Under the pieces are notes generated by a model that searched no databases, was not told the DNA's origin, and saw only the letters and a list, made by a program, of their open reading frames with translations. Of a stretch of 64,000 bases of DNA, positions 1 through 64,000 are shown in pieces. This stretch comes from Ruegeria atlantica (GTDB lineage: Bacteria > Pseudomonadota > Alphaproteobacteria > Rhodobacterales > Rhodobacteraceae). The DNA lies in assembly GCF_001458195.1 (NCBI RefSeq), contig NZ_CYPU01000006.1:62001-126000 (forward strand). The letters are read 5' to 3'. Position numbers and translations under genes: made by a program. The number at the start of each line of letters is the position of its first letter. Within the stretch, counting starts at the first letter, position 1.

Positions 1-286
1 CGTCGAAATTGCGCGCGATTACCGAGCCCGCGCCGAACCAGAACGGATCGCCCGAGGCCAGAACAACCGTTGGGCGTCCGCGAAACCCGGTCAGGATCGG
101 CAGGCCGTTGGAAAAAGGCACGGGCCAATCTACGCGCTGTGCGCCTGTGTCGGGGATCAGTGACAAATGGCGCGGCGGCCCCATGATGATTTCGGCACGC
201 TCCAGTACTTGACGACTTGCGGGTGACAGGCCATCCAGTCCATCTTCGCCCAAGCCCAAAACGCTTAGCCACGGAGCTTCATGCAT
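1..286 (-). CDS. cobL: CobL, precorrin-6Y C5,15-methyltransferase (decarboxylating), N-terminal part
   Basis: Methylates precorrin-6Y at C-5 and C-15 and decarboxylates it in the aerobic cobalamin pathway. Only the first 95 codons are in the window; the gene runs off the left edge. The N-terminus MHEAPWLSVLGLGEDG is the usual opening of the CbiE-type methyltransferase domain, followed by an ASGDPFWFG stretch typical of SAM-binding tetrapyrrole methylases. Its ATG (284-286) overlaps the ATG of divergent cobK (285-287), so each gene's promoter must lie in the other gene or further away. It is probably reached by transcription from the riboswitch-controlled cob operon reading through antisense of cobK. 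Confidence 0.88.
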   Translation of the reverse strand, partial: MHEAPWLSVLGLGEDGLDGLSPASRQVLERAEIIMGPPRHLSLIPDTGAQRVDWPVPFSNGLPILTGFRGRPTVVLASGDPFWFGAGSVIARNFD

Positions 287-1034
287 GACCAACCTCCTGA
301 TCCTTGGTGGCACGACCGAGGCAAATGCACTGGCCAAAACCTTGGCCGATCAGGGCATCCCGGCAACCTATTCCTATGCCGGTCGGGTAGACAATCCAAG
401 ACCGCAGCCCCTGCCGGTGCGTGTTGGAGGGTTCGGCGGCGTCGAAGGCCTGACCCGTTACCTGACGGACCACGCGATCACTCATGTAGTCGATGCCACC
501 CATCCCTTTGCCGCGCAAATGAGCACAAACGCCATTTCTGCGTGTCGCGAGGTCGGGGTGCCCCTTGCCGCTTTGACGCGCCCGGCATGGCGCGCGCAGG
601 ACGAAGATCGTTGGCAGCACGTTTCTGATATAGTCGCGGCGGTTACCGCCTTGAGCGGTCCAAAACGGCGCGTTTTTCTGGCCGTTGGCCGCCTGCATCT
701 TGAAGATTTCGCGGCTCAGCCCCAACATCACTTCTTGCTGAGGCTGGTGGATGAACCGGATGCACTGCCGCTGCCCGATTGCGAGGCGATCGTGTCGCGC
801 GGACCTTTCACCGAAGCAGGGGACCGGGCGCTGATGCTGCAGCATGGCATTGAACTGGTTGTGTCCAAGAACTCTGGCGGCACCGGTGCACGCGCCAAGC
901 TGGATGCCGCGCGCGCTCTGGGCGTACCGGTGCTGATGATTGACAGGCCGACCCTTCCGCAAAGGACCGAATTGTCGAACGTGACGCAGGTTCTGGACTG
1001 GTTGGCTCATTCCGGGGTGAACCTCGGGGTATAG
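285..1034 (+). CDS. cobK: CobK, precorrin-6A reductase
   Basis: NAD(P)H-dependent reduction of precorrin-6A to precorrin-6Y (dihydroprecorrin-6) in aerobic B12 synthesis. The 249-aa length is normal. The N-terminus MTNLLILGGTTEA is the family's dinucleotide-binding opening, and DATHPFAAQMS is the conserved central motif, so the start is secure. It is the only cob gene here on the plus strand. Its 3' end overlaps the end of cobJ by 28 bp, and its start codon overlaps that of cobL. It therefore sits antisense inside the minus-strand operon. A TTGACG at 209-214 could be a -35 box, but I see no good -10. Confidence 0.93.
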   Translation: MTNLLILGGTTEANALAKTLADQGIPATYSYAGRVDNPRPQPLPVRVGGFGGVEGLTRYLTDHAITHVVDATHPFAAQMSTNAISACREVGVPLAALTRPAWRAQDEDRWQHVSDIVAAVTALSGPKRRVFLAVGRLHLEDFAAQPQHHFLLRLVDEPDALPLPDCEAIVSRGPFTEAGDRALMLQHGIELVVSKNSGGTGARAKLDAARALGVPVLMIDRPTLPQRTELSNVTQVLDWLAHSGVNLGV

Positions 1035-1759
1035 ACGATCGGCGCGCTGTCACGGTTGATGACGCGCGTCAGGGATGACCCAACAATGACGACGGTTTGC
1101 ATGTCAGCCATGTCAGGCGTCGCCTCGGCCAGTGTTGAAATCCGGATCGCCTCATCCGCGCGGGATACGGCACGCGCGAACAGGATCAGGCGCTCGGGCT
1201 CGCATTCTTCGCGTAGGATTTCCAGTGTTTTTACAAAGCCTTCCGGGCGGGATTTTGAGCGCGGGTTATAAAACGCCATCGCGAAATCCGCCTGCGCTGC
1301 TAGGCGAAGACGTTTTTCAACCAGCGACCAGGGTTTCAGATTGTCGCTGAGGTTGATGGCACAGAAATCATGACCCAGCGGTGCCCCGGCCCGCGCGGAT
1401 GCCGCCAGCATCGCGGTTATGCCGGGAAGGACGTCTATGGGAATGTTACGCCACTCGGCTGGACCGTTTTCCAAGGCTTCGAACACCGCAGCCGCCATGG
1501 CGAACACACCGGGATCGCCCGAGGAGACAACGACCACGCGTTTTCCCTCAGCCGCCATCTGCAACGCGTGTTGGGATCGGTCGATCTCGACCCGGTTGTC
1601 GCTGGCGTGCAACGTCAGACCAGGGCGCTCGGCCACGCGCGCGACATAGGGGATGTAACCGACCACGTCCGTGGCATCCGTCAACGCAGCTGAAACCTCG
1701 GGGGTTACGAGATCTTCGTTACCAGGCCCAAGGCCCGCAATCTTGACCCAACCACTCAT
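1007..1759 (-). CDS. cobJ: CobJ, precorrin-3B C17-methyltransferase
   Basis: SAM-dependent ring contraction and C-17 methylation of precorrin-3B to precorrin-4. The protein is 250 aa from MSGWVKIAGLGPG. An upstream in-frame ATG exists, but the chosen start gives a 4-bp ATGA overlap with the cobI stop and puts the GLGPG SAM-binding loop at the N-terminus as in relatives. Further family motifs are SSGDPGVFAMA and the late FYNPRSKSRP. It is translationally coupled within the cob operon, and its 3' end overlaps convergent cobK by 28 bp. Confidence 0.94.
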   Translation of the reverse strand: MSGWVKIAGLGPGNEDLVTPEVSAALTDATDVVGYIPYVARVAERPGLTLHASDNRVEIDRSQHALQMAAEGKRVVVVSSGDPGVFAMAAAVFEALENGPAEWRNIPIDVLPGITAMLAASARAGAPLGHDFCAINLSDNLKPWSLVEKRLRLAAQADFAMAFYNPRSKSRPEGFVKTLEILREECEPERLILFARAVSRADEAIRISTLAEATPDMADMQTVVIVGSSLTRVINRDSAPIVYTPRFTPE

Positions 1760-2484
1760 GGCCGCCGTCCCTGACCATGCACGATGATGATCGAGAAATA
1801 GGGCGTCACCTTTTCGCATGCCTCGGACAGTTTCGTCACCACCTGGTTCGGCATCTGTGCAAACTCGACGATCCAGGCACGGTCATACAGACCAGCTGTT
1901 TTTAGCGCGCGCTTCACCTTGTCGATATTGCGTCCGATTTTCATGACAACCAAAGCGTCAGTCTGTGCCATGCGAATTGCCAGATCTTCTTCGGGCAGGG
2001 TGCCGACCAGCACCGTCAGCACATCATCGCCCCAGGTAATTGGATTACCCGTTGCGGTCCACGCGCCGGACATTCCGGTGATGGCTGGCACGACCTCAAC
2101 ATCAGCCTGATCGCGCAAGCGGCTGTAAAGATGCATGAAAGACCCATAGAAGAATGGGTCGCCCTCGCACAAAACCACCACGTCCTCGCCCTGATCCGAC
2201 AGAGCCTTCAAGTGCGCGGCACAGTCCTTGTAAAAGGCCGAGAGCAATTCGTTATAGCGCGGATCATCCAGTGGAATTTCCGTCGTGACAGGGTATTCCA
2301 TGGGAAACTCAACAGCGCTGTCCGGGATCATCCCATTGACGATCTTGCGCGCCTGACCGCTGCGACCGGGCTTGCGAAAGAACGCCACGTGGCGCGCATT
2401 GCGCAGCAGGCGGTTGGCCCGCACGCTCATCAGGTCCGGATCACCGGGGCCAAGGCCCACGCCGTATATCTTGCCGCCACTCAT
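1756..2484 (-). CDS. cobI: CobI, precorrin-2 C20-methyltransferase
   Basis: Methylates precorrin-2 at C-20 to give precorrin-3A. The 242-aa protein starts at MSGGKIYGVGLGPGDPDL, with the VGLGPGDPDL loop of SAM tetrapyrrole methylases and a CEGDPFFYGS motif about residue 105-115. The start is chosen because it overlaps the cobH stop by 4 bp; a longer reading upstream runs through cobH in another frame. It overlaps cobJ by 4 bp as well, so cobH-cobI-cobJ look translationally coupled. Confidence 0.94.
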   Translation of the reverse strand: MSGGKIYGVGLGPGDPDLMSVRANRLLRNARHVAFFRKPGRSGQARKIVNGMIPDSAVEFPMEYPVTTEIPLDDPRYNELLSAFYKDCAAHLKALSDQGEDVVVLCEGDPFFYGSFMHLYSRLRDQADVEVVPAITGMSGAWTATGNPITWGDDVLTVLVGTLPEEDLAIRMAQTDALVVMKIGRNIDKVKRALKTAGLYDRAWIVEFAQMPNQVVTKLSEACEKVTPYFSIIIVHGQGRRP

Positions 2485-3110
2485 TCGGCGCGGCTCGCAA
2501 TGGCGTTTATCGCGGCGACGGTGATGGCGCTGCCGCCCAGACGGCCCTTTACGATGCATGAGGGTACGGGCTGCGCCTCCCACAATGCGTCCTTGGATTC
2601 GACGGCACCGACAAAGCCCACCGGGCACCCGATGATGGCGGCCGGGCGTGGGCAATCGGGGTCTTCCAGCATACTCAGCAGGTGGAACAGAGCGGTCGGC
2701 GCATTACCGATCGCGACCACAGCGCCTTCCAGATGCGGACGCCACAGTTCCAGAGCAGCAGCGGATCGGGTGTTGCTCATCTCAGCCGCCAGTGGGCGCA
2801 CGCGTTCGTCATGCAGGGTGCAGATCACCTCATTTTCGGAAGGCAGGCGGAACCGAGTCACGCCTTCGCTGACCATCCGTGCATCGCACAGGATAGGCGC
2901 GCCATTCTCCAACGCGGTCCGTGCGGCTGGCACGAAACCAGGCGAAAAATGTACGAATTCTTCCAGGCCGACCATTCCGGCGGCGTGGATCATGCGAACC
3001 GCGACCTGTTCTTCATCGGCATCAAAGCGTGCCAGATCGGCCTCGGACCGGATCGTGGCAAAGCTTTGCTTATAGATCGCCGCGCCATCGGTTTCGTATT
3101 CATAGGGCAT
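2481..3110 (-). CDS. cobH: CobH, precorrin-8X methylmutase
   Basis: Moves the C-11 methyl group to C-12 to convert precorrin-8X into hydrogenobyrinate. The 209-aa length matches the family. It starts MPYEYETDGAAIYKQSF and contains RMIHAAGMV, where the His is the known catalytic residue of this enzyme. A later GNAPTALFHLL and IGCPVGFVGAVESK are conserved CbiC/CobH motifs. Its ATG shares one base with the cobG stop (TGATG) and its end overlaps cobI by 4 bp. Confidence 0.95.
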   Translation of the reverse strand: MPYEYETDGAAIYKQSFATIRSEADLARFDADEEQVAVRMIHAAGMVGLEEFVHFSPGFVPAARTALENGAPILCDARMVSEGVTRFRLPSENEVICTLHDERVRPLAAEMSNTRSAAALELWRPHLEGAVVAIGNAPTALFHLLSMLEDPDCPRPAAIIGCPVGFVGAVESKDALWEAQPVPSCIVKGRLGGSAITVAAINAIASRAE

Positions 3111-4237
3111 CAGGTGAGGTCCATAGTCATAAGTGTTTCGGGTGTCAGCCCGCGTTGGGACGGCTCATCCCCCGCGCGACCGTTTTTGACAAGATCAAAT
3201 CGTCCGTCGTTGCCGACCAGTGTGACATTTGCCGGACCCATACGGGCACAGCCTTTGGCGCAACCGGATACATGCAAACTTCCTGGGATTTGGGCGGCCA
3301 AAACGCGGGCAACTTCGCGGGTTTCCACCTGAGCTTGCGGGCAGAACGGTGCGCCGGGGCAGGCATCGGTTGTCATCAGCGGGTCGGTGCCATCTATGAC
3401 AAAGTCCGGTGCTTGTATCGCCGCCCCGCCTTCCAGCAGAATCAGCCGCCATGGGGTGACGCGCAGGGCAGTGGCTCCGCTGTTTGTAACAAGGTCTAAG
3501 AGCTGCCGCGCAGGTAATTGCCCGAACGCGGCCCCGTAAAGCGCACCCAGATCGCACTCGCCGGGTTGCGGCGGTACGCCAATGTCTTCGGGCGCGCTGC
3601 CTTGCCATCCCGCAGGCAAATCCTGCGTCGCGACCACCCGCGCCATTCGGCGGGTTTCCGGCGTGAAACGTTCAGAAAACCATCCGGCCAGAGCGATAAG
3701 GCGGTCAATCGCGTCGGTTTCTGTAACCCGGCAGCCGGTCTTGGCCCCGTCGGCGCGCAGGATGAGGCCATCAGTGCCTGCCTCGACCCGGATATCGGCC
3801 GAATCCGCCGCCAACAGGCGCTTGGGGCCAGTGTCGATGGCAAAGCCGAATTTGGGGGGCAGAGTCGGCAATTCCTCCAACCGGTCGATCAGTTCCTGTG
3901 TCAGCTGTGCGGTTCGATCACCTGATCGGTATAGGGGCGACACCAGGATATTGCGGCGCACTTCAATACCGGGCTCAGCATCCAAAAGGTTCAGTGCGGC
4001 CAGCTCGGCCAGCAATGCTTGATGATCGTCTTCTTTTACCCCGCGCAGCTGTAAATTGGCGCGGTTGGTCAGGTCGATTGTGCCATTGCCAAATTGCTCG
4101 GCCAACTCACAAAGACCACGTGTTTGTTCGGCGCTCAAACGGGCCAGACGCGGGCGCACCCGAACCACCAGACCATCGCCCGACATCATCGGCCGATGCG
4201 CACCGGGGCACCAACCTTGAACGACCGGGGCGCTCAT
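3110..4237 (-). CDS. cobG: CobG, precorrin-3B synthase (monooxygenase)
   Basis: Oxygen-dependent hydroxylation and lactone formation on precorrin-3A, the step that defines the aerobic B12 route. The 375-aa protein belongs to the nitrite/sulfite reductase-like family. An N-terminal half-domain (VRVRPRLARLSAEQ) is followed by the Fe4S4 cysteine signature DACPGAPFC and then SGCAKGCA near residues 300-345. The start MSAPVVQGW gives a 4-bp overlap with the cobN stop; an in-frame ATG 16 codons earlier lies inside cobN. Its presence, together with cobN, indicates an aerobic lifestyle. Confidence 0.93.
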   Translation of the reverse strand: MSAPVVQGWCPGAHRPMMSGDGLVVRVRPRLARLSAEQTRGLCELAEQFGNGTIDLTNRANLQLRGVKEDDHQALLAELAALNLLDAEPGIEVRRNILVSPLYRSGDRTAQLTQELIDRLEELPTLPPKFGFAIDTGPKRLLAADSADIRVEAGTDGLILRADGAKTGCRVTETDAIDRLIALAGWFSERFTPETRRMARVVATQDLPAGWQGSAPEDIGVPPQPGECDLGALYGAAFGQLPARQLLDLVTNSGATALRVTPWRLILLEGGAAIQAPDFVIDGTDPLMTTDACPGAPFCPQAQVETREVARVLAAQIPGSLHVSGCAKGCARMGPANVTLVGNDGRFDLVKNGRAGDEPSQRGLTPETLMTMDLT

Positions 4238-7200
4238 CCCAGCCCCTCCAGATCGGCCCGGATTGAGTTGCGGCGGGTGTTCCAAAGGCCCGCGTCCAAC
4301 AACGCGCGGAACCTGTCCTGCATGGCCTGATACGCGCGCGGGTTGGCCTCCTGCAAAAATGCGTCGACCTCGGTGTCGCCCAAAGTGGCGTCGTGATAGA
4401 GGTCGAACAGGTGCGGCGCGACCGTGCCTGACAGATGGGCGAAAGAGGCCAAGTGATCCAGCGTCGCCGCGATTTCCGCAGCGCCCCGGAAGCCATGCCT
4501 CTGCATGCCTGCGATCCAGCCCGGATTGGCAGCGCGGGCGTGCACGACACGGCTGATTTCTTCAGGCAGCGTTCGGGCGCGCGGGTTTTCCGGGTTTGTG
4601 TTGTCCAGATGATAAAGCTGCGCCGCGCCACCGGTGACTTTTTTGGCAGCGGCGAAACCAGCCTCGTGCGTGGCGTAATCGTTCGCCAGCAACAGGTCAG
4701 TTTCTGTCAGGTCCTGCAGATGCACGAAACTGTCCGCGTTCGAGACCCGTTGGGTAATGCCGTCCAAATCCTGTGTGATGTGTTCGCCTTCCAAAGCGAA
4801 AGAGCTGGCCTCAAGCCATGCCTCACCCGCCTGCGCGCGAGCCTCATCCGTATAGATTTCGGACAGCTGGGTCATGTTCACGCCATAGCTGCCCGGGGCC
4901 GGGCCAAAGACGCGCGCCGCCGGGGCCTGTCCGGCATAGGGGTTCCAGTCTGGCGCTTCGTCGCGTTCCGACAAGGTGCGAACAGCTTGACCATAAAGCG
5001 CTGAAAGGGTCGGGAACACATCGCGGAACAAGCCTGAGACACGCAACGTCACGTCCAGACGCGGGCGACTGAGGTCAGTGATAGGCAGCACCTCGATGCC
5101 CGACACCCGCTCGGACCCTTTGTCCCAAACGGGTTTCACGCCCAGCAGGTGCAACGCCATGGCGAACTCTTCGCCCGCAGTTCGCATGGTGGCCGAGCCC
5201 CATAAGTCTACGATCAGCCCTTTGGGATAGTCGCCTTCTTCCTGCAGGTGCCGCCGGACCAGTTCTTCGGCCAGTTTCACACCTTGGGTATAGGCCGCAC
5301 GGGTCGGAACCGAGCGCGGGTCGGTTGTATACAGGTTTCGCCCGGTGGGAAGGACGTCTGACCGCCCGCGATAGGGAGACCCGGACGGGCCTGCCTCGAT
5401 CCGTTTGCCTGCTAGCGCGTCGATCAATGCCGTGCGTTCGGCATGGGCAGAAGGAGCCGCGTCAAAATTGGCGGTGGCTTCGGGCACACGTCCAAAGATA
5501 TGCAGCCCGTCTCCGAACTGGCTTTCCTTGATGTCACAGACGAAACGATCGATCCGGGTGATCGCCTCGGCGATGCAGGTGGCCTGATCGAGACCGAGGT
5601 CGTTCTCCAGCCCGATGGCTTGCGCTTCGTCCCGAATATCTTCTTGCAGGCGGTCGCGGCGCTTGGGGTCCAGACCATCTGCGTTCGAGAACTCATCCAG
5701 CAGCGATTCCAGCCGAACCATCCGATCCGGGGTACCGCTTTCCTTCATTGGCGGTGGGATATGGCCGAGCGTGACCGCCCCGATCCGGCGCTTGGCCTGC
5801 GCGGCCTCGCCAGGGTCGTTGACGATGAAGGGGTAGATGACAGGTAGATCGCCGATCAGTACCTCGGGCCAGCATTCGTTGGACAGCGCCACAGATTTGC
5901 CTGGCAGCCATTCCAGCGTACCGTGCGCGCCGATATGGATCAGTGCATCCGCACCAAGACCTTTGCGCAGCCAAAGGTAGAAGGCCACGTAGCTGTGGCG
6001 CGGGGTACGCGACAGGTCATGATAATCGTCATCACGCAACTCGGGCGTGCCGCGTTCAGGTTGCAACGCGACCAGCGCCTTGCCGCGGCGCAGGGCGGTG
6101 AAGTGGAACGCGCCATCTGCAAAGGCCGGATCATCTTCGGGCTTGCCCCAGACGGTTTCGAGGTCTGCGCGCAGTTGTTCCGGCAAGTCTGCCAGCGCAG
6201 TCAGATATTCGCCAAGCGACCACGTAATCCGCGCATCTAGCAGCGTATCAGAAATCGGCTGGGCAGGAGCGGTGTCATACCCTTCGCCCTGCAGGTCGGC
6301 CAGCATCGCCTCGGCCGAGGCCAAAGCATCGAGGCCCACCGCATGGGCCATCTGCCAGTCTTTGCCGGGATAAGTGGACAGCACCAAGGCGGGCACCTGA
6401 TCCTCTTTGGGTTTGTCGTTCAGGTTCAGCCAGCCGGTGACCCTGTCGATGATGGCCTCGATCCGTTCCGGTTCAGCCCGGTGTGCAAAACGGGAATACT
6501 CCAGATGCGGGTCACGTTTGCCCGGTTCCTTGAAAGAGGCGATGCCTGCCGAGATCCGACCGTCCACTTCGGGCAGGACGACATGCATCGCTAGATCAGC
6601 AGGCGAAAGACCGCGCTCTGCTTCGGCCCAAGCCTGGCGACGTGAGGTGGCGAGCGCAACCTGAAACACCGGCACATCGGCGGCGTCCAGTGGCGAGGTG
6701 CCGGATGCGCCTTTGCCCGAGAATGAGGTTGCGTTGATGATCGCCGCCGGGTTCAGCGCCACGACATGTTCGCGCAGCCAATCTGCGGCAAGCGGGGCTT
6801 TCAGCGAGGGAGCGAACAGACCGACGCCCTCAAACCCGCGCGCGCGCAGGCTGCGGATCAGGGTTGCGACCGGGGCGGTGTCCGCCGATGTAAGGTAAGC
6901 CCGGTAGAACGTTACCAAGATACGCTTTGTGTCGGTGGTGAACGCTTTATCTGCCGGGACTACGCCGCGATCCGGGCACCATGTACCGCATTCGGGCAGG
7001 GTCTTGGCCCCCATCACCGGTCCGGCATAGAGACCTGCCGCAAGCGCCATTTGTGCCAAGGCCGCTTGCGCCGCGACTTCACCGCCGGTGTCACAGAGAT
7101 GCGCAAGCCGCCGCAGGGTCGAGACGGGCAGGGTGGAGTAGTCATCCAGCCGAGTATCCTCGCGCCCGTCGGCGGGTAGGACGGCCAGCGCGATGCCTTT

Positions 7201-7527
7201 AGCCTGTGCCAGCGCCAGAACTTGCTGCAAGCCATAGGACCAGTAAGGGACGCCGCCGATCAAACGGATCAGAATGCCCTTGGCGCCCTCGAGCGTTTGC
7301 TCGACATAAGTGTCGACAGACAGCGGGTGTTTCAACGCGGTCAGGTTGGCCAATCGCATCGTCGGCATGCGACCTTCGGCCCCGCCACCGCGATGCCATC
7401 CTGCCGCGAAAGCGCCAAGGTCGCTGTCCGAAAAGGACAGCACCACCAAATCCGCTGGGCTCTGGCCCAGATCGGTCGGGGTTTCGGTCTCTTCTAACCC
7501 GTGGCTTTCGCGGAAGACGACGTGCAT
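4234..7527 (-). CDS. cobN: CobN, aerobic cobaltochelatase large subunit
   Basis: Large subunit of the ATP-dependent cobaltochelatase CobNST, which inserts cobalt into hydrogenobyrinic acid a,c-diamide in the cytoplasm. The protein is 1097 aa, within the alphaproteobacterial range. It shows the family motif HIGAHGTLEWLPGKS near residue 560 and an adjacent NECWPEVLIGDLPV. The cobST genes are not in the window. Its ATG follows the cobW stop by 3 bp and its end overlaps cobG by 4 bp, so it is mid-operon. Confidence 0.95.
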   Translation of the reverse strand: MHVVFRESHGLEETETPTDLGQSPADLVVLSFSDSDLGAFAAGWHRGGGAEGRMPTMRLANLTALKHPLSVDTYVEQTLEGAKGILIRLIGGVPYWSYGLQQVLALAQAKGIALAVLPADGREDTRLDDYSTLPVSTLRRLAHLCDTGGEVAAQAALAQMALAAGLYAGPVMGAKTLPECGTWCPDRGVVPADKAFTTDTKRILVTFYRAYLTSADTAPVATLIRSLRARGFEGVGLFAPSLKAPLAADWLREHVVALNPAAIINATSFSGKGASGTSPLDAADVPVFQVALATSRRQAWAEAERGLSPADLAMHVVLPEVDGRISAGIASFKEPGKRDPHLEYSRFAHRAEPERIEAIIDRVTGWLNLNDKPKEDQVPALVLSTYPGKDWQMAHAVGLDALASAEAMLADLQGEGYDTAPAQPISDTLLDARITWSLGEYLTALADLPEQLRADLETVWGKPEDDPAFADGAFHFTALRRGKALVALQPERGTPELRDDDYHDLSRTPRHSYVAFYLWLRKGLGADALIHIGAHGTLEWLPGKSVALSNECWPEVLIGDLPVIYPFIVNDPGEAAQAKRRIGAVTLGHIPPPMKESGTPDRMVRLESLLDEFSNADGLDPKRRDRLQEDIRDEAQAIGLENDLGLDQATCIAEAITRIDRFVCDIKESQFGDGLHIFGRVPEATANFDAAPSAHAERTALIDALAGKRIEAGPSGSPYRGRSDVLPTGRNLYTTDPRSVPTRAAYTQGVKLAEELVRRHLQEEGDYPKGLIVDLWGSATMRTAGEEFAMALHLLGVKPVWDKGSERVSGIEVLPITDLSRPRLDVTLRVSGLFRDVFPTLSALYGQAVRTLSERDEAPDWNPYAGQAPAARVFGPAPGSYGVNMTQLSEIYTDEARAQAGEAWLEASSFALEGEHITQDLDGITQRVSNADSFVHLQDLTETDLLLANDYATHEAGFAAAKKVTGGAAQLYHLDNTNPENPRARTLPEEISRVVHARAANPGWIAGMQRHGFRGAAEIAATLDHLASFAHLSGTVAPHLFDLYHDATLGDTEVDAFLQEANPRAYQAMQDRFRALLDAGLWNTRRNSIRADLEGLG

Positions 7528-7530
7528 GGC

Positions 7531-8586
7531 TTACTCGGCGGCCTCGGTCACACTCACGAGGATATCGCGGATTGCGGCCTCTTTGATGTCGTCATGCTCG
7601 GCAATGACCACCAGACGCGAGCGGCGCTCTTCGCCGGGCTCCCACGGTCGGTCATACTGGTGACGAACGCGGGCACCAACGGCCTGCACCAGCAGACGCA
7701 TCGGTTTGCCCTGAACGGCGGCATAGCCTTTGACGCGCAGAATGTTCAGCTCATTGGCCAGACGTTCGATATTGGCGACCAGTTCCGCCGGGTCGGTCTG
7801 TTCCGGAAGCTCGACGATGATGCTTTGGAAATCGTCATGCTCGTGGTCGTGATGGCCGTCATGGTGGCTGGGACGCGCATCCATGTCATCCTCTGCCGCC
7901 GCCTCAAGACCCAGCACAACACGAACGTCCACGGCACCTTCAGCAACCTCAACCACGGGCAGCGGGCGCGGAGCCTCAGCCGCGATGACCTCTTTGGCTT
8001 TGGCAACGCCTTCCGGACCGGCCAGATCGGGTTTTGTCAGCAGGATGATGTCGGCGCAGGAGATCTGGTCCTCAAACACCTCGGACAGAGGCGTTTCGTG
8101 GTCGATCGAGTCGTCAGCCAGGCGCTGGGCGTCCACGGCTTCGACATTTGGTGCGAAACGCCCAGCGGCGACGGCCTCGGCGTCGGCCAAAGCGATCACG
8201 CCATCGACGGTGATTTTCGAGCGGATATCGGGCCAGTCGAAGGCTTTTAGCAGCGGTTTGGGCAGGGCGAGACCGGACGTTTCGATCAGGATGTGATCGG
8301 GGCGCGGCTCCAGCGCCATCAGCGCCTCAATGGTCGGGATGAAATCATCGGCTACGGTGCAGCAGATGCAGCCATTGGCAAGTTCCATGATGTTTTCCGC
8401 CGGGCAATCCGGAATGGCGCAGGATTTCAGGATATCGCCATCCACACCCACATCACCAAATTCGTTGACGATAACGGCCAGGCGCTTGCCCTGCGGATTC
8501 TGCATCAGGTGCTTTACCAGCGTAGTTTTGCCCGAGCCCAGAAAGCCGGTGATCACAGTGACGGGGAGTTTTTCAAGGTTGCTCAT
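7531..8586 (-). CDS. cobW: CobW, COG0523 GTPase / metallochaperone for cobalamin synthesis
   Basis: G3E-family P-loop GTPase thought to supply cobalt to the CobNST chelatase. The 351-aa protein has Walker A GFLGSGKTT near residue 12, the metal-binding CxCC motif (GCICCT) near residue 73, a guanine-binding LLTKPD, and a His/Asp-rich loop (HHDGHHDHEHDD) near residues 236-248. The C-terminal CobW domain is complete. Start MSNLEKLPV overlaps the preceding stop by 4 bp; an in-frame upstream ATG lies inside the previous gene. Confidence 0.95.
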   Translation of the reverse strand: MSNLEKLPVTVITGFLGSGKTTLVKHLMQNPQGKRLAVIVNEFGDVGVDGDILKSCAIPDCPAENIMELANGCICCTVADDFIPTIEALMALEPRPDHILIETSGLALPKPLLKAFDWPDIRSKITVDGVIALADAEAVAAGRFAPNVEAVDAQRLADDSIDHETPLSEVFEDQISCADIILLTKPDLAGPEGVAKAKEVIAAEAPRPLPVVEVAEGAVDVRVVLGLEAAAEDDMDARPSHHDGHHDHEHDDFQSIIVELPEQTDPAELVANIERLANELNILRVKGYAAVQGKPMRLLVQAVGARVRHQYDRPWEPGEERRSRLVVIAEHDDIKEAAIRDILVSVTEAAE

Positions 8587-8972
8587 TTCAGGGCTCCAAT
8601 CGGGGGAATGCGGGCCGCACAGTTTTTGCGGAAATGTTCGGGGCGTTCGCGCCATTTCACCAGACCGTCTTCAGCGGCCAGATACTTGGTGACGCCTTCA
8701 ACGATGGTCTCGACATGGTCGGTCTCGTCGAGGTTTTCATAAACGAAGGTCCATCGGGATGGGCCGCCACGCAAAACGATCGAGCATCCCTGATCACAGT
8801 TCGACAGACATTCCACCGGTTTCAGGTCGACGCCGTCCGGCAAGCCAGCCTTTTCAAGTGCTTTATGCAGCAAAGTGCCGGGTCGCTGGGCGTCATCTTC
8901 GATAGGTAACCCACGGCGGCATGTCGTGCAGACCAGCAACTCGACTGGTTCGGTCTCGGTCACGTCTCTCAT
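8583..8972 (-). CDS. DUF1636 thioredoxin-like metal-binding protein, first gene of the cob operon
   Basis: A 129-aa protein of the DUF1636 type, a small ferredoxin-like thioredoxin fold regularly found beside cobW. The cysteine pattern VCTTCR (residues 14-19) and CLSNCDQGC (around 55-63) suggests binding of an iron-sulfur cluster or a metal. The exact role in cobalt handling is unknown. Two nearby ATGs (8979-8981 and 8970-8972) are possible; the second has AAGGA about 8 nt upstream and is preferred. This start lies at the end of the riboswitch expression platform. Confidence 0.8.
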   Translation of the reverse strand: MRDVTETEPVELLVCTTCRRGLPIEDDAQRPGTLLHKALEKAGLPDGVDLKPVECLSNCDQGCSIVLRGGPSRWTFVYENLDETDHVETIVEGVTKYLAAEDGLVKWRERPEHFRKNCAARIPPIGALK

Positions 8973-9069
8973 CCCCCTCATCCTTTATACGGGGGACGGG
9001 GTTTCATGCGGGCCACGCGTCTGCACATGGACCCGACACCGGAACACCCCGCCCGGTTTCAACTTCGGG

Positions 9070-9252
9070 TGCTGGCAGGTCTCCCGGCTTGCGGATGTCA
9101 GAGGAGAGCCTCTGTCGGATGTCCCGCCTTCCCGGCCTATTGGGCCAGTGGCTTTGGGCACCCTCTCCGGTCACGGTCGCGGGGGCGGCTGTGCTTGGCG
9201 GAATAACCGCTGGCACATTCCCTTTTCATCCATCCGGGGATGGACACCAACG
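9070..9252 (-). ncRNA. Cobalamin riboswitch (AdoCbl/B12-box aptamer)
   Basis: Read on the minus strand, the conserved cobalamin-aptamer blocks occur in the right order: GAAAAGGGAAT (9217-9227), GCCGCCCCCGCGACCGTGA (9171-9189), GCCACTG (9146-9152), GGGAAGGC (9126-9133) and GCCGGGAGACCTGCC (9074-9088). Between aptamer and first gene, a C-rich run (complement of ggggg near 8991-8995) can pair with the GGGGG at the DUF1636 start region. This suggests translational control by masking the ribosome site. It would shut the whole cob operon when B12 is plentiful. Confidence 0.95.
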
Positions 9253-9258
9253 CATGCG

Positions 9259-9287
9259 ACATGCGGCACGGGCAGGGGGCTTGTCAA
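9259..9287 (-). promoter_or_regulatory. Predicted sigma-70 promoter of the cob operon
   Basis: On the minus strand a perfect -35 TTGACA (9282-9287) is followed after 17 bp by GCATGT (9259-9264), a weak -10. This would start transcription just at the 5' edge of the riboswitch aptamer. The stretch from 9288 to 9552 upstream has no gene I can support, only the palindrome at 9503-9522. Confidence 0.55.
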
Positions 9288-9498
9288 GCACGACTGGGGA
9301 TTGAAAACCCGCTACGTCAGAAAAGCGACTTGCCGAAGTCAGTCAGCGGCATCCGATGCGATCCGATCACGCAGCGAGGCGCAATTCAGCCCGACCGTCG
9401 CAGATGATTGAGCGCTTCTCGATTTGGCAATCAGGTAGTGCGGTTGTGTAAATGGAATCGCAGGACCCGGAATCGCAACATGCATCTGATACCGACCT

Positions 9499-9681
9499 TT
9501 AGGAGTTCGAATTTTCGAACTCAGCGCAGAAAGCTAAGTGTTTGGAATTAAATGGAGGCGAGTACCGGAATCGAACCGGTGTACACGGATTTGCAATTTT
9601 GGCTGCGTCGTGTTCACGGATACCCAGTTTTTCAGCGATCAACGCGTCAACGCGCTGCTGGATCAGAGCATCTAAGTCCAT
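9499..9681 (-). CDS. Small ORF crossing the attL site; possible 5' exon-like extension of the island integrase frame
   Basis: A 60-codon frame beginning MDLDALIQQRVDALIAEKLG, with AGGG about 9 nt before the ATG and an AT-rich upstream region. The first 28 residues look like real coding sequence (amphipathic helix); then it reads through the tRNA-derived repeat and ends in host DNA. After excision the same frame would continue, through the 45-bp core, into the sequence upstream of the integrase and into the integrase itself. As it stands in the chromosome it may be a truncated or chance ORF. Confidence 0.35.
   Translation of the reverse strand: MDLDALIQQRVDALIAEKLGIREHDAAKIANPCTPVRFRYSPPFNSKHLAFCAEFENSNS
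9503..9522. promoter_or_regulatory. Perfect 9-bp inverted repeat (GAGTTCGAA-TT-TTCGAACTC)
   Basis: A perfect palindrome with a 2-nt centre, 30 bp from the 3' end of the tRNA-Cys remnant and about 215 bp upstream of the cob promoter. There is no T-run, so it is not a convincing terminator. It could be a regulator operator or an arm site for the island integrase. No protein can be assigned. Confidence 0.4.
9553..9597. repeat. attL: 45-bp direct repeat copy of the tRNA-Cys 3' half
   Basis: Identical over 45 bp to 13943-13987. It contains the tRNA-Cys sequence from the anticodon loop to the CCA end but not the 5' half, so it cannot be a functional tRNA. Flanking bases differ on both sides (9552 a versus t; 9598 t versus c), which sets the repeat limits. 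This is the distal boundary of the integrated element. Confidence 0.93.
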
Positions 9682-9800
9682 TTTGGTTTTCCCTAATCTA
9701 GTTAATCTCAAGTCTGCGTATAGCATTGTTTTTATATGATTTTTTAGCTTTACAGGCAACGTGAATTTACTAATCCTGTTGGTAACGACAGGAGTTTGAT

Positions 9801-9971
9801 ATGTCGAAACCGACTGACAATTTCCCCGCCTTCATGGGTGCTGCCGCACCGTCTGAATTGAAAGACCGGCTGGACGAATACGCCCGCCAGAAAGGCATTG
9901 GTGCCGCTGCGGTGATCCGCTGGGCGGTCGAAGAATATCTGAACAAAGCGGAACAGGATCGGGCGGCATGA
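9801..9971 (+). CDS. Ribbon-helix-helix (CopG/Arc-type) small DNA-binding protein
   Basis: A 56-aa protein with AGGAG 7 nt before its ATG. The core SELKDRLDEYARQKG followed by AAAVIRWAVEEYL has the strand-helix-helix pattern of RHH repressors. As the first plus-strand gene of the island it is the best candidate for its transcriptional control, the place AlpA or a CI-like factor takes in other satellites. Its stop overlaps the next gene by 4 bp (ATGA). A role as antitoxin is possible but the partner is not a recognisable toxin. Confidence 0.7.
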   Translation: MSKPTDNFPAFMGAAAPSELKDRLDEYARQKGIGAAAVIRWAVEEYLNKAEQDRAA

Positions 9972-10141
9972 CACCATCACCTCATCGGATGAACACCGAA
10001 CTGTACCAGCTGATGAAGACGATCAGGCATTACGCCGAAGTCATCGGTGACGACTATCTGAAGGATCTGGTCGATACCGGGTCTGACAGTCTGCTGGACC
10101 TGCAAACGCATCTGTCGGATCTGCCCGACCTGCCGCTGTGA
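9968..10141 (+). CDS. 57-aa protein coupled to the RHH gene, unknown
   Basis: The frame opens MTPSPHRMNTELYQLMKT and is acidic and predicted helical (KDLVDTGSDSLLDLQTHL). The ATG overlaps the RHH stop by 4 bp, so translational coupling is likely. I recognise no family. The following stretch 10142-10314 has only a weak 37-codon frame (10189-10302) without a convincing ribosome site. Confidence 0.5.
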   Translation: MTPSPHRMNTELYQLMKTIRHYAEVIGDDYLKDLVDTGSDSLLDLQTHLSDLPDLPL

Positions 10142-10314
10142 TCAATTCCCGCCCGGTGCTGGGCCATCCGGGGTAATGGAAACTGACAATGAAGCCACGA
10201 GACCCGACCGGGGCAGTTTGGCCGCTGCACACTGACAGTCTGGTCGGTCCAACCGCAACAAAAAGACTCGGCTGCGTTGGTGCGCAGACCGGGCCAATAT
10301 GAAAGTCAGTAACC

Positions 10315-11331
10315 ATGACCAATTTACCGCAACAGGCCGTATCGGGCCACCATCAGGCGTGGCTGGGCAACGGCTTCACCGAGATTATCCCCGTCATACC
10401 GGCTGGTGCAGTGCTGCACGAACACTCGAAAGTCGATCCGAAAGCGCGCGGCAAGTGTCCCGGTGAGTTTTACGGCGGGGCGTGGGATGGGATGGGTTCT
10501 TGGCCGAACTATGTGGTCGATCCGATCAAGCCCGTACGCTACGACGAACTGGGCGCGAATGTCGGTCTGAAAATGGGATTTGATTGGTGCGCTCTGGATG
10601 TGGACATAACGGACGATGTGACCGCGCAGGCGATGCTGCAACGGGTGCATGATCTGGGCCGTGGGGGCTATTTCATCCGATGGGGTCAGATACCGAAATT
10701 CTTGGTCCTGTTTAAGATCGCACCGGGCGAGGCGATCCGGCGTCGGCAATTCCCGATCAAAAAGGATGGCGTGACCCAGAAGGTCGAAGTGTTGGGTATC
10801 ACCGCCACAGGACGCGCATCGCAAGCTGTGGTGGCCGGAACGCATCCATCCGGCGCGCAGTACCAGTGGAACACCCAACCGGTTGCCAGTGCCGTGCCAG
10901 AGGCCAGTGCGGATCAGATGGAATGGCTGGTCGACCAGATGATGCAGGTTGCCGAGTCCCGTGGTTGGACACGCGGTAAAGCCACCAACGTAAACACCAG
11001 CAACGACGGGTTATCAAATCTCGGGGCCGAACCGTTCGATCCGTCACTAGTCGGACCTGTGGTGGACCTGATCCCGAATGTCGATGTTGAGTATGACGAA
11101 TGGATTTCCATCGCCTATGCCATCAAAAACGCTCTGGGTGGTGGTGGTTGGGACATCTTCGAACGCTGGTCTGCCCGCGCACCGAAGAACGTCCCGGCGT
11201 ACACAAAACGCACATGGGACACGTTCAAGCCGGACAACATGTCAGGCTTCGGAAAACTGGTCTATTGGGCGCGTCAGGCTTGTGGCGGGGAACTACCAGG
11301 TGAACTGGAAACGAAGGTGAAGACCGGGTAG
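10315..11331 (+). CDS. Primase-polymerase-like replication protein (Prim-Pol + PriCT-2), without helicase domain
   Basis: A 338-aa protein. The N-terminal part resembles the bifunctional primase/polymerase domain of plasmid and phage replicases: KMGFDWCALDVDITDD near residue 90 supplies the DxD metal motif. Around residues 250-325, EWISIAYAIKNALG, FERWSARAPK and WDTFKPDNMSGFGKL match the primase C-terminal PriCT-2 pattern. Phage versions are usually fused to a helicase; here the protein stops before one, so host or helper-phage helicase would be needed. It is the largest gene of the island and its likely replication function. Confidence 0.78.
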   Translation: MTNLPQQAVSGHHQAWLGNGFTEIIPVIPAGAVLHEHSKVDPKARGKCPGEFYGGAWDGMGSWPNYVVDPIKPVRYDELGANVGLKMGFDWCALDVDITDDVTAQAMLQRVHDLGRGGYFIRWGQIPKFLVLFKIAPGEAIRRRQFPIKKDGVTQKVEVLGITATGRASQAVVAGTHPSGAQYQWNTQPVASAVPEASADQMEWLVDQMMQVAESRGWTRGKATNVNTSNDGLSNLGAEPFDPSLVGPVVDLIPNVDVEYDEWISIAYAIKNALGGGGWDIFERWSARAPKNVPAYTKRTWDTFKPDNMSGFGKLVYWARQACGGELPGELETKVKTG

Positions 11332-11337
11332 TGGTGA

Positions 11338-11640
11338 ATGAAAACTACTTTGATGGCAACTTCTTTGGTTGGAGTAACGATGTTGGCAGCATGCTCCCAT
11401 GGGCCAGCAACCCCAGTCGTAACTGAATTTAACGGCGACAGTGTTCGAATCCAATTGGACACTGATCTAGGTTTTTTACCTGAAGATCATCGCAATCGTG
11501 AACTGGCAAAAGCTGATGCAGAAGCAACAAAAATTTGCCGCCGCGGCGGCAAAAGTGTAGCCGAGCGTGCAAGCATGTACCGAAACGATGCTGGGTATGT
11601 CGTTTTTTATCAGCTGCTTTACCTATGTTTGGATAGCTGA
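11338..11640 (+). CDS. Small lipoprotein carried by the island
   Basis: A 100-aa protein beginning 6 bp after the primase stop. The N-terminus is a lipoprotein signal: MKTTLMATSLVGVTMLAAC, lipobox LAAC with Cys19. The mature part has two further Cys (CRRGG and YLCLDS), which could form a disulfide. AT-richer than the surrounding genes. Membrane-anchored small lipoproteins on phages often block superinfection; that role here is inference. I see no gene in the following 211 bp (11641-11851) apart from a doubtful 45-codon frame. Confidence 0.65.
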   Translation: MKTTLMATSLVGVTMLAACSHGPATPVVTEFNGDSVRIQLDTDLGFLPEDHRNRELAKADAEATKICRRGGKSVAERASMYRNDAGYVVFYQLLYLCLDS

Positions 11641-11851
11641 TCACGCGCAAATAGAACCCGCTTACTACCGGCTTGGAAGCGTTATGTTGGAGCCGAATGA
11701 AGGCAGGGGCGTAGGGCAGGGTTTTTCCGTAGCGTCGTCCGAAGAAACTCACCGCAAAGCTACCGAAGAAATAGGCGGTTGGTGCAAACATAAATCACCA
11801 CATCACTCACGTGCCGGATAGCAGAACACGGAACGCAAAAAGGGGCCGATT

Positions 11852-12022
11852 ATGAAATTGTTTAATTCCATAATGCTTGCAGGAATTGCTTTCCAAATGG
11901 GCTTTCCAGTGGAGAACACTATTATAGTTGCAGGTGTTTGTGCTGCTGGAACTGTTGCCTACTGGGTCTTCATTGAATCACAGGGACTCTGCCATGGCGC
12001 GACCGACAGCACACAGATTTAA
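11852..12022 (+). CDS. Small membrane protein, unknown
   Basis: A 56-aa frame (start MKLFNSIMLAG) with AGGGG about 8 nt upstream. It is hydrophobic from residue 6 to 42, enough for one or two membrane spans (IIVAGVCAAGTVAYWVFI is the clearest). The last 29 bp overlap the next gene in another frame. AT-rich like the lipoprotein gene before it. No family recognised. Confidence 0.5.
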   Translation: MKLFNSIMLAGIAFQMGFPVENTIIVAGVCAAGTVAYWVFIESQGLCHGATDSTQI

Positions 12023-12344
12023 GCGCAAGCCGTTTGCTTGGACCGTAGAAGTTGAAGGGATCGGGACCGTTCCGGTGTTTCATTCGCGTTACTACGGCAA
12101 GGATCGCCACTATCACCACATCGCTAAAGACGCGGCTCGGTTCGGCACGCAGATGGATGCGCTGGAGGCCACAGGCTGCATGATATTGCAATTGGATGAG
12201 TCCGACGACGATCTGAAGTGTCTTGGCTACGTTGGCGGGGCCAGCTCAACCGCAGCCCGAGCGACCGTGTTCACCGTGGGCAATGTTATGATCGACCGTG
12301 ATGCGCTGGCTGTGAGTTTCGATGTAGTCGACTTGGTTGGCTGA
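11994..12344 (+). CDS. 116-aa protein of unknown function
   Basis: It starts MARPTAHRFKRKPFAW with AGGGA 7 nt before the ATG; a longer in-frame reading overlaps the membrane gene further and lacks a ribosome site. Predicted soluble alpha/beta protein with a basic N-terminus, a His/Tyr cluster (YYGKDRHYHHIAKD) and an acidic LDESDDDLKC. No family recognised. It is in the same orientation as the primase, within the island. Confidence 0.55.
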   Translation: MARPTAHRFKRKPFAWTVEVEGIGTVPVFHSRYYGKDRHYHHIAKDAARFGTQMDALEATGCMILQLDESDDDLKCLGYVGGASSTAARATVFTVGNVMIDRDALAVSFDVVDLVG

Positions 12345-12363
12345 AAAAAAGGAAACGCGAAAA

Positions 12364-12543
12364 ATGACCAAGTGTATTCAAGTCGGTGATTTGGTTCGTA
12401 ACATCAAACCCTGCGGTCGTGGTGTACCGCACGCGGTTCAGCGCGTTGAACGTTTAAGCGGGCGGTATGCATGGGTCCGACGGTTCAACACAAACGGAAT
12501 GTTGGCAAAAGTTCTGTTGGAAAACCTAGAACTGGCTGGTTGA
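12364..12543 (+). CDS. 59-aa protein of unknown function
   Basis: Starts MTKCIQVGDLVRNIKPCG, with AGGA about 10 nt upstream. The VGDLVR opening and following strands (RYAWVRRFN, KVLLENLELAG) suggest a small SH3-like beta barrel of the kind found in phage-encoded proteins; this is only a shape guess. Second-last plus-strand frame before the island terminator. Confidence 0.5.
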   Translation: MTKCIQVGDLVRNIKPCGRGVPHAVQRVERLSGRYAWVRRFNTNGMLAKVLLENLELAG

Positions 12544-12573
12544 ACAGCGCACTCAAAAGCAGGTGAACGCAAA

Positions 12574-12684
12574 TTGCAACAGTTTGATCCAGCCAGTGTA
12601 GCAGCCCGTAATACACTTGCCCCATTTGGTCTGGGCAGTCCCATGGTCAGACTAAATCCCCGCGTTGCCTATCATCCCAGATAA
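12574..12684 (+). CDS. Possible 36-aa ORF with TTG start
   Basis: An open frame from TTG with AGGTGA 7 nt upstream, reading LQQFDPASVAARNTL to a TAA. Spacing and orientation fit the island operon. It is short, uses a rare start and has no recognisable relatives, so it may be chance. Confidence 0.22.
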   Translation: MQQFDPASVAARNTLAPFGLGSPMVRLNPRVAYHPR

Positions 12685-12748
12685 AGGTGACGCGAGGAAG
12701 TTTGATCCAAACAGCGATCCCTGCCGTACAGCATTTACCCCAACTGCC

Positions 12749-12792
12749 CCCGCGTTGTTCGAAGGGTCCCCCCCTTTCAGCGCGGGTTTTTT
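12749..12792 (+). terminator. Rho-independent terminator of the island's rightward operon
   Basis: Outer stem CCCGCG (12749-12754) pairs with CGCGGG (12781-12786), followed directly by six T. The enclosed segment holds a second hairpin (GAAGGG with CCCTTTC). It separates the plus-strand genes from the convergent minus-strand integrase module. Confidence 0.7.
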
Positions 12793-12819
12793 GGGGGATG
12801 AGGGGTAATAAGTTTTCCG

Positions 12820-13014
12820 TCAAGAGTGGCCGACCGGACCGCGTAACTCAGGTTCGGTCGGCAACGGGTGTTCTGGTGGTTGGACATCGTGCTTGGTCAA
12901 CCATTCAAATATCGCGGACCAATCGTCCTGCAAAGATGGGGCGCTGCGATTTTCCCGCAGATTTTCCAGCTTGCACTTCAAGTCGTAAGGGATCGTTCGG
13001 GGCCAACGTTTCAT
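12820..13014 (-). CDS. 64-aa protein downstream of the integrase, unknown
   Basis: Starts MKRWPRTIPYDLKCKLENL and continues with WSAIFEWLTKHDVQPPEHP, a composition typical of a small helical soluble protein. It begins 41 bp after the integrase stop on the same strand. The ribosome site is poor (AGG directly beside the ATG), and an overlapping 37-codon frame begins 5 bp upstream. A plus-strand GTG frame through this stretch looks like a shadow. Could act as an excisionase-like factor; not shown. Confidence 0.4.
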   Translation of the reverse strand: MKRWPRTIPYDLKCKLENLRENRSAPSLQDDWSAIFEWLTKHDVQPPEHPLPTEPELRGPVGHS

Positions 13015-13054
13015 CCTGCATGTTCTATTTTTGTTCCTAGCAGTGTCAATGCCC

Positions 13055-13858
13055 CTATGTACCCTTAAACGACAACCCTTCCCACAGGCACATGATGTCG
13101 CGTTTCTGTCGCATCCTGCGGGCGCGGTTGTACACCCTTGCGACACCGCGCGACGTTGCAGCCGCCTGATGATTTAACAGCCGATCCACGTCGTTTTCAT
13201 CAGCGCCATAATCGCACAGATGCGATGCGAACGACCGGCGAATATCTCTGATCTGGAACTGACGGACCGGGACATACGCGTCCGCAAACCACCGCTTTTT
13301 TACGTGCGCCATCGTGGCGAAGTCGGAAAATTGGTTGGGCATCATTCCGGCCAGAACGAACGCCCGTGGTGCCAGCGGTATGGCGTGCGACGTGCCGTTC
13401 TTGCTGGTGGGGATGATCATGGTCTGATCCTGCACCAATGCTGGATTGAACTGGCGCAGGTCCGACGGTCTCTGCCCGGTCAGGATCAGCAAACGCAGAA
13501 ACTGTGACCATGCCGCGCCTTGGTAATCCGCCACCGAATAGAGCATCCGAAGTTGATCCAGCGACAGCACCTGATCACGCGGCGATTCTTTCGCACCCAT
13601 CAAAGTCGGGTCCAGATCGGCCCAACCCTGCGCCCGACAGTACCGCCAAAAGTGCGTGCAGGCCGATCTGTACCGGTTGCGCGTGCTGGTTTTCCATCGC
13701 GCCAAGGCGTTTGTCAGGTCCGGATTCGTGATCTGATCGACCGGCTTACTTTGGAAATCCTGAAGTAACCGCTGCAATTGCAGCAGCCGTTCCCGTCCGT
13801 GCTTAAGTTGGTCCAGATGGTCGGTCGTATATGCCGCTAAGGCGTGCTTGATCAGCAT
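13055..13858 (-). CDS. int: Tyrosine recombinase (island integrase)
   Basis: Catalyses site-specific recombination at tRNA-Cys. The 267-aa protein has a core-binding SAM-like domain (about residues 1-95) and a catalytic domain. Box I Arg is in LTGQRPSDLRQ, the beta-hairpin Lys in IPTSKNGTSH, box II in RDIRRSFASHL (the usual first His of HxLR is Arg), the later LLNHQ His, and the nucleophile Tyr in ARVYNRA. Start MLIKHALAAY has AGGGA 7 nt upstream. The frame stays open beyond this start, through the adjacent att repeat. Lack of an arm-binding domain makes it compact. Confidence 0.9.
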   Translation of the reverse strand: MLIKHALAAYTTDHLDQLKHGRERLLQLQRLLQDFQSKPVDQITNPDLTNALARWKTSTRNRYRSACTHFWRYCRAQGWADLDPTLMGAKESPRDQVLSLDQLRMLYSVADYQGAAWSQFLRLLILTGQRPSDLRQFNPALVQDQTMIIPTSKNGTSHAIPLAPRAFVLAGMMPNQFSDFATMAHVKKRWFADAYVPVRQFQIRDIRRSFASHLCDYGADENDVDRLLNHQAAATSRGVARVYNRARRMRQKRDIMCLWEGLSFKGT

Positions 13859-13942
13859 GGGTGTTCCCTCAAATCCGTGAACATCGCCCCGCTGACAACC
13901 GTCAGGGTTATTTTCCGCAGCCGTATCAGTGGCTTGCGGTGT

Positions 13943-13987
13943 TGGAGGCGAGTACCGGAATCGAACCGGTGTACACGGATTTGCAAT
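13943..13987. repeat. attR: 45-bp direct repeat inside tRNA-Cys
   Basis: Covers the 3' part of the intact tRNA-Cys from the anticodon loop to the CCA end and is identical to 9553-9597. Integrases that cross over in the anticodon stem-loop leave exactly this arrangement, keeping the tRNA functional. Confidence 0.93.
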
Positions 13988-14016
13988 CCGCTGCGTCACC
14001 ACTCCGCCAACTCGCC
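13943..14016 (-). tRNA. tRNA-Cys (anticodon GCA)
   Basis: A 74-nt cloverleaf on the minus strand: acceptor GGCGAGT pairs with ACTCGCC, discriminator T, encoded CCA at the 3' end (13943-13945). The T arm is CCGGT-TCGATTC-CGGT like, and the anticodon loop is TTGCAAA with anticodon GCA (complement of 13982-13984). It serves as the integration target, and its 5' half is present only here. Confidence 0.96.
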
Positions 14017-14231
14017 TTTTCAAGTAAAATCAAATACTTGCCGTGGTGTGATCGGCGTTTTAGCAGCTTTCGACAGGAGCGTCCAGAGGGGGGAGCGCAA
14101 ATTTGAGGGCCGGGTGCCAACTTAGTCTTTGGTTGCGACGTTGTATCTTGTGAAGATTGGAAAGTTTCCGTGTCTGGGCCGTTGCCGGTTTTTCCAAGAT
14201 GTGGCAGAACTCAATCACCCAAGGGAGCAAG

Positions 14232-14897
14232 ATGAGCGATCCAATGACAGATTTCGCAGCCCGCCGCCGGACGATGGTCGATACGCAGATACGTCCTTCT
14301 GATGTCACGAAGTTTCCCATCATAGACGCGATGCTGACCGTCAAGCGCGAGAATTTCGTGCCGGACGCACAGCGCGAAGCGGCTTATGTCGAGGGATTGA
14401 TCGAACTGGGTGATGGGCGCTGTATGTTGGAGCCGCGGACCCTGGCTAAGATGCTGGACATATTAAATATCTCCAACGACGAGTCGGTTTTGGATATTGC
14501 TCCGACTTTGGGGTATTCGACCGCTGTTGCTGCGCGAATGGCACAGCTGGTTGTTGCCGTGGAGGAAGATGAAAATCTGGCGGCCGAATCTCAGTCTATC
14601 CTGATGGACGCGGAGGCAGACAATGCGATTGTCCATGTCGGCCCGCTTGAACAAGGTGCCCCCGAACATGGGCCGTATGACGTGATTATGGTCCAGGGTG
14701 GTGTGGAACAGGTTCCGGATGCGTTGATCGCGCAACTTAAGGACCATGGGCGAATTGCGTGCCTTTTTGTCCAAGGTGCACTGGGGATCGTCCGTATCGG
14801 CCATAAATCTGGGGATCGGGTGACCTGGCGGGATGCGTTTAACGCCAATGCACCGATTTTGCAGACATTTTCCAAAAATCGTGTATTTTCGCTATAG
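14232..14897 (+). CDS. pcm: Protein-L-isoaspartate O-methyltransferase family protein
   Basis: A 221-aa SAM methyltransferase-like protein (start MSDPMTDFAARRRTM, AGGGAG 7 nt upstream). The RRRTMVDTQIRPSDVTKFP opening and FVPDAQREAAYVEG are the Pcm N-terminal signature. The SAM motif I is degenerate: LDIAPTLGYSTAV instead of the usual GxGxGY. True repair activity is therefore uncertain. It is the gene just before tolC, a common neighbourhood in roseobacters. Confidence 0.75.
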   Translation: MSDPMTDFAARRRTMVDTQIRPSDVTKFPIIDAMLTVKRENFVPDAQREAAYVEGLIELGDGRCMLEPRTLAKMLDILNISNDESVLDIAPTLGYSTAVAARMAQLVVAVEEDENLAAESQSILMDAEADNAIVHVGPLEQGAPEHGPYDVIMVQGGVEQVPDALIAQLKDHGRIACLFVQGALGIVRIGHKSGDRVTWRDAFNANAPILQTFSKNRVFSL

Positions 14898-14992
14898 TTT
14901 GATCACTGATTTTTCTGCTGCCTTGATTAGTTTAACGCAAACGCGCAAGCTATCGGCAGAGCAGAGTAATTTCGATTTGAGAGGATTTCGTT

Positions 14993-16411
14993 ATGGGTTC
15001 TATAGCGGGAGGGAAGCTGGTCAAGGCGCTGGCGCTGACTGCGGGGGTCGCACTTAGCTTTGTACCTGGACGGTCCGTTTGGGCCGACAACATAACCGAC
15101 GCGTTCATTGGCGCCTACAATACCAGCGGGTTGCTTGAACAGAACCGCGCATTGTTGCGTGCGGCCGACGAAGACGTGGCAATCGCATTGTCGGCGCTTC
15201 GGCCAATCATCAACTGGACGGTTGCGATCAGCAGCGACTACACACGTCGCAACATCAACAATGTGGTGACAAGAACCGACCCGAACAACTTCTTTACGGG
15301 GCTGACCCTCAGCCAACTGCTCTACGATGGTGGGGCTGCTGTGTTGGGCAAGCAATCGGCGCAAGAAACGGTGCTGTCAACTAGGCAGACCCTTGTTGAT
15401 ATCGAACAGCAAGTTCTGTTCCGCGGTGCTAATGCGTATCTCGAAGTGCTTCTGCAGGAAGAAACCGTACAGATTCGCCTGAACAACGTCGATGTATCGG
15501 CCGAGGAACTGCGCGCATCGCAGGACCGGTTCGATGTTGGCGAAGTCACGCGTACGGACGTTGCGTTGTCACAAGCCCAGCTTGCAAGCTCGCAAGCTGA
15601 TCTGGCCGTTGCACGCGGTAACCTCGACACAGCTCAAGCAGAATATGTGAATGCCGTTGGCAAATCGCCCGGACGCACAGCTGGTCAACCGAGCCTGCCA
15701 AATCTACCAAGCTCCGAACCGCAGGCCGTCAGCCTGGCGCAGCGTAACCACCCGGCTATTCTTTCGGCACAGCACCAGGTGCGTGCCTTCGATCTGATCG
15801 TTGCGCAACAGCGCGCCAACCTGGGTCCGAACGTCAGCCTGAACGCCGACGCCGGTATCACTGAGACTTATGATAACGATGACAGTATCGAAGACGGGAC
15901 GGTGTCGCTGAACTTCAGCCAGCCGATTTACGCCGGCGGCCGTTTGGCCGCAAGCGTGCGCCGCGCCATGGCAACACGCGATGCATCGCGTGCCAACCTC
16001 TTGAATGTGCAAAAAGATATCACTCAGGGTGTGACCGAAGCCTATGCCCGTTTCCAAGCTGCATCTGCAAGTTTGCGGGCGTCGAGCGAACGGGTTCGCG
16101 CATCAAACGTGGCGTTTGACGGTATCCGCGAAGAAGCCACTCTGGGTGCACGGACAACGCTGGACGTTTTGAACGCTCAGCAGGATCTGCTGGATGCGCA
16201 GCTGGCCGAGGTCGCGTCGCGTATCGAGCGTTCTCGCGCAGCTTACCAGCTGTTGCAGGCACAGGGTCTGTTGACTGCTGAACGTCTGGGACTGGCGGTG
16301 CAAATTTATGATCCGACGCTGTATTACAACCTGGTCAAGAAAGCGCCGGCTCAGGTCAGCAGGCAAAGCAAGGATCTGGATCGCGTTCTCAAAGCGTTGC
16401 GTCGCGACTAA
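14993..16411 (+). CDS. tolC: TolC family outer membrane channel protein
   Basis: Outer-membrane exit duct for type I secretion or RND efflux. The 472-aa length fits. A signal peptide (about residues 1-31, ending SVWA) precedes two structural repeats typical of outer membrane efflux proteins, e.g. SQLLYDGG near 105 and SQPIYAGGRLA near 305, each followed by long helical coiled-coil segments. A 95-bp gap separates it from the pcm-like gene. Confidence 0.92.
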   Translation: MGSIAGGKLVKALALTAGVALSFVPGRSVWADNITDAFIGAYNTSGLLEQNRALLRAADEDVAIALSALRPIINWTVAISSDYTRRNINNVVTRTDPNNFFTGLTLSQLLYDGGAAVLGKQSAQETVLSTRQTLVDIEQQVLFRGANAYLEVLLQEETVQIRLNNVDVSAEELRASQDRFDVGEVTRTDVALSQAQLASSQADLAVARGNLDTAQAEYVNAVGKSPGRTAGQPSLPNLPSSEPQAVSLAQRNHPAILSAQHQVRAFDLIVAQQRANLGPNVSLNADAGITETYDNDDSIEDGTVSLNFSQPIYAGGRLAASVRRAMATRDASRANLLNVQKDITQGVTEAYARFQAASASLRASSERVRASNVAFDGIREEATLGARTTLDVLNAQQDLLDAQLAEVASRIERSRAAYQLLQAQGLLTAERLGLAVQIYDPTLYYNLVKKAPAQVSRQSKDLDRVLKALRRD

Positions 16412-16485
16412 GATCCAATACTATCTGTTGTGACGCCCGGCTTGATTGGCTACACTCAATCCTGAGGATAGAGCGGTAGAGAACA

Positions 16486-17235
16486 ATGACGGAAAAAGTC
16501 GTGAACGGCAGAGTAGAGGACGTGCTGTCCTCGATCAAACGGCTGGTCGGTGAAAGAGGTGAACAAACCTCGGAGCCGACGCCTTCAATCGCCCGCAAGC
16601 CCGGGCGATTGGTGCTGACCGATGCATTGCGGGTCGGCGGAACATCCAGCATTCAGGACGGCCCGGAGAATGAAGCCGAGGCCAAAGAAGGTTACACGGT
16701 CGACGCGTCGGTCAAGCCGATGCTTCTGCGCGCGTGTGACGTCATAGATCGTGAAGATTCCGCCAACAAAGAACAGGCCAAAAACCCGACCAACAGTCTG
16801 GGCGCAAAGATCGAAGCCCTAGAGGCGGCGATTGCACGCACTGAGGACCAGTGGGAGCCGGATGGCGACAGCGAAGACGAGTATTCCGGCACTCCTGCGA
16901 AAGCCCTTGAGTTCAGCGTGCGCAAAGATTTTTCGGATACCGAGGGAAAGAAAGCCGAACCAAATCAGGCAAAGGCTAAAGAAGCCGTGGCGACGACCAA
17001 GGCAACTTTCGTTCGCGACCCCGAGGTGATCGCCGCACCACTTGTTCACCCCGTCGAGGCAGCAGCGGAAGAGTCAGCAATAGCTGGCATAAGCGAAGAC
17101 GCATTGCGCAAAATGATCGCCGAAGTTGTACGTAAAGAGTTGCAGGGTGTTTTGGGCGAACGCATCACTCGCAACGTCCGCAAGATGGTTCGGCGCGAAT
17201 TATACAAGGCCCTGGCCGAGCAGGGCCTCGAGTAG
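16486..17235 (+). CDS. PopZ-like (DUF2497-type layout) acidic scaffold protein
   Basis: A 249-aa protein. Near the N-terminus VEDVLSSIKRLVGE matches the short helix that opens PopZ/DUF2497 proteins (EEILASIRRIISE in Caulobacter). A GRLVLTDALRV box is followed by a long charged, Pro/Glu/Ala-rich linker, and the C-terminal about 40 residues form amphipathic helices (LRKMIAEVVRKELQGVL, then RKMVRRELYKALAEQ). This is the order of PopZ: recruiting helix, disordered acidic linker, oligomerising helices. If so, it would be a cell-pole organiser. Its end faces cobQ with only 3 bp between. Confidence 0.6.
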   Translation: MTEKVVNGRVEDVLSSIKRLVGERGEQTSEPTPSIARKPGRLVLTDALRVGGTSSIQDGPENEAEAKEGYTVDASVKPMLLRACDVIDREDSANKEQAKNPTNSLGAKIEALEAAIARTEDQWEPDGDSEDEYSGTPAKALEFSVRKDFSDTEGKKAEPNQAKAKEAVATTKATFVRDPEVIAAPLVHPVEAAAEESAIAGISEDALRKMIAEVVRKELQGVLGERITRNVRKMVRRELYKALAEQGLE

Positions 17236-17238
17236 CGC

Positions 17239-18696
17239 TCAGGCCCTTTGGGTCGTTTCTGCAAGCGCCAGCAGGCGGTCCAGATCCACATTCTGTTCAA
17301 GGTGATCCGCCAGCGCGTCCAACGTCTCTTCAACCCCGTCTTCATAGGCTAGGTCCGAGGTCACCCCCAACTGCGACAGATAAGATGCGCGGAATGCATC
17401 CGAGCTGAAGATACCATGCAAGTAACTGCCGCGGATACGACCAGAGGCGTTTGAGGCACCTTCAGGCCACCCCTCGACCTCTAGCCAAGCGCGGGCGCAA
17501 TCTGGGCCTTCGGTACGGCCCATGTGGATTTCGTAGCCCGACACCGGTTCTCCTCCGTTAAGGGCGCGGGCAGAAGTGAGCGTTACCTGTTTCTTCCCTG
17601 CCATCACGGTCACAACATCCAGCAGGCCCAACGCTTCAACAGTCCCCGGTTGTCCGTCGACGCCATCCGGATCAGCGATTGTCTTGCCCAGCATTTGATA
17701 GCCGCCGCACAGGCCCAGAACATGGCCGCCCCGGCGGACATGGGCATATATGTCGATATCCCAGCCCTGAGCCCGGAAATAAGCCAGATCGCCGATGGTG
17801 GATTTGCTGCCGGACAGTAGTACCAAATCGGCATCACCGGGCAGGGGGCGTCCTGCTGGCACGATCTCGACCGAGACACCGGGTTCGGCAGACAAAGGGT
17901 CGAGGTCGTCAAAATTTGCCATGCGTTCCAACTGCGGAACGACCACCTTGCAGGCCCCGCCAGAGTGGGACCGGATATCCATCATATCCTCGGCTGGCAG
18001 TTTCCACGCGTCATGGAACCAGGGAACGACACCCAGACAGGGCCATCCGGTACGCGCAGCGATTTCATCGCGACCTTCATTGAAAAGGGATACGTCGCCT
18101 TTGAACCGATTGACGGCAAAACCCCGGATCATCTCCAGATCGCCTGCATCCAATACCGCCTGGGTGCCTACGATCTGAGCAATGACACCCCCGCGGTGAA
18201 TGTCACCTACCAGAACAACGGGTACGCCTGCAGCGCGCGCAAATCCCATATTAGCGATGTCACCCTTGCGCAGGTTGGTTTCGGCCGGGCTGCCCGCGCC
18301 TTCGATCAGGACAAGATCCGCGTCGCTACACAAGCGGTAAAAGCTTTCAAGCGCTGCGCCCAGAAGCTTGGATTTATCCTTGCGGTAATCGCCCGCCTTC
18401 ATCGTGCCGGCCCGTTGGCCCTGAACGATGATCTGAGCACCAGTGTCGGTTTCCGGCTTCAGCAGAATCGGGTTCATGTCTGTATGCGTAGCACGCCGCG
18501 CCGCCAGGGCTTGCAGGGCCTGCGCGCGCCCGATCTCGCCGCCATTTTCGGTGACGGCGGCATTGTTCGACATGTTCTGTGGTTTGAACGGTGCAACACG
18601 TAACCCGCGCCGGGTGAAAGCCCGCGCCAGACCGGCCACTAGAACCGATTTTCCGACATTGCTGCCGGTGCCCTGAATCATGATGGACCGAACCAT
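17239..18696 (-). CDS. cobQ: CobQ, cobyric acid synthase
   Basis: Glutamine-dependent amidation of adenosylcobyrinic acid a,c-diamide at four side chains. The 485-aa protein has an N-terminal P-loop-like ATPase domain ([18 protein letters not shown], residues 5-22) and a C-terminal triad-type glutaminase domain with [11 protein letters not shown] near residue 330 and SYLHGIF. Start MVRSIMIQG has AGGAG 9 nt upstream; an in-frame upstream ATG lacks one. It lies 8 kb from the main cob operon with no riboswitch of its own visible. Confidence 0.95.
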
Positions 18697-18756
18697 GGCC
18701 TGTCTCCTATGTTGACGCGCAGATGACCTGATTTGCGGGCAAAGGAAAAGCCAAAG

Positions 18757-19326
18757 TTGAACACGCCAGCGCATCTTTTGATCGGAGCTGCCGCCTTTGC
18801 CCGCCCAGCTCAGGGACGTATCCTGTGGGCCGCTCTGTTGGGTTCGCTATTGCCGGACCTGTCGCTTTACCTGATGGCGGGCACGTCCCTTTACGTACTT
18901 GGGATTCCACCAAGCGTGGTCTTCGACCAGCTTTATTTTTCCGACGGCTGGCAGACCGTGTTTGCGATCGACAATTCCTTTGTTCTTTGGGGAGGTGCCT
19001 TGCTTGTCGGGGTATGGATGCGCTGGAAGGTCTGGACCGTTGGGGCGTCCGCCGGGTTGCTGCATCTTTCGATGGATTTTCTGCTACATGCCGGGGATGG
19101 GCGGCCGCAGTTCTGGCCATTCAGCAATTGGGTGTTTCATAGCCCCATCAGCTATTGGGACAGCACGCATCACGCTTTGTGGGTGGCACCAATTTCGGCC
19201 GTGCTTTGTGTCGCGTGTTACGCCGTTTTGTGGCGTCGCGGCATGCCCATCTGGGCGAAAGCGTTCTTTGCCGTGCTGCTGATGGCCGAACTGTGGGTCG
19301 CGCGGCAGTGGCTGTTGTTCTTTTGA
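18757..19326 (+). CDS. Multi-span membrane protein next to cobQ
   Basis: A 189-aa protein with about four membrane spans. It starts [16 protein letters not shown] from a TTG codon with AGGA about 10 nt upstream; another in-frame TTG lies 24 bp earlier. His residues at [19 protein letters not shown] and DSTHHALW could bind metal, as in YdjM/DUF4184-like membrane proteins. It is divergent from cobQ, 60 bp apart, and relatives are sometimes mislabelled as CobQ. Function unknown. Confidence 0.65.
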
Positions 19327-19340
19327 ATGATGGCATAAGA

Positions 19341-19371
19341 AAAGCGCGCTCCCAGTTAGGGAGCGCGCTTT
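19341..19371. terminator. Bidirectional terminator
   Basis: Perfect 13-bp stem AAAGCGCGCTCCC / GGGAGCGCGCTTT with a 5-nt loop (AGTTA) and T-rich flanks on both strands. It sits between the convergent membrane-protein gene and the DUF6280-like gene, serving both. Confidence 0.88.
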
Positions 19372-19393
19372 TTCATGCGGAAGTCACCTTGGA

Positions 19394-19714
19394 TCATGCG
19401 GCTTCTGCTTGTTGGGCCGCGTTGCGACGTTCGCTTTCTTCGCGCGACAGAGCAACCGAGGTGCGCACACCACGTCCAACGAACTCCATCAGTCCGCCAA
19501 CAACGCGCTCATTCGGGTCGATACCCGCGCAGGACAGGACCTCGCGACCATCACGAGAGCGCGCCCAGCGGGCGATTTGTTCCGGACCATTGCCATATTT
19601 TTTGTCATCGGCAATAGCGTCATCCAGCGCAGCCAGTACGACAGCCGCGAAAAGTTTGCGTGCACGATTGCCTTGCTCGTTGCTAAAGGCAGTGCCGTCA
19701 ACGAAATCTCTCAT
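19394..19714 (-). CDS. DUF6280-like small protein
   Basis: A 106-aa predicted helical, soluble protein with AAGGA upstream of the ATG. Conserved-looking segments include RKLFAAVVLAALDDAIAD, KKYGNGPEQIARWARSRDG and CAGIDPNERV. I recognise it as one of the short conserved proteins of Rhodobacteraceae (DUF6280 type); no function is known. It has its own terminator downstream and probably its own promoter in the 218-bp gap before efp, where I see no gene. Confidence 0.6.
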   Translation of the reverse strand: MRDFVDGTAFSNEQGNRARKLFAAVVLAALDDAIADDKKYGNGPEQIARWARSRDGREVLSCAGIDPNERVVGGLMEFVGRGVRTSVALSREESERRNAAQQAEAA

Positions 19715-19932
19715 CTCGTCTTCCTTGTTGTTCTTGCTCTTGCATTTTCGGCGTGACGGTTCTTATGACCGATTAAGTGCGATTCGGATACACTTAAAAT
19801 GCATAGTTGCGTTGCGTCATTTGCATGGCTTGCTGCAGGTGCAGCGCTAGGTCTCGTCATCTTGTCAGGTGTGTTCCCGCCAGATATAGGAGCGGGAACT
19901 GACGCATCAACCGTTTGTGAAGGATTTAAGTC

Positions 19933-20496
19933 ATGCCCAAGATAAATGGGAACGAAATTCGCCCCGGAAATGTGCTTGAGCATAACGGCGGGCTGTGGGC
20001 CGCAGTCAAAGTTGACCACGTAAAGCCCGGTAAAGGCGGTGCTTTTGCACAGGTCGAACTGCGCAATCTGCGCAATGGCTCGAAGTTGAACGAGCGTTTC
20101 CGCTCGGCTGACAAAGTGGAACGTGTGCGCCTTGAACAGAAAGATCAGCAGTTCCTGTACGAATCTGACGGCATGCTGGTGTTCATGGATTCCGAGACAT
20201 ATGAGCAGATCGAATTGCCTGCGGAACTGCTGGGCGAACGCCGCCCGTTTCTGCAGGACGGCATGACAATTGTCGTCGAATTTTATGAAAGTGAGGCTCT
20301 GAACGCTACGGTGCCTCAGAAAGTGACCTGCAAGATCGTTGAGACCGAGCCTGTGGTCAAAGGTCAGACCGCCGCGAATTCGTTCAAGCCGGCCATTCTG
20401 GACAATGGTGTCAAAGTCATGGTGCCGCCATTCGTCGGTCAGGATGAGATGATCGTGGTGAACACCGAAACCATGGATTATTCCGAACGCGCCTAA
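19933..20496 (+). CDS. efp: Elongation factor P
   Basis: Relieves ribosome stalling at polyproline stretches by binding between P and E sites. The 187-aa length and three-barrel layout are standard: KOW-like N-domain with [14 protein letters not shown], where the Lys in the PGKGG loop is the residue that is modified in many bacteria, then two OB domains ([14 protein letters not shown] and the C-terminal [16 protein letters not shown]). No EpmA-like enzyme is in the window. Confidence 0.96.
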
Positions 20497-20520
20497 CCAC
20501 GCGTTTGCCAGAGTAAAGAA

Positions 20521-20549
20521 AAACCGCGTGGACCCGTGCCGCGCGGTTT
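20521..20549. terminator. Bidirectional terminator between efp and the ABC membrane gene
   Basis: Stem AAACCGCG (20521-20528) with CGCGGTTT (20542-20549) around a 13-nt loop. On the minus strand it is followed by TTTTTC, a good T-run for the ABC gene; the plus side is weaker. Confidence 0.75.
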
Positions 20550-20554
20550 AATTG

Positions 20555-21499
20555 TCAGCTGCCCCGTCTGATTTGGCGATACCGTTCGGGGTTAGGGCCA
20601 AACAGTTCAAGCATCAGTTCATACTTGATGCGATTGGCGCTGACCTGCCGGTAAAAGGCGATCAGGAATGCCGTGGGGCCCTGAATGCGGCTGAGGCCGC
20701 TTGTGGCGGCGACCACAGTGCCGACATCCGTTTTCCCGTTCAGAACCAAATAGCCACCCAACATCAGGACGCCGACGGTTCCGGCTCCGTTTATGACGCT
20801 CAGTAGAAACTTGGCCGAAAGCTTCCAGATGAACATCTTGCGCCGTGTTTCATAGATCTCGTCGAACTGCGCCTCAACCTCGCGCGCGATTTCGTTGATC
20901 CGCTCGACATTCAGCATATCGTTGGCTCCGCGTAATATCCGGACACGTTCGGCGACAAACACGTTCACCTTGCGTTGGGATACCAGCACGATGATGATCT
21001 GCGGCACGATCATCGAAAAGGCGATCATGCCCAGCCCGGGTTGCGTTGATGAGATATAGCCGATGACACTGATCAACGTGCCGATCTGAACGACCGGGTC
21101 CGAGAAAGCGCCGCCCGCGAATTTCCCCAGCTCTTCTGCCTCGGCTGAAATCGCCGTGGTCATCGTGCCCTTGCGCATCGTTTCGCCCGAAACATTGATA
21201 TCTGAGGCGCGCAGCAGCAGCCTTTGGCGGATCATGCGGATCAGATCTTCGCCCAACGTTCCTGCGCGATAGCTCAAAAGCCACTTTAGGCCGAGGCTGA
21301 GTAAGATGACCGACATCATTCCAGCACCCAGGTAGATCAGCTTGTCCGTAGTTACGTCGGCAGAGGTCAGGTGGTTGATGATGTCGCGCTGAAACTCCAG
21401 CGGAACTGCAGCCAGACCCGCGATTGCGATGGACAGAACGATAAGGATGATCTGCCGCCCGGCGCTGGCGCGCCAGATTGCCCTGTATAGCTGGAACAT
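20555..21499 (-). CDS. ABC exporter-type transmembrane domain protein lacking an ATPase domain
   Basis: A 314-aa protein with the arrangement of a type I ABC exporter membrane domain: paired spans at about 17-37 and 58-77, RAGTLGEDLIRMIRQRLL coupling helix, spans near 130-180, and a last pair around 245-270. It ends at QIRRGS, before any Walker A or ABC signature. Neighbouring genes encode no ATPase. Either an ATPase is supplied elsewhere or this is a split or decayed exporter. Its stop is 5 bp from the shared terminator. Confidence 0.75.
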   Translation of the reverse strand: MFQLYRAIWRASAGRQIILIVLSIAIAGLAAVPLEFQRDIINHLTSADVTTDKLIYLGAGMMSVILLSLGLKWLLSYRAGTLGEDLIRMIRQRLLLRASDINVSGETMRKGTMTTAISAEAEELGKFAGGAFSDPVVQIGTLISVIGYISSTQPGLGMIAFSMIVPQIIIVLVSQRKVNVFVAERVRILRGANDMLNVERINEIAREVEAQFDEIYETRRKMFIWKLSAKFLLSVINGAGTVGVLMLGGYLVLNGKTDVGTVVAATSGLSRIQGPTAFLIAFYRQVSANRIKYELMLELFGPNPERYRQIRRGS

Positions 21500-21605
21500 A
21501 CGTGCATCCGGATTGCTGAATTCAAACCAGTGTGACAGCGCACTTGGCTATGTTCAAACCACACCAATTCAGTCGGTTGCTCAGCCGTGCCGGTTCGGCA
21601 ACACG

Positions 21606-22343
21606 TCAAGTGTCCAACTGTATGGTGGCGTCACCGGCCTGCATGTCGTCACCCACGCGGTCCAATCGCAAATAGGCGATCCCGCGGCCATTGGATTGGG
21701 TGAACAATGTACCGGCCGGTTTTCCGCCAGAAGTAATTGCAGTTCCAACCGCTGCAGACCCAGTGACGCTAACGCTGCGCAGACCCTTGCGCAGTTCAGT
21801 CTTGTGTTTCATCCGCGCGGTGACTTCTTGCCCGACATAACAGCCTTTCTTGAAGTCCAAGCCATTCAGCGCCTCGAACCCGGCCTCAAGGATATAGCTG
21901 TCGGGGGTCAGTTCGATGCCGGTTTCCGGAATGCAGTGTCGCACGCGGATTTCATCCCAATCTGTACCGTCGTCGCTTTCCGCACCCGCCGAATAAGCCC
22001 GCCACCCCATGTCCGGGTGCCTTGGGTCGGGCAGGGCACCTTCGGGCGCAGGGCCAGTACCGCGCTGCAGGCTCAGGCCGCTGTCTTCGATGCTGACATC
22101 CGCACGCAGCTTGTACATGCCCAACCGTTTGGCCAATCCATCGGCAAGGCCTTCGGCAACATCCAGCAAAACCGCGTCACCCTCGCGCTTCAGGAAGAAG
22201 TCCGCCAGGTATTTGCCTTGTGGGGTCAGCAGGGCGGCGTAGACCAGCCCATTGTCCAACCCTGCGATGTCGTTGGTGATCAACCCTTGAAGAAAGCTGT
22301 CGGTGTCCGAGCCGCTCAGGCGCAATATACGGCGGTTGGGCAT
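21606..22343 (-). CDS. ygfZ: YgfZ-type folate-binding protein (Fe-S cluster maintenance)
   Basis: Tetrahydrofolate-binding GcvT-fold protein that supports iron-sulfur enzymes such as MiaB. The 245-aa protein carries the diagnostic KKGCYVGQEVTARMKHK motif near residue 170, with the conserved Cys. The N-terminal FLQGLITNDI block is also typical. Monocistronic; divergent from the glycosyltransferase 75 bp away. Confidence 0.9.
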   Translation of the reverse strand: MPNRRILRLSGSDTDSFLQGLITNDIAGLDNGLVYAALLTPQGKYLADFFLKREGDAVLLDVAEGLADGLAKRLGMYKLRADVSIEDSGLSLQRGTGPAPEGALPDPRHPDMGWRAYSAGAESDDGTDWDEIRVRHCIPETGIELTPDSYILEAGFEALNGLDFKKGCYVGQEVTARMKHKTELRKGLRSVSVTGSAAVGTAITSGGKPAGTLFTQSNGRGIAYLRLDRVGDDMQAGDATIQLDT

Positions 22344-22417
22344 CTGGGTTGTCCTCGTCTTTTCCTCGGACCTCGTGATATAGGGGTTTCCGCTGCCATG
22401 ACCAGAGGGTTTCCGCC

Positions 22418-23092
22418 GTGCCTGCGCCGATTAGCATCGTTATCCCGACCCTGAATTCGAACGGGAACCTTCCCGCGACCCTTGCGGCCTTGATGGAGGG
22501 CCTACATGCGGGGCTGATCCGCGAATTGATCGTCTCGGACGGTGGGTCGACTGATCAGACTTTAAAGATTGCAGATGAGGCCGGGGCTGAGATCGTGACC
22601 GGGCCACCTTCGCGCGGGGGGCAATTGGCCAGAGGATGCACCGCAGCCAAAGGGGACTGGCTGCTTGTTTTGCATGCCGACACGGTTTTGCAAGCGGGGT
22701 GGAGCAAGGTTGTAGGCGACCACCTTGGCACTGGAACTCCGGCGGCGTTTCGTCTGGCGTTTCGGGCATCAGGCTTTGCGCCGGCATGGGTGGCGGGTTG
22801 GGCCAATCTACGCAGTCGCCTGCTTGGCCTGCCATATGGCGATCAGGGCCTGTTGGTCCCGAGTGAGATGTATCGAAAGGCGGGGGGCTTTCCCGATCAA
22901 CCCTTGATGGAGGACGTCGCTTTGGTCCGCAGCTTGCGCGGCATCACTTTGCTGCCCAGCCGGGCAGTTACGAGCGCGGATCGCTATGAGCGTGCGGGCT
23001 GGTTGCGTCGGGGAGGGCGGAACCTGTGGACTCTGACGCGGTATTTTCTGGGCGCAGATCCTGCGAAGCTGGCGCAGGACTATCGGCACTGA
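22418..23092 (+). CDS. Family 2 glycosyltransferase, TIGR04283 type
   Basis: A 224-aa GT-A fold enzyme. SIVIPTLNSNGNLPATLAAL at the N-terminus, IVSDGGSTDQT, and the metal-binding HADT (DxD equivalent) near residue 85 define it. The late LMEDVALVRSLR is the acceptor-side motif. The start is GTG with GAGGG about 9 nt upstream. Members often pair with a second short glycosyltransferase, not present here. Its last 125 bp overlap the end of the convergent membrane gene. Confidence 0.85.
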   Translation: MPAPISIVIPTLNSNGNLPATLAALMEGLHAGLIRELIVSDGGSTDQTLKIADEAGAEIVTGPPSRGGQLARGCTAAKGDWLLVLHADTVLQAGWSKVVGDHLGTGTPAAFRLAFRASGFAPAWVAGWANLRSRLLGLPYGDQGLLVPSEMYRKAGGFPDQPLMEDVALVRSLRGITLLPSRAVTSADRYERAGWLRRGGRNLWTLTRYFLGADPAKLAQDYRH

Positions 23093-23855
23093 GCGACGCG
23101 CGCAGCTCAACCACGGACTTGCCCAGCCGGAACGGCGCCGCGAAACTGACCAGACATAACGCGATGATCTGCAGCACAAGTATATGGGCATTGTCTTGCA
23201 GGTATTCCCATTCGTCCTTCAACTTGCCGACCTGTTCCACCAGATCATCATAGCTTTGCGCCAGGATCAGATAGTCTCCGGCAATCGCGGGAACCTTGCG
23301 GCGCATGTTGTCGATCGCGGCCTGTGTCATGTCGTCCAGAGTGGTAAAGACAAGGAATTGATCGATGTTGAACGCATCAGCCTTGTCGGCCATTGCGCGC
23401 ATTTCGTCCTGTTCGTCTCTTGCCTGACTGCCAAACAAAAAATGCAGCCCCTGCAGTGGCGCGACCTCATTTGTGACTGCGATAAATAATGGCAGGTCGG
23501 CATTGCTGGCGGTTGAGGCCGACAGGAATTCGACCTTTTCGCACAGAATAGCAGTATCCGGGTCAAAGGCCGGATCGCAAAACCGCAGCCGGAACCGCGC
23601 GGCATCGCGGTCAAAGGCCAGCCCGGCAGCGTAAGCCACGTCTATCTGGCGGTCCAGTCGCGAGCTATCCGAAGTGTAAAGCCCGGCCAAAACCGCGACC
23701 AGCGCGCCAACGCCGCCCAGTACAACCCAGACGAGGTCCGCGAGTTTCCAGGCACGATGCCCGGCGGGCTTACGGAAAAGAAAGGCGGTGCCAATCAATC
23801 CAATCAGAAAGAATAGGATCAAAAGCGGCAGTTGGTTTTGGGTCACGAAACTCAT
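22968..23855 (-). CDS. Membrane protein of unknown function
   Basis: A 295-aa protein starting MSFVTQNQLPLLILFF. Two N-terminal spans (about 8-26 and 40-60), a periplasmic region of some 170 residues with two Cys (RFCDP and ILCEK), a third span (ILVLQIIALCLVSFAAPF) and a Pro/Ser-rich cytoplasmic tail. The tail-coding part (about the last 40 codons) lies antisense over the end of the glycosyltransferase. No family recognised. Confidence 0.6.
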   Translation of the reverse strand: MSFVTQNQLPLLILFFLIGLIGTAFLFRKPAGHRAWKLADLVWVVLGGVGALVAVLAGLYTSDSSRLDRQIDVAYAAGLAFDRDAARFRLRFCDPAFDPDTAILCEKVEFLSASTASNADLPLFIAVTNEVAPLQGLHFLFGSQARDEQDEMRAMADKADAFNIDQFLVFTTLDDMTQAAIDNMRRKVPAIAGDYLILAQSYDDLVEQVGKLKDEWEYLQDNAHILVLQIIALCLVSFAAPFRLGKSVVELRASLSADSPAPASQDLRPENTASESTGSALPDATSPHAHSDPRS

Positions 23856-23933
23856 GCCTTCAAAGTGACGGCCTGCTATGCGGCTGGCAACACTCCTCAC
23901 GCTCAGTTGTTCCGCTTGGGTGGTAAAACGCTG

Positions 23934-24821
23934 TTATGAGCCCGAGCTTTGGCCGAATTTTCGGAACAGTTTGGTGCGGTCAAAGGCCTGTTCCAGCTCA
24001 TCTGTGCGCTCTTTAACCGAATCCCACAGCCTTTCCTGTACTTCGGCGATGACGCATTCCATCAAAACCAGAATGGCTGCCATTGAATCCCACGCCGACG
24101 GCACGGCAATGCGCGCCGCAAAGGTGTGTTTGGCCAGCCGATGAATGGGTGAGCGCCACTGATCGGTGAACAGAACAATTTCAGCCTCGCGTTCGTGGCA
24201 CAGCTGGCCGATCAGCAGAGATGCGTTTTCATATCGGCGAACATCCAGCGCGATCAGCACATCGTCTTTGCGTACGTCCAGCAAGTCATGTGTCCATGAT
24301 GCTGCAACGGGCAGCAGCCGCACGTCGGGGCGGATCATCTGCAGGTGCAGGTACAGGTATTGGGCCAGCGTGCCGGTTATGCGGCCACCGGTAATAAAGA
24401 TGCGCCGGTTGGGATCACATAACAAGTTGCAAAAACTGTCGAATTCGTCTGGATCGACCTCATCAATCGTGCGTTTCTGATTGGCGAGTGTCTGTTGGGA
24501 ATACCGGTTCAGGATATGCTCTTCAGGCAGGTCGTTCTGCCACAAGTCACGTTTGGCGACCGGTCCCGAGATCATCTCTTTCACTTCGCCCCGCAGGGCG
24601 GCCTGAAACTGCGGATAACCTTGAAACCCGGTCTTTTGCAGCATCCGCGCAACTGTCGTGGTGGACACCGAGGCCGCGCTGGCCAGTTCGGTGATGCTGC
24701 CGAGACCGGCCATAGGGTAGTCGTCCAGCAATACACTGACCAGTTGACGCTCGGATGGGGTCATCTTGTCTTTGTGGGCCAGCAGCCTGTCCGTCACCCG
24801 CACGCGGCGTTCCTCCTGCAT
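23934..24821 (-). CDS. MurR/RpiR family transcriptional regulator
   Basis: A 295-aa regulator: N-terminal HTH_6 domain (residues 1-80, with SITELASAASVSTTTVARMLQKTGF) and a SIS sugar-phosphate-type domain (about 125-260, RRIFITGGRITGTLAQYL). It is divergent from the catabolic block beginning at 24958 and the palindrome in between is a fitting operator, so it is likely the local repressor or activator. The ligand is unknown; RpiR members also sense non-sugar effectors. Confidence 0.9.
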   Translation of the reverse strand: MQEERRVRVTDRLLAHKDKMTPSERQLVSVLLDDYPMAGLGSITELASAASVSTTTVARMLQKTGFQGYPQFQAALRGEVKEMISGPVAKRDLWQNDLPEEHILNRYSQQTLANQKRTIDEVDPDEFDSFCNLLCDPNRRIFITGGRITGTLAQYLYLHLQMIRPDVRLLPVAASWTHDLLDVRKDDVLIALDVRRYENASLLIGQLCHEREAEIVLFTDQWRSPIHRLAKHTFAARIAVPSAWDSMAAILVLMECVIAEVQERLWDSVKERTDELEQAFDRTKLFRKFGQSSGS

Positions 24822-24889
24822 CTTTTCGATCTTAGTGTGAATAATTTTTCAGCAAGATCAAGAGTGGTGAAATTTAAACAGGAAAAATA

Positions 24890-24926
24890 TTGACAGGTTA
24901 AGGTCTCTTGTGGAAATTTTTCCACA
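24890..24926 (+). promoter_or_regulatory. Predicted promoter with RpiR-type palindromic operator
   Basis: A perfect TTGACA (24890-24895) is followed after 17 bp by GAAATT (24913-24918). Over this -10 lies an 18-bp perfect palindrome, TGTGGAAA-TT-TTTCCACA (24909-24926). GGAAA/TTTCC inverted repeats are typical targets of RpiR proteins. A bound regulator here would block the catabolic block directly. A related GAATAATTTTTC lies at 24838-24850 near the regulator's own start. Confidence 0.65.
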
Positions 24927-24957
24927 CGCATCTTAATTGGAATCGCAAGGCGGTATT

Positions 24958-25713
24958 TTGGACTTCGGAACAGTTGTTCACACGGACACAGTGGATGGTC
25001 CCTATTCGGTAATGCTGGTCTGCGAACACGCGTCCAGCCGTATTCCCGCGTTTTTGGGGGATATGGGATTGCCTGTGGACGCGCTTCAAAGCCACATCGC
25101 GTGGGATCCGGGGGCATTGGCTGTGGCCAAGCTGATGGCGACGCGCCTGTCGGCACCGCTGGTGTATGGCGGGGTGTCCCGGCTGGTCTATGACTGCAAT
25201 CGCCCGCCCGAAGCTGCCGGGGCCATGCCGGCGCGCAGCGAGGACTATCAAATCCCAGCGAATGTCGATCTGTCCGAGGAAGAGCGCGAAAGCAGGATTA
25301 AGAGCATCTACCGGCCCTTCAGCAGGGCGCTGTCTGAACTGATCTCTCAAAATGGGGATACGCTTGAACTTATGGTGACGGTCCACAGCTTTACACCAAT
25401 CTACCATGGTCAGACGCGTGAGGTGGAACTGGGCATATTACACGGGGTGGATGACCGGTTCGCCCGGGCAATGATGACGACAGTACCCGCCGACCAAACC
25501 TATGAGACTCGCTTGAATGAGCCGTATTCGGCGGCGGACGGGGTCGCCCATACCCTTGACGCGCAAGCGCTGCCGAACGGGCTGTTGAACGTCATGATCG
25601 AGATCCGCAATGACTTGATACAAACGCCCAAGCAGCAAGAGGCGATGGCCGATTGCCTGGCGTCATGGACCGCGCGGACCCTTGCAGATTTAAAAAAAGG
25701 GGGCGCGGCGTGA
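24958..25713 (+). CDS. N-formylglutamate amidohydrolase family protein
   Basis: A 251-aa zinc hydrolase of the HutG2/FGase type: LVCEHASSRIP (metal-binding Glu-His) near residue 22 and TVHSFTPIYHG near residue 145 are the signatures. The preferred start is TTG with AAGGCGG just upstream; an in-frame TTG at 24937 lies closer to the operator and lacks a ribosome site. No histidine-degradation genes are nearby. In this context it could release glutamate from an N- or gamma-glutamyl intermediate; that is inference. GTGA overlap with the next gene. Confidence 0.8.
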   Translation: MDFGTVVHTDTVDGPYSVMLVCEHASSRIPAFLGDMGLPVDALQSHIAWDPGALAVAKLMATRLSAPLVYGGVSRLVYDCNRPPEAAGAMPARSEDYQIPANVDLSEEERESRIKSIYRPFSRALSELISQNGDTLELMVTVHSFTPIYHGQTREVELGILHGVDDRFARAMMTTVPADQTYETRLNEPYSAADGVAHTLDAQALPNGLLNVMIEIRNDLIQTPKQQEAMADCLASWTARTLADLKKGGAA

Positions 25714-26294
25714 TCAATGCGATGACCTCATATGTCCGAATCGTCGATACGGTCAACTACCGGATCGGACGGGTCATGATGTGGGGTCTGTTCGTGATGA
25801 TGGGCATCCTGCTGTGGTCCTCGATCTCGAAGACGTTTTTCGTGCCATCGCATTGGACGCTGGAAATGGCGCAGTTTGCGATGGTGACATATTACATTAT
25901 GGGCGGACCGTATTCGATCCAGTTGGGATCGAACGTCCGCATGGACCTGTTTTATCACAACTGGAGCCCGCACCGGAAAGCCTGGTTCGATGCCTTCACC
26001 GTTCTGCTGCTGATCTTCTACCTAGGGGTATTGTTTTATGGCGGGCTTGGGTCGACGGCCTACAGCCTTGGTTATTGGGGTGATGAACCGGTCTCCTACT
26101 TTTTCGGACTGTTGACGGGCAGTGAGGAAATTGGCCGGCTTGAACGCTCATCAACGGCGTGGCGGCCGTATATCTGGCCGGTGAAAACCATCATGGTGTT
26201 CGGCTTCTTCCTGATGCTGCTACAGGCGATATCGGAATTCTTCAAAGACATAGCCCGGATCAACGGGCAGGAAATCGGGGTCGTGCGGGCATGA
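25710..26294 (+). CDS. TRAP transporter small permease (DctQ)
   Basis: Small membrane subunit of a sodium-driven TRAP importer. The 194-aa protein has four spans: about 20-40, 55-75, 95-115 and 160-180 (KTIMVFGFFLMLLQAI). The region after span three is longer than in many DctQ proteins. The start is GTG overlapping the upstream stop, with AGGGGG 8 nt before it; an in-frame ATG is at 25722. Overlaps the large permease by 4 bp. Confidence 0.85.
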   Translation: MINAMTSYVRIVDTVNYRIGRVMMWGLFVMMGILLWSSISKTFFVPSHWTLEMAQFAMVTYYIMGGPYSIQLGSNVRMDLFYHNWSPHRKAWFDAFTVLLLIFYLGVLFYGGLGSTAYSLGYWGDEPVSYFFGLLTGSEEIGRLERSSTAWRPYIWPVKTIMVFGFFLMLLQAISEFFKDIARINGQEIGVVRA

Positions 26295-27610
26295 GCCAGG
26301 AATATATCGCCATCTTCATGTTCGCATTGATGATGCTGATGCTGTTCACAGGTCAGCGGGTCTTTGGCGCGATTGGCGCGGTGGCTACCATTGCCGCGCT
26401 GGCGCTTTGGGGCACAGGCGGGCAGGACATCACGTTCTCGGCCGCGATGAAGCTAATGAAATGGTATCCGCTGCTGACGCTGCCGATGTTTATTTTCATG
26501 GGGTATGTGCTCAGCGAAAGCCGGCTGGCGGATGACTTGTATAAGATGTTCCACGTCTGGATGGGGCCTATCAATGGTGGTCTGGCCATCGGCACCATCG
26601 GTCTTATGGTGCTGGTCTCGGCCATGAACGGCCTGAGCGTTGCAGGCATGGCCATTGGCGCGACCATTGCGCTGCCGGAGCTGCTTCGGCGCGGCTACGA
26701 CAAGACGATGGTGACCGGCGTCATTCAGGCGGGTTCTAGTCTTGGCATTTTGGTGCCACCCTCGGTCGTTCTGGTCCTCTATGCGATGATCGCACGCCAG
26801 CCTGTTGGGCAACTGTGGCTGGCGGGGATTATCCCGGGTCTGCTGATGGCTGCGATGTTTATCCTCTACATCTGGATCCGCTGTCGCATTCAACCCGAGC
26901 TGGGACCCGCAATGGAAGACGCGCATGAGGTGCCGTGGGCCGAGAAAATCAGGCTGTTGGGGGCAGGGGCGCTGCCGCTGATCATCTTTGCGGCCATGAT
27001 GGTGCCGTTTGTGAATGGCTGGACCTCGCTGGTCGAAAGCTCGGCGATCGGAGCGCTGACCGCGCTGGCTGTGTCCGTCATCAAGCGCCGCATGACATGG
27101 AAGATTTTCGAAGACTGCACCAAGCAGACGTTGGCCATTTCCTGTATGTTCATGTGGATCATTTTGGCCGCGCTGGGCTTTGGGGCCGTGTTTGACGGTC
27201 TCGGTGCGGTGAAAGCCATCGACAATCTGTTCACCGATCAACTTGGCTTGTCGCCCTGGATGATCCTGATCCTGATGCAGCTGAGCTTTATCGTCATGGG
27301 CACGTTCCTGGATGATACGGCAATGCTGGTCATCGTGGCTCCGCTTTATGTCCCGCTGGTCGGCGAGTTGGGCTTTGATCTGATCTGGTACGGGGTGCTT
27401 TATACGATCACGACGCAGATCGCCTATATGACGCCGCCCTTCGGCTATAACCTGTTCCTGATGCGCGCGATGGCCCCGCCCGAGATCACCCTGCGGGACA
27501 TCTATGGTTCGATCTTTCCTTTTGTCGCGGTGATGGTGCTGGCGCTGACAATCATCATGGTTTTCCCGGAAATCGCTCTGTGGTTGCCCGGGTATGTCTA
27601 CGGAAATTAA
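26291..27610 (+). CDS. TRAP transporter large permease (DctM)
   Basis: Main transport subunit of the TRAP importer, 439 aa, about 12 spans. Typical sequences are GLSVAGMAIGATIALPELLRRGY and IQAGSSLGILVPPSVVLVLY in the first half, FLDDTAMLVIVAPLYVPL and TPPFGYNLFLMR in the second. It uses the ATGA overlap with dctQ as its start; upstream in-frame codons belong to dctQ in another frame. Confidence 0.93.
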   Translation: MSQEYIAIFMFALMMLMLFTGQRVFGAIGAVATIAALALWGTGGQDITFSAAMKLMKWYPLLTLPMFIFMGYVLSESRLADDLYKMFHVWMGPINGGLAIGTIGLMVLVSAMNGLSVAGMAIGATIALPELLRRGYDKTMVTGVIQAGSSLGILVPPSVVLVLYAMIARQPVGQLWLAGIIPGLLMAAMFILYIWIRCRIQPELGPAMEDAHEVPWAEKIRLLGAGALPLIIFAAMMVPFVNGWTSLVESSAIGALTALAVSVIKRRMTWKIFEDCTKQTLAISCMFMWIILAALGFGAVFDGLGAVKAIDNLFTDQLGLSPWMILILMQLSFIVMGTFLDDTAMLVIVAPLYVPLVGELGFDLIWYGVLYTITTQIAYMTPPFGYNLFLMRAMAPPEITLRDIYGSIFPFVAVMVLALTIIMVFPEIALWLPGYVYGN

Positions 27611-27660
27611 CAAGAATGCTCGGTGAACGGGCACAGAAACTTTAACGGAGAGGAATTGAC

Positions 27661-28695
27661 ATGACGACAAGACGTAAGTTTCTGAAAACCGCTGGGGTTG
27701 GCGTTGCTGCCGCACCACTGGCGACGCCTGCCTTGGCGCAGAACACGATCACATGGCGGATGCAGACCTATGCAGGTCCTGCGCTGGCTGAGCATGTGAT
27801 TGATCCTGCGATCAAGATGTTCAACCAGATCGCCGGTGACCGGATGCAGATCGAGCTGTTCTATGCCGATCAGCTGGTCCCGACGGGCGAGTTGTTCCGT
27901 GCGATGCAGAAAGGCACCATCGACGCGGTTCAATCGGACGATGACTCGATGGCGTCGCCGACCGAAGTCACCGTGTTTGGCGGCTACTTCCCGTTCGCCT
28001 CACGCTATTCGCTGGACGTGCCTGTGCTGTTCAACCAGTGGGGCCTGAACGAGATCTGGGACGAGGAATACTCCAAGGTCGGCGTCAAGCACATCAGCGC
28101 CGGAGCATGGGACCCTTGCCACTTTGCGACCAAGGACCCGATCAACTCGCTGGCGGATATGAAGGGCAAACGCATCTTCACCTTCCCGACGGCGGGGCGC
28201 TTCCTGTCTCAGTTCGGCGTCGTGCCGGTAACCCTGCCGTGGGAAGACATCGAGGTTGCGGTTCAAACGGGCGAACTGGACGGTATCGCGTGGTCGGGCA
28301 TCACCGAAGACTACACCGTCGGCTGGGCCGATGTGACCAACTATTTCCTGACCAACAACGTGTCGGGCGCCTGGGCGGGTCACTTCTTTGCCAATATGGA
28401 CCGCTGGAACGAACTACCCGAAGATCTGCAGACCCTGTTCAAGGTTTGCTGTGATCAGTCACATTACTACCGTCAGTGGTGGTATTGGGGTGGTGAGGCC
28501 AACCTGCGCGTCAACGGCACCAAGATGCAATTGACCTCTATCCCGGACGAAGAATGGGTAACCGTTGAGGAAGCCGCCGTGAAGTTCTGGGACGAAGTTG
28601 CAGCCGAGTCCGAGACCAAAGCGAAAGTTGTCGACATCTTCAAGCGTTACAACGCCGAGATGCTAAAGGCTGGTCGGCCCTATCGTTACACCTAA
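27661..28695 (+). CDS. TRAP transporter substrate-binding protein (DctP family), Tat-exported
   Basis: Periplasmic receptor, 344 aa. The N-terminus TTRRKFLKTAGVG is a twin-arginine signal ending at PALAQ. Canonical DctP proteins have an Arg in the DLKGLKIR motif that grips a carboxylate; here the aligned stretch reads DMKGKRIFTFP with Phe in that place. The pocket side is rich in Trp and Tyr. A ligand without a free carboxylate, such as an amine or amino alcohol, would fit; this is inference from one motif. Confidence 0.9.
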   Translation: MTTRRKFLKTAGVGVAAAPLATPALAQNTITWRMQTYAGPALAEHVIDPAIKMFNQIAGDRMQIELFYADQLVPTGELFRAMQKGTIDAVQSDDDSMASPTEVTVFGGYFPFASRYSLDVPVLFNQWGLNEIWDEEYSKVGVKHISAGAWDPCHFATKDPINSLADMKGKRIFTFPTAGRFLSQFGVVPVTLPWEDIEVAVQTGELDGIAWSGITEDYTVGWADVTNYFLTNNVSGAWAGHFFANMDRWNELPEDLQTLFKVCCDQSHYYRQWWYWGGEANLRVNGTKMQLTSIPDEEWVTVEEAAVKFWDEVAAESETKAKVVDIFKRYNAEMLKAGRPYRYT

Positions 28696-28707
28696 GAAAC
28701 CCTTCTT

Positions 28708-28737
28708 CCCGACGCGTGGGGCACCCCGTGCGTCGGG
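28708..28737 (+). terminator. Hairpin after the TRAP genes
   Basis: CCCGACGC pairs with GCGTCGGG around an inner GGGG/CCCC helix. There is no T-run, so it may act as an mRNA-stabilising hairpin or a weak terminator that lowers expression of the downstream genes relative to the receptor. Confidence 0.45.
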
Positions 28738-28843
28738 ATTGGACATCAATAAGCGACACCATTTATGCTCTCGTCTGTTCCAAGAATAGAAAAACAAAAC
28801 CGGAAGCACATTTGTGCGCACCGGTCAGACGAGGTGTGAACAT

Positions 28844-30529
28844 ATGGCTATCGCGAGCTTTTTGATTGAGATTTTTGCCGCAACCATGTTGCTGCTATTC
28901 GCCGTACGCTTGGTTCGTACCGGTATCGAACGGCGCTTTGGTGCGCTGTTTCAGTCGATCCTGACACGCCACTCCAACAGCTTTGTTGCAGGGGGGGCTG
29001 GCATGGTTCTGGCCACGATCTTGCAAAGCTCGGCCGCCGTTACGGTTTTGCTGACCGGTTTCGCTGCGGCGGGGATGGTGACGTTTGGGATGGCGCTGGC
29101 GGGTGTTTTGGGCGCGGATTTGGGCGCCGCTTTAGTCATTCAGGTTCTGTCCTATGATCTGGGCTGGCTTCAACCCGCATTGCTGGCGTTGGGCGGTTGG
29201 CTGTACCTGAAATCCGAACGGTCGAATGTACGGCTTATGGGCCGGATCGTTCTGGGCGTCGCCTTTATCCTGATCTCGCTTCAATTCCTGCGCGAAGCAG
29301 TTGAGCCGATCCGCGAAAGCGCGTTTTTGCCCGCAATCGCGGGGTATCTTGAGACCGATTATTTCAGCGCCTTTATCGTTGGTGCGGTTCTGGCCTTTGT
29401 CATGCACAGCTCGGTCGCGACGATCCTGATGTGCGTGGCCTTGGTTCAGATCGGTGCAATTCCCTTTGCCGCCGGGTTGTCGCTGGTGCTGGGAGCAAAT
29501 CTGGGTTCGGCCTTTATTCCAATGTGGCTGACGCGCGATATGACCGTCTCAGCCCGGCGTATTCCTCTGGCCAACCTCTTATTGCGGGGAAGCGCGGCGC
29601 TGGTAATGCTGATCGTCGTGAATGTTGGCGGGTTGCAAGAGGCGCTATTGGTGACGAGCCCGGCGCAGTCTCTGATTTTTGCACATATCGGTTTCAATTT
29701 GGCTGTATTCCTGCTGGCCACAGGCTTCGTGAACCAGTTGGAACAGCCGATGGCCGTTCTGATGGCGGAGCCCAAAGCCGAGGCCAATGCGCTGGATCAG
29801 TTTTCGGATGCGCTGACACCGCTGGGGGACCCCAGCGGCGAAAGGGCCAGCGTTGCGATGTCCTCGGTGCGTCACGAACTGTTGCAGATGATCACGCAGG
29901 TCGAGCGTATGTTCCGCCCCGTTTTGGATATCTACGAACAGGATGACAGCGACGCGATTTCCGCGCTTTGGCAGCAGGATGAGCGGGTCAATACGCAACT
30001 GACCGAGATCCGCCGTTTCGTCGCGCGCATGCCGCGGCAGAATATGAGCAAAGGGCAGATCAAAGCCGCACGAGGGTTGGTCGAATATGCCATCCGTCTT
30101 GAAGCTGCTGGCGATGTCGTCTCGAACCGGATGACCCGAACGGCGCAGATCAAGCACACAGAACGTTCGGAATTCTCGGCGCAGGGATGGAAAGAGCTGA
30201 AGGATTTGCACGCGGCCATTCTGGAAAGCTTCTCGCTGGCGCGTCACGTGCTGTTGGTGGACGACATGGATTGTGCCCGCCGGCTGGTGTTGGACAAGGC
30301 CGAGGTCAAGCGGATGTCCCGCAATAGCCGCAAGGCGCACCTCAAACGGTTGGAGCGCGGTCAGACTGAGAGTTTCCAGTCCTCCGATCTGCATCTGGAA
30401 ACGCTGCGGTCCATGCGTGATCTGCATGGGCACATCGCCGCCATCGCCTATCCGATCCTCTACAAAAGCGGTCAGGTTCTGGAAACGCGCCTGGTGATGG
30501 AAATGGAAAAAGAAGCCAACGATGACTGA
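28844..30529 (+). CDS. Na/Pi-cotransporter-II family protein with PhoU-like domain
   Basis: A 561-aa membrane protein. Two inverted-repeat halves carry the family signatures ILQSSAAVTVLL (about residue 58) and FVMHSSVATILM (about 190), followed by GANLGSAF. The C-terminal 220 residues are helical and PhoU-like. Relatives take up phosphate, or in some cases other anions. Start MAIASFLIE has GAGGTG 9 nt upstream. Its placement between the TRAP genes and the ligase is unexpected and may be unrelated to the catabolic route. Confidence 0.88.
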   Translation: MAIASFLIEIFAATMLLLFAVRLVRTGIERRFGALFQSILTRHSNSFVAGGAGMVLATILQSSAAVTVLLTGFAAAGMVTFGMALAGVLGADLGAALVIQVLSYDLGWLQPALLALGGWLYLKSERSNVRLMGRIVLGVAFILISLQFLREAVEPIRESAFLPAIAGYLETDYFSAFIVGAVLAFVMHSSVATILMCVALVQIGAIPFAAGLSLVLGANLGSAFIPMWLTRDMTVSARRIPLANLLLRGSAALVMLIVVNVGGLQEALLVTSPAQSLIFAHIGFNLAVFLLATGFVNQLEQPMAVLMAEPKAEANALDQFSDALTPLGDPSGERASVAMSSVRHELLQMITQVERMFRPVLDIYEQDDSDAISALWQQDERVNTQLTEIRRFVARMPRQNMSKGQIKAARGLVEYAIRLEAAGDVVSNRMTRTAQIKHTERSEFSAQGWKELKDLHAAILESFSLARHVLLVDDMDCARRLVLDKAEVKRMSRNSRKAHLKRLERGQTESFQSSDLHLETLRSMRDLHGHIAAIAYPILYKSGQVLETRLVMEMEKEANDD

Positions 30530-30576
30530 CGGCAGGTAATCGAAACCGAGGTCTATGTAAGTGACAAAGGATACCA

Positions 30577-31941
30577 ATGATGGGCAATGATGCGATTTTG
30601 GCTGATCTGAAAGCCAAATTCGAGGCGGGCGAGGTCGACACGGTGCTGGTCTGCATGGTGGACATGCAGGGCCGCCTGATGGGTAAGCGGTTTCACGCAG
30701 GCCATTTCGTGGCGGGCGCATGGGAAGAGACACATTGCTGCAACTACCTGCTGGCCACAGATCTGGAGATGGCGACACCCGACGGCTATGCCTCGACCAG
30801 TTGGGAGCGGGGTTATGGCGATTATGTCATGAAGCCCGACCTGAGCACACTGCGCCCAGTGCCGTGGCTGGAAGGCACGGCGATGGTGATGTGCGATGTG
30901 CTGGATCACCACACCCATGAAGAGGTTCCACACGCGCCTCGGTCTATTTTGAAGAAGCAGGTCAACCGGCTGAAGGCCATGGGCTATGACGCGATGTGCG
31001 CCACCGAGCTGGAGTTTTTCCTCTTTGAGAAGAGCTTTGACCAGATCCGCAAGGAAGGCTTCCGCGATCTGGAGCCGATCTCGGGCTATAACGAAGATTA
31101 TCACATCCTTCAGACCACCAAGGAAGAGCATGTGATGCGCCCGATCCGCAACCATCTGTGGAATGCGGGGATTCCGGTTGAGAACTCGAAAGGCGAGGCC
31201 GAGACCGGGCAGGAAGAGCTGAACATCAAATATGCACCGGCGATGGACACGGCCGAATACCACTCGATCGCCAAGAACGCGGCGAAAGAGATCGCCTGGC
31301 AACACGGTCACGCGGCGACATTCCTGCCGAAGTGGCACCATGACAAGGTGGGCAGCTCGTCCCACGTGCATCAGTCGCTTTGGGCGGATGGCAAGCCAGC
31401 GTTTTATGATGCGGATAACGCGTTGGGTATGTCGGCGCTGATGAAAAGCTATATGGCGGGTCTGCTAAAATATGCCGCTGACTACACCTATTTCATGGCC
31501 CCTTACATCAACAGCTACAAGCGGTTCATGAAGGGCACCTTTGCGCCGACACGGATTATCTGGTCGGTGGACAACCGTACGGCTGGCTTTCGTCTGTGCG
31601 GCGATGGGACGAAAGCCGTGCGGGTCGAGTGTCGTATTCCGGGATCAGATATGAACCCGTATCTGGCGATGGCTGGCATGTTGGCCGCCGGGATTGCCGG
31701 TATTGAAGAAGGCTTGGAACTGCAGCCGCCAACCACCGGTGATGTTTATCAGGGTGACACCGGCATGATCCCCGGCAATCTGCGCGCAGCACGGGATGCG
31801 CTGCACGGGTCATCGATGCTGCGGGCTGCCATGGGCGAAGAGGTGGTCGATCACTATACCCGCGCGGCGGAAGTCGAGATCGAGGAATTCGAGCGGGTTG
31901 TGACGGATTGGGAAATTGCCCGGGGGTTTGAGCGGGCTTGA
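30577..31941 (+). CDS. Glutamine-synthetase-like gamma-glutamyl ligase
   Basis: A 454-aa GlnA-fold enzyme of the PuuA/GlnA4 type rather than true glutamine synthetase. Present are the metal-binding ELEFFLFE, GQEELNIKYAPAMDTAEY, HHDKVGSSSHVHQSLW, and NSYKRFMKGTFAPTRIIW with NRTAGFRL. The adenylylation Tyr region of GlnA-I is not evident. Such enzymes join the gamma-carboxyl of glutamate to an amine using ATP. With the neighbouring alcohol and aldehyde dehydrogenases the amine is likely an amino alcohol such as ethanolamine (inference). Confidence 0.85.
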   Translation: MMGNDAILADLKAKFEAGEVDTVLVCMVDMQGRLMGKRFHAGHFVAGAWEETHCCNYLLATDLEMATPDGYASTSWERGYGDYVMKPDLSTLRPVPWLEGTAMVMCDVLDHHTHEEVPHAPRSILKKQVNRLKAMGYDAMCATELEFFLFEKSFDQIRKEGFRDLEPISGYNEDYHILQTTKEEHVMRPIRNHLWNAGIPVENSKGEAETGQEELNIKYAPAMDTAEYHSIAKNAAKEIAWQHGHAATFLPKWHHDKVGSSSHVHQSLWADGKPAFYDADNALGMSALMKSYMAGLLKYAADYTYFMAPYINSYKRFMKGTFAPTRIIWSVDNRTAGFRLCGDGTKAVRVECRIPGSDMNPYLAMAGMLAAGIAGIEEGLELQPPTTGDVYQGDTGMIPGNLRAARDALHGSSMLRAAMGEEVVDHYTRAAEVEIEEFERVVTDWEIARGFERA

Positions 31942-32072
31942 GATTGGGTCCGGCTGGGGGCTTTGCCCGCCGCCATTGGCGCTCGAACCAATGGCGCACC
32001 AATGGCAGCACCCAAAGGATATTTGTGGCCAGATGAAGCAGGGATCCTGTTTCTTTCGGAATTGGAGTGGAT

Positions 32073-33455
32073 ATGGGGCAGATGTTGAAATGTGTCTCGC
32101 CGATTGATGGATCGGTTTTTGCTGAACGTGAAGTGCTATCACGGGATGCAGCGTTTGAAGCGGCAGCGCGATCGCGGGCGGCACAGGCAGAATGGGCGGC
32201 GCGGCCGTTGCAGGAACGTATCGATCTTGTCATGGCAGGCGTGGCTGCGGTTGGGGCGATGAATGACGAGATTGTGCCCGAGTTGGCGCATATGATGGGT
32301 CGTCCGGTACGTTATGGCGGTGAGTTTGGCGGCTTTAACGAGCGTGCGAGCCATATGGCTCAGATTGCCGAGGCGTCTCTGGCTGATATCGTAGTGGGCG
32401 AGGATGAAACCTTCAAACGCTATATCAAGCGCATTCCGCACGGCGTGGTATTTGTAGTGGCGCCCTGGAACTATCCCTACATGACCGCAATCAACACTGT
32501 GGCCCCGGCGCTGATCGCGGGGAACACTGTGATCCTGAAGCATGCCACGCAGACGCTGCTGGTGGGCGAGCGCATGGCCCAAGCGTTTCATTCCGTGGGT
32601 ATACCCGAAGATGTGTTTCAGAATGTCTTCCTGAGCCATGACGTGACTAATGACCTGATCGCAGGCAATGCGTTCGACTTTGTAAATTTCACCGGATCGG
32701 TCGGTGGCGGCCAAGCGATGGAGCGCGCGGCAGCGGGAACCTTCACCGGCGTTGGGACCGAGTTGGGTGGCAAAGATCCGGGCTATGTCATGGACGATGC
32801 CGATCTGGATGCTGCCGTGGAGACGTTGATTGACGGCGCGATGTTCAACTCGGGCCAATGCTGCTGCGGGATCGAGCGGATTTACGTCCACGAAAGCCTG
32901 TATGATGCCTTCGTCGCCAAGGCGGTTGAGGTTGTTAAGGGCTATGAGCTAGGCAACCCGCTGGATACTGAGACGACAATTGGTCCGATGGCCAATGTAC
33001 GTTTCGCCGACGAAGTACGCGCGCAGATCGCCGAGGCTGTCGAAGCGGGGGCCGTGGCCCATATCGATACCTTTGCCGAGGATGATGGGGGCGCTTACCT
33101 GACACCACAAATCCTGACCGATGTCACGCACGACATGCGCGTAATGCGGGACGAGAGTTTCGGTCCTGTGGTCGGCATCGTGAGGGTGTCTTCGGATGAC
33201 GAAGCCATCGCTTTGATGAATGACAGTGAATTTGGTCTGACAGCCAGCCTGTGGACCCGCGATTTAGACCGGGCCGCACGGGTGGGCGATGCAATCGAAA
33301 CCGGAACTGTGTTCATGAACCGCGCGGATTATTTGGATCCGGGCCTGTGCTGGACCGGTTGCAAGAACACCGGGCGCGGCGGCGGGCTATCAATAATTGG
33401 TTATCACAACCTGACACGTCCTAAATCCTACCACCTGAAAAAGGTCACGGGCTAA
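32073..33455 (+). CDS. Aldehyde dehydrogenase family protein
   Basis: NAD(P)-dependent oxidation of an aldehyde to an acid. The 460-aa protein has VVAPWNYPY near 130, FTGSVGGGQAM, the general base in TELGGKDPGYV, and the catalytic Cys within NSGQCCCGIERI near 267. ATG 32073 has GGAG 8 nt upstream; a GTG two codons earlier is also possible. It sits between the ligase and the alcohol dehydrogenase, so the probable substrate is the gamma-glutamylated amino aldehyde. The 131 bp before it hold no gene. Confidence 0.92.
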   Translation: MGQMLKCVSPIDGSVFAEREVLSRDAAFEAAARSRAAQAEWAARPLQERIDLVMAGVAAVGAMNDEIVPELAHMMGRPVRYGGEFGGFNERASHMAQIAEASLADIVVGEDETFKRYIKRIPHGVVFVVAPWNYPYMTAINTVAPALIAGNTVILKHATQTLLVGERMAQAFHSVGIPEDVFQNVFLSHDVTNDLIAGNAFDFVNFTGSVGGGQAMERAAAGTFTGVGTELGGKDPGYVMDDADLDAAVETLIDGAMFNSGQCCCGIERIYVHESLYDAFVAKAVEVVKGYELGNPLDTETTIGPMANVRFADEVRAQIAEAVEAGAVAHIDTFAEDDGGAYLTPQILTDVTHDMRVMRDESFGPVVGIVRVSSDDEAIALMNDSEFGLTASLWTRDLDRAARVGDAIETGTVFMNRADYLDPGLCWTGCKNTGRGGGLSIIGYHNLTRPKSYHLKKVTG

Positions 33456-33522
33456 GGGCAACGGCCTGCCCGGTTCAGACCCCCTCGGCCGGGCAGGTCT
33501 CAAATTACAAAGGAAACCTGAC

Positions 33523-34668
33523 ATGTCACTTGTTGGAAACTGGTCCTATCCGACCGCTATCAAATTCGGCGCAGGCCGCATCAAGGAACTGCCCGAGGCA
33601 TGTGCTGCCGCTGGTATGAAAAGGCCGTTGTTGGTCACCGACAAAGGGTTGGCCGATCTGCCGATCACCGCGGCAACGCTGGATATCATGGAGGCCGCAG
33701 GGCTGGGGCGCGGGCTATTCAGCGACGTGGATCCTAACCCGAACGAAAAAAATCTTGAGGCAGGGGTCGCGGCCTACAATGCGGGCGGCCATGATGGTGT
33801 GATCGCTTTTGGCGGCGGTTCCGGGTTGGATCTGGGCAAGATGGTTGCCTTTATGGCAGGGCAGACGCGCCCGGTTTGGGATTTCGAGGATATCGGCGAT
33901 TGGTGGACACGCGCGGATTCGGATGTCATTGCGCCGATTATCGCTGTGCCGACCACAGCCGGGACCGGGTCCGAGGTCGGGCGCGCCAGTGTCATCACGA
34001 ATTCCGAAACCCACGCAAAAAAGATTATTTTCCATCCTAAGGTTCTGCCGACCGTGGTGATCTGCGACCCCGAGCTGACGGTTGGCATGCCTAAATTCAT
34101 CACGGCAGGCACTGGCCTGGATGCATTTGCACACTGCGTTGAGGCGTATTCCAGCCCGCATTATCATCCGATGAGCCACGGTATTGCGCTGGAAGGTATG
34201 CGGCTGGTCAAGGAGTACCTGCCACGCGCTTATGCAGATGGCACGGATATCGAGGCCCGCGCACAGATGATGAGCGCAGCAGCCATGGGGGCGACCGCCT
34301 TTCAGAAAGGTCTGGGCGCGATTCACGCCATGAGCCACCCGATTGGCGCGGTTTTCAACACTCACCACGGCACCACCAACGCGGTTTGCATGCCTGCAGT
34401 GCTGGAGTTCAATGCGCCAGCTATTGCTGATCGGTTTCAGTCGGCGGCAGCCTATCTGGGAATTGATGGCGGCTTTGATGGCGTCCGCGGTTTTGTCCAG
34501 TCGTTCAACGACTCGCTGGGTATCCCAACCAGACTGTCCGAACTGGGTGTAACCGAAGCTGCAATCCCGGAGCTGGTGCAAGGCGCGATCATCGATCCGT
34601 CTTGTGGTGGTAACCCAATCGAATTGACAGAGGACAATCTGACCGCTCTGTTCAAGGCTGCATTGTGA
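33523..34668 (+). CDS. Iron-containing alcohol dehydrogenase
   Basis: A 381-aa group III alcohol dehydrogenase: nucleotide loop FGGGSGLDLGK near 98, PTTAGTGSEVGRAS near 145, and the metal-ligand stretch HAMSHPIGAVFNTHHGTTNA near 268. AAAGGA precedes the ATG. In this cluster it would oxidise the hydroxyl of the gamma-glutamylated amino alcohol to the aldehyde used by the preceding gene's product. Last gene of the block before a hairpin. Confidence 0.93.
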   Translation: MSLVGNWSYPTAIKFGAGRIKELPEACAAAGMKRPLLVTDKGLADLPITAATLDIMEAAGLGRGLFSDVDPNPNEKNLEAGVAAYNAGGHDGVIAFGGGSGLDLGKMVAFMAGQTRPVWDFEDIGDWWTRADSDVIAPIIAVPTTAGTGSEVGRASVITNSETHAKKIIFHPKVLPTVVICDPELTVGMPKFITAGTGLDAFAHCVEAYSSPHYHPMSHGIALEGMRLVKEYLPRAYADGTDIEARAQMMSAAAMGATAFQKGLGAIHAMSHPIGAVFNTHHGTTNAVCMPAVLEFNAPAIADRFQSAAAYLGIDGGFDGVRGFVQSFNDSLGIPTRLSELGVTEAAIPELVQGAIIDPSCGGNPIELTEDNLTALFKAAL

Positions 34669-34694
34669 TCGGTCTTGCTCTGTGCAAGTAACGA

Positions 34695-34719
34695 AACCGG
34701 CCCGTATCTTGGGCCGGTT
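34695..34719 (+). terminator. Terminator-like hairpin after the alcohol dehydrogenase
   Basis: Perfect 9-bp stem AACCGGCCC / GGGCCGGTT with a 7-nt loop, followed by CTCTCTG rather than a T-run. It marks the end of the catabolic block. Confidence 0.5.
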
Positions 34720-34742
34720 CTCTCTGCGCGAAAGGTTCGGAC

Positions 34743-35582
34743 GTGACTCTGTTTGTCATCGCCATCATTTTGACGGCTGCGTTGCTGCATGCGGTGTGGA
34801 ACGCCATCGTCAAAACAGCCGCCGACCGAACGACTACATTGGGCCTTGTCGCATTTGGGCATGTCATCCCTGCGACAGCGATGATCCTGCTGCTGCCTCT
34901 GCCCAGCGTTGAGAGCTTTCCCTATATCCTGATCTCGACCGTCGTGCATTTTGGGTACTACTACATGCTAGGAAAAGCCTATCAGCATGGGGATCTGAGC
35001 GTCGTCTATCCGATCGCTCGCGGTATCGTGCCTGCGCTGGTCTCGCTCTGGGCGATAATCCTGGTGGGCGAGGTTCTGCCGCTGCAGGCATGGGGCGGGA
35101 TTGCGCTGATCGCGCTTGGTATTCAGCTCAGCAGTTGGAGTGCCTTGCGGTCCGGCGTTGGGCGCTGGGCGCTGTGGTTTGCACTGGGTACGGGGTTTTG
35201 CATCTCGATCTATTCGGTGGTGGACGGCATCGGGGTGCGGCTGTCGGGCAGTACGCTTAGCTACTGGGCCTGGGGCGCTTTCCTGCACCTGTTCATCGCC
35301 GGGTTTGTTGGCATCAAAAAGCGGGACACACTGGCCAGCCTTCCTGCAAAGGTCTGGATGATCGGAATCCTAGGCGGGCTGGTGTCGATGACGGCCTATG
35401 GTCTGGTGCTTTACGCCAAGAATTTCGCACCACTGGGTGCAGTTTCAGCATTGCGCGAGACTTCGGTGATCTTCGCAGCGCTGATCGGGTTCATCTTCCT
35501 GCATGAAGGCAACTGGATGCGTCGCCTTGGTGCGGCCCTACTGATGGCCGTTGGCGTTGCCCTGATCGGAATGTCCGTCTGA
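34743..35582 (+). CDS. DMT superfamily (EamA) transporter
   Basis: A 279-aa inner-membrane protein with about ten spans in two EamA repeats. LLHAVWNAIVKTAADR in the first and TAYGLVLYAKNFAPLGAVSALRETSVIFAAL in the second are family features. GTG start with AAAGG 8 nt upstream. It follows the catabolic block by 74 bp across the hairpin; it might export a product or be independent. Confidence 0.85.
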   Translation: MTLFVIAIILTAALLHAVWNAIVKTAADRTTTLGLVAFGHVIPATAMILLLPLPSVESFPYILISTVVHFGYYYMLGKAYQHGDLSVVYPIARGIVPALVSLWAIILVGEVLPLQAWGGIALIALGIQLSSWSALRSGVGRWALWFALGTGFCISIYSVVDGIGVRLSGSTLSYWAWGAFLHLFIAGFVGIKKRDTLASLPAKVWMIGILGGLVSMTAYGLVLYAKNFAPLGAVSALRETSVIFAALIGFIFLHEGNWMRRLGAALLMAVGVALIGMSV

Positions 35583-35650
35583 CCCCGGCGGCCTTGCCGC
35601 GCGCGCCTGTCGTCTCGCATAGTGGGGGCAAGTGACGAGAGGGCGTTTTG

Positions 35651-36421
35651 ATGACCAAAGAGATTGTTCTGATCCACGGGGCCTTTGCCGGACCTTGGTG
35701 TATGGCGGACTACGCGGGTTTCTTTCGCGCGCGCGGTTGGACGGTGCACATCCCTGCGCTGCGCTTTCATGGTGGAGGCCCCAAGGCCGAACCTGACCCC
35801 GGCCTTACGGATACCAGTGTCGCGGATTATGCCAATGATATTGCTGAGCTCGTGCAGGGATTGGACAGCAAGCCGGTCATCCTCGGCCATGCCATCGCGG
35901 GCGTGGTGGCGCAGCAAGTGGCCGCGCGTGGGTTGGCCAGCGCCATTGTCCTGATAAACCCGAACGCGCCGTGGGGCACCTTGCCCGAAACCGACGATGA
36001 ACGCGCCATCCCGCGCGCGCTGATGGAGGGCGGGGCGTTCTGGAAGCAACCCATGCGGGTCGAGTTCGACCTGATGGCCCCCTTTGCGCTGAACAAGATG
36101 CCCGAGGCGCAGCAGCATGAGGTGTTCGACCAGCTGGGGGCCGAAAGCGGGCAGGTGATGTTCGAGATGTTCTTTTGGATGTTCGACGACCACCACGCGA
36201 TGAAGGTCGACATCGACAAGGTCGATTGCCCGGTGCTGATCGTGTCGGGAACCGAGGACCGCGCCGTCAACCCCGACACCTGCCGTGCTCTGGCCAACCT
36301 GTACGGGGATCGCGCGACATTTATGCCCGTGAAAAACCACGCGCATTTCCTGTTCATGGAGCCCGGCTGGGAGCATCCCGCCGGCCAGATAGCGGACTGG
36401 CTGGAGGGGAAGGTGGGCTAG
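35651..36421 (+). CDS. Alpha/beta hydrolase-fold protein with Ala in place of the nucleophile
   Basis: A 256-aa alpha/beta hydrolase (start MTKEIVLIHGAFAGPW, GAGGG upstream). The oxyanion HGAFAGP, the acid in SGTEDRAVNP and the late KNHAHFLF His are all present. The nucleophile elbow, normally GxSxG, reads GHAIAG (gcc at 35893-35895 region), so the catalytic Ser is missing. Either it is a non-hydrolytic member, a binding protein, or an inactivated enzyme. Confidence 0.8.
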   Translation: MTKEIVLIHGAFAGPWCMADYAGFFRARGWTVHIPALRFHGGGPKAEPDPGLTDTSVADYANDIAELVQGLDSKPVILGHAIAGVVAQQVAARGLASAIVLINPNAPWGTLPETDDERAIPRALMEGGAFWKQPMRVEFDLMAPFALNKMPEAQQHEVFDQLGAESGQVMFEMFFWMFDDHHAMKVDIDKVDCPVLIVSGTEDRAVNPDTCRALANLYGDRATFMPVKNHAHFLFMEPGWEHPAGQIADWLEGKVG

Positions 36422-36439
36422 AAGGCCCGACCTTTCAGT

Positions 36440-36721
36440 TCAGCGATTGACCTGAATACCGCTCTCCGGTTTCCACTTCATGGCACCGTCGCCGCCTTTG
36501 ATACAACGCAGAAGGTGTTCTTCGCGCGTACTGGACGTTTCGGTCACGGTGTTGTTGCCAGAGATCACAACATAGGCGTCCACCGAATAAGCGAGGCCGT
36601 TGTAATAGCAGAACCGTAACTCTGCCCCGACCGGAATAGGCGATGCGCCGATCAGCGACTGCTGCGCGCTTGCCTGACTGGCCAGCAAGGCAAAGGCCAG
36701 CCCGAGGGTTAGTGTCTTCAT
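36440..36721 (-). CDS. Small secreted protein, DUF1496-like
   Basis: A 93-aa precursor with a signal peptide MKTLTLGLAFALLASQASA. The mature part has two Cys (LRFCYYNGLAYS and LLRCIKGG), with the CxYxGxxYSxxA and later Cys/Trp spacing of DUF1496 proteins. GGGAGGA lies 6 nt before the ATG; an upstream in-frame start would destroy the signal peptide. Periplasmic, function unknown. Confidence 0.65.
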   Translation of the reverse strand: MKTLTLGLAFALLASQASAQQSLIGASPIPVGAELRFCYYNGLAYSVDAYVVISGNNTVTETSSTREEHLLRCIKGGDGAMKWKPESGIQVNR

Positions 36722-36854
36722 ATTGTCCTCCCGTTCGAAAATTTGTTCGTTCAAATTGGGTCTTGGACGCTCGGATCCTCAAAATTTGTTCTTTGATGAC
36801 AATTACGCGCAAGTGTGAACGGGATCAACGGGTTAGGCAAGGGGGGGTGCGGGT

Positions 36855-36996
36855 GCCGGGCTGAAGCCCGGCTTACGAGGTAAAGAGTTAGTACACCCAA
36901 TCCATAATACCCAGCATCCTGAAGGCGCCCAATTCGCCCGTATGGGCGGGCGCTGTAGGCGTGATCAAGTAGGATCGGTGTACACACCCATCCTAC
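36855..36996. repeat. Palindrome-rich non-coding stretch (REP/MITE-like)
   Basis: Within the 396-bp gene-free interval 36722-37117 there are three inverted repeats. GCCGGGC-TGAA-GCCCGGC lies at 36855-36872, a nested GCGCCC/GGGCGC region near 36928-36953, and a near-perfect 28-bp palindrome at 36969-36996 (arms starting GTAGGAT and ending ATCCTAC). This density suggests an extragenic repeat element or a miniature transposable element. Whether other copies exist cannot be seen from one window. Confidence 0.55.
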
Positions 36997-37117
36997 GTTT
37001 AATCTTGTTCATTCGAGGTGAGGAAAACCCAACTTTCAAGAAGCCAGTTAGTGGTCTCAGATGCATCTAAGGATTTGAAAGCAACAGGATTGACACTCAT
37101 TGATTGACGAAAGGAAA

Positions 37118-37750
37118 ATGCGAATCTTTGTTTCAGCTATTACGCTATTTTTTGGTGCTGCTTCGGCAGAGGCCGAGATTAGCGCATCTGAAATCTGGTC
37201 GGAATGTCGACCATCGGCTTCTTGCGTAATCGAATACGATCATCTCTCTACTCAAGACGTCGAACCATTTCTATTTTTGGGCCGCGTTGTGGATAGTGAT
37301 CATCCTCAGTGGAGGAAGTATCGAAAGGCCATCCGTAAGTTTCCAGATGTACAAAGCTGTTTGGCAAAAGAAGAACAAAAGAAAGAAAACCCAAACTTAC
37401 TAAAGCTTGATTGGGAAGGAGGCGGTTACTCGAGTGGTGTTGAGCTTTGTATATATCGGATTTCGCGAAGTCTGGTTACGCTCGATAGAGTTCAAAGCTG
37501 GATGAGTTATCACGACTTCCGAGTGGTGGGATACAGCAGATACAGAAGTGAGAACTTTGTTTCTACTGGAACTAACCAGCCTGTCGGGAATGTCTCAGGC
37601 TATTGGACTGTACAACAGTATAGGGAAAGAAATCCTACGCTATTGTGGCGTTTCTTTGAGTTTGACCTGATTTACAGCTACGGAATTGTCTTGGGAATTT
37701 CAGAAGAGTTCAAAGTAGTGGGAGCCCATGTCACCATGCCAACAAAATAG
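37118..37750 (+). CDS. AT-rich orphan gene, predicted secreted protein
   Basis: A 210-aa protein with a signal peptide (MRIFVSAITLFFGAASAEA) and GAAAGG upstream of the ATG; an in-frame TTG 18 bp earlier is less likely. Four Cys occur in the mature part (SECRPSASC, QSCLAKE, ELCIY), possibly disulfide-bonded. Clearly more AT-rich than its neighbours, with codons such as AAA, GAA and TTT favoured, which suggests acquisition from elsewhere. No family recognised. Confidence 0.6.
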   Translation: MRIFVSAITLFFGAASAEAEISASEIWSECRPSASCVIEYDHLSTQDVEPFLFLGRVVDSDHPQWRKYRKAIRKFPDVQSCLAKEEQKKENPNLLKLDWEGGGYSSGVELCIYRISRSLVTLDRVQSWMSYHDFRVVGYSRYRSENFVSTGTNQPVGNVSGYWTVQQYRERNPTLLWRFFEFDLIYSYGIVLGISEEFKVVGAHVTMPTK

Positions 37751-37808
37751 ACTCACGCAGTAGGCCTAAGCTATCGCCCAATACTCGGAGTGTTGAAGGC
37801 TTACTGAA

Positions 37809-37842
37809 TCAAACATCCAACTCCTCCACAAACCGCGCGTTC
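37809..37842. repeat. Displaced second copy of the parE 3' end
   Basis: Matches 39068-39101 at 33 of 34 bases, in the same orientation, 1259 bp away. It encodes the last residues of ParE (RFVEELDV and the stop) on the minus strand. Similarity continues weakly for about 30 bp further with a frameshift, then ends. It looks like the old gene end pushed aside by an insertion that brought a new one. Confidence 0.7.
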
Positions 37843-37916
37843 CTTGCGTGTTTTCAAGCCGCGGGTCGGGTTTGATGCTCGCCAGAGCTTCGATCACATG
37901 CTCGTGAAATTTTACT

Positions 37917-38984
37917 TTATCTTTTGACGTTATTATTTTCATAAAACGCGTTATGAAGCGACGCAAAGGCACTTCCGCGATCGACAGGTGAGGCGTTGAA
38001 CAAGATGACAATGGTCTCTCCGTCGGAGAATCGAAATATAGCTGTAAAAATACCCTGAAGGCCGCCCCAATGGGTCAGGTGCTGGCCGTTTTCCTCTGGC
38101 CACACATGCCATCCTGAAGCATAGAAATCAATGTTTTCATCATGGGTCGCCGTCGCCTCAAAATGGGGTTGAGGGACCGAGGCGAAAGACCAGATCGCTT
38201 CGGCTGTGCCGATTGCCCCGCCAGCGATACCCAGCCCCAAAAGCCAGTTTTGCTCAGCCTCAGAATCCAACACGCGGGTCCAGCCATCGATGCCAAATTC
38301 CCAATTGGGTCCGACGGCACCTTCGAGATGGATATCGGCGACCTGCTGCAAGGCGTGTTCGACAGTCATTCCCGGCGTGCTGGTTATCAGGTTGCTCAGA
38401 AGACAGAAACCAACATTCGAGTACGCCGTTTTTCTGTTAGGCGCGTGATCCAGGGGCATGGTTTCCCATACGGTTTGGGCCACTTCGGGGCAACTGGCCG
38501 ACAAATCGAGGCCGAGGCGTTCTGGAGCGAAGATCGGATCGTAGCTAACGTTTTTGTCAACCCCCCCCGTATGCGCCAAAAGTTGCCGGGCCGTAACCTG
38601 AGAGGATCGCGGATCAAAAGGCGGGGGAAGGTTGGCTAGCTCGGCTATTGGACGCTCCAGGTCGAACTGACCGCGTTCCTCAGCTTTGATCAAGGCTCTG
38701 GCCGCAATGGGTTTGGTGAGCGAGGCTAAACGAAATGACTGGTCAGGCTGCATAGGAGTATTCTGAATTGGATCGGAAACACCGAATGCCACGATTTTAG
38801 GGTCCGCACGCCATGGGCCATAGGCCAACACAGCACCAGGAATATTGTGGATGTGAAGAAATGAGTCGACAATTTCTTCAACAGTGGCTGGCCTGCGACG
38901 ATGATCCGCCTGCAGTGCAATCATACCAGCAAGAAAAAGAATACCGGCCGCCCATCGCAGCCTTGCCTTACGTGACCCCAACAT
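37917..38984 (-). CDS. Beta-lactamase-family serine hydrolase (class C-like fold)
   Basis: A 355-aa protein with an N-terminal signal anchor (WAAGILFLAGMIALQA). The active-site triplet of the family is complete: SLTK (in FRLASLTKPIAA, near residue 89), YSN (in KTAYSNVGF), and HWGG replacing the KTG-like box. Members include esterases and D-aminopeptidases as well as AmpC; nothing here points to antibiotic resistance. It is the only gene between the two copies of the parE 3' end. Confidence 0.85.
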   Translation of the reverse strand: MLGSRKARLRWAAGILFLAGMIALQADHRRRPATVEEIVDSFLHIHNIPGAVLAYGPWRADPKIVAFGVSDPIQNTPMQPDQSFRLASLTKPIAARALIKAEERGQFDLERPIAELANLPPPFDPRSSQVTARQLLAHTGGVDKNVSYDPIFAPERLGLDLSASCPEVAQTVWETMPLDHAPNRKTAYSNVGFCLLSNLITSTPGMTVEHALQQVADIHLEGAVGPNWEFGIDGWTRVLDSEAEQNWLLGLGIAGGAIGTAEAIWSFASVPQPHFEATATHDENIDFYASGWHVWPEENGQHLTHWGGLQGIFTAIFRFSDGETIVILFNASPVDRGSAFASLHNAFYENNNVKR

Positions 38985-39067
38985 ATGGCCCCTGCGTTGC
39001 TTGTTGATTTATGAGACCATTTTCCTGATTGGGTTTATCCATGTTCTGCGCATTGCTTTAAACCGTC

Positions 39068-39101
39068 TCAAACATCCAACTCTTCCACAAACCGCGCGTT
39101 C
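39068..39101. repeat. parE 3' end copy adjacent to the gene (partner of 37809-37842)
   Basis: The last 34 bp of parE, repeated downstream with one mismatch. Direct repeats of a gene's 3' end flanking a foreign segment are what integration at a gene end leaves. Confidence 0.7.
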
Positions 39102-41026
39102 TCCTGAATGTACTGGAACCGCAGTTCGGGTTTCTTGCCCATCAGGCGCTCGACCAGATCGCCAGTCTCGCCGGGTTCGTCCTCGTCGATGGTGACACGG
39201 ATCAGTTTGCGGGACGCGGGATCCATCGTGGTCTCTTTCAGGTCCTTGGCGTCCATCTCACCCAGGCCCTTGAAGCGGGACACGTCGATCTTGCCCTTGC
39301 CGCCCAGACCTTTCTCAAGCCACTCATCCCGCTCGGCCTCGTCAAGGCAATAAACCCGCTTGGCGCCTTGGGTCAGGCGATACAGGGGCGGGCAGGCGAG
39401 GTACAGGTGGCCCGTGTCGATCATCGGCCGCATCTGGGTAAAGAAGAACGTCATCAGCAGCGCCGCGATATGCGCACCGTCTACGTCCGCGTCAGTCATG
39501 ATGATGATCTTGTCATAGCGCAGGTCGTCGACATTGAACTTGGTGCCAAGCCCCACACCCAGAGCCTGGGTCAGATCGTTGATCTCAGCATTGGTGCCCA
39601 GTTTCGAACTGGCCGCGCCCAGCACGTTCAGGATCTTGCCGCGCAGGGGCAAAAGGGCCTGGGTTTTGCGATTTCGGCCCATTTTTGCAGAACCGCCCGC
39701 AGAATCTCCTTCGACGATGAATAATTCTGTTCCGTCGCGTGTTAAACTAGAACAGTCCACCAACTTGCCGGGAAGACGAAGTTTTTTAGTGGCGGACTTT
39801 CGTTGTGTTTCCTTCTCGGCGCGTCGGCGCAAACGTTCTTCGGACCTCAGAATGAGGAAATCAAGAATAGCACCGGCGGATTTTGTGTCCGCGGCCAGCC
39901 AGTTATCGAAATGGTCGCGGACCGAATTCTCTACCAACCGCTGTGCTTCAACTGTGGCGAGGCGGTCTTTGGTCTGGCCCACAAATTCCGGTTCACTGAT
40001 AAAGCAGGACACCAGCGCGCAGCCACCTGTGATCAGGTCGTCGCGGGTAATCTGCGCGGCCTTCTTGTTGTTGATCAGTTCGCCATAAGCCTTGATCCCT
40101 TTCAGGACTGCAGCCCAGAACCCGGCGACATGAGTGCCGCCTTCGGGGGTGGGGACGGTGTTACAGTAGGACTGGATGAACCCGTCACGCGAGGGCGTCC
40201 AATTGATCGCCCATTCGACCTTGCCGGCAGCGCCGAATTTTTCCCGAAAGTCCACAGTGCCGGCAAAAGGCTGCTCGGCATAGGTGGACGAGCCATTCAT
40301 CGTTTCCTTCAGGTAGTCGGACAGACCGCCGGGAAAGTGGAAGCTGGCCTCGGTCGGCGTTTCGCCGTCGTCGATATGGGACTTCCAGCGTATTTCGACG
40401 CCCGAGAACAGGTAGGCTTTGGAGCGGATGGATTTGAACAACCGTGCGGGTTTGAACTTGTGATGGCCGAAGATTTCTTCGTCTGCGTGGAACGTCACAG
40501 TGGTGCCGCGCCGGTTGGGTGCCGCGCCGACTTTTTCGACAGGGCCCAGAGGGATGCCGCGTGAAAAGCGCTGTTCGAACAGCTGTTTGTCACGCGCCAC
40601 CTGCACGACCATCGAATCCGACAAGGCGTTGACCACGGATGCACCCACACCGTGCAGACCGCCCGAGGTCTGATAGGCCTTCCCCGAGAATTTGCCGCCC
40701 GCATGTAGAGTGCAAAGAATGACTTCAAGCGCCGATTTGTCCGGGAATTTGGGGTGGGGGTCGATCGGAATACCGCGCCCGTTGTCGCGCACCGTCAGAG
40801 CGTAATCGGCGTGCAGCTCAACCTCGATCCGGTTGGCATGGCCAGCGACGGCTTCGTCCATCGAGTTGTCGAGGATTTCGGCCACCATATGGTGCAGCGC
40901 GCGTTCGTCCGTGCCGCCGATATACATGCCGGGGCGTTTGCGGACCGGTTCCAGACCTTCAAGCACCTCGATCGAGGAGGCGTCATAGGTATTGGTCGCT
41001 TCTGGCGTCAACAGATCGTCGGGCAT
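39068..41026 (-). CDS. parE: DNA topoisomerase IV subunit B
   Basis: ATPase subunit of topoisomerase IV, needed for decatenation. The 652-aa protein has the GHKL ATPase (EILDNSMDEAVAGHA, DNGRGIP, TSGGLHGVGASVVNALS), the transducer and the TOPRIM domain (IVEGDSAGGSAK, then IIIMTDADVDGAHIAALL). The short length and lack of the gyrase-specific TOPRIM insertion favour ParE over GyrB. MPDDLLTPE is preferred as start; an ATG 11 codons earlier is open, and neither has a strong ribosome site. Confidence 0.92.
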   Translation of the reverse strand: MPDDLLTPEATNTYDASSIEVLEGLEPVRKRPGMYIGGTDERALHHMVAEILDNSMDEAVAGHANRIEVELHADYALTVRDNGRGIPIDPHPKFPDKSALEVILCTLHAGGKFSGKAYQTSGGLHGVGASVVNALSDSMVVQVARDKQLFEQRFSRGIPLGPVEKVGAAPNRRGTTVTFHADEEIFGHHKFKPARLFKSIRSKAYLFSGVEIRWKSHIDDGETPTEASFHFPGGLSDYLKETMNGSSTYAEQPFAGTVDFREKFGAAGKVEWAINWTPSRDGFIQSYCNTVPTPEGGTHVAGFWAAVLKGIKAYGELINNKKAAQITRDDLITGGCALVSCFISEPEFVGQTKDRLATVEAQRLVENSVRDHFDNWLAADTKSAGAILDFLILRSEERLRRRAEKETQRKSATKKLRLPGKLVDCSSLTRDGTELFIVEGDSAGGSAKMGRNRKTQALLPLRGKILNVLGAASSKLGTNAEINDLTQALGVGLGTKFNVDDLRYDKIIIMTDADVDGAHIAALLMTFFFTQMRPMIDTGHLYLACPPLYRLTQGAKRVYCLDEAERDEWLEKGLGGKGKIDVSRFKGLGEMDAKDLKETTMDPASRKLIRVTIDEDEPGETGDLVERLMGKKPELRFQYIQENARFVEELDV

Positions 41027-41185
41027 GGGTGCTGCTCTTGTTTTTGGGTTTGGTCCCATTATGGCAGGGGATGTGGTCCGGGGGAAGGGGCGCGCGAAGT
41101 GTTGTGTGCGGTTTGTCGGCTATGATGCGCCGTGATTTGGAACTGAAGTTGACACGCTACATGTTTGACCGGGCTGGACCCACGG

Positions 41186-41740
41186 TCACAACGCCAGCCA
41201 GAGAGCGCCATTCCGATAGCCACCCTGCACAAGCTCTTTGGCCTGCAGCACATCCGAATAATCGTCAACCCAGTCGCGAAAACGGTCGTTTGTGACAATG
41301 GTAGCACTTAGGTCGCGAGCGACCTGTAAAACAAGCGGGTCGGCCGGCGTTCCCTTGGGTGCGACCATAACGTGGTCAACGGGCAACCCAAGCAGTGAGG
41401 CAAGGGTTTTGTCGTTCATGTAGCGATCCGAGATTTTGTAGCCGACATTTGCATCGAACACGACGCCGGGCGTCAGGCCGGAGGCGGTCAAAGCGTCGAC
41501 AACTTCGCGTACGGTGGCAATGTCCGGAATGCCCTCTCGCCAGTGCAAAATATTTGATCCATCAACCACGGCCCAGTTCTCCGGCGCTTTCGATCTGCGC
41601 AACCATTTTCCAAGCAGCAATATTGCGCTTGCGATGGTGCAAAGCCCTGCGACCATTGCCCAATTAAAAAGCGCAGGCTGGAACAGAGTCGCGAACAGGC
41701 CGCAGATTGACAGGACAAACAAGAACAGAGGAAGGCGCAT
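41186..41740 (-). CDS. Membrane-anchored NYN / Zc3h12a-like ribonuclease
   Basis: A 184-aa protein. Two spans at the N-terminus (about 3-20 and 27-44) tether a C-terminal PIN-like domain. WAVVDGSNILHW supplies the first acidic residue, GVVFDANVGY and HVMVAPKGTPADPLVLQVA the middle ones, and IVTNDRFRDW the last Asp. This is the layout of bacterial relatives of the Regnase-1 (Zc3h12a) RNase domain. It would cut RNA at the inner face of the membrane; targets unknown. Confidence 0.72.
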   Translation of the reverse strand: MRLPLFLFVLSICGLFATLFQPALFNWAMVAGLCTIASAILLLGKWLRRSKAPENWAVVDGSNILHWREGIPDIATVREVVDALTASGLTPGVVFDANVGYKISDRYMNDKTLASLLGLPVDHVMVAPKGTPADPLVLQVARDLSATIVTNDRFRDWVDDYSDVLQAKELVQGGYRNGALWLAL

Positions 41741-41930
41741 CGCTGGAAAATCAATATAGTGAAACGGGGTGTCGGCAGTTCTTTATCAGGTGGCGGTGGA
41801 GGATGCCCAGAGCGTTCTCATTGCAGTCACGTGAAATGTTCCGGGTAAACGTGGCCGCCAAGGCCTCGCATTGTTTCTGCATTCTGTTTAGGTTTGGCTG
41901 CAAAAGCAAATGGATACGGGAGGCAAAGAG

Positions 41931-42539
41931 ATGAGCTGGATCAGAACCATCCCTTTTGATGAGGCAACGGGAAAACTCAGGAAACTGTATGACCGTGTTA
42001 CCGGCCCGGGCAACAATGTCGACAACATCATGATGGTGCATTCCTTGCGGCCACATTCGATGGAAGGTCACATGGCCATGTACAAGAACGTGCTGCACCA
42101 TTCCGCCAACACGATCCCGAAGTGGTTTCTTGAGGTGTTGGGCGTGTGGGTCAGCGCGCTGAACAAATGCAGTTATTGTGTTGAGCACCACTACAGCGGT
42201 TTGCAGCGTTTGGTGGGCGATCCGGAGCGTGGCCAGGCAATTCGCGCGACGATTGAGGCTGGCACGCCAGAGGTGGCCCCGTTGGATAGTGCCCAGATTG
42301 AGGCCATGCGTTACGCGCGCAAACTGACCGAGACCCCGGCGGAGTTGAAACTGCAAGACGTGGAAGCCCTGCGCACGGCCGGATGGGACGATGGTGAGAT
42401 CCTCGAAATCAATCAGGTCTGCGCGTATTTCTCTTATGCTAACCGGACCGTTTTGGGGCTGGGGTGTTCAACGGATGGCGACATATTGGGCCTGTCGCCC
42501 AACAACTCGGATGACCCGGCGGATTGGGGGCACCGGTAA
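41931..42539 (+). CDS. AhpD-like peroxidase-related protein (carboxymuconolactone decarboxylase family)
   Basis: A 202-aa protein with the CMD/AhpD active site KCSYCVEHH near residue 80: redox CxxC plus the following His. Relatives reduce peroxides via thioredoxin-like partners. GGAGG precedes the ATG; an upstream in-frame start lacks one. The 190 bp before it hold nothing recognisable. Confidence 0.8.
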   Translation: MSWIRTIPFDEATGKLRKLYDRVTGPGNNVDNIMMVHSLRPHSMEGHMAMYKNVLHHSANTIPKWFLEVLGVWVSALNKCSYCVEHHYSGLQRLVGDPERGQAIRATIEAGTPEVAPLDSAQIEAMRYARKLTETPAELKLQDVEALRTAGWDDGEILEINQVCAYFSYANRTVLGLGCSTDGDILGLSPNNSDDPADWGHR

Positions 42540-42545
42540 ACGGAT

Positions 42546-43421
42546 TTAGCGCGCCATCCAACCAAGGATCGCCTGCGCCACCGCTTTGGGTTGTTGGTGA
42601 TGCAGCCAGTGATCAGCGTTCGGAATGTCGATGCGCGCCAGATCGGGTGCGTAGTCTTCTAACCCCTCAGTCGATTCTGGTAGCAACGCCTTGTCTTCAC
42701 ACCCCCACAGCAACAGGTGGGGGCAGCGAACCATCAACCGGTCCTTTGGCAGCTCTGGCAGATCCGTGCGAGGTGCGCCGGTTTTCGCAACCACCAGCGG
42801 TGACGCGCGGTACCAGTTCAGCATAGTCTCCAGCCGCCCGGGCCGGGCCCATTCTGTACGATAGACCTGCATTTGCTGGTCCGTCAGCCAGTCTGTTCCC
42901 ATCCCGAAACGAAAAAACTGTTCGAGCTTGGCGAAATTGTCCGCCGACAAACGCTCTGCCGCGTCTGGTGCGCGCAGGGCATTGATGTATTGCGAAGCCT
43001 CGGATTGCGCCCCTCCTGCGGCCATGGCCCGTTGGAAGGGCGCCGGATGCACGCCGTTGGCGATGATCAACCGGTCCACCAGATCCGGGCGGAACATGGC
43101 CAAACCATAGGCCACAGACGCTCCCCAATCGTGGCCAAGAACACAAACCGGACGGGCGAGCCCCTCAATCAACGTCACCATGTCCGAGACCAGTCGTGAC
43201 AGGGCATAATGGCCGACGCCCTCTGGCGCCCAGCTTTGCCCGTAACCGCGTTGATCGGGGGCGATGCAATGAAAGTCGGAGGACAAATGCGGGGCCAGGT
43301 CCTGCCACGCGCCGCTATATTCGGGAAACCCGTGAAGCATCAACAAGGGCGGAAGGTCGGGGTCCCCCCAGCTGCGCAGAAGGAACCTCTGGCCGTTAAG
43401 ATCAATGAACATGTTTTTCAT
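42546..43421 (-). CDS. Alpha/beta hydrolase, epoxide-hydrolase-like
   Basis: A 291-aa protein with HGFPEYSGAW (oxyanion), nucleophile elbow LGHDWGAS with Asp, which marks epoxide hydrolases and haloalkane dehalogenases, and the late ADHWLHHQQP His. The cap domain lies between residues 130 and 210. Two adjacent starts (MKNM) are possible. Faces the AhpD-like gene end to end. Confidence 0.85.
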   Translation of the reverse strand: MKNMFIDLNGQRFLLRSWGDPDLPPLLMLHGFPEYSGAWQDLAPHLSSDFHCIAPDQRGYGQSWAPEGVGHYALSRLVSDMVTLIEGLARPVCVLGHDWGASVAYGLAMFRPDLVDRLIIANGVHPAPFQRAMAAGGAQSEASQYINALRAPDAAERLSADNFAKLEQFFRFGMGTDWLTDQQMQVYRTEWARPGRLETMLNWYRASPLVVAKTGAPRTDLPELPKDRLMVRCPHLLLWGCEDKALLPESTEGLEDYAPDLARIDIPNADHWLHHQQPKAVAQAILGWMAR

Positions 43422-43547
43422 AGCCGAAGCCCTGTGTTGTACCTGAAGCACACGCCCAGAAAGATGTAGAACTTTGACACCAATCAAAGCGTGTTTTTCA
43501 CCCGACTGCTAGGCGTTTTCCCGGACAGTGAGACAAGGAGAACCTGA

Positions 43548-44471
43548 ATGGAAGTTGTACCGCAGACCGAGAAAATCCAAGACCCTGCCAACCTGTCGGC
43601 GATAGCCAAAATCTCACCGACTGAGCCCAGCCCCGAGAGAATTCGTCAGGCCTTTGAAAGCGGCAGATATCCTTATGATCGCAAGATGGCGCGCAAAGCT
43701 TATGAGGCGGAGAAGGCGCAACTGCAGGCAGAATTGCTAAAAGTACAACATTGGGCTCAGGAAACCGGTCAGCGGTTTGTGTTGTTGTTTGAGGGCAGGG
43801 ATGCCGCAGGCAAAGGTGGAACGATTAAACGATTTATGGAGCACCTGAACCCACGCCAAGCACGTGTCGTTGCGCTGAATAAACCCACCTGGGAAGAGAA
43901 GGGACAGTGGTACTATCAGCGCTATGTTCAGGAACTGCCCACGGTCGGCGAAATGGTTTTCTACGACCGGTCCTGGTACAACCGCGCCGGGGTTGAACGG
44001 GTCATGGGTTTTTGTTCGCCCAACGAGTATCTCGAGTTCATGCGCCAAACGCCCGAGCTGGAGCGGATGCTGGTGCGCTCGGGTATCCAGCTCTACAAAT
44101 ACTGGTTTTCGGTCACGCAACCTGAACAGCAACGCCGGTTCAAAAGCCGCGAAACCGATCCTCTGAAACAGTGGAAACTGTCACCGATCGACAAGGCCAG
44201 CCTTGATAAATGGGACGATTATACCGAGGCCAAGGAGGCGATGTTCTTCTATACCGATACCGCCGACGCCCCGTGGACCATCGTGAAATCGAACGACAAA
44301 AAACGCGCGCGCCTGAACTGCATGCGCCACTTCCTGTCTACGCTGGACTATCCGGACAAGAACCATGAAATCGTCGACAGCCCCGATCCTTTGATCGTCG
44401 GCCAGGCGCATCACGTGATTCAGCACTCGGAACATATTCTGGGCAATTCACTGCATCCTGAAACCGTGTGA
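43548..44471 (+). CDS. ppk2: Polyphosphate kinase 2
   Basis: Transfers phosphate between polyphosphate and nucleoside di/monophosphates. The 307-aa single-domain PPK2 has Walker A FEGRDAAGKGG near residue 82, FYDRSWYNRAGVE (Walker B/lid) near 143, and KYWFSVT. Length and motifs fit class I, which mainly makes nucleoside triphosphates from diphosphates. AGGAG is 7 nt upstream of the ATG. Confidence 0.93.
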   Translation: MEVVPQTEKIQDPANLSAIAKISPTEPSPERIRQAFESGRYPYDRKMARKAYEAEKAQLQAELLKVQHWAQETGQRFVLLFEGRDAAGKGGTIKRFMEHLNPRQARVVALNKPTWEEKGQWYYQRYVQELPTVGEMVFYDRSWYNRAGVERVMGFCSPNEYLEFMRQTPELERMLVRSGIQLYKYWFSVTQPEQQRRFKSRETDPLKQWKLSPIDKASLDKWDDYTEAKEAMFFYTDTADAPWTIVKSNDKKRARLNCMRHFLSTLDYPDKNHEIVDSPDPLIVGQAHHVIQHSEHILGNSLHPETV

Positions 44472-44576
44472 CAGGAGTCCTCTCAGGTAACATTTGAACC
44501 TGCGGGTGTAGTCTCAAGGTGAAATTTCGTCGTTCGCCTCTTGTCCCGGCCTCGGGCCGGGCATAAGGCTGTTCGG

Positions 44577-45941
44577 ATGAGTAAGGTGATGACATATCGT
44601 GGCCACTTTCGGGCCATTTCTGTGCTGGGCTTGCCGCTGATCGGCGGGCACCTGGCCCAATTTGCTATTGGGCTGACGGATACGGTCATGCTGGGTTGGT
44701 ACGGTGTCGAGGCGCTGGCCGCCGTGACCTTGGCCAGCAGCTATTTCTTTGTGCTGTTCCTGTTTGGGGCCGGATTCGGTTTGGCTGTTATGCCAATGGT
44801 GGCGACGGCTGCGGCTGAAGAAGACGAAACAAGTATTCGCCGTACAACGCGCATGGGGTTGTGGTTGTCGCTTGTATATGCGGCCGTCATGATGCCAATG
44901 CTCTGGTGGTCGTACCCTATTTTCCTTGCGTTGAAGCAGGACCCGCAAGTCGCTGAAACTGCGTCCCAGTACCTCAGGGTTGCTGGGTGGGGCCTAATTC
45001 CGGCGCTTTTGGTGATGGTGCTGAAATCCTATCTGGCCGCGTTAGAGCGGACCCAGATCGTGCTCTGGATAACTGTGGCGGCAGCAGTGGTTAACGCGTT
45101 TACCAACTATGCCTTGATCTTCGGCAATTGGGGAGCCCCTGAGCTGGGTGTGATGGGGGCCGCTATCGCGTCGGTTGTCACTCAGGTCGTATCGTTGGTT
45201 TGCGTGGTGATCTACGCCATGCGCGTTTTGCCCGAACATAGCCTGTTCCAAAGGTTCTGGCGTCCGGACTGGGAGATGTTTCTGAGCGTTCTCCGCCTAG
45301 GCGTCCCGATTGGCCTGACGACCCTGTCCGAAGTCAGCCTGTTCGCAATGTCGGCGATCATGATGGGCTGGCTGGGTCAGGTTCCGCTGGCGGCACATGG
45401 CATTGCACTGAATTTGGCATCCGCGACGTTCATGGTGCATCTGGGGCTGTCAAACGCTGCGACGATCCGGGCCGGGAATGCGTTGGGCCGGAAAGATAGG
45501 CCACATCTGGAACGCGGCGCGATTGCGGTGACGGGGATGTCTTTGGTGATCTCGATCCTGACTGTCATCCTGTTCCTAGCCTATGCCGAGCCTTTGATTT
45601 CCCTGTTCATGGAACCGGATGACCCGCAGCGTCCGGAAATCCTGATGATCGGTACAGGCCTGCTGGCCATGGCGGCTTTGTTCCAATTGGTGGACGGGGC
45701 ACAGGTCATTGCGCTTGGCCTCCTGCGTGGGTTGCAGGATGCAAAGGTCCCGATGGTCATGGCCGCGCTCAGCTATTGGGGCGTGGGGATTACGTCCTCG
45801 TACTACTTTGGCTTCGTGTTGGGCATGGACGGAATCGGAGTCTGGCTGGGCCTTGTTCTGGGTCTGGCCTGCGCAGCGGTTATGCTGATGGCGCGGTTCT
45901 GGATGCGCTCGGTCCGCGAGGTCGGTGTGCCCGCCGAGTAA
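44577..45941 (+). CDS. MATE family multidrug efflux protein
   Basis: A 454-aa inner-membrane antiporter with 12 spans in two six-helix halves. LGLPLIGGHLAQFAIGLTDTVMLGWYG opens the first half and RLGVPIGLTTLSEVSLFAMSAIMMGWLG the second, the NorM pattern. Start MSKVMTYRG has AAGG upstream; a second ATG 12 bp later is possible. A GC-rich hairpin (CCCGGCC/GGCCGGG) lies just upstream. Confidence 0.9.
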   Translation: MSKVMTYRGHFRAISVLGLPLIGGHLAQFAIGLTDTVMLGWYGVEALAAVTLASSYFFVLFLFGAGFGLAVMPMVATAAAEEDETSIRRTTRMGLWLSLVYAAVMMPMLWWSYPIFLALKQDPQVAETASQYLRVAGWGLIPALLVMVLKSYLAALERTQIVLWITVAAAVVNAFTNYALIFGNWGAPELGVMGAAIASVVTQVVSLVCVVIYAMRVLPEHSLFQRFWRPDWEMFLSVLRLGVPIGLTTLSEVSLFAMSAIMMGWLGQVPLAAHGIALNLASATFMVHLGLSNAATIRAGNALGRKDRPHLERGAIAVTGMSLVISILTVILFLAYAEPLISLFMEPDDPQRPEILMIGTGLLAMAALFQLVDGAQVIALGLLRGLQDAKVPMVMAALSYWGVGITSSYYFGFVLGMDGIGVWLGLVLGLACAAVMLMARFWMRSVREVGVPAE

Positions 45942-45952
45942 GATTCGGCGGG

Positions 45953-46354
45953 TCAGTCTTTGCCGAAGCGGTCTGCCTTTTTTCGCACCAAGACAGAACG
46001 TAGGTCATGCATGGCCAGCAGCAACCGGTCGGTTACATCCTCAAGCTGCTCTGGTGTCGCCTTGGATTGCGCCCATTGCGTGGTGAGGTTCAGGTAATCA
46101 ACCGCGCGGTGAATGTCGTCGATGTCGCGCTGGGCCAGCAACGCTTTTCGTGCATCCATCCAACGGGCAATCTCGGCCTTGTCGGCGTCGGACAACGTGC
46201 GTTGGCCTTGCGGTTTCACCTCGCCATTGCGGATGTTGATGACCGCGATCTGATCCATCTCGATCCGGCGCTGGCGGTTTTCAGTGTCGATCCTAAAAAC
46301 CGCCGCACCATTCTCGCGAACGCGGAAATAATATTCGGGCAGTTCCGACGTCAT
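45953..46354 (-). CDS. Conserved hypothetical protein, helical
   Basis: A 133-aa cytoplasmic protein. The N-terminal beta-like segment (YYFRVRENGAAVFRID) is followed by three predicted helices, including RWMDARKALLAQRDIDDIHRAVDYLN and EQLEDVTDRLLLAMHDLRSVLVRKK. No family recognised. It lies 10 bp downstream of the aminotransferase stop and is probably cotranscribed with it. Confidence 0.6.
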   Translation of the reverse strand: MTSELPEYYFRVRENGAAVFRIDTENRQRRIEMDQIAVINIRNGEVKPQGQRTLSDADKAEIARWMDARKALLAQRDIDDIHRAVDYLNLTTQWAQSKATPEQLEDVTDRLLLAMHDLRSVLVRKKADRFGKD

Positions 46355-46364
46355 TTGCGCTTAC

Positions 46365-47588
<1,224 letters not shown>

Positions 47589-47658
47589 TCAGCTTGACTG
47601 TCATAGGGTGCGCTCGAATGACGATCAAGCGATATGCATAATGGAATTGGAGAGCCCG

Positions 47659-48051
47659 ATGAACGACGAGAATGACTGGTACGGACCGGACTCTGCGACA
47701 TTCGGGGACAGGCTGGCAGGGGCACGCGAAGCGGCTGGTATGACCCAGGCCCAGATGGCCCGCAGGCTTGGCGTGAAAAAGACAACAATTGCAGCCTGGG
47801 AAAATGATCTGTCCGAGCCGCGCGCGAACCGTCTTTCCATGATGGCAGGCATGGTCAATGTGTCGATCATGTGGTTGCTGACCGGTGAAGGCGAAGGCAT
47901 GGATGCCCCCGTCGAAGCGGAAGAAGGCGCACCCGAGCTTGCGGATGTCGTGGCTGAGCTGCGTTCCATTCGCGGTGAAATGCGCGCCAGCGCCGAGCGG
48001 GCCGCGAAGCTGGAGAAAAGGGTGCGTCTGATGCTGGAGCAGGGTCGGTGA
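47659..48051 (+). CDS. XRE-type helix-turn-helix regulator
   Basis: A 130-aa protein. Residues 16-75 form an HTH_3 domain (GDRLAGAREAAGMTQAQMARRLGVKK, then TIAAWENDLSEPRANRLSMM). The C-terminal tail is acidic, then a short coiled coil (ASAERAAKLEKRVRLML). GGAGAG lies 6 nt upstream of the ATG. GTGA overlap with sdhE suggests they are coexpressed, an association seen in other Rhodobacteraceae. Confidence 0.85.
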   Translation: MNDENDWYGPDSATFGDRLAGAREAAGMTQAQMARRLGVKKTTIAAWENDLSEPRANRLSMMAGMVNVSIMWLLTGEGEGMDAPVEAEEGAPELADVVAELRSIRGEMRASAERAAKLEKRVRLMLEQGR

Positions 48052-48305
48052 ACGAACCACAGGACGTTCGTATAAAGCGGCTGAAGATGCGATCCATGCG
48101 GCGTGGGATCAAGGAAATGGATCTGATCCTGTCGGCTTATGCTGACCGAAATCTGACGGCCATGGAGCCGTCGGATCTGGATAATTATGATGCGTTGCTG
48201 CACGAAAACGACCAGGATCTTTATCAGTGGGTCACAGGGCAGCTGCAGCCGCCCGAAACCTATTCCGAATTGATATCGGACATCGCGCAGACCTTTCAAA
48301 AATAA
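48048..48305 (+). CDS. sdhE: SdhE, succinate dehydrogenase flavinylation factor
   Basis: Small chaperone that promotes covalent FAD attachment to SdhA. The 85-aa length and the RSMRRGIKEMDLIL motif (RGxxE, binding flavoprotein) are diagnostic, with the later YDALLHENDQDLYQWVTG. Start GTG overlaps the XRE stop by 4 bp. Confidence 0.9.
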   Translation: MNEPQDVRIKRLKMRSMRRGIKEMDLILSAYADRNLTAMEPSDLDNYDALLHENDQDLYQWVTGQLQPPETYSELISDIAQTFQK

Positions 48306-48383
48306 AAGAAAATCCGGCTTGACCGATTTTTCGGGATTTCCATTCATCCTGCCTGAAACAGCGCGACTGAATCGGAGGATCGG

Positions 48384-48881
48384 ATGAGTATGGAAATGCA
48401 GGTCTCCGCGCCGGGAACCAAAGGGTTCATGACCAGCTATCTTGAGGCACTTGCCTTGGTGGAACGGCTGCACCGGTTGCTATTGGACGTCATCAAGGAT
48501 GAGTTTGAGCGTGTCGGCGTATTGGGGATCAACGCCGTGCAGGCCTTGCTTTTGTTCAATATCGGCGACAATGAAGTCACCGCAGGTGAACTGAAAAGTC
48601 GTGGGTATTATCAGGGCAGCAACGTCAGCTACAACCTGAAGAAACTGGTCGAAATGGGGTACATGCACCATCAAAGATGAGAGATCGACCGCCGTTCCGT
48701 AAGGGTTCGATTGACCCCACGCGGTCGTGAAATACGCGATGTCGTATCCGAGCTGTTTTCGCGCCACGCTGAGGGGCTGCAAAATCGCGGCGTGTTGGGG
48801 CTGGAAGGCATCGACGACATCACCACATCCCTGCGTCGGGTCGAGCGGTATTGGACTGACCAAATTCGGTACATCTATTGA
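48384..48881 (+). pseudogene. MarR-like winged-helix regulator interrupted by an in-frame TGA
   Basis: The frame from MSMEMQVSAPG runs 98 codons to TGA (48678-48680) and then continues in the same frame, without another stop, for 66 codons to 48881. The continuation (EIDRRSVRVRLTPRGREI, then LRRVERYWTDQIRYIY) is the normal end of a MarR-family winged helix, the wing and dimer helix. The product thus lacks its wing unless the stop is read through. Alternatives are a recent nonsense mutation, a sequencing error, or recoding. The gene is otherwise well preserved, with a good ribosome site (GGAGG). Confidence 0.75.
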
Positions 48882-49604
48882 TCAGGGGCGCAGGGTATCT
48901 GCGGCGTCGGACAGGGTTAGCCCCTCCAGCTCGCGTATCAGTTTTCGGGTCATCGCGTCCTCATAGGCCTCAAAGCCCAAAGCGACTTCGACGAAGGCTC
49001 CGGGTCCAAGGATCACCCAAGTGTTGTAATAGGCGGAAAGCTCACCGACCTGGACATAGCGTTTGTCGCCATGACTGGGATCGTCTGCTCCGATCACGAG
49101 CCCGTTGATCGTGATGCCGGTGTTTTCCAGTTCGGCTTTCACGCTGCGTGGATGAGGGCCCAGATTGTGCTTGCCGTCCCCTGACAGATCCAATGTGCGT
49201 TTCCAGCAATTCGGTTGCTGCGACAGTAGATTGGCTCCGAACCGCATTGCCGACCCAACAGCCGTGCCCTGTGGTGCGTTACCCCGCGCGACGCTCTTCA
49301 ATTGGTCGCTGATCCGTGCAAGATCTTGTGCCGTGCGGATCTCAGTCCAGTTTACCGACATGCGTTGATGGTGGGTCTCGCTCCATTCGTAGATTGCCAA
49401 TCGCACAGGCGCGCCGATGTCGGACAGGATCAGTTGAACAACTTCAGGGCGTTGCAAGGCCGCAGCCAGACCGACGGTTTGCATCCTATACTCGGCGCTG
49501 TCGACCGAACCGGACACGTCCAGCCCCAACGCCAGTGCTTGCCTGCATTCCGACGCAGCGGCGCTGGCGAACATGGCGAATATCGCGGCCAGGAGGCGGA
49601 TCAT
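48882..49604 (-). CDS. DUF1194 protein with vWA domain, copy 1
   Basis: A 240-aa secreted protein: signal peptide to about residue 18 (ASAAAS), then a von Willebrand A-like domain with the MIDAS start LGLDVSGSVDS (DxSxS) and LSGDGKHNLG later. Function unknown; periplasmic metal-dependent binding is likely. Its ATG shares one base with the stop of copy 2 and its stop abuts the broken MarR gene's end. Confidence 0.82.
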   Translation of the reverse strand: MIRLLAAIFAMFASAAASECRQALALGLDVSGSVDSAEYRMQTVGLAAALQRPEVVQLILSDIGAPVRLAIYEWSETHHQRMSVNWTEIRTAQDLARISDQLKSVARGNAPQGTAVGSAMRFGANLLSQQPNCWKRTLDLSGDGKHNLGPHPRSVKAELENTGITINGLVIGADDPSHGDKRYVQVGELSAYYNTWVILGPGAFVEVALGFEAYEDAMTRKLIRELEGLTLSDAADTLRP

Positions 49605-50305
49605 TAATGTGCACCCTCCTGCAAAGCACCGATCTGCAACCCTTTCAATTCTCGTTCCAGCTTGCGACGCATCGCTCGCTCAAAATCTTCGAACCCTTGC
49701 GCGATTTCCAGAAACGCACCGGGGCCGTGCAGAACGTTGTTCTCGAAGAACGGGATGAGGAACAGCTCTCCTTCAAAGTCCGCAGCGTTGATTACCAACC
49801 CGTTGACCACGACGTTTTGAAAGGGAAAGTGCCGGTATGCAGAGTCCGGTCCATAGCCGTCATTGTTTGAACCATCCCCTGACAGATCGATAGTTTGGAA
49901 TAGGCAGGGCGGCGCTTGCTGCATCAAAGTCGCGCCAAATGCCAAGGCATGGCCCATTGCTGTGGCTGAGCCACTATCCGAACGAACAGATTGTTGCACT
50001 GTTGAGGCTGCGACCAGCAGATCGGCCTCAGTGTTGATCATGGTCCAGTTTAGAACTACGCGTTGTGTGGTGCGTCCGCTCCACTCATACACGGCCAGCG
50101 CTACCGGTGCGGGCGAGGAAAAAAACGCCTCGACCACTTCTGGTGCGATCAATGCAGCCGCAAGACCCTGCCGTTGCAAAACGTCTTCGTTCTCGTCCAC
50201 GGAAGTCGAGATATCCATAGCGAGTGCCAGTGCAAGCCGGCAGGTCTCGGCCCGAAGGGGGCTGGCCAGAACGGCCAGACCCAGTGCTATCAGCCAGCGG
50301 ATCAC
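49604..50305 (-). CDS. DUF1194 protein with vWA domain, copy 2
   Basis: A 233-aa paralogue of the preceding entry: signal peptide ending at PLRA, MIDAS AMDISTSVDE, and the matching VYEWSGRTTQRVVLNWT and DLSGDGSNNDG. The two share the same order of motifs but have diverged, so this is an old tandem duplication. Upstream end overlaps the glyoxalase gene by 4 bp; the three genes form one minus-strand operon. Confidence 0.82.
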   Translation of the reverse strand: MIRWLIALGLAVLASPLRAETCRLALALAMDISTSVDENEDVLQRQGLAAALIAPEVVEAFFSSPAPVALAVYEWSGRTTQRVVLNWTMINTEADLLVAASTVQQSVRSDSGSATAMGHALAFGATLMQQAPPCLFQTIDLSGDGSNNDGYGPDSAYRHFPFQNVVVNGLVINAADFEGELFLIPFFENNVLHGPGAFLEIAQGFEDFERAMRRKLERELKGLQIGALQEGAH

Positions 50306-50730
50306 CAGGTGCCGGTGCTTTCCATGCTGGCCCAGGGCTCGGCCGGTTCCAGCGCTTCGCCGTTTTGCAGCAGTTCGACCGAGATATTGTCCGGAGACCG
50401 CACAAACGCCATACGCCCGTCACGCGGGGGGCGATTGATCACAATGCCGTTGTCCTGCAAGTGCTGGCAAACCTCATAAATGTTGTCGACCCCATAAGCG
50501 AGATGCCCGAAATGTCGGCTGTCGCTGGGCAAAGTGTCATCCCCATCCCAATTGTGGGTCAGCTCGATCGGCCGATCCTCTTGTCCCGGAGGGGCCATGA
50601 AGATCAGCGAAAACCGGCCTGCTTCGCTGTCATAACGGCGGGTTTCCTTCAGGCCCAGCAGTTCATAGAACGCCATCGACTTCTCCAGATCCTTCACGCG
50701 GACCATGGTGTGAAGATATGTCAGCCCCAT
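50302..50730 (-). CDS. gloA: Glyoxalase I (lactoylglutathione lyase)
   Basis: Detoxifies methylglyoxal by isomerising its glutathione hemithioacetal. The 142-aa VOC protein has LHTMVRVKDLEKSMAFYELLG (metal His), PIELTHNW (Glu), HFGHLAYGVDN (His) and PDNISVELLQ (Glu), the four metal ligands. AAGGA lies upstream of the ATG. First gene of an operon with the DUF1194 pair. Confidence 0.9.
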   Translation of the reverse strand: MGLTYLHTMVRVKDLEKSMAFYELLGLKETRRYDSEAGRFSLIFMAPPGQEDRPIELTHNWDGDDTLPSDSRHFGHLAYGVDNIYEVCQHLQDNGIVINRPPRDGRMAFVRSPDNISVELLQNGEALEPAEPWASMESTGTW

Positions 50731-50905
50731 TGTGGCTTCCTTTCTATTCAGGTGATGGGCTGCAGCTTAGCGCGCGGGCCAAGCGTGTCGAGGGGCAGGG
50801 TGGACACAATTTGGAATTTGCGACGCTTGGTGCACATGTCGCGGTTCCGGTCTGGGAATTGCCGATATATAGTAGTGGGCGACTCATTGCTGGAAAGGAA
50901 ATTTC

Positions 50906-51817
50906 ATGCCGCTGTCCTCTGACCAACTGGCCGAGATCGAAGCGCAACGGGCGCAATCGCATCCAACACGCCGCGTTGTGGCTGAGGGGATGGAAGACCA
51001 CCTCTATACCGCGCATCAGGTGCTGGATCACGGCTTTGTACGCGTCATTGACTACATGGGGGATGACGCAGCAATTTGTCAGGCGGCACGCGTATCTTAC
51101 GGCAAAGGCACCAAATCGGTGCAGAACGATGAGGGTCTGATCCGCTATCTGATGCGGCACTGGCACTCGACCCCGTTCGAGATGTGCGAGATCAAACTGC
51201 ACGTCAAACTGCCGGTCTTTGTCGCCCGACAGTGGATTCGTCACCGGACCGCAAATGTGAATGAGTATTCTGCGCGGTATTCTATTCTGGATCGAGAGTT
51301 TTATATCCCTGCACCGGACCACGTGGCCGCACAATCCGAAGTGAACAATCAGGGTCGCGGCGACGCCCTGCAAGGGGAAGAGGCAGCCCGCGTTCTAGAA
51401 ATGCTCAAGGCCGACAGCGCGCGGTGTTATGACAATTACGAAGCCATGATCAACCAGGATGGTCAACAGGGGTTGGCGCGAGAACTGGCGCGGATGAACC
51501 TGCCTGCGAATATCTACACGCAGTGGTACTGGAAGGTGGACCTGCACAACCTGTTCCATTTCCTGCGTTTGAGGGCCGATCCACATGCTCAGTACGAAAT
51601 CCGCGTTTACGCCGACATGATGTGCAAGATCGTCGCCGACTGGGTGCCCTTCGCGTATAGAGCGTTCGAAGATTACCGTTTGGGTGCGGTCAACCTTTCG
51701 GCGCAGATGGTTGATAGCCTGCGACGCATGTTGGCCGGTGAAACTGTGACGCAGGAAAACTCGGGCATGACGGCACGGGAATGGCGCGAGTTCCAGGCTG
51801 TCATTCGCGAGGGTTAA
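50906..51817 (+). CDS. thyX: ThyX, flavin-dependent thymidylate synthase
   Basis: Makes dTMP from dUMP using FAD and methylenetetrahydrofolate. The 303-aa protein carries the ThyX motif [18 protein letters not shown] (RHRxxxxxxxS) near residue 110, and the C-terminal [13 protein letters not shown] block. AAAGGA precedes the ATG. The 175 bp before and 229 bp after it hold no gene, apart from the hairpin listed. Confidence 0.94.
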
Positions 51818-51989
51818 AGCCGACAGAACTCTTTCTTCTGATGTCATGACGCCTTTTTGAGTGGTTCATGACATCAGTCATCAGTGTGATGCGTGAACGC
51901 TCGGAAATCGTGGTGTTCGGCTAAAACGAAAGCACTCATGCCGATACCAAACCGACGCGAGGGTAAGGTTTCAAACCCTTGAGAATGGA

Positions 51990-52012
51990 CAACGGCCGGA
52001 AATTGGCCGTTG
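51990..52012 (+). terminator. Hairpin downstream of thyX
   Basis: CAACGGCC / GGCCGTTG, 8-bp perfect stem with a 7-nt loop, followed by gcctgctttta on the plus strand. The T-run is short and offset, so it is a modest terminator for thyX; the convergent cold-shock gene may share it. Confidence 0.5.
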
Positions 52013-52046
52013 GCCTGCTTTTAGTACCCGCAGATGACGGGGTGTT

Positions 52047-52253
52047 TTATAACGGCTTCAAATCAGAGGCCATTTGTCGGCCGTCGCGTCCGTCTTCCAA
52101 CTCATACGAGACTTTCTGATTGTCAGCGAGTCCGGTCAGACCGGACCGTTCTACGGCCGAGATATGAACAAAAACGTCCTTGCCACCTTCGTCAGGGGCA
52201 ATAAACCCATAGCCTTTCGTGGTATTAAACCATTTCACGGTGCCAGTTGGCAT
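52047..52253 (-). CDS. cspA: Cold-shock domain protein
   Basis: A 68-aa single cold-shock domain, binding single-stranded RNA and DNA. RNP1 (KGYGFI) and RNP2 (VFVHIS) are both present, after TGTVKWFNTTKG. AAGGAG lies 8 nt upstream of the ATG. The gap up to the next gene (215 bp) leaves room for the long leader usual in cold-shock genes. Confidence 0.93.
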   Translation of the reverse strand: MPTGTVKWFNTTKGYGFIAPDEGGKDVFVHISAVERSGLTGLADNQKVSYELEDGRDGRQMASDLKPL

Positions 52254-52468
52254 TTCCCGTGTCTCCTTCTACTTACACGTTGTCCCACAAATTGGTGGGG
52301 GCAGTGGTTGACGCAACCACAACGCATCACCGCTTCGCCCACACGACGCAGCCCGAATTGTGTGTTTCGTCTTTTTCAACATTGCACGGTGAAGTAAAAA
52401 ATCAAGAATAACTGGATGTAGCAGGCAAAAATGCCAAAAATTCATACAAGTACAGGAACGGTCCCAAA

Positions 52469-52786
52469 ATGCGTCTATATGGCCTGAAAAACTGTGATAC
52501 TTGCCGTAAGGCATTGAAAGAAATTAAAAATATTGAATTTGTAGACGTTCGCGCGCAAGGAGTTCCCGATTCTGTCCTGACAGAGGCGTTTGATACCTTC
52601 GGCGAAGCTTTGCTCAATACCCGGTCAACAACTTGGCGTGGATTGGACGCGGAACAACGCACGCGACCACCTTTGGAGTTGCTGAAGGAACACCCGACTT
52701 TGATGAAGCGCCCCTTGATCGAAGATGACGGTACGTTGTTGTTGGGCTGGACCGCGAAAACCAAGGCAAGCCTTGGCGTTGCCTGA
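52469..52786 (+). CDS. ArsC/Spx-family protein (YffB-like)
   Basis: A 105-aa thioredoxin-fold protein of the arsenate reductase family. The active-site region is LKNCDTCRKALKEI (CxxC, residues 8-11), and LLNTRSTTWR with MKRPLIEDDG marks the family. True ArsC arsenate reductases have different flanking residues, so glutathione-dependent thiol chemistry is more likely than arsenic resistance. AGGAA lies upstream of the ATG. Confidence 0.82.
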   Translation: MRLYGLKNCDTCRKALKEIKNIEFVDVRAQGVPDSVLTEAFDTFGEALLNTRSTTWRGLDAEQRTRPPLELLKEHPTLMKRPLIEDDGTLLLGWTAKTKASLGVA

Positions 52787-52825
52787 TCGGGCGCTTATGT
52801 GTCTGACGTAAATATGAGGGTTTAA

Positions 52826-53194
52826 ATGCGCAACGCATCAATGATTTTGGGCGTCATTGCCGGTTTGATCGGAATGATTGTTGGCTTTTTTGGCTATGGC
52901 TATATCGAATTCATTAACCATTACGGCGAGATCGAAGGCCTTGCTGAGCAAGTGGACAACGTACAGTTCATCCAGACCGCTTCCATTATTGCGCCTTTGC
53001 TGGCCATCGCGGGGGGCGCAATGGCCCATGCGCGGGCTCTGATCGGTGGAATATTGCTGCTGATCTCAGCCGTCGGCATGTATTTCGCGTTTGGATTCAA
53101 CGTCTTCACGATGTTTCCGGTGGCCTTTGCCGCCGTGGCAGGCATCCTTGGGCTGGCCGCGGGAAAACCGGACGAGCCCAAGGCACATTTCTAG
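52826..53194 (+). CDS. Small membrane protein, DUF4064-like
   Basis: A 122-aa protein with four spans: residues 5-27, 52-66, 71-90 and 95-112, with a short acidic loop (EIEGLAEQVDN). The ILGVIAGLIGMIVGFFGY opening resembles DUF4064 proteins. Ends 1 bp from the convergent doxX gene. No function known. Confidence 0.55.
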   Translation: MRNASMILGVIAGLIGMIVGFFGYGYIEFINHYGEIEGLAEQVDNVQFIQTASIIAPLLAIAGGAMAHARALIGGILLLISAVGMYFAFGFNVFTMFPVAFAAVAGILGLAAGKPDEPKAHF

Positions 53195-53195
53195 G

Positions 53196-53723
53196 TCATT
53201 TCACGTGCAGGGCCCGGTCGACAGACAAGGGGCCTGCGCCGTTGATCACGATAACGAGCAGCACGAAAGTCCAGAGCGTCCGCTGGTCCAGCACATTTGG
53301 TGCGGCGGTAAAAAAGCTTCCCAGCGCTGCGCCATGCCCGGTGACGTCGACAATTGTCTGAACCCAGACAAAACCGATCATACCCAAGGCCGCCAGCCGG
53401 GACAGAAGCCCGACCAGAATCAAGGCTGGCAGCAGGAACTCAGCCCAGGTGCCGGCAACTGCGATCACCCAATAAGAAAAGCCAAGTTGTGAACTGTCAT
53501 AGCTGACGGCTTCCATTGCTTTGGGAAAAATCTGGACGTATGCACCGTCAGACGGGAACAGGAAACCCAAAATGCCGCTGCCTAGTTTGGTGGTTGCTGA
53601 GTTCCAATAGTAGACAAGCAGCGTCGCGGCAAAAACCACCCGGGCCAGTGTTGGCGTGAGCCAGCCAGAGGTCATTTCCAGCCGTCCCAGGGTATTATTG
53701 TGAAAAGAGATCAGGGCAGTCAT
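53196..53723 (-). CDS. DoxX family membrane protein of the bufferin operon
   Basis: A 175-aa protein with four spans (about 28-44, 85-105, 108-128 and 148-165). WAEFLLPALILVGLLSRLAALGM is a typical DoxX segment. It is the last gene of bufA-bufB-bufC-doxX with a 4-bp overlap. DoxX proteins frequently accompany DUF692/DUF2063 genes; their role, perhaps electron transfer for the modification, is not settled. Confidence 0.82.
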   Translation of the reverse strand: MTALISFHNNTLGRLEMTSGWLTPTLARVVFAATLLVYYWNSATTKLGSGILGFLFPSDGAYVQIFPKAMEAVSYDSSQLGFSYWVIAVAGTWAEFLLPALILVGLLSRLAALGMIGFVWVQTIVDVTGHGAALGSFFTAAPNVLDQRTLWTFVLLVIVINGAGPLSVDRALHVK

Positions 53724-54481
53724 GTTGCCAGCCTTTCGATAGACACAGAAGTAATTGCGCCGCCCTGCAAAAGCAGCGCCAGAGTGGCCCCAAGGTCAAA
53801 TTCGGGGAATTCGGCAAAGGTTTGTTCAAATGCCTCGCCAATGGTAAGTCCGGCCTGAACGTGCGCAATCCAGTCCGCTCCGCCCTTGGGTAGCAAATGC
53901 GGGGCCGGGTCGAATTCGGGTCGGGTGATCAGGACGTCTTCGGACCCTGGGGCAGGTTTTGGTGCACCCTCTTCGGAATTGAAGCGCCAGATCGAAAACA
54001 GCGGCCAATCTGACCGAAGAACCTTCATCGATGGCGCAAACTCCAGCTTTGCCAGAACGATCTCTTCCGGTGGGATGGCCAGAGCATCATGCGGTGCTGC
54101 CTGGCTGTCGGCAGAGTGGTAGGACCGGCGCAGCGCCAGTTCCAGACGCGCGACGTCGGCAAGGTAGCCAAGGTGCGACAACTGCTCCATCCCGGCAAGG
54201 AATTCGGGGAATTCCTCACCGTAGAACATCATCAGCGGTGAAGAAGGGGGGTGTTTGCGCAGGAAAAGCCCGGCAAGCCCATCCATGTTCTGTGTGCCCA
54301 ACAGTCGTGCGATCACGGGAAAGGCCTGATGCATCGCTTCGGTCAGCGAAACAGCCACGTTGTTGCGGTAAACGCTGAACCGCCGCCCGGCAGGGCGTTC
54401 TGCGGCATCCCACAAACCGTCCGGAACGGCCGCCGATGGGTCAAGCAGGGCTGCGCAGAATGTGGTTTGCGAAACGCTCAT
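53720..54481 (-). CDS. bufC: BufC/HvfC-type partner protein (DUF2063)
   Basis: A 253-aa protein. The N-terminal DUF2063 domain (FCAALLDPSAAVPDG, then RRFSVYRNNVAVSLTEAMHQAFPVIARLLG) is the part that recognises precursor peptides and assists the DUF692 enzyme. The C-terminal part is variable. Overlaps bufB and doxX by 4 bp each, so it is stoichiometrically coupled to both. Confidence 0.87.
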   Translation of the reverse strand: MSVSQTTFCAALLDPSAAVPDGLWDAAERPAGRRFSVYRNNVAVSLTEAMHQAFPVIARLLGTQNMDGLAGLFLRKHPPSSPLMMFYGEEFPEFLAGMEQLSHLGYLADVARLELALRRSYHSADSQAAPHDALAIPPEEIVLAKLEFAPSMKVLRSDWPLFSIWRFNSEEGAPKPAPGSEDVLITRPEFDPAPHLLPKGGADWIAHVQAGLTIGEAFEQTFAEFPEFDLGATLALLLQGGAITSVSIERLAT

Positions 54482-55335
54482 GCGGGGATGCGGTCCAGTG
54501 CCGCCTGCGCCCGATCTGCTTCAGCCCGAAGAACGGACCAATCGGGTACGTCCGTATCCCATTCGATCAGAACGGGTTTGGGACCGGAACGGTCCAACAC
54601 GTAATCCAGCAACGTCCACACCGGATCAACGACTTCGCGACCGTGGCTGTCGATCAGCAAGGGACGACCATGGTCGTCTTCGTCTTCGTCATGACCGCCA
54701 AGGTGGATCTCGTGGACATTGTCCAGCGGGTAGGCGTCGATGTAGCTCTGCGGCGAGAAGTCCAGATTGGTGGCCGACACAAAGACGTTGTTCACGTCCA
54801 GTAAAAGACCACATCCTGTCCGACGTGCGATTTCCCGCAGGAAGTCAGGCTCGGACCATGTACTTTCTTCAAAAGCCAAATAGCTGGATGGGTTTTCCAA
54901 CAGCATTTGCCGCCCCACGGTTTCCTGAACCTGGTCTATATGGGCACAGATACGCTCCAGCGTTTCGTCCGTGTAGGGCAGGGGCAGAAGATCGTTCAGG
55001 AAATGACTGTCATGGGTCGACCAGGCCAGATGCTCGGAAAAGCTGGCCGGATTCAGCCACCCCACCAAGTGTTTCAGGCGCGCCAGATGATCGGTGTACA
55101 GGGGACCTTCTCCACCGATCGAGAGGCCAACGCCGTGGACGGAAATGGGGAATTTTTCAGAGAGATGGCGCAATTGCGCAAGCGGCCTGCCGCCGTCACC
55201 CATGTAGTTTTCGGCGTGGATTTCAAGCCAGCCGACCGGATGCGCATGGTCCAGAATCTGGTCGTAATGCTGGGGTTTATACCCGACGCCCGGTGCCGCG
55301 GGCAGCCTGTTCGATCGAAGTGAACTATCCAGCAT
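54478..55335 (-). CDS. bufB: BufB, DUF692 multinuclear iron oxidative enzyme (MNIO)
   Basis: A 285-aa TIM-barrel enzyme that modifies cysteines of a precursor peptide. Metal-binding segments are seen in order: VGWLEIHAENYMG, ISVHGVGLSIGG, SEHLAW, LLENPSSYLAF, LLDVNNVFVSA, VHEIHLGGHDED and VLIEWDTDVP. The ATG has GGAGG 9 nt upstream; a TTG two codons earlier is less likely. The substrate is probably the DUF2282 peptide encoded 70 bp upstream. Confidence 0.92.
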   Translation of the reverse strand: MLDSSLRSNRLPAAPGVGYKPQHYDQILDHAHPVGWLEIHAENYMGDGGRPLAQLRHLSEKFPISVHGVGLSIGGEGPLYTDHLARLKHLVGWLNPASFSEHLAWSTHDSHFLNDLLPLPYTDETLERICAHIDQVQETVGRQMLLENPSSYLAFEESTWSEPDFLREIARRTGCGLLLDVNNVFVSATNLDFSPQSYIDAYPLDNVHEIHLGGHDEDEDDHGRPLLIDSHGREVVDPVWTLLDYVLDRSGPKPVLIEWDTDVPDWSVLRAEADRAQAALDRIPA

Positions 55336-55405
55336 GTGCAAATCCTCCGGTCACGAAAAGAGGCGGGCGATAGGGCCCGCCCCTCCGATTCTCAGATGCT
55401 TGGGC

Positions 55406-55708
55406 TTATGCCGGCAGGTCGCGCTCCAGCGGTTCCAGCGAACCTTCACGCGCTGCACCATCTGCCGACTTGGGCAGTTCGATATCGGCGCAGGTTCCAG
55501 CGTCAACCAGTGTCCAGGCATTGCCCTGATAGTCAACGGTCGAGGTGCCCGCGCAGGTGGTGCCGGGGCCAGCGGCACAGTCGTTCTGACCGGCCAGCGA
55601 AACGCCATAGCATTTCTCTTTGGCTTGTGCGGAGGCGGTTGTGGCGACGCCGGATACGGCTGCTGCAACTGCGCTTGCGATAACCAGGGTTTTTGCGGTG
55701 TTCGACAT
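55406..55708 (-). CDS. bufA: BufA1-type bufferin precursor (DUF2282)
   Basis: A 100-aa peptide with a signal sequence (residues 1-27, ending TTASA) and four cysteines at 33, 44, 52 and 73 in the DUF2282 pattern [27 protein letters not shown]. In characterised bufferins some of these cysteines become thiooxazoles that chelate copper in the periplasm. First gene of the operon, with AAGGGA upstream of the ATG. The 222-bp region before it should hold its promoter. Confidence 0.9.
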
Positions 55709-55880
55709 CTCGGTAATCCCTTTTGATGACTGCGTATGTCTTCTTGTGACAATGACAAAGGTAGTAGCTAAATCGGGGCAGGTGAATTCACGAGCCCGTG
55801 TCTCACAACCCCGTCAAAAAGCGTAATGCCCTCTTGAAGGTTAACAAACTGTTTTTGAATTGAAAAATGGAAAATGTTTC

Positions 55881-55908
55881 AATCCGACCCCGAATTTGGG
55901 GTCGGATT
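55881..55908. terminator. Hairpin downstream of thrS
   Basis: AATCCGACCCC / GGGGTCGGATT, 11-bp perfect stem with a 6-nt loop, placed 23 bp after the thrS stop. The T-run is weak on both strands (TTTC on plus, a later ATTTTCC on minus). Confidence 0.65.
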
Positions 55909-55930
55909 TCGTGCGAATTATCGCCGAATG

Positions 55931-57889
55931 TTACAGAAGGTCGGGCGGGGTAGCCGCCAAAGACAACTCTTTTGTTACAGCTTCAAGCGATTGAACCTGT
56001 GTCTGTTTTTCGCCAAGGCGGCGCACACTTACGGTACGCTCGTCAACTTCGCGGTGACCGACGGCGAGAATGATCGGCACCTTGCCGACCGAGTGCTCAC
56101 GGACCTTGTAGTTGATCTTTTCGTTGCGAATATCCGCCTCGGCCCGCACGCCTGCGGCCTTGAGCGTTTCGACAACTTCCAAAACATAGTCATCCGCCTC
56201 GGACGTGATCGAGGCGACCACCACCTGACGCGGGGCCAACCAGAACGGAAGCTTGCCAGCGTGCTCTTCGATCAGGATACCGATGAAGCGTTCGAACGAG
56301 CCCAATGTCGCACGGTGCAGCATGAACGGACGATGCTTGGCACCATCGGCTCCGATAAAGTTGGCATCCAGACGTTCGGGCAAGTTAGGGTCAACCTGCA
56401 AGGTGCCGCACTGCCATGTCCGGCCGATCGCGTCGGTCAAGGTGAATTCCAGTTTGGGGCCGTAGAACGCGCCTTCGCCTTCCAGAACCTCATAGTCATA
56501 GCCCGCTGCCCTACAGGCATCACCCAGCGCCTTTTCGACCAGATCCCAGCTTTCATCCGACCCGATCCGCTTTTCCGGGCGGGTCGACAGTTTGATGGTC
56601 CAGTCATGAAACCCGAGGTCAGCATAGACCTTGGACAGGAACGCAATGAACTTGGCGGTCTCAGATTCGATCTGTTCCTCAGCGCAGAAAATATGGCCGT
56701 CATCCTGCGTAAAGCCACGGACCCGCATAATCCCATGCAAAGCGCCCGAGGGTTCGTACCGCGCGCAAGATCCGAACTCGGCCATGCGCAGAGGCAGATC
56801 GCGATAAGACTTCAAACCCTGATTGAAAACCTGCACGTGACACGGGCAGTTCATCGGCTTCAGCGCATTGATCGCCTTTTCGCGGGCGTGTTCTTCGTCG
56901 ACTTCGACGATGAACATGTTCTCTTGATACTTGTCCCAGTGGCCAGACGCTTCCCACAGCTTGCGGTCCACGACCTGCGGCGTGTTCACTTCGACATAGC
57001 CGTCTCGTTCCTGCATCCGGCGCATATAGTCCTGCAGGGTGGTGTAGATTTTCCAGCCGTTCGGATGCCAGAAGATCTGGCCCGGCGCTTCTTCCTGCAT
57101 GTGGAACAGGTTCATCTCGCGCCCCAGCTTGCGGTGATCACGCTTGGCAGCCTCTTCCAGCATATGCAGGTGCGCTTTCAGCTTTTCCTTGCCGGTGAAG
57201 GCCACGCCATAAATGCGCTGCAGCATCGCGCGGTCGCTGTCGCCACGCCAATAGGCGCCAGCAATGCTCATCAGCTTGAAGGCGTCGCCCGGCAACTGGC
57301 CGGTATGCTGCAAATGCGGGCCACGGCAGAGGTCCTGCCAGTGGCCGTGCCAGTACATGCGAAGCGGTTCGTCACCCGGAATGGCTTCGATCAGCTCGAC
57401 CTTATAAGGCTCGTTATTGGCCTTGTAGAATTCGATTGCGCGCTGACGGTCCCAAATTTCGGTGGTCACGGGATCGCGCTTGTTGATGATCTCTTTCATC
57501 TTTTTCTCGATGAGGCCGAGATCTTCGGGCGTGAACGGTTCTGCCCGGTCGAAATCATAGTACCAGCCGTTGTCAATCACGGGGCCGATGGTGACCTTGG
57601 TTGCAGGCCAGATTTCCTGCACCGCGCGCGCCATCACGTGCGCGAGATCATGACGGATCAGCTCGTTGGCCTGTTCCTCATCTTTCATGGTGTGGAGGGC
57701 GATCTGCGCGTCAGATTCGATGGGCCACTGCAGGTCCCAGTGCTGGCCGTTCACGGTGGCCGAGATGGCCTTTTTGGCCAGTGAGGTCGAGATGTCGGCA
57801 GCCACCTGCGCGGGCGTCACGCCTGCGTCGAAGGATCGGGAATTGCCATCGGGAAAAGTAAGGGAGACTGACTGTGAGTCCAGGGCCAT
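55931..57889 (-). CDS. thrS: Threonyl-tRNA synthetase
   Basis: Charges tRNA-Thr. The 652-aa protein has an N-terminal TGS domain ([17 protein letters not shown]), the editing domain ([16 protein letters not shown]), the class II core with zinc Cys in [18 protein letters not shown], and the anticodon-binding C-terminus. Start MALDSQSVS has GAGGAG 7 nt upstream; an ATG 10 codons earlier is open. A long plus-strand frame covering this gene is a shadow. Confidence 0.96.
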
Positions 57890-58084
57890 ATCGGCTCTCC
57901 TCGTCGGTTTGGCGCCCACTGAACGCCCGGTTGCGGGTTATGTGTGTTTGATCCATTTGGCAGTTGCAGCATGACCTGTCAAGCACCCAACCGCGCTGTG
58001 GCTGACGCGGCGGGAGGTTCGAAATCGGGAATTGCAGCCACCGGGCAGCCGTGCATGATGAACCCCAAAAGGAAAGAGGGCGAC

Positions 58085-58834
58085 ATGGCAGTGACGGATT
58101 TTCTGGACACGGCGCAAGGGCGGCGGCTGGCTTATCACAAAAGCGATGGGGCAGGGCCGACGGTTGTATTTTTGGGCGGGCTGAAGTCTGACATGGAGGG
58201 CACCAAGGCAGTGCATCTTGAAGCTTGGGCCAAGGCGCGCGGTCAGGCATTCCTGCGGTTCGATTACTCGGGCCATGGCGAGAGCTCGGGCAATTTTGAG
58301 GACGGATGCATCGGCGACTGGCACGAGGATGCGTTGGCCGCGGTGACTGCGCTAACCGATGGGCCGCTGATCGTGGTCGGGTCGTCGATGGGTGGCTGGC
58401 AAGCGCTTTTGCTGGCGAAGGCAATGCCGGATCGGATTGCAGGGATGGTTACCATCGCTGCCGCGCCTGATTTCACTGAAGACGGTTATTGGGCGTCGTT
58501 TTCAGACGCGCAGAAACAAGCGCTTGAGACGGTCGGGCATGTCGAATTACCGTCGGACTATATGGAGCCCTATATCATCACGAAGCGCATGATTGAGGAC
58601 GGAAGACAGCAGTTGGTTCTGCGGGATGCAATTAATCTTCAGTTTCCGGTGCGTTTTCTGCAAGGAACCGCGGATACTGCTGTTTCCACCGCAACCGCTG
58701 TGCGCCTTGTAGAACATGCCACCGGTCCAGATTTGCGCCTGCTCTTGGTCAAGGATGCTGACCACAGATTCTCGGACGGGCCGTGCCTGGAAATCATCGA
58801 AAACGCTGTGCTTGAAGTGATGGGCGCGCAATGA
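58085..58834 (+). CDS. Alpha/beta hydrolase (ABHD10-like thioesterase)
   Basis: A 249-aa enzyme with the nucleophile elbow VGSSMGGWQALLLA (Ser), the acid in GTADTAVS and the His in KDADHRFSDG. The opening GRRLAYHKSDGAGPTVVFLGGLKSDMEGT resembles palmitoyl-protein thioesterase ABHD10 relatives. First of four genes in which each stop overlaps the next start, so a single transcript is likely. Confidence 0.82.
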   Translation: MAVTDFLDTAQGRRLAYHKSDGAGPTVVFLGGLKSDMEGTKAVHLEAWAKARGQAFLRFDYSGHGESSGNFEDGCIGDWHEDALAAVTALTDGPLIVVGSSMGGWQALLLAKAMPDRIAGMVTIAAAPDFTEDGYWASFSDAQKQALETVGHVELPSDYMEPYIITKRMIEDGRQQLVLRDAINLQFPVRFLQGTADTAVSTATAVRLVEHATGPDLRLLLVKDADHRFSDGPCLEIIENAVLEVMGAQ

Positions 58835-59826
58835 TCCGGGGCTTGGGCAAAGCCATCGGCCGTGTTCTTCTTGTGCTGCTTGCGGCTGGTGCCCTGATTT
58901 ATTGGTTCGGTCCGCGCGAAGAGGTGAACCTGAACCCGACATTTGAACCGCGCAAGTTTGGCGAAGGAGTGCAGGTCTATTTCGAAAGCGTCGAGTCCGC
59001 TTTCAATGACATCACTCCTGGTGTCGAGAAACGGGTTGTCTGGCAAGACGGGTTCAAGGAACAGCGCACCCCGGTTTCCATATTGTATTTGCATGGGTTT
59101 TCCGCCTCGTCCGAGGAAATTCGTCCAGTGCCGGATATGGTCGCCGAAGCGCTGGGGGCCAATCTGGTCTACACCCGCTTGCAAGGTCACGGGCGTAGTG
59201 GGGAGGCAATGGCCGAAGGCACTGCCTCGGGCTGGATACAGGATATGGCCGAAGGGTTGGCCGCCGCCCGTGCGGTGGGCGAACAGGTCGTCGTGATTTC
59301 AACCTCCACCGGCGGAACGCTGGCTGCGGCGGCGTCATTGGACGATGCGCTGATAGAGAATGTAGCCGGTTTGGTCTTTGTCTCTCCGAACTTTGGTGTG
59401 AACACGCCCGGTGCTTGGATACCGGGCCTTCCATGGGCGCGAAGCTGGTTGCCATTGATCATGGGGGAAGAACGGGACGTCTCGGGGCCGGATCCCGAGA
59501 AGAACAAGTACTGGTCGTCGGTTTATCCGTGGGAGGCAGTTGTGCCTATGACCGCCTTGGTTGAAACTGTTTATGCCATGGACTTCTCGCAGGCGCGTGT
59601 CCCGGCGCTGTTCTGGTTCTCGGACGATGATCAGGTTGTGCGCCCGGACTTGACCCACAAGGTGGCCGAAGCTTGGGGCGGACCTGCTAGTGTTCAGACG
59701 GTTACGATGGGGCCGGGGGATGACCCATCATCCCATGTCATTGCCGGACATTTGATGTCTCCGGGACAGACTGATGCTGCGGTCGCTGGTATTTTGGCAT
59801 GGTTGAAAGAGCAGGGGATCGAATGA
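58831..59826 (+). CDS. Membrane-anchored alpha/beta hydrolase
   Basis: A 331-aa protein with an N-terminal anchor (VLLVLLAAGALIYWFG). The hydrolase domain starts at VSILYLHGFSASSEEI; nucleophile Ser is in VISTSTGGTLAAAA, the acid in FSDDDQVVRP and His in PSSHVIAGH. Probably faces the periplasm. Overlaps both neighbours by 4 bp. Natural substrate unknown, likely a lipid ester. Confidence 0.8.
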   Translation: MIRGLGKAIGRVLLVLLAAGALIYWFGPREEVNLNPTFEPRKFGEGVQVYFESVESAFNDITPGVEKRVVWQDGFKEQRTPVSILYLHGFSASSEEIRPVPDMVAEALGANLVYTRLQGHGRSGEAMAEGTASGWIQDMAEGLAAARAVGEQVVVISTSTGGTLAAAASLDDALIENVAGLVFVSPNFGVNTPGAWIPGLPWARSWLPLIMGEERDVSGPDPEKNKYWSSVYPWEAVVPMTALVETVYAMDFSQARVPALFWFSDDDQVVRPDLTHKVAEAWGGPASVQTVTMGPGDDPSSHVIAGHLMSPGQTDAAVAGILAWLKEQGIE

Positions 59827-60254
59827 TGGAACAGCGCGTCAGCTTGATAACGGTCGGAGTGGAAGACCCGGAAGCCGCAGCCGTGTTCTATGAAAAGATT
59901 GGGTGGAAACGTGTCGACAGCCCGGACGGTGTGATTGCCTTTGATCTGATCGGGCAGACGCTGGGGCTGTATCCTCTGCCGGCACTGGCCGATGGGATTG
60001 GTGTTGACGTGGGCACCTTGGGCCATGGGGCGCTGACGCTTAGCTGTAACTGCCGGTCAAAGGAAGATGTCGCGCTGGTATTAAGCAAGGTTCAAGCCGC
60101 TGGTGCCGAGGTTCTTAAACCGGCCTCGGATGTGTTCTGGGGCGGGCATCACGGTTATTTCCGCGCACCCGAAGGCACGATCTGGGAGGTCGCTTTCAAC
60201 CCGTTCTCACCTCTGGCCCCTGATGGGGCGTTTCGTTGGAACGGGTACGGGTGA
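59823..60254 (+). CDS. VOC (glyoxalase/bleomycin-resistance fold) protein
   Basis: A 143-aa protein with one VOC domain pair (SLITVGVEDPEAAAVFYEKIGW; FRAPEGTIWEVAFNPFS). Metal ligands typical of glyoxalase are incomplete: the first His is replaced by Thr in LITVGV, though a Glu remains near the end. A binding rather than catalytic role is possible. ATGA overlap with the gene before; TGATG with the gene after. Confidence 0.78.
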   Translation: MMEQRVSLITVGVEDPEAAAVFYEKIGWKRVDSPDGVIAFDLIGQTLGLYPLPALADGIGVDVGTLGHGALTLSCNCRSKEDVALVLSKVQAAGAEVLKPASDVFWGGHHGYFRAPEGTIWEVAFNPFSPLAPDGAFRWNGYG

Positions 60255-60886
60255 TGCGTAAGCCGGGTAGCATGTGGAGCCTTGAAAACCTTGGCCGCGT
60301 ACGCTTGTCCAAGCACTTTTTCATGCGGGATTTTCTTTATTCTGAGATCGGAAATTTCCATGAAAAACAAAATCTTCCCGACAATCCAGATCTTGCCATC
60401 GAAACAGGCGGCGCCTTTTGCCAGACGTTGCTTGACCCGTTAGAAGAGACGTTCGGACGCGTAGCAGTCCGGTCCGGTTACCGATCGCCGTCGTTGAATC
60501 AATATGGCAATGAAAACCGGCTGAACTGCGCCCGAAACGATAATCCACTGGAGTGCCATATCTGGGATTGGGGCACCGGCGATGATCGGATTGCCGGGGC
60601 GTCGATTGTCATTCCGTGGTTCGCGGATCGTTACACGGAAGGCCGGGATTGGCGCGATCTGGCGTGGTGGATGCACGATCATCTGGAATATTCCGAGATT
60701 TGGTTTTTCCCAAAACTCTGTGCTTTCAATCTGGTGTGGCGGCCAATTCCCCTAAGGCGTATCGACAGCTACATCGCCCCGCGCGGGAGCCTGTTGCGTG
60801 CGGGCGAAAATCCGGGCGAAGACCTGAAGACTCGTCAAAAGCGCTATGCGGATTTTCCCACGTTTCGCGGTATTGCCTATCCGTGA
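60254..60886 (+). CDS. Hypothetical protein, peptidase M15-like
   Basis: A 210-aa protein with no signal peptide. RVAVRSGYRSPSLNQ followed by ECHIWDW is reminiscent of the M15/hedgehog zinc peptidase core (RSGYRS and HxxxxAxD), but the second motif is irregular and the last His ligand is not obvious. It may be a degenerate or divergent member. The C-terminal half is Trp-rich. Start shares one base with the VOC stop. Confidence 0.5.
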   Translation: MRKPGSMWSLENLGRVRLSKHFFMRDFLYSEIGNFHEKQNLPDNPDLAIETGGAFCQTLLDPLEETFGRVAVRSGYRSPSLNQYGNENRLNCARNDNPLECHIWDWGTGDDRIAGASIVIPWFADRYTEGRDWRDLAWWMHDHLEYSEIWFFPKLCAFNLVWRPIPLRRIDSYIAPRGSLLRAGENPGEDLKTRQKRYADFPTFRGIAYP

Positions 60887-60970
60887 AGTTTAACTTGTTC
60901 AGGCCGAAAAAACCTCTCATCCTGTTAAAAAACAAAGCCACTCAAGAAGCTGAGACGAAGGAGGCCGCGA

Positions 60971-61687
60971 TTGATCGAGCCGCTGGTTCTATTGCCCGGA
61001 TTGATGTGCGATTCTAGGGTATTCGCCCCTCAGATCGCGCACTTTTCCCGTCAGCGTGCGGTCACGGTTGCGCCGGTTTCGCTGGGCGAGCGGATTGAAG
61101 AGATCGCCTCGGGCCTTTTGGATCAACTGCCACACCGCTTTGCGCTTTCGGGGTTTAGTATGGGTGGTGTGGTGGCTCTTGAACTTATTCGTCGCGCACC
61201 CGATCGGATTTCGCGCCTGTGCCTTATGGCCACCGATGCGCAGTCCGACACGCCGCAGATCGCGGCGACACGAGAAGAGTATATGGTTGGTGCCAAGGCC
61301 GGGCGGCTTGAAGAGGTTATGCGAAAGATCCTTGGGTCAGATACGTTGGCCCCTGGGCCAAGGCGCGTTCCCATTCTGAGTGACGTGACTGCCATGGCAT
61401 TGGATCAGGGGGCAGATGTGTTCGAACGCCAGATGCGCGCTTTGCAGCGGCGTCCGGATCAGCAAGGTGCGCTGCGAATGATCAAGGTTCCCACGCTGGT
61501 CTTGTGTGGGGCGCATGACCTGCTGACACCAGTAAGAAAGCACGCCTTTATGGCAGATCTGATCCCAAATTCGGAACTCAATGTGGTTGAGGATGCGGGG
61601 CATTTGCCAACGCTCGAAGCGCCTCAGGTCGTCAATGAAGCGCTTGAGAACTGGTTAAATATGCCTGCGCGAACCACCTACGGGTAA
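60971..61687 (+). CDS. Alpha/beta hydrolase
   Basis: A 238-aa esterase/lipase-like protein: LVLLPGLMCDSRVF oxyanion loop, nucleophile SGFSMGGVVALELI, acid in CGAHDLLTP and His in DAGHLPTLEAP. The start is TTG with a strong GGAGG 7 nt upstream. Third hydrolase of this family within 3 kb. Its end overlaps the convergent next gene by 10 bp. Confidence 0.85.
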   Translation: MIEPLVLLPGLMCDSRVFAPQIAHFSRQRAVTVAPVSLGERIEEIASGLLDQLPHRFALSGFSMGGVVALELIRRAPDRISRLCLMATDAQSDTPQIAATREEYMVGAKAGRLEEVMRKILGSDTLAPGPRRVPILSDVTAMALDQGADVFERQMRALQRRPDQQGALRMIKVPTLVLCGAHDLLTPVRKHAFMADLIPNSELNVVEDAGHLPTLEAPQVVNEALENWLNMPARTTYG

Positions 61688-62262
61688 AGGGCTGCGCGTT
61701 CGGATTTGCTGAGGATCACAGGCTCGGCAACCGGGTCGAAAGTGCCTGGGTCGAAAAAGGGTGTGTTCTTCCAACTGCCTGACATCCGCGATTTCGCGAC
61801 GCGGGTCACCAGCCCGTATACGGCCGACCCAATCTTTTCATGGGTCTGTTTGCCGTGGCCTGTGGGAATAAACCCGCGCGTGGTGATCGGCCCCAACCCA
61901 CTTGGGTCGGGGATACGTTTGACGATAAAACCTGCGAATGGGAACTTCGGCGTTGTTGGTGTGGTCGCCAGTGGCGCATTGCAGCAACTGGCATACCAGC
62001 GCATCATCCCTTTGGGGCTCAGTTGCATCAGCGCGAGATGCTCGACACCGCCGTCGAAAAGGATCTCTTCCGGAAGCATCTGCAGGATTTCAACAGGACC
62101 GGGGGCAGGATCGGGTTGCCCAAAATACAACTGAGCCGCGCGGCAATCGTGACAGTAGCACACGACATGTGTGCCGCGTTTCACGCCTGCGGCGCTGATC
62201 CGTCCATGTAGGGAACCGCAAGAGCAGGAAAATGGGGTGTCTTTCGCCACTTTCCTGCTCAT
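61678..62262 (-). CDS. DUF6151/GFA-like zinc protein
   Basis: A 194-aa protein with the cysteine pattern of the GFA (formaldehyde-activating enzyme) and Mss4-like fold: FSCSCGSLHG at residues 11-20, VCYCHDCRAAQ near 35-42, and SCCNAPLAT near 93. These would bind zinc. Catalytic activity is uncertain. Not obviously linked to its neighbours; it ends 10 bp inside the convergent hydrolase gene. Confidence 0.72.
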   Translation of the reverse strand: MSRKVAKDTPFSCSCGSLHGRISAAGVKRGTHVVCYCHDCRAAQLYFGQPDPAPGPVEILQMLPEEILFDGGVEHLALMQLSPKGMMRWYASCCNAPLATTPTTPKFPFAGFIVKRIPDPSGLGPITTRGFIPTGHGKQTHEKIGSAVYGLVTRVAKSRMSGSWKNTPFFDPGTFDPVAEPVILSKSERAALYP

Positions 62263-62267
62263 GATTT

Positions 62268-63539
62268 TTAAGCCACTTTGTTTTTGTTTGCGGCGCGACG
62301 CTTTGGTTTGCGCGTATTTGCATTCATGAAGTCAATCACAAGCGGTCGGATGTTATCCCGCCAGCTGCGGCCTGCAAAAATGCCATAGTGACCCGCGCCG
62401 GGTTCGACGTGGCTTGCCTTTTTTGCATCCGGCAAACCGGTGCAGAGTTCAAGCGCGGCAATACACTGGCCGGGCGCCGAGATATCATCATTTGCGCCTT
62501 CAACCGTTTTGACCGCAACATCGGTGATTTTGCCGATATCGACCTTGTGACCTGCGACAACGAACTCATTGCGGGCGATCTCGCGGTCTTTGAACACGCG
62601 CTCGACCGTGGAAAGGTAAAACTCGGCGGGCATGTCCATGACCGCCAGGTATTCATCGTAAAAGCGGTTATGCGCATCGTGATCGGACGCTTCGCCTCGC
62701 ATCACGCGCTGGATCTGATCGGTGAACGCTTTGGAGTGGCGATCCCCGTTCATCGACATGAAGGACGCCAATTGCAGCAAGCCTGGGTATACCATGCGGC
62801 CGACGCCTTTGTATTTGAAGCCGACGCGCTGGATCATTGTTTCTTCCAGCTGTCCCATGGTCACACGACGGCCGAAATCGGTCACGTCGGTCGGGGTTGC
62901 ATCAGGGTCAACCGGACCACCGATCAGGGTCAATGTGTTGGGCTGGGCCTTGGGCTCCACCTCGGCCAGATAAGCGGTTGCGGCAAGCGTCAGAGGGGCG
63001 GGCTGGCAAACGGCAACAACATGAGTGTCCGGGCCCAGCTCTTTCATAAAATCGACAAGATACAGCGTGTAGTCCTCGACATCGAACTTGCCTTCGGAAA
63101 CAGGGATATCACGCGCATTATGCCAATCGGTTACGTAAACCTCACAATTGACCAGCAGACTTTTGACCGTGGAACGCAACAAAGTCGCGTAGTGGCCAGA
63201 CATTGGCGCCACCAGCAGCACCTTGCGGGGTTGTTCTTCGCGTCCATTGACGCGAATATGGATCAGGTCGCCAAATGGGCGCTCCATTACGGGAACAATA
63301 TCAACAAGGTGGTCTTTGCCATCCTCACACGTGAACGTTCGAATACCCCAGTCCGGCTTTGCGATCATGCGCTGAAACGTGCGTTCGGTCACCTCGCCCC
63401 ATGCAGCCATCATGCTGAACGCAGGATTGGGTATCATGGAAAACAGTGGGTAAGACGCCATAGCACTGGCCGTTGCCCCCATCCATTGGTTCGTGTTGCG
63501 CATGGTTTCCATAAGGTCGTAGGTCATCATGTAGCGCAT
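62268..63539 (-). CDS. phaZ: Intracellular poly(3-hydroxybutyrate) depolymerase
   Basis: Breaks down stored PHB granules. The 423-aa PhaZ has the catalytic Cys in VVAVCQPAPLTLAA, the acid in the VAVKTVEGANDDISAPGQ region and the His in EPGAGHYGIFAG, with an Arg/Lys-rich tail. Start MRYMMTYDLME follows AGGAGG; the ORF is open further upstream but lacks a signal. Divergent from phaC across 110 bp, so synthesis and mobilisation genes share a control region. Confidence 0.93.
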   Translation of the reverse strand: MRYMMTYDLMETMRNTNQWMGATASAMASYPLFSMIPNPAFSMMAAWGEVTERTFQRMIAKPDWGIRTFTCEDGKDHLVDIVPVMERPFGDLIHIRVNGREEQPRKVLLVAPMSGHYATLLRSTVKSLLVNCEVYVTDWHNARDIPVSEGKFDVEDYTLYLVDFMKELGPDTHVVAVCQPAPLTLAATAYLAEVEPKAQPNTLTLIGGPVDPDATPTDVTDFGRRVTMGQLEETMIQRVGFKYKGVGRMVYPGLLQLASFMSMNGDRHSKAFTDQIQRVMRGEASDHDAHNRFYDEYLAVMDMPAEFYLSTVERVFKDREIARNEFVVAGHKVDIGKITDVAVKTVEGANDDISAPGQCIAALELCTGLPDAKKASHVEPGAGHYGIFAGRSWRDNIRPLVIDFMNANTRKPKRRAANKNKVA

Positions 63540-63649
63540 ATAGGGGGCCTCCTGGCTGCCGGTGTGAGTGTCGGACCATTCGTCGCTTTGCTCCCCAAGC
63601 CCACGACGATTATTCTGCACAGCAGCGAGGTTAAGGGGGAATTGTTAAA

Positions 63650-64000
63650 ATGACAACAAGTGAACACCAGACACCGGAGCTATCCCCGGAACACCTTGAG
63701 AGGCTTAAAGAAAATATGGACAAGGTGGAGGAGCTTTCGAAGCGGCTTGTTGATGCGATGTCGGGAAAGAAGGGTCATAACCCTGCTTTGGACGGTCCGA
63801 ATCAAGAGCTTTATGCAAAGGCAGCATCGGCGTATTGGGCTGAAGCGATGCAAAATCCAGCTCGGCTTATGGAGCAGCAGATCGAGTTCTGGGGCCAGTC
63901 TGTTATGAACTTTGCCGAGGCGCAGCAGGCGCTGGTGGGCAGCGAGGCAGAAGAGGCCGCATCGGGTCCTCGGGACAAGCGGTTTTCCAACCCCTTGTGG
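63650..64000 (+). CDS. phaC: Poly(3-hydroxyalkanoate) synthase, N-terminal part
   Basis: Polymerises hydroxyacyl-CoA into PHB. Only the first 117 codons are in the window. The N-terminal domain QNPARLMEQQIEFWGQSVMNFAEAQ and the hallmark DKRFSNPLW at the very edge identify class I PhaC. AAGGGGG lies upstream of the ATG. Paired head-to-head with phaZ. Confidence 0.92.
   Translation, partial: MTTSEHQTPELSPEHLERLKENMDKVEELSKRLVDAMSGKKGHNPALDGPNQELYAKAASAYWAEAMQNPARLMEQQIEFWGQSVMNFAEAQQALVGSEAEEAASGPRDKRFSNPLW

Follow-up and report, generated by a model that had tools for sequence, protein, structure and literature searches.

How is a bufferin operon controlled in Ruegeria atlantica? The question arises from a window of 64,000 nt (the whole stretch of DNA analysed; GCF_001458195.1, NZ_CYPU01000006.1, positions 62,001-126,000) in which a bufferin gene cluster lies behind a conserved upstream element. 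Our best overall explanation, which we consider likely, is a complete Buf1-type bufferin operon that would be switched on by an activator bound to this element, here called the buf box, with a hairpin effect inside the transcript. Through the buf box, the way in which marine bacteria regulate copper defence can be put to a direct test.

A Buf1-type operon and its predicted product

The ORF list and the sequence place bufA, bufB, bufC and doxX on the minus strand at 53196-55708, the coordinates given in an earlier note on this DNA. Both the bufB/bufC and the bufC/doxX junctions are 4-base overlaps (ATGA), and bufA is separated from bufB by a gap of 70 bp. The genes bufB, bufC and doxX are colinear at all 80 of the related loci, and a bufA match is present in 54 of 54 Ruegeria genomes, the match in one of them (G029) covering residues 1-34 only.

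The precursor gene bufA (55406-55708, minus strand) encodes 100 aa that match the Buf1-type DUF2282 family (Pfam PF10048, 1.4e-24; 86.3 bits against a cut-off of 22.4). A search of NCBIfam assigned BufA to no family, and a PDB sequence search found no relative of BufA or BufC. The hydrophobic N-terminus of BufA, followed by ASA-QA, looks by eye like a Sec signal peptide, and the four cysteines at 33, 44, 52 and 73 lie C-terminal to this signal-peptide-like stretch. These cysteines are invariant in all 40 aligned sequences (the window's included), together with R87, G89, S90, L91, R96, D97 and P99. The DUF2282 precursor proposed in the earlier note, with its cysteine positions, stands. The C-terminal tail is likewise conserved; the idea that it is a Roseobacter speciality was rejected, since other families of the Alphaproteobacteria also have GSL and RDLP-like ends.

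The MNIO enzyme (formerly DUF692) encoded by bufB (54478-55335, minus strand; 285 aa from the ATG at 55335) matches Pfam MbnB_TglH_ChrH at 2.6e-105, scores 378.4 bits against the NCBIfam bufferin maturase model NF050167 MNIO_BufB (curated cut-off 310), aligns to 3bww over residues 16-218 and 222-274, and is the sole MNIO match in its genome. Its DUF2063 plus RRE-type partner (PME type 1), the 253-aa product of bufC (53720-54481, minus strand), has a length in the range of about 250-260 aa expected of such partners and lies over the Pfam cut-off for PF09836 (5.9e-25) and under that of NCBIfam HvfC (44.5 bits against 142). As modelled by AlphaFold2 (pLDDT 91.6), BufC shares its fold with the known partners TglI and NGO1945, the best Foldseek matches being TglI 8hi7 (7.7e-07) and 8hci (8.1e-07) and NGO1945 3dee (7.5e-05). 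The last gene, doxX (53196-53723, minus strand; 175 aa, allele type A), encodes a small membrane protein with a Pfam DoxX match (1.5e-4) whose score of 22.8 bits falls slightly under the 23.6-bit cut-off; its identity is nevertheless supported by the colinearity of the three genes. The bufferin maturase score, the DUF2282 precursor, the BufC fold and the gene order thus bear out the families and the bufferin assignment given in the earlier note, and support the locus as a Buf1-type bufferin operon, in itself another member of a known group.

The earlier note also held that the cysteine spacing allows the modified pair to be predicted. Such a prediction is feasible and points to Cys44 and Cys52, but its basis is homology to published Buf1 data and not spacing alone: Caulobacter Buf1 carries thiooxazoles at its central cysteines and a disulphide between the outer ones, according to a figure legend (PMC12452194, Fig. 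3 legend). The predicted structure of BufA (pLDDT 51) is too poor for checking the disulphide. By analogy with the characterised Caulobacter Buf1, from which we take over both copper protection and thiooxazole chemistry as described in PMC12452194, BufA would be synthesised with a Sec signal peptide, and a BufB-BufC complex in the cytosol would oxidise the central cysteines, predicted to be Cys44 and Cys52, to 5-thiooxazoles. After export, a disulphide would form between cysteines 33 and 73, and the modified BufA would bind excess copper in the periplasm, with DoxX as a probable accessory membrane protein.

That the operon serves another metal or general stress, copper being incidental, appears improbable. 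In Cupriavidus, related clusters do respond to gold and silver, and those of Caulobacter to cadmium and chromate (PMC8224329, PMC3511200), but Caulobacter Buf1 is described as chelating both Cu(I) and Cu(II) and aiding growth in excess copper (PMC12452194), and inactivation of sigF is reported to have impaired growth in copper, not in chromate or cadmium (PMC8224329).

Between bufA and bufB lies a hairpin with a 12-bp stem (G-U allowed) and a 6-nt loop (55357-55386, minus strand). Stems of at least nine pairs are found here in 71 of 79 loci, with 60 different arm pairs, compared with 3.3% of shuffles, and a shorter form of the hairpin was rated terminator-like in the terminator scan. The hairpin would partly end or stabilise the transcript after bufA and may thereby favour precursor over enzyme, a simple idea for balancing the levels of the two.

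A conserved tandem dyad upstream of bufA

The upstream neighbour, thrS (55931-57919, minus strand), is context and not part of the operon, and it marks this lineage of bufferin loci, being found in 79 of the 80 named loci (the exception is truncated) and next to the box in 30 of 30 cases. A hairpin that follows it, ATCCGACCCC-AAATTC-GGGGTCGGAT (55882-55907, minus strand), was seen by eye in the window and in a 30-locus alignment and was not listed by the terminator scan; it may end the thrS transcript, and the bufferin operon would be transcribed from its own promoter behind thrS.

Contrary to the view that no copper-responsive operator is evident at 55709-55880, this region holds a conserved box that is a putative operator, an extra half-site and a -10-like hexamer. 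The buf box (55788-55816, minus strand) consists of two tandem dyads with the pattern TSACR-N4-YGTGA-N2-CACR-N4-YGTGA, spanning 29 bp with a 15-bp period. It precedes bufA in 79 of 79 loci of named relatives, where the weakest instance scores 19.7 bits against 5.0 for the top of 790 shuffled upstream regions, with a matrix trained on the same 79 loci that it scored. A further half-site, TTACG (55822-55826, minus strand), stands 10 bp upstream of the first half-site of the box; 54 of 79 loci have [TC]NACR at that distance, against at most 3 of 79 at each of the 18 other offsets scanned. An Rfam search returned two chance matches only, far under gathering scores and on the opposite strand.

The exact pattern selects bufA across whole genomes. 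Within the family it occurs in 62 of 295 genomes with a single match each (reversed-pattern control, 0), and all 62 fall among the 211 genomes with DUF2282. Every fetched match (30/30) lies 68-105 bp upstream of bufA, and a further 12 of 12, compared by coordinates, also precede it. The R. atlantica genome itself has one exact match; with three mismatches allowed it has 31, against 15 for the reversed control, so that the exact match alone is meaningful. The box is not universal, being present in 11 of 30 DUF2282-ranked family loci and, by exact pattern, in 62 of the 211 DUF2282 genomes. Across 385 genomes of the class the pattern was found in four, two inside and two outside the family (reversed control, 1); bufA is absent within 1.5 kb of the latter two (L208 and L209), which therefore look like chance. 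Judged from this conservation and placement, the buf box seems to be a strongly conserved control sequence and a candidate operator, and one that is apparently undescribed so far.

Downstream of the box lies the -10-like hexamer TACCTT (55758-55763, minus strand; 24 bp after the box). In 66 of 79 loci its general form TAnnnT follows the box at 24 or 25 bp, and in 67 of 79 at 22-25 bp, compared with 7% of shuffles. A -35 hexamer is matched at four of six positions in 27 of 67 loci, so a plain promoter is possible at those loci. The start of transcription would lie about 43 bp past the midpoint of the second dyad, and a dyad placed near -43 is more in keeping with activation than with repression.

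A possible exchange of sigma-F/NrsF, and candidate regulators

Caulobacter homologues controlled by sigma-F are described as copper-induced, and a sigF mutant as copper-sensitive (PMC8224329). The R. atlantica genome has no match to PF06532 (NrsF), with a positive Caulobacter control, and the best match to GTAACC-N16-CGAA in the 400 bp searched at the locus has three mismatches and lies inside thrS. A sigma-F promoter at this locus is thus rejected. Among the 30 DUF2282-ranked family loci, the sigma-F motif (at most one mismatch) occurs in 0 of 11 with the box against 11 of 19 others, and none of the 62 box genomes has NrsF over its cut-off (P 3e-6, a value that ignores shared descent), one of them (G296) having a match of 21.5 bits below it. 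A sigma-F match at one mismatch is found in 2 of the 79 named box loci, neither the exact box nor NrsF in 116 of the 211 DUF2282 genomes, and the motif with at most one mismatch in 4 of 25 class-level loci (25 of 30 counted; five, including L214 and L229, were left out). The buf box and sigma-F/NrsF are mutually exclusive in the samples tested, which suggests an exchange of regulators.

We propose that a trans-acting activator, probably metal-responsive, binds the buf box in place of the Caulobacter sigma-F/NrsF switch and would confer the copper response. That one large Rhodobacteraceae lineage, the one with the thrS-adjacent bufferin operon, has swapped sigma-F/NrsF for a dedicated, nearly single-target activator of this tandem-dyad kind strikes us as an evenly balanced proposition. 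If true, control of the same copper-binding RiPP would come in two alternative forms that exclude each other. The activator would then be an as yet unnamed metal sensor, for which a motif that picks out bufA in the genomes of many genera could serve as bait. We consider it quite unlikely that the box is no operator but an extended promoter, read by some ECF sigma factor different from sigma-F. Exchanging one sigma factor for another would be simple, given that the Caulobacter operons are under sigma-F, but the TAnnnT hexamer 24-25 bp downstream of the box (66/79 loci) and the symmetric two-dyad arrangement, which differs from a -35/-10 pair, argue against it.

When the ORFs lying up to about 6 kb from bufB at 80 loci were clustered, none of the 30 largest clusters was a regulator present in more than 16 of the 80. 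Recurring neighbours include thrS, an arsC/spx-like gene, thyX and others; two clusters are regulator-like by Pfam, an ArsR-type with an AHSA1 domain (16/80) and a MarR-type (14/80). The box might be the target of a repressor or activator of MarR, TetR or ArsR type, perhaps one that senses a signal other than copper, a possibility that we take seriously without favouring it. Its dyad-of-dyads symmetry suits many dimeric regulators, and Caulobacter homologues are reported to respond to chromate and cadmium too (PMC3511200). The MarR-family gene of the window (48384-48878; Pfam HTH_27 and MarR_2) lies 4.3 kb beyond doxX, is 84% identical to the clustered ones, and reaches its 14 loci although it sits where the fetched DNA ends; given this edge position and its presence in the window, it may be linked to the operon. 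It is, however, several genes distant from the operon, while the ArsR gene sits on the operon's other side and is without a counterpart in the window, and repression in particular is at variance with the position of the second dyad.

A regulator of the OmpR family at the box, namely a CusR/CopR-like copper two-component regulator with a nearly single-target regulon, is rather unlikely, even though several features recall one. The half-sites recur as a 10-bp direct repeat, a geometry that would suit OmpR-type regulators, and the full pattern occurs once per matching genome. The E. coli CusR site, TGACAAnnTTGTCA, has the arm sense and 4-bp spacing of TSACR-N4-YGTSA, the CusR regulon is described as very restricted (PMC11195947), and CusRS-like matches are reported in a Ruegeria (PMC10141476). 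Where a CusR/CopR target would have a TGACR-N4-YGTCA-like dyad at the promoter, we find two TSACR-N4-YGTGA dyads, which is a resemblance only. Against such a regulator, 0 of 36 OmpR-type matches in the genome pass the TIGR01387 CopR/CusR cut-off (the best reaches 244.4 bits, 279.2 being required), and the buf box, with its tandem dyads repeating at 15 bp, is unlike a single CusR box. Searching the stretches at the best 12 of the 36 matches yielded three single dyads in 2 of 12, all within ORFs, one of them a regulator gene. An autoregulated response regulator was rejected, no dyad preceding a regulator among these best 12 of 36.

Comparison with known systems

Among known systems, the buf box itself resembles the E. 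coli CusR box TGACAAnnTTGTCA, whose inverted TGACR-type arms are also 4 bp apart (PMC11195947); the buf box differs in its two tandem dyads plus half-site and in an inner position that is mostly G/C, and we do not claim membership. Among copper-linked peptides, the captophorins, or 5-thiooxazole RiPPs (fontiphorin, oxazolin and gonophorin), are described as likewise combining an MNIO and a PME1 partner with Cys precursors (PMC12668002); these have EGKCG repeats, whereas the Ruegeria BufA, with its four single cysteines, is of the DUF2282 group. The Caulobacter Buf1 operon CC3254-CC3257 (CCNA_03363-03366) consists of genes of these four families, likewise ordered and with DoxX last (PMC3511200). 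It is controlled by the ECF sigma factor sigma-F and NrsF through GTAACC-N16-CGAA, whereas the Ruegeria operon has the buf box, in a genome with no NrsF match.

A single bufferin operon and its predicted product

The four genes of the operon lie on the minus strand as bufA (55406-55708; Pfam DUF2282), bufB (54478-55335; MbnB_TglH_ChrH), bufC (53720-54481; DUF2063) and doxX (53196-53723; DoxX, just under the cut-off), with four-base overlaps at bufB/bufC and at bufC/doxX. BufB, which is 99% identical to its nearest named relative in Ruegeria sp. Alg231-54, scores 378 bits with the NCBIfam model NF050167, 'MNIO family bufferin maturase', whose cut-off is 310, and the four other MNIO models among its listed NCBIfam matches all score below their own cut-offs. 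Profile searches of the same genome detected one MNIO match and one DUF2282 match. A bufA match is present in all 54 genomes of the genus; in one of them, G029, it covers residues 1-34 only and sits inside a 566-aa open frame (G029:C6:98638-98739), where the gene is either broken, fused or misassembled.

All 40 aligned sequences keep Cys33, Cys44, Cys52 and Cys73 of BufA unchanged, and likewise R87, G89, S90, L91, R96, D97 and P99 of a C-terminal tail that falls outside the Pfam match (residues 30-78) and resembles tails in other alphaproteobacterial families. As given in a figure legend, the central cysteines of Buf1 are modified while the outer ones are joined by a disulphide (PMC12452194, Fig. 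3 legend). Because the central pair is the modified one in Buf1, thiooxazoles are predicted at Cys44 and Cys52 of BufA; the quality of the BufA model was too poor for checking this thiooxazole and disulphide pattern. Within Ruegeria, the linker from the last cysteine to the conserved tail has a short version, ELPDNRKGSLEP, and a 17-residue long version, with length variants seen in bufA of loci L035, L038, L040 and others.

The AlphaFold2 model of BufC (46 input sequences) has a mean pLDDT of 91.6 and three PDB matches at E <= 0.001, namely TglI (8hi7, 8hci) and NGO1945 (3dee), the last of which PMC12452194 gives as a typical example of a DUF2063 + RRE partner. The main text of that paper contains no word beginning with Rhodobacter.

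At the far end of the operon, 100-base blocks flanking doxX are 89-100% identical between the window and its nearest strain (L033), whereas those of doxX are 55-78% identical and the DoxX proteins 67%. Judged by these identities, doxX is exchanged between strains. Two alleles, GAYxQ and GAFGQ, number 10 versus 15 among 25 Ruegeria-like loci (L033-L057) and 38 versus 8 in 55 other loci, with 9 unassigned. Low identity to L033 (68-79%) recurs in another short block at about 51800-52000, between a cold-shock-like gene and thyX, where the surroundings are near-identical.

The buf box upstream of bufA

Alignment of 30 upstream regions from the genus shows that the intergenic region, in which the earlier note had seen no copper-responsive operator by eye, holds a nearly invariant block. 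This buf box (55788-55816; TSACR-N4-YGTGA-N2-CACR-N4-YGTGA-N-T), with half-site positions mirrored about its centre, was recovered by matrix score in all 79 named loci (a set of 80 retrieved by BufB similarity, less L099, which is cut off at a contig end), and single loci deviate from the consensus at single positions. With a matrix trained on these same loci, the lowest score was 19.7 bits, against a maximum of 5.0 among 790 mononucleotide-shuffled upstream regions. An additional half-site lies 10 bp upstream of the box in 54 of the 79.

Across an evenly drawn sample of 295 Rhodobacteraceae genomes, the exact 29-base pattern matched 62, once each, and the reversed control none. The Ruegeria atlantica genome itself carries one exact match, the next two having 2 mismatches of 18 specified positions. 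All 62 box genomes fall within the 211 that have DUF2282 (P 4e-11, shared descent ignored). Of the 62 matches, placement was covered for 30 that were fetched and 12 others compared by coordinates: all 30 fetched matches lie 68-105 bp upstream of a same-strand bufA (start codon extrapolated in four), and in 14 compared by coordinates (the 12 unfetched and 2 fetched) the match precedes the DUF2282 domain by 155-191 bp. A scan of 385 genomes of the class with a slightly shorter pattern yielded four matches, two within the family, and one for the reversed control; no bufA was found near the two out-of-family matches. A Leisingera-like bufferin operon with a buf box and adjoining thrS is also found in locus L102 (JAHVJD010000002.1), titled Nocardioides marinus, probably through mislabelling or contamination of the record.

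In 66 of 79 loci the box is followed, 24 or 25 bp on, by a TAnnnT hexamer; at 22-25 bp the count is 67, as compared with 7% of shuffles, and nine loci have none in the searched stretch. With this spacing the second dyad would sit around -43, covering the -35 region, which in the 67 loci matches TTGACA at two (8 loci), three (32) or four (27) of six positions. Such a layout would suit an activator binding at the -35 region, although the -35 is passable in 27 of the 67 loci.

No regulator of this genome passes the CopR/CusR cut-off, and no dyad was found in front of the regulator gene at the 12 inspected. Another candidate for a buf box regulator is a MarR-type protein encoded 4.3 kb beyond doxX (48384-48878, plus strand) and 84% identical to its copy in locus L085 (Pfam MarR_2); at least 14 of 80 loci have this gene on the downstream side of the operon. 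Around the stop codon of thrS, the upstream neighbour, two copies of TGTAACA 44 bp apart (55929-55979, 3' end of thrS) are apparently invariant in 30 genus loci despite spanning synonymous positions, as though the end of the gene also carried another signal.

The bufA-bufB hairpin

In 71 of 79 loci, the gap between bufA and bufB, taken up to 160 bases, contains a stem of 9 or more pairs when G-U pairs are counted, compared with 3.3% of mononucleotide shuffles. The gap has a folding z-score under -2 in 59 of these 79 loci, and in 31 a stem is followed by a run of T. Since the arms in the 71 loci comprise 60 different pairs, pairing rather than sequence is conserved. The hairpin may cause partial termination or protect the bufA message, either of which would lift the precursor above the enzyme.

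The buf box and sigma-F/NrsF control

Homologous operons in Caulobacter are reported to be induced by copper (PMC8224329) and driven by sigma-F via GTAACC-N16-CGAA, with NrsF holding them in check (PMC3511200). A profile search detected no NrsF in the Ruegeria atlantica genome. Of the 30 family loci ranked highest by DUF2282 score, chosen regardless of the box, 11 score 15 or higher for the box (best shuffle 7.9), the threshold having been chosen after the scores were seen. The sigma-F motif at up to one mismatch, with an estimated chance rate of about 1%, is found in none of these 11 as opposed to 11 of the 19 others, and thrS lies within 1.5 kb in 10 of 11 box loci versus none of the 11 sigma-F loci. 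Three thrS-linked loci have no scored box, one of which (L257) has a degenerate box by eye, and a sigma-F match one mismatch from the motif occurs in 2 of the 79 named box loci.

NrsF exceeds its cut-off in 40 of the 295 family genomes, 33 of these with DUF2282, and in none of the 62 box genomes (P 3e-6), one of which, G296, has a match below cut-off. NrsF and DUF2282 are no more than 5 kb apart in 21 of 26 genomes compared by coordinates. A simple two-way picture of box or NrsF is weakened because 116 of the 211 DUF2282 genomes carry neither an exact box nor NrsF above cut-off; some of the 116 may have inexact boxes.

The buf box is like the E. coli CusR site, TGACAAnnTTGTCA (PMC11195947), in its arms and 4-bp spacing. 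The mutual exclusion of box and sigma-F/NrsF in our samples suggests that regulators were swapped relative to the Caulobacter system.
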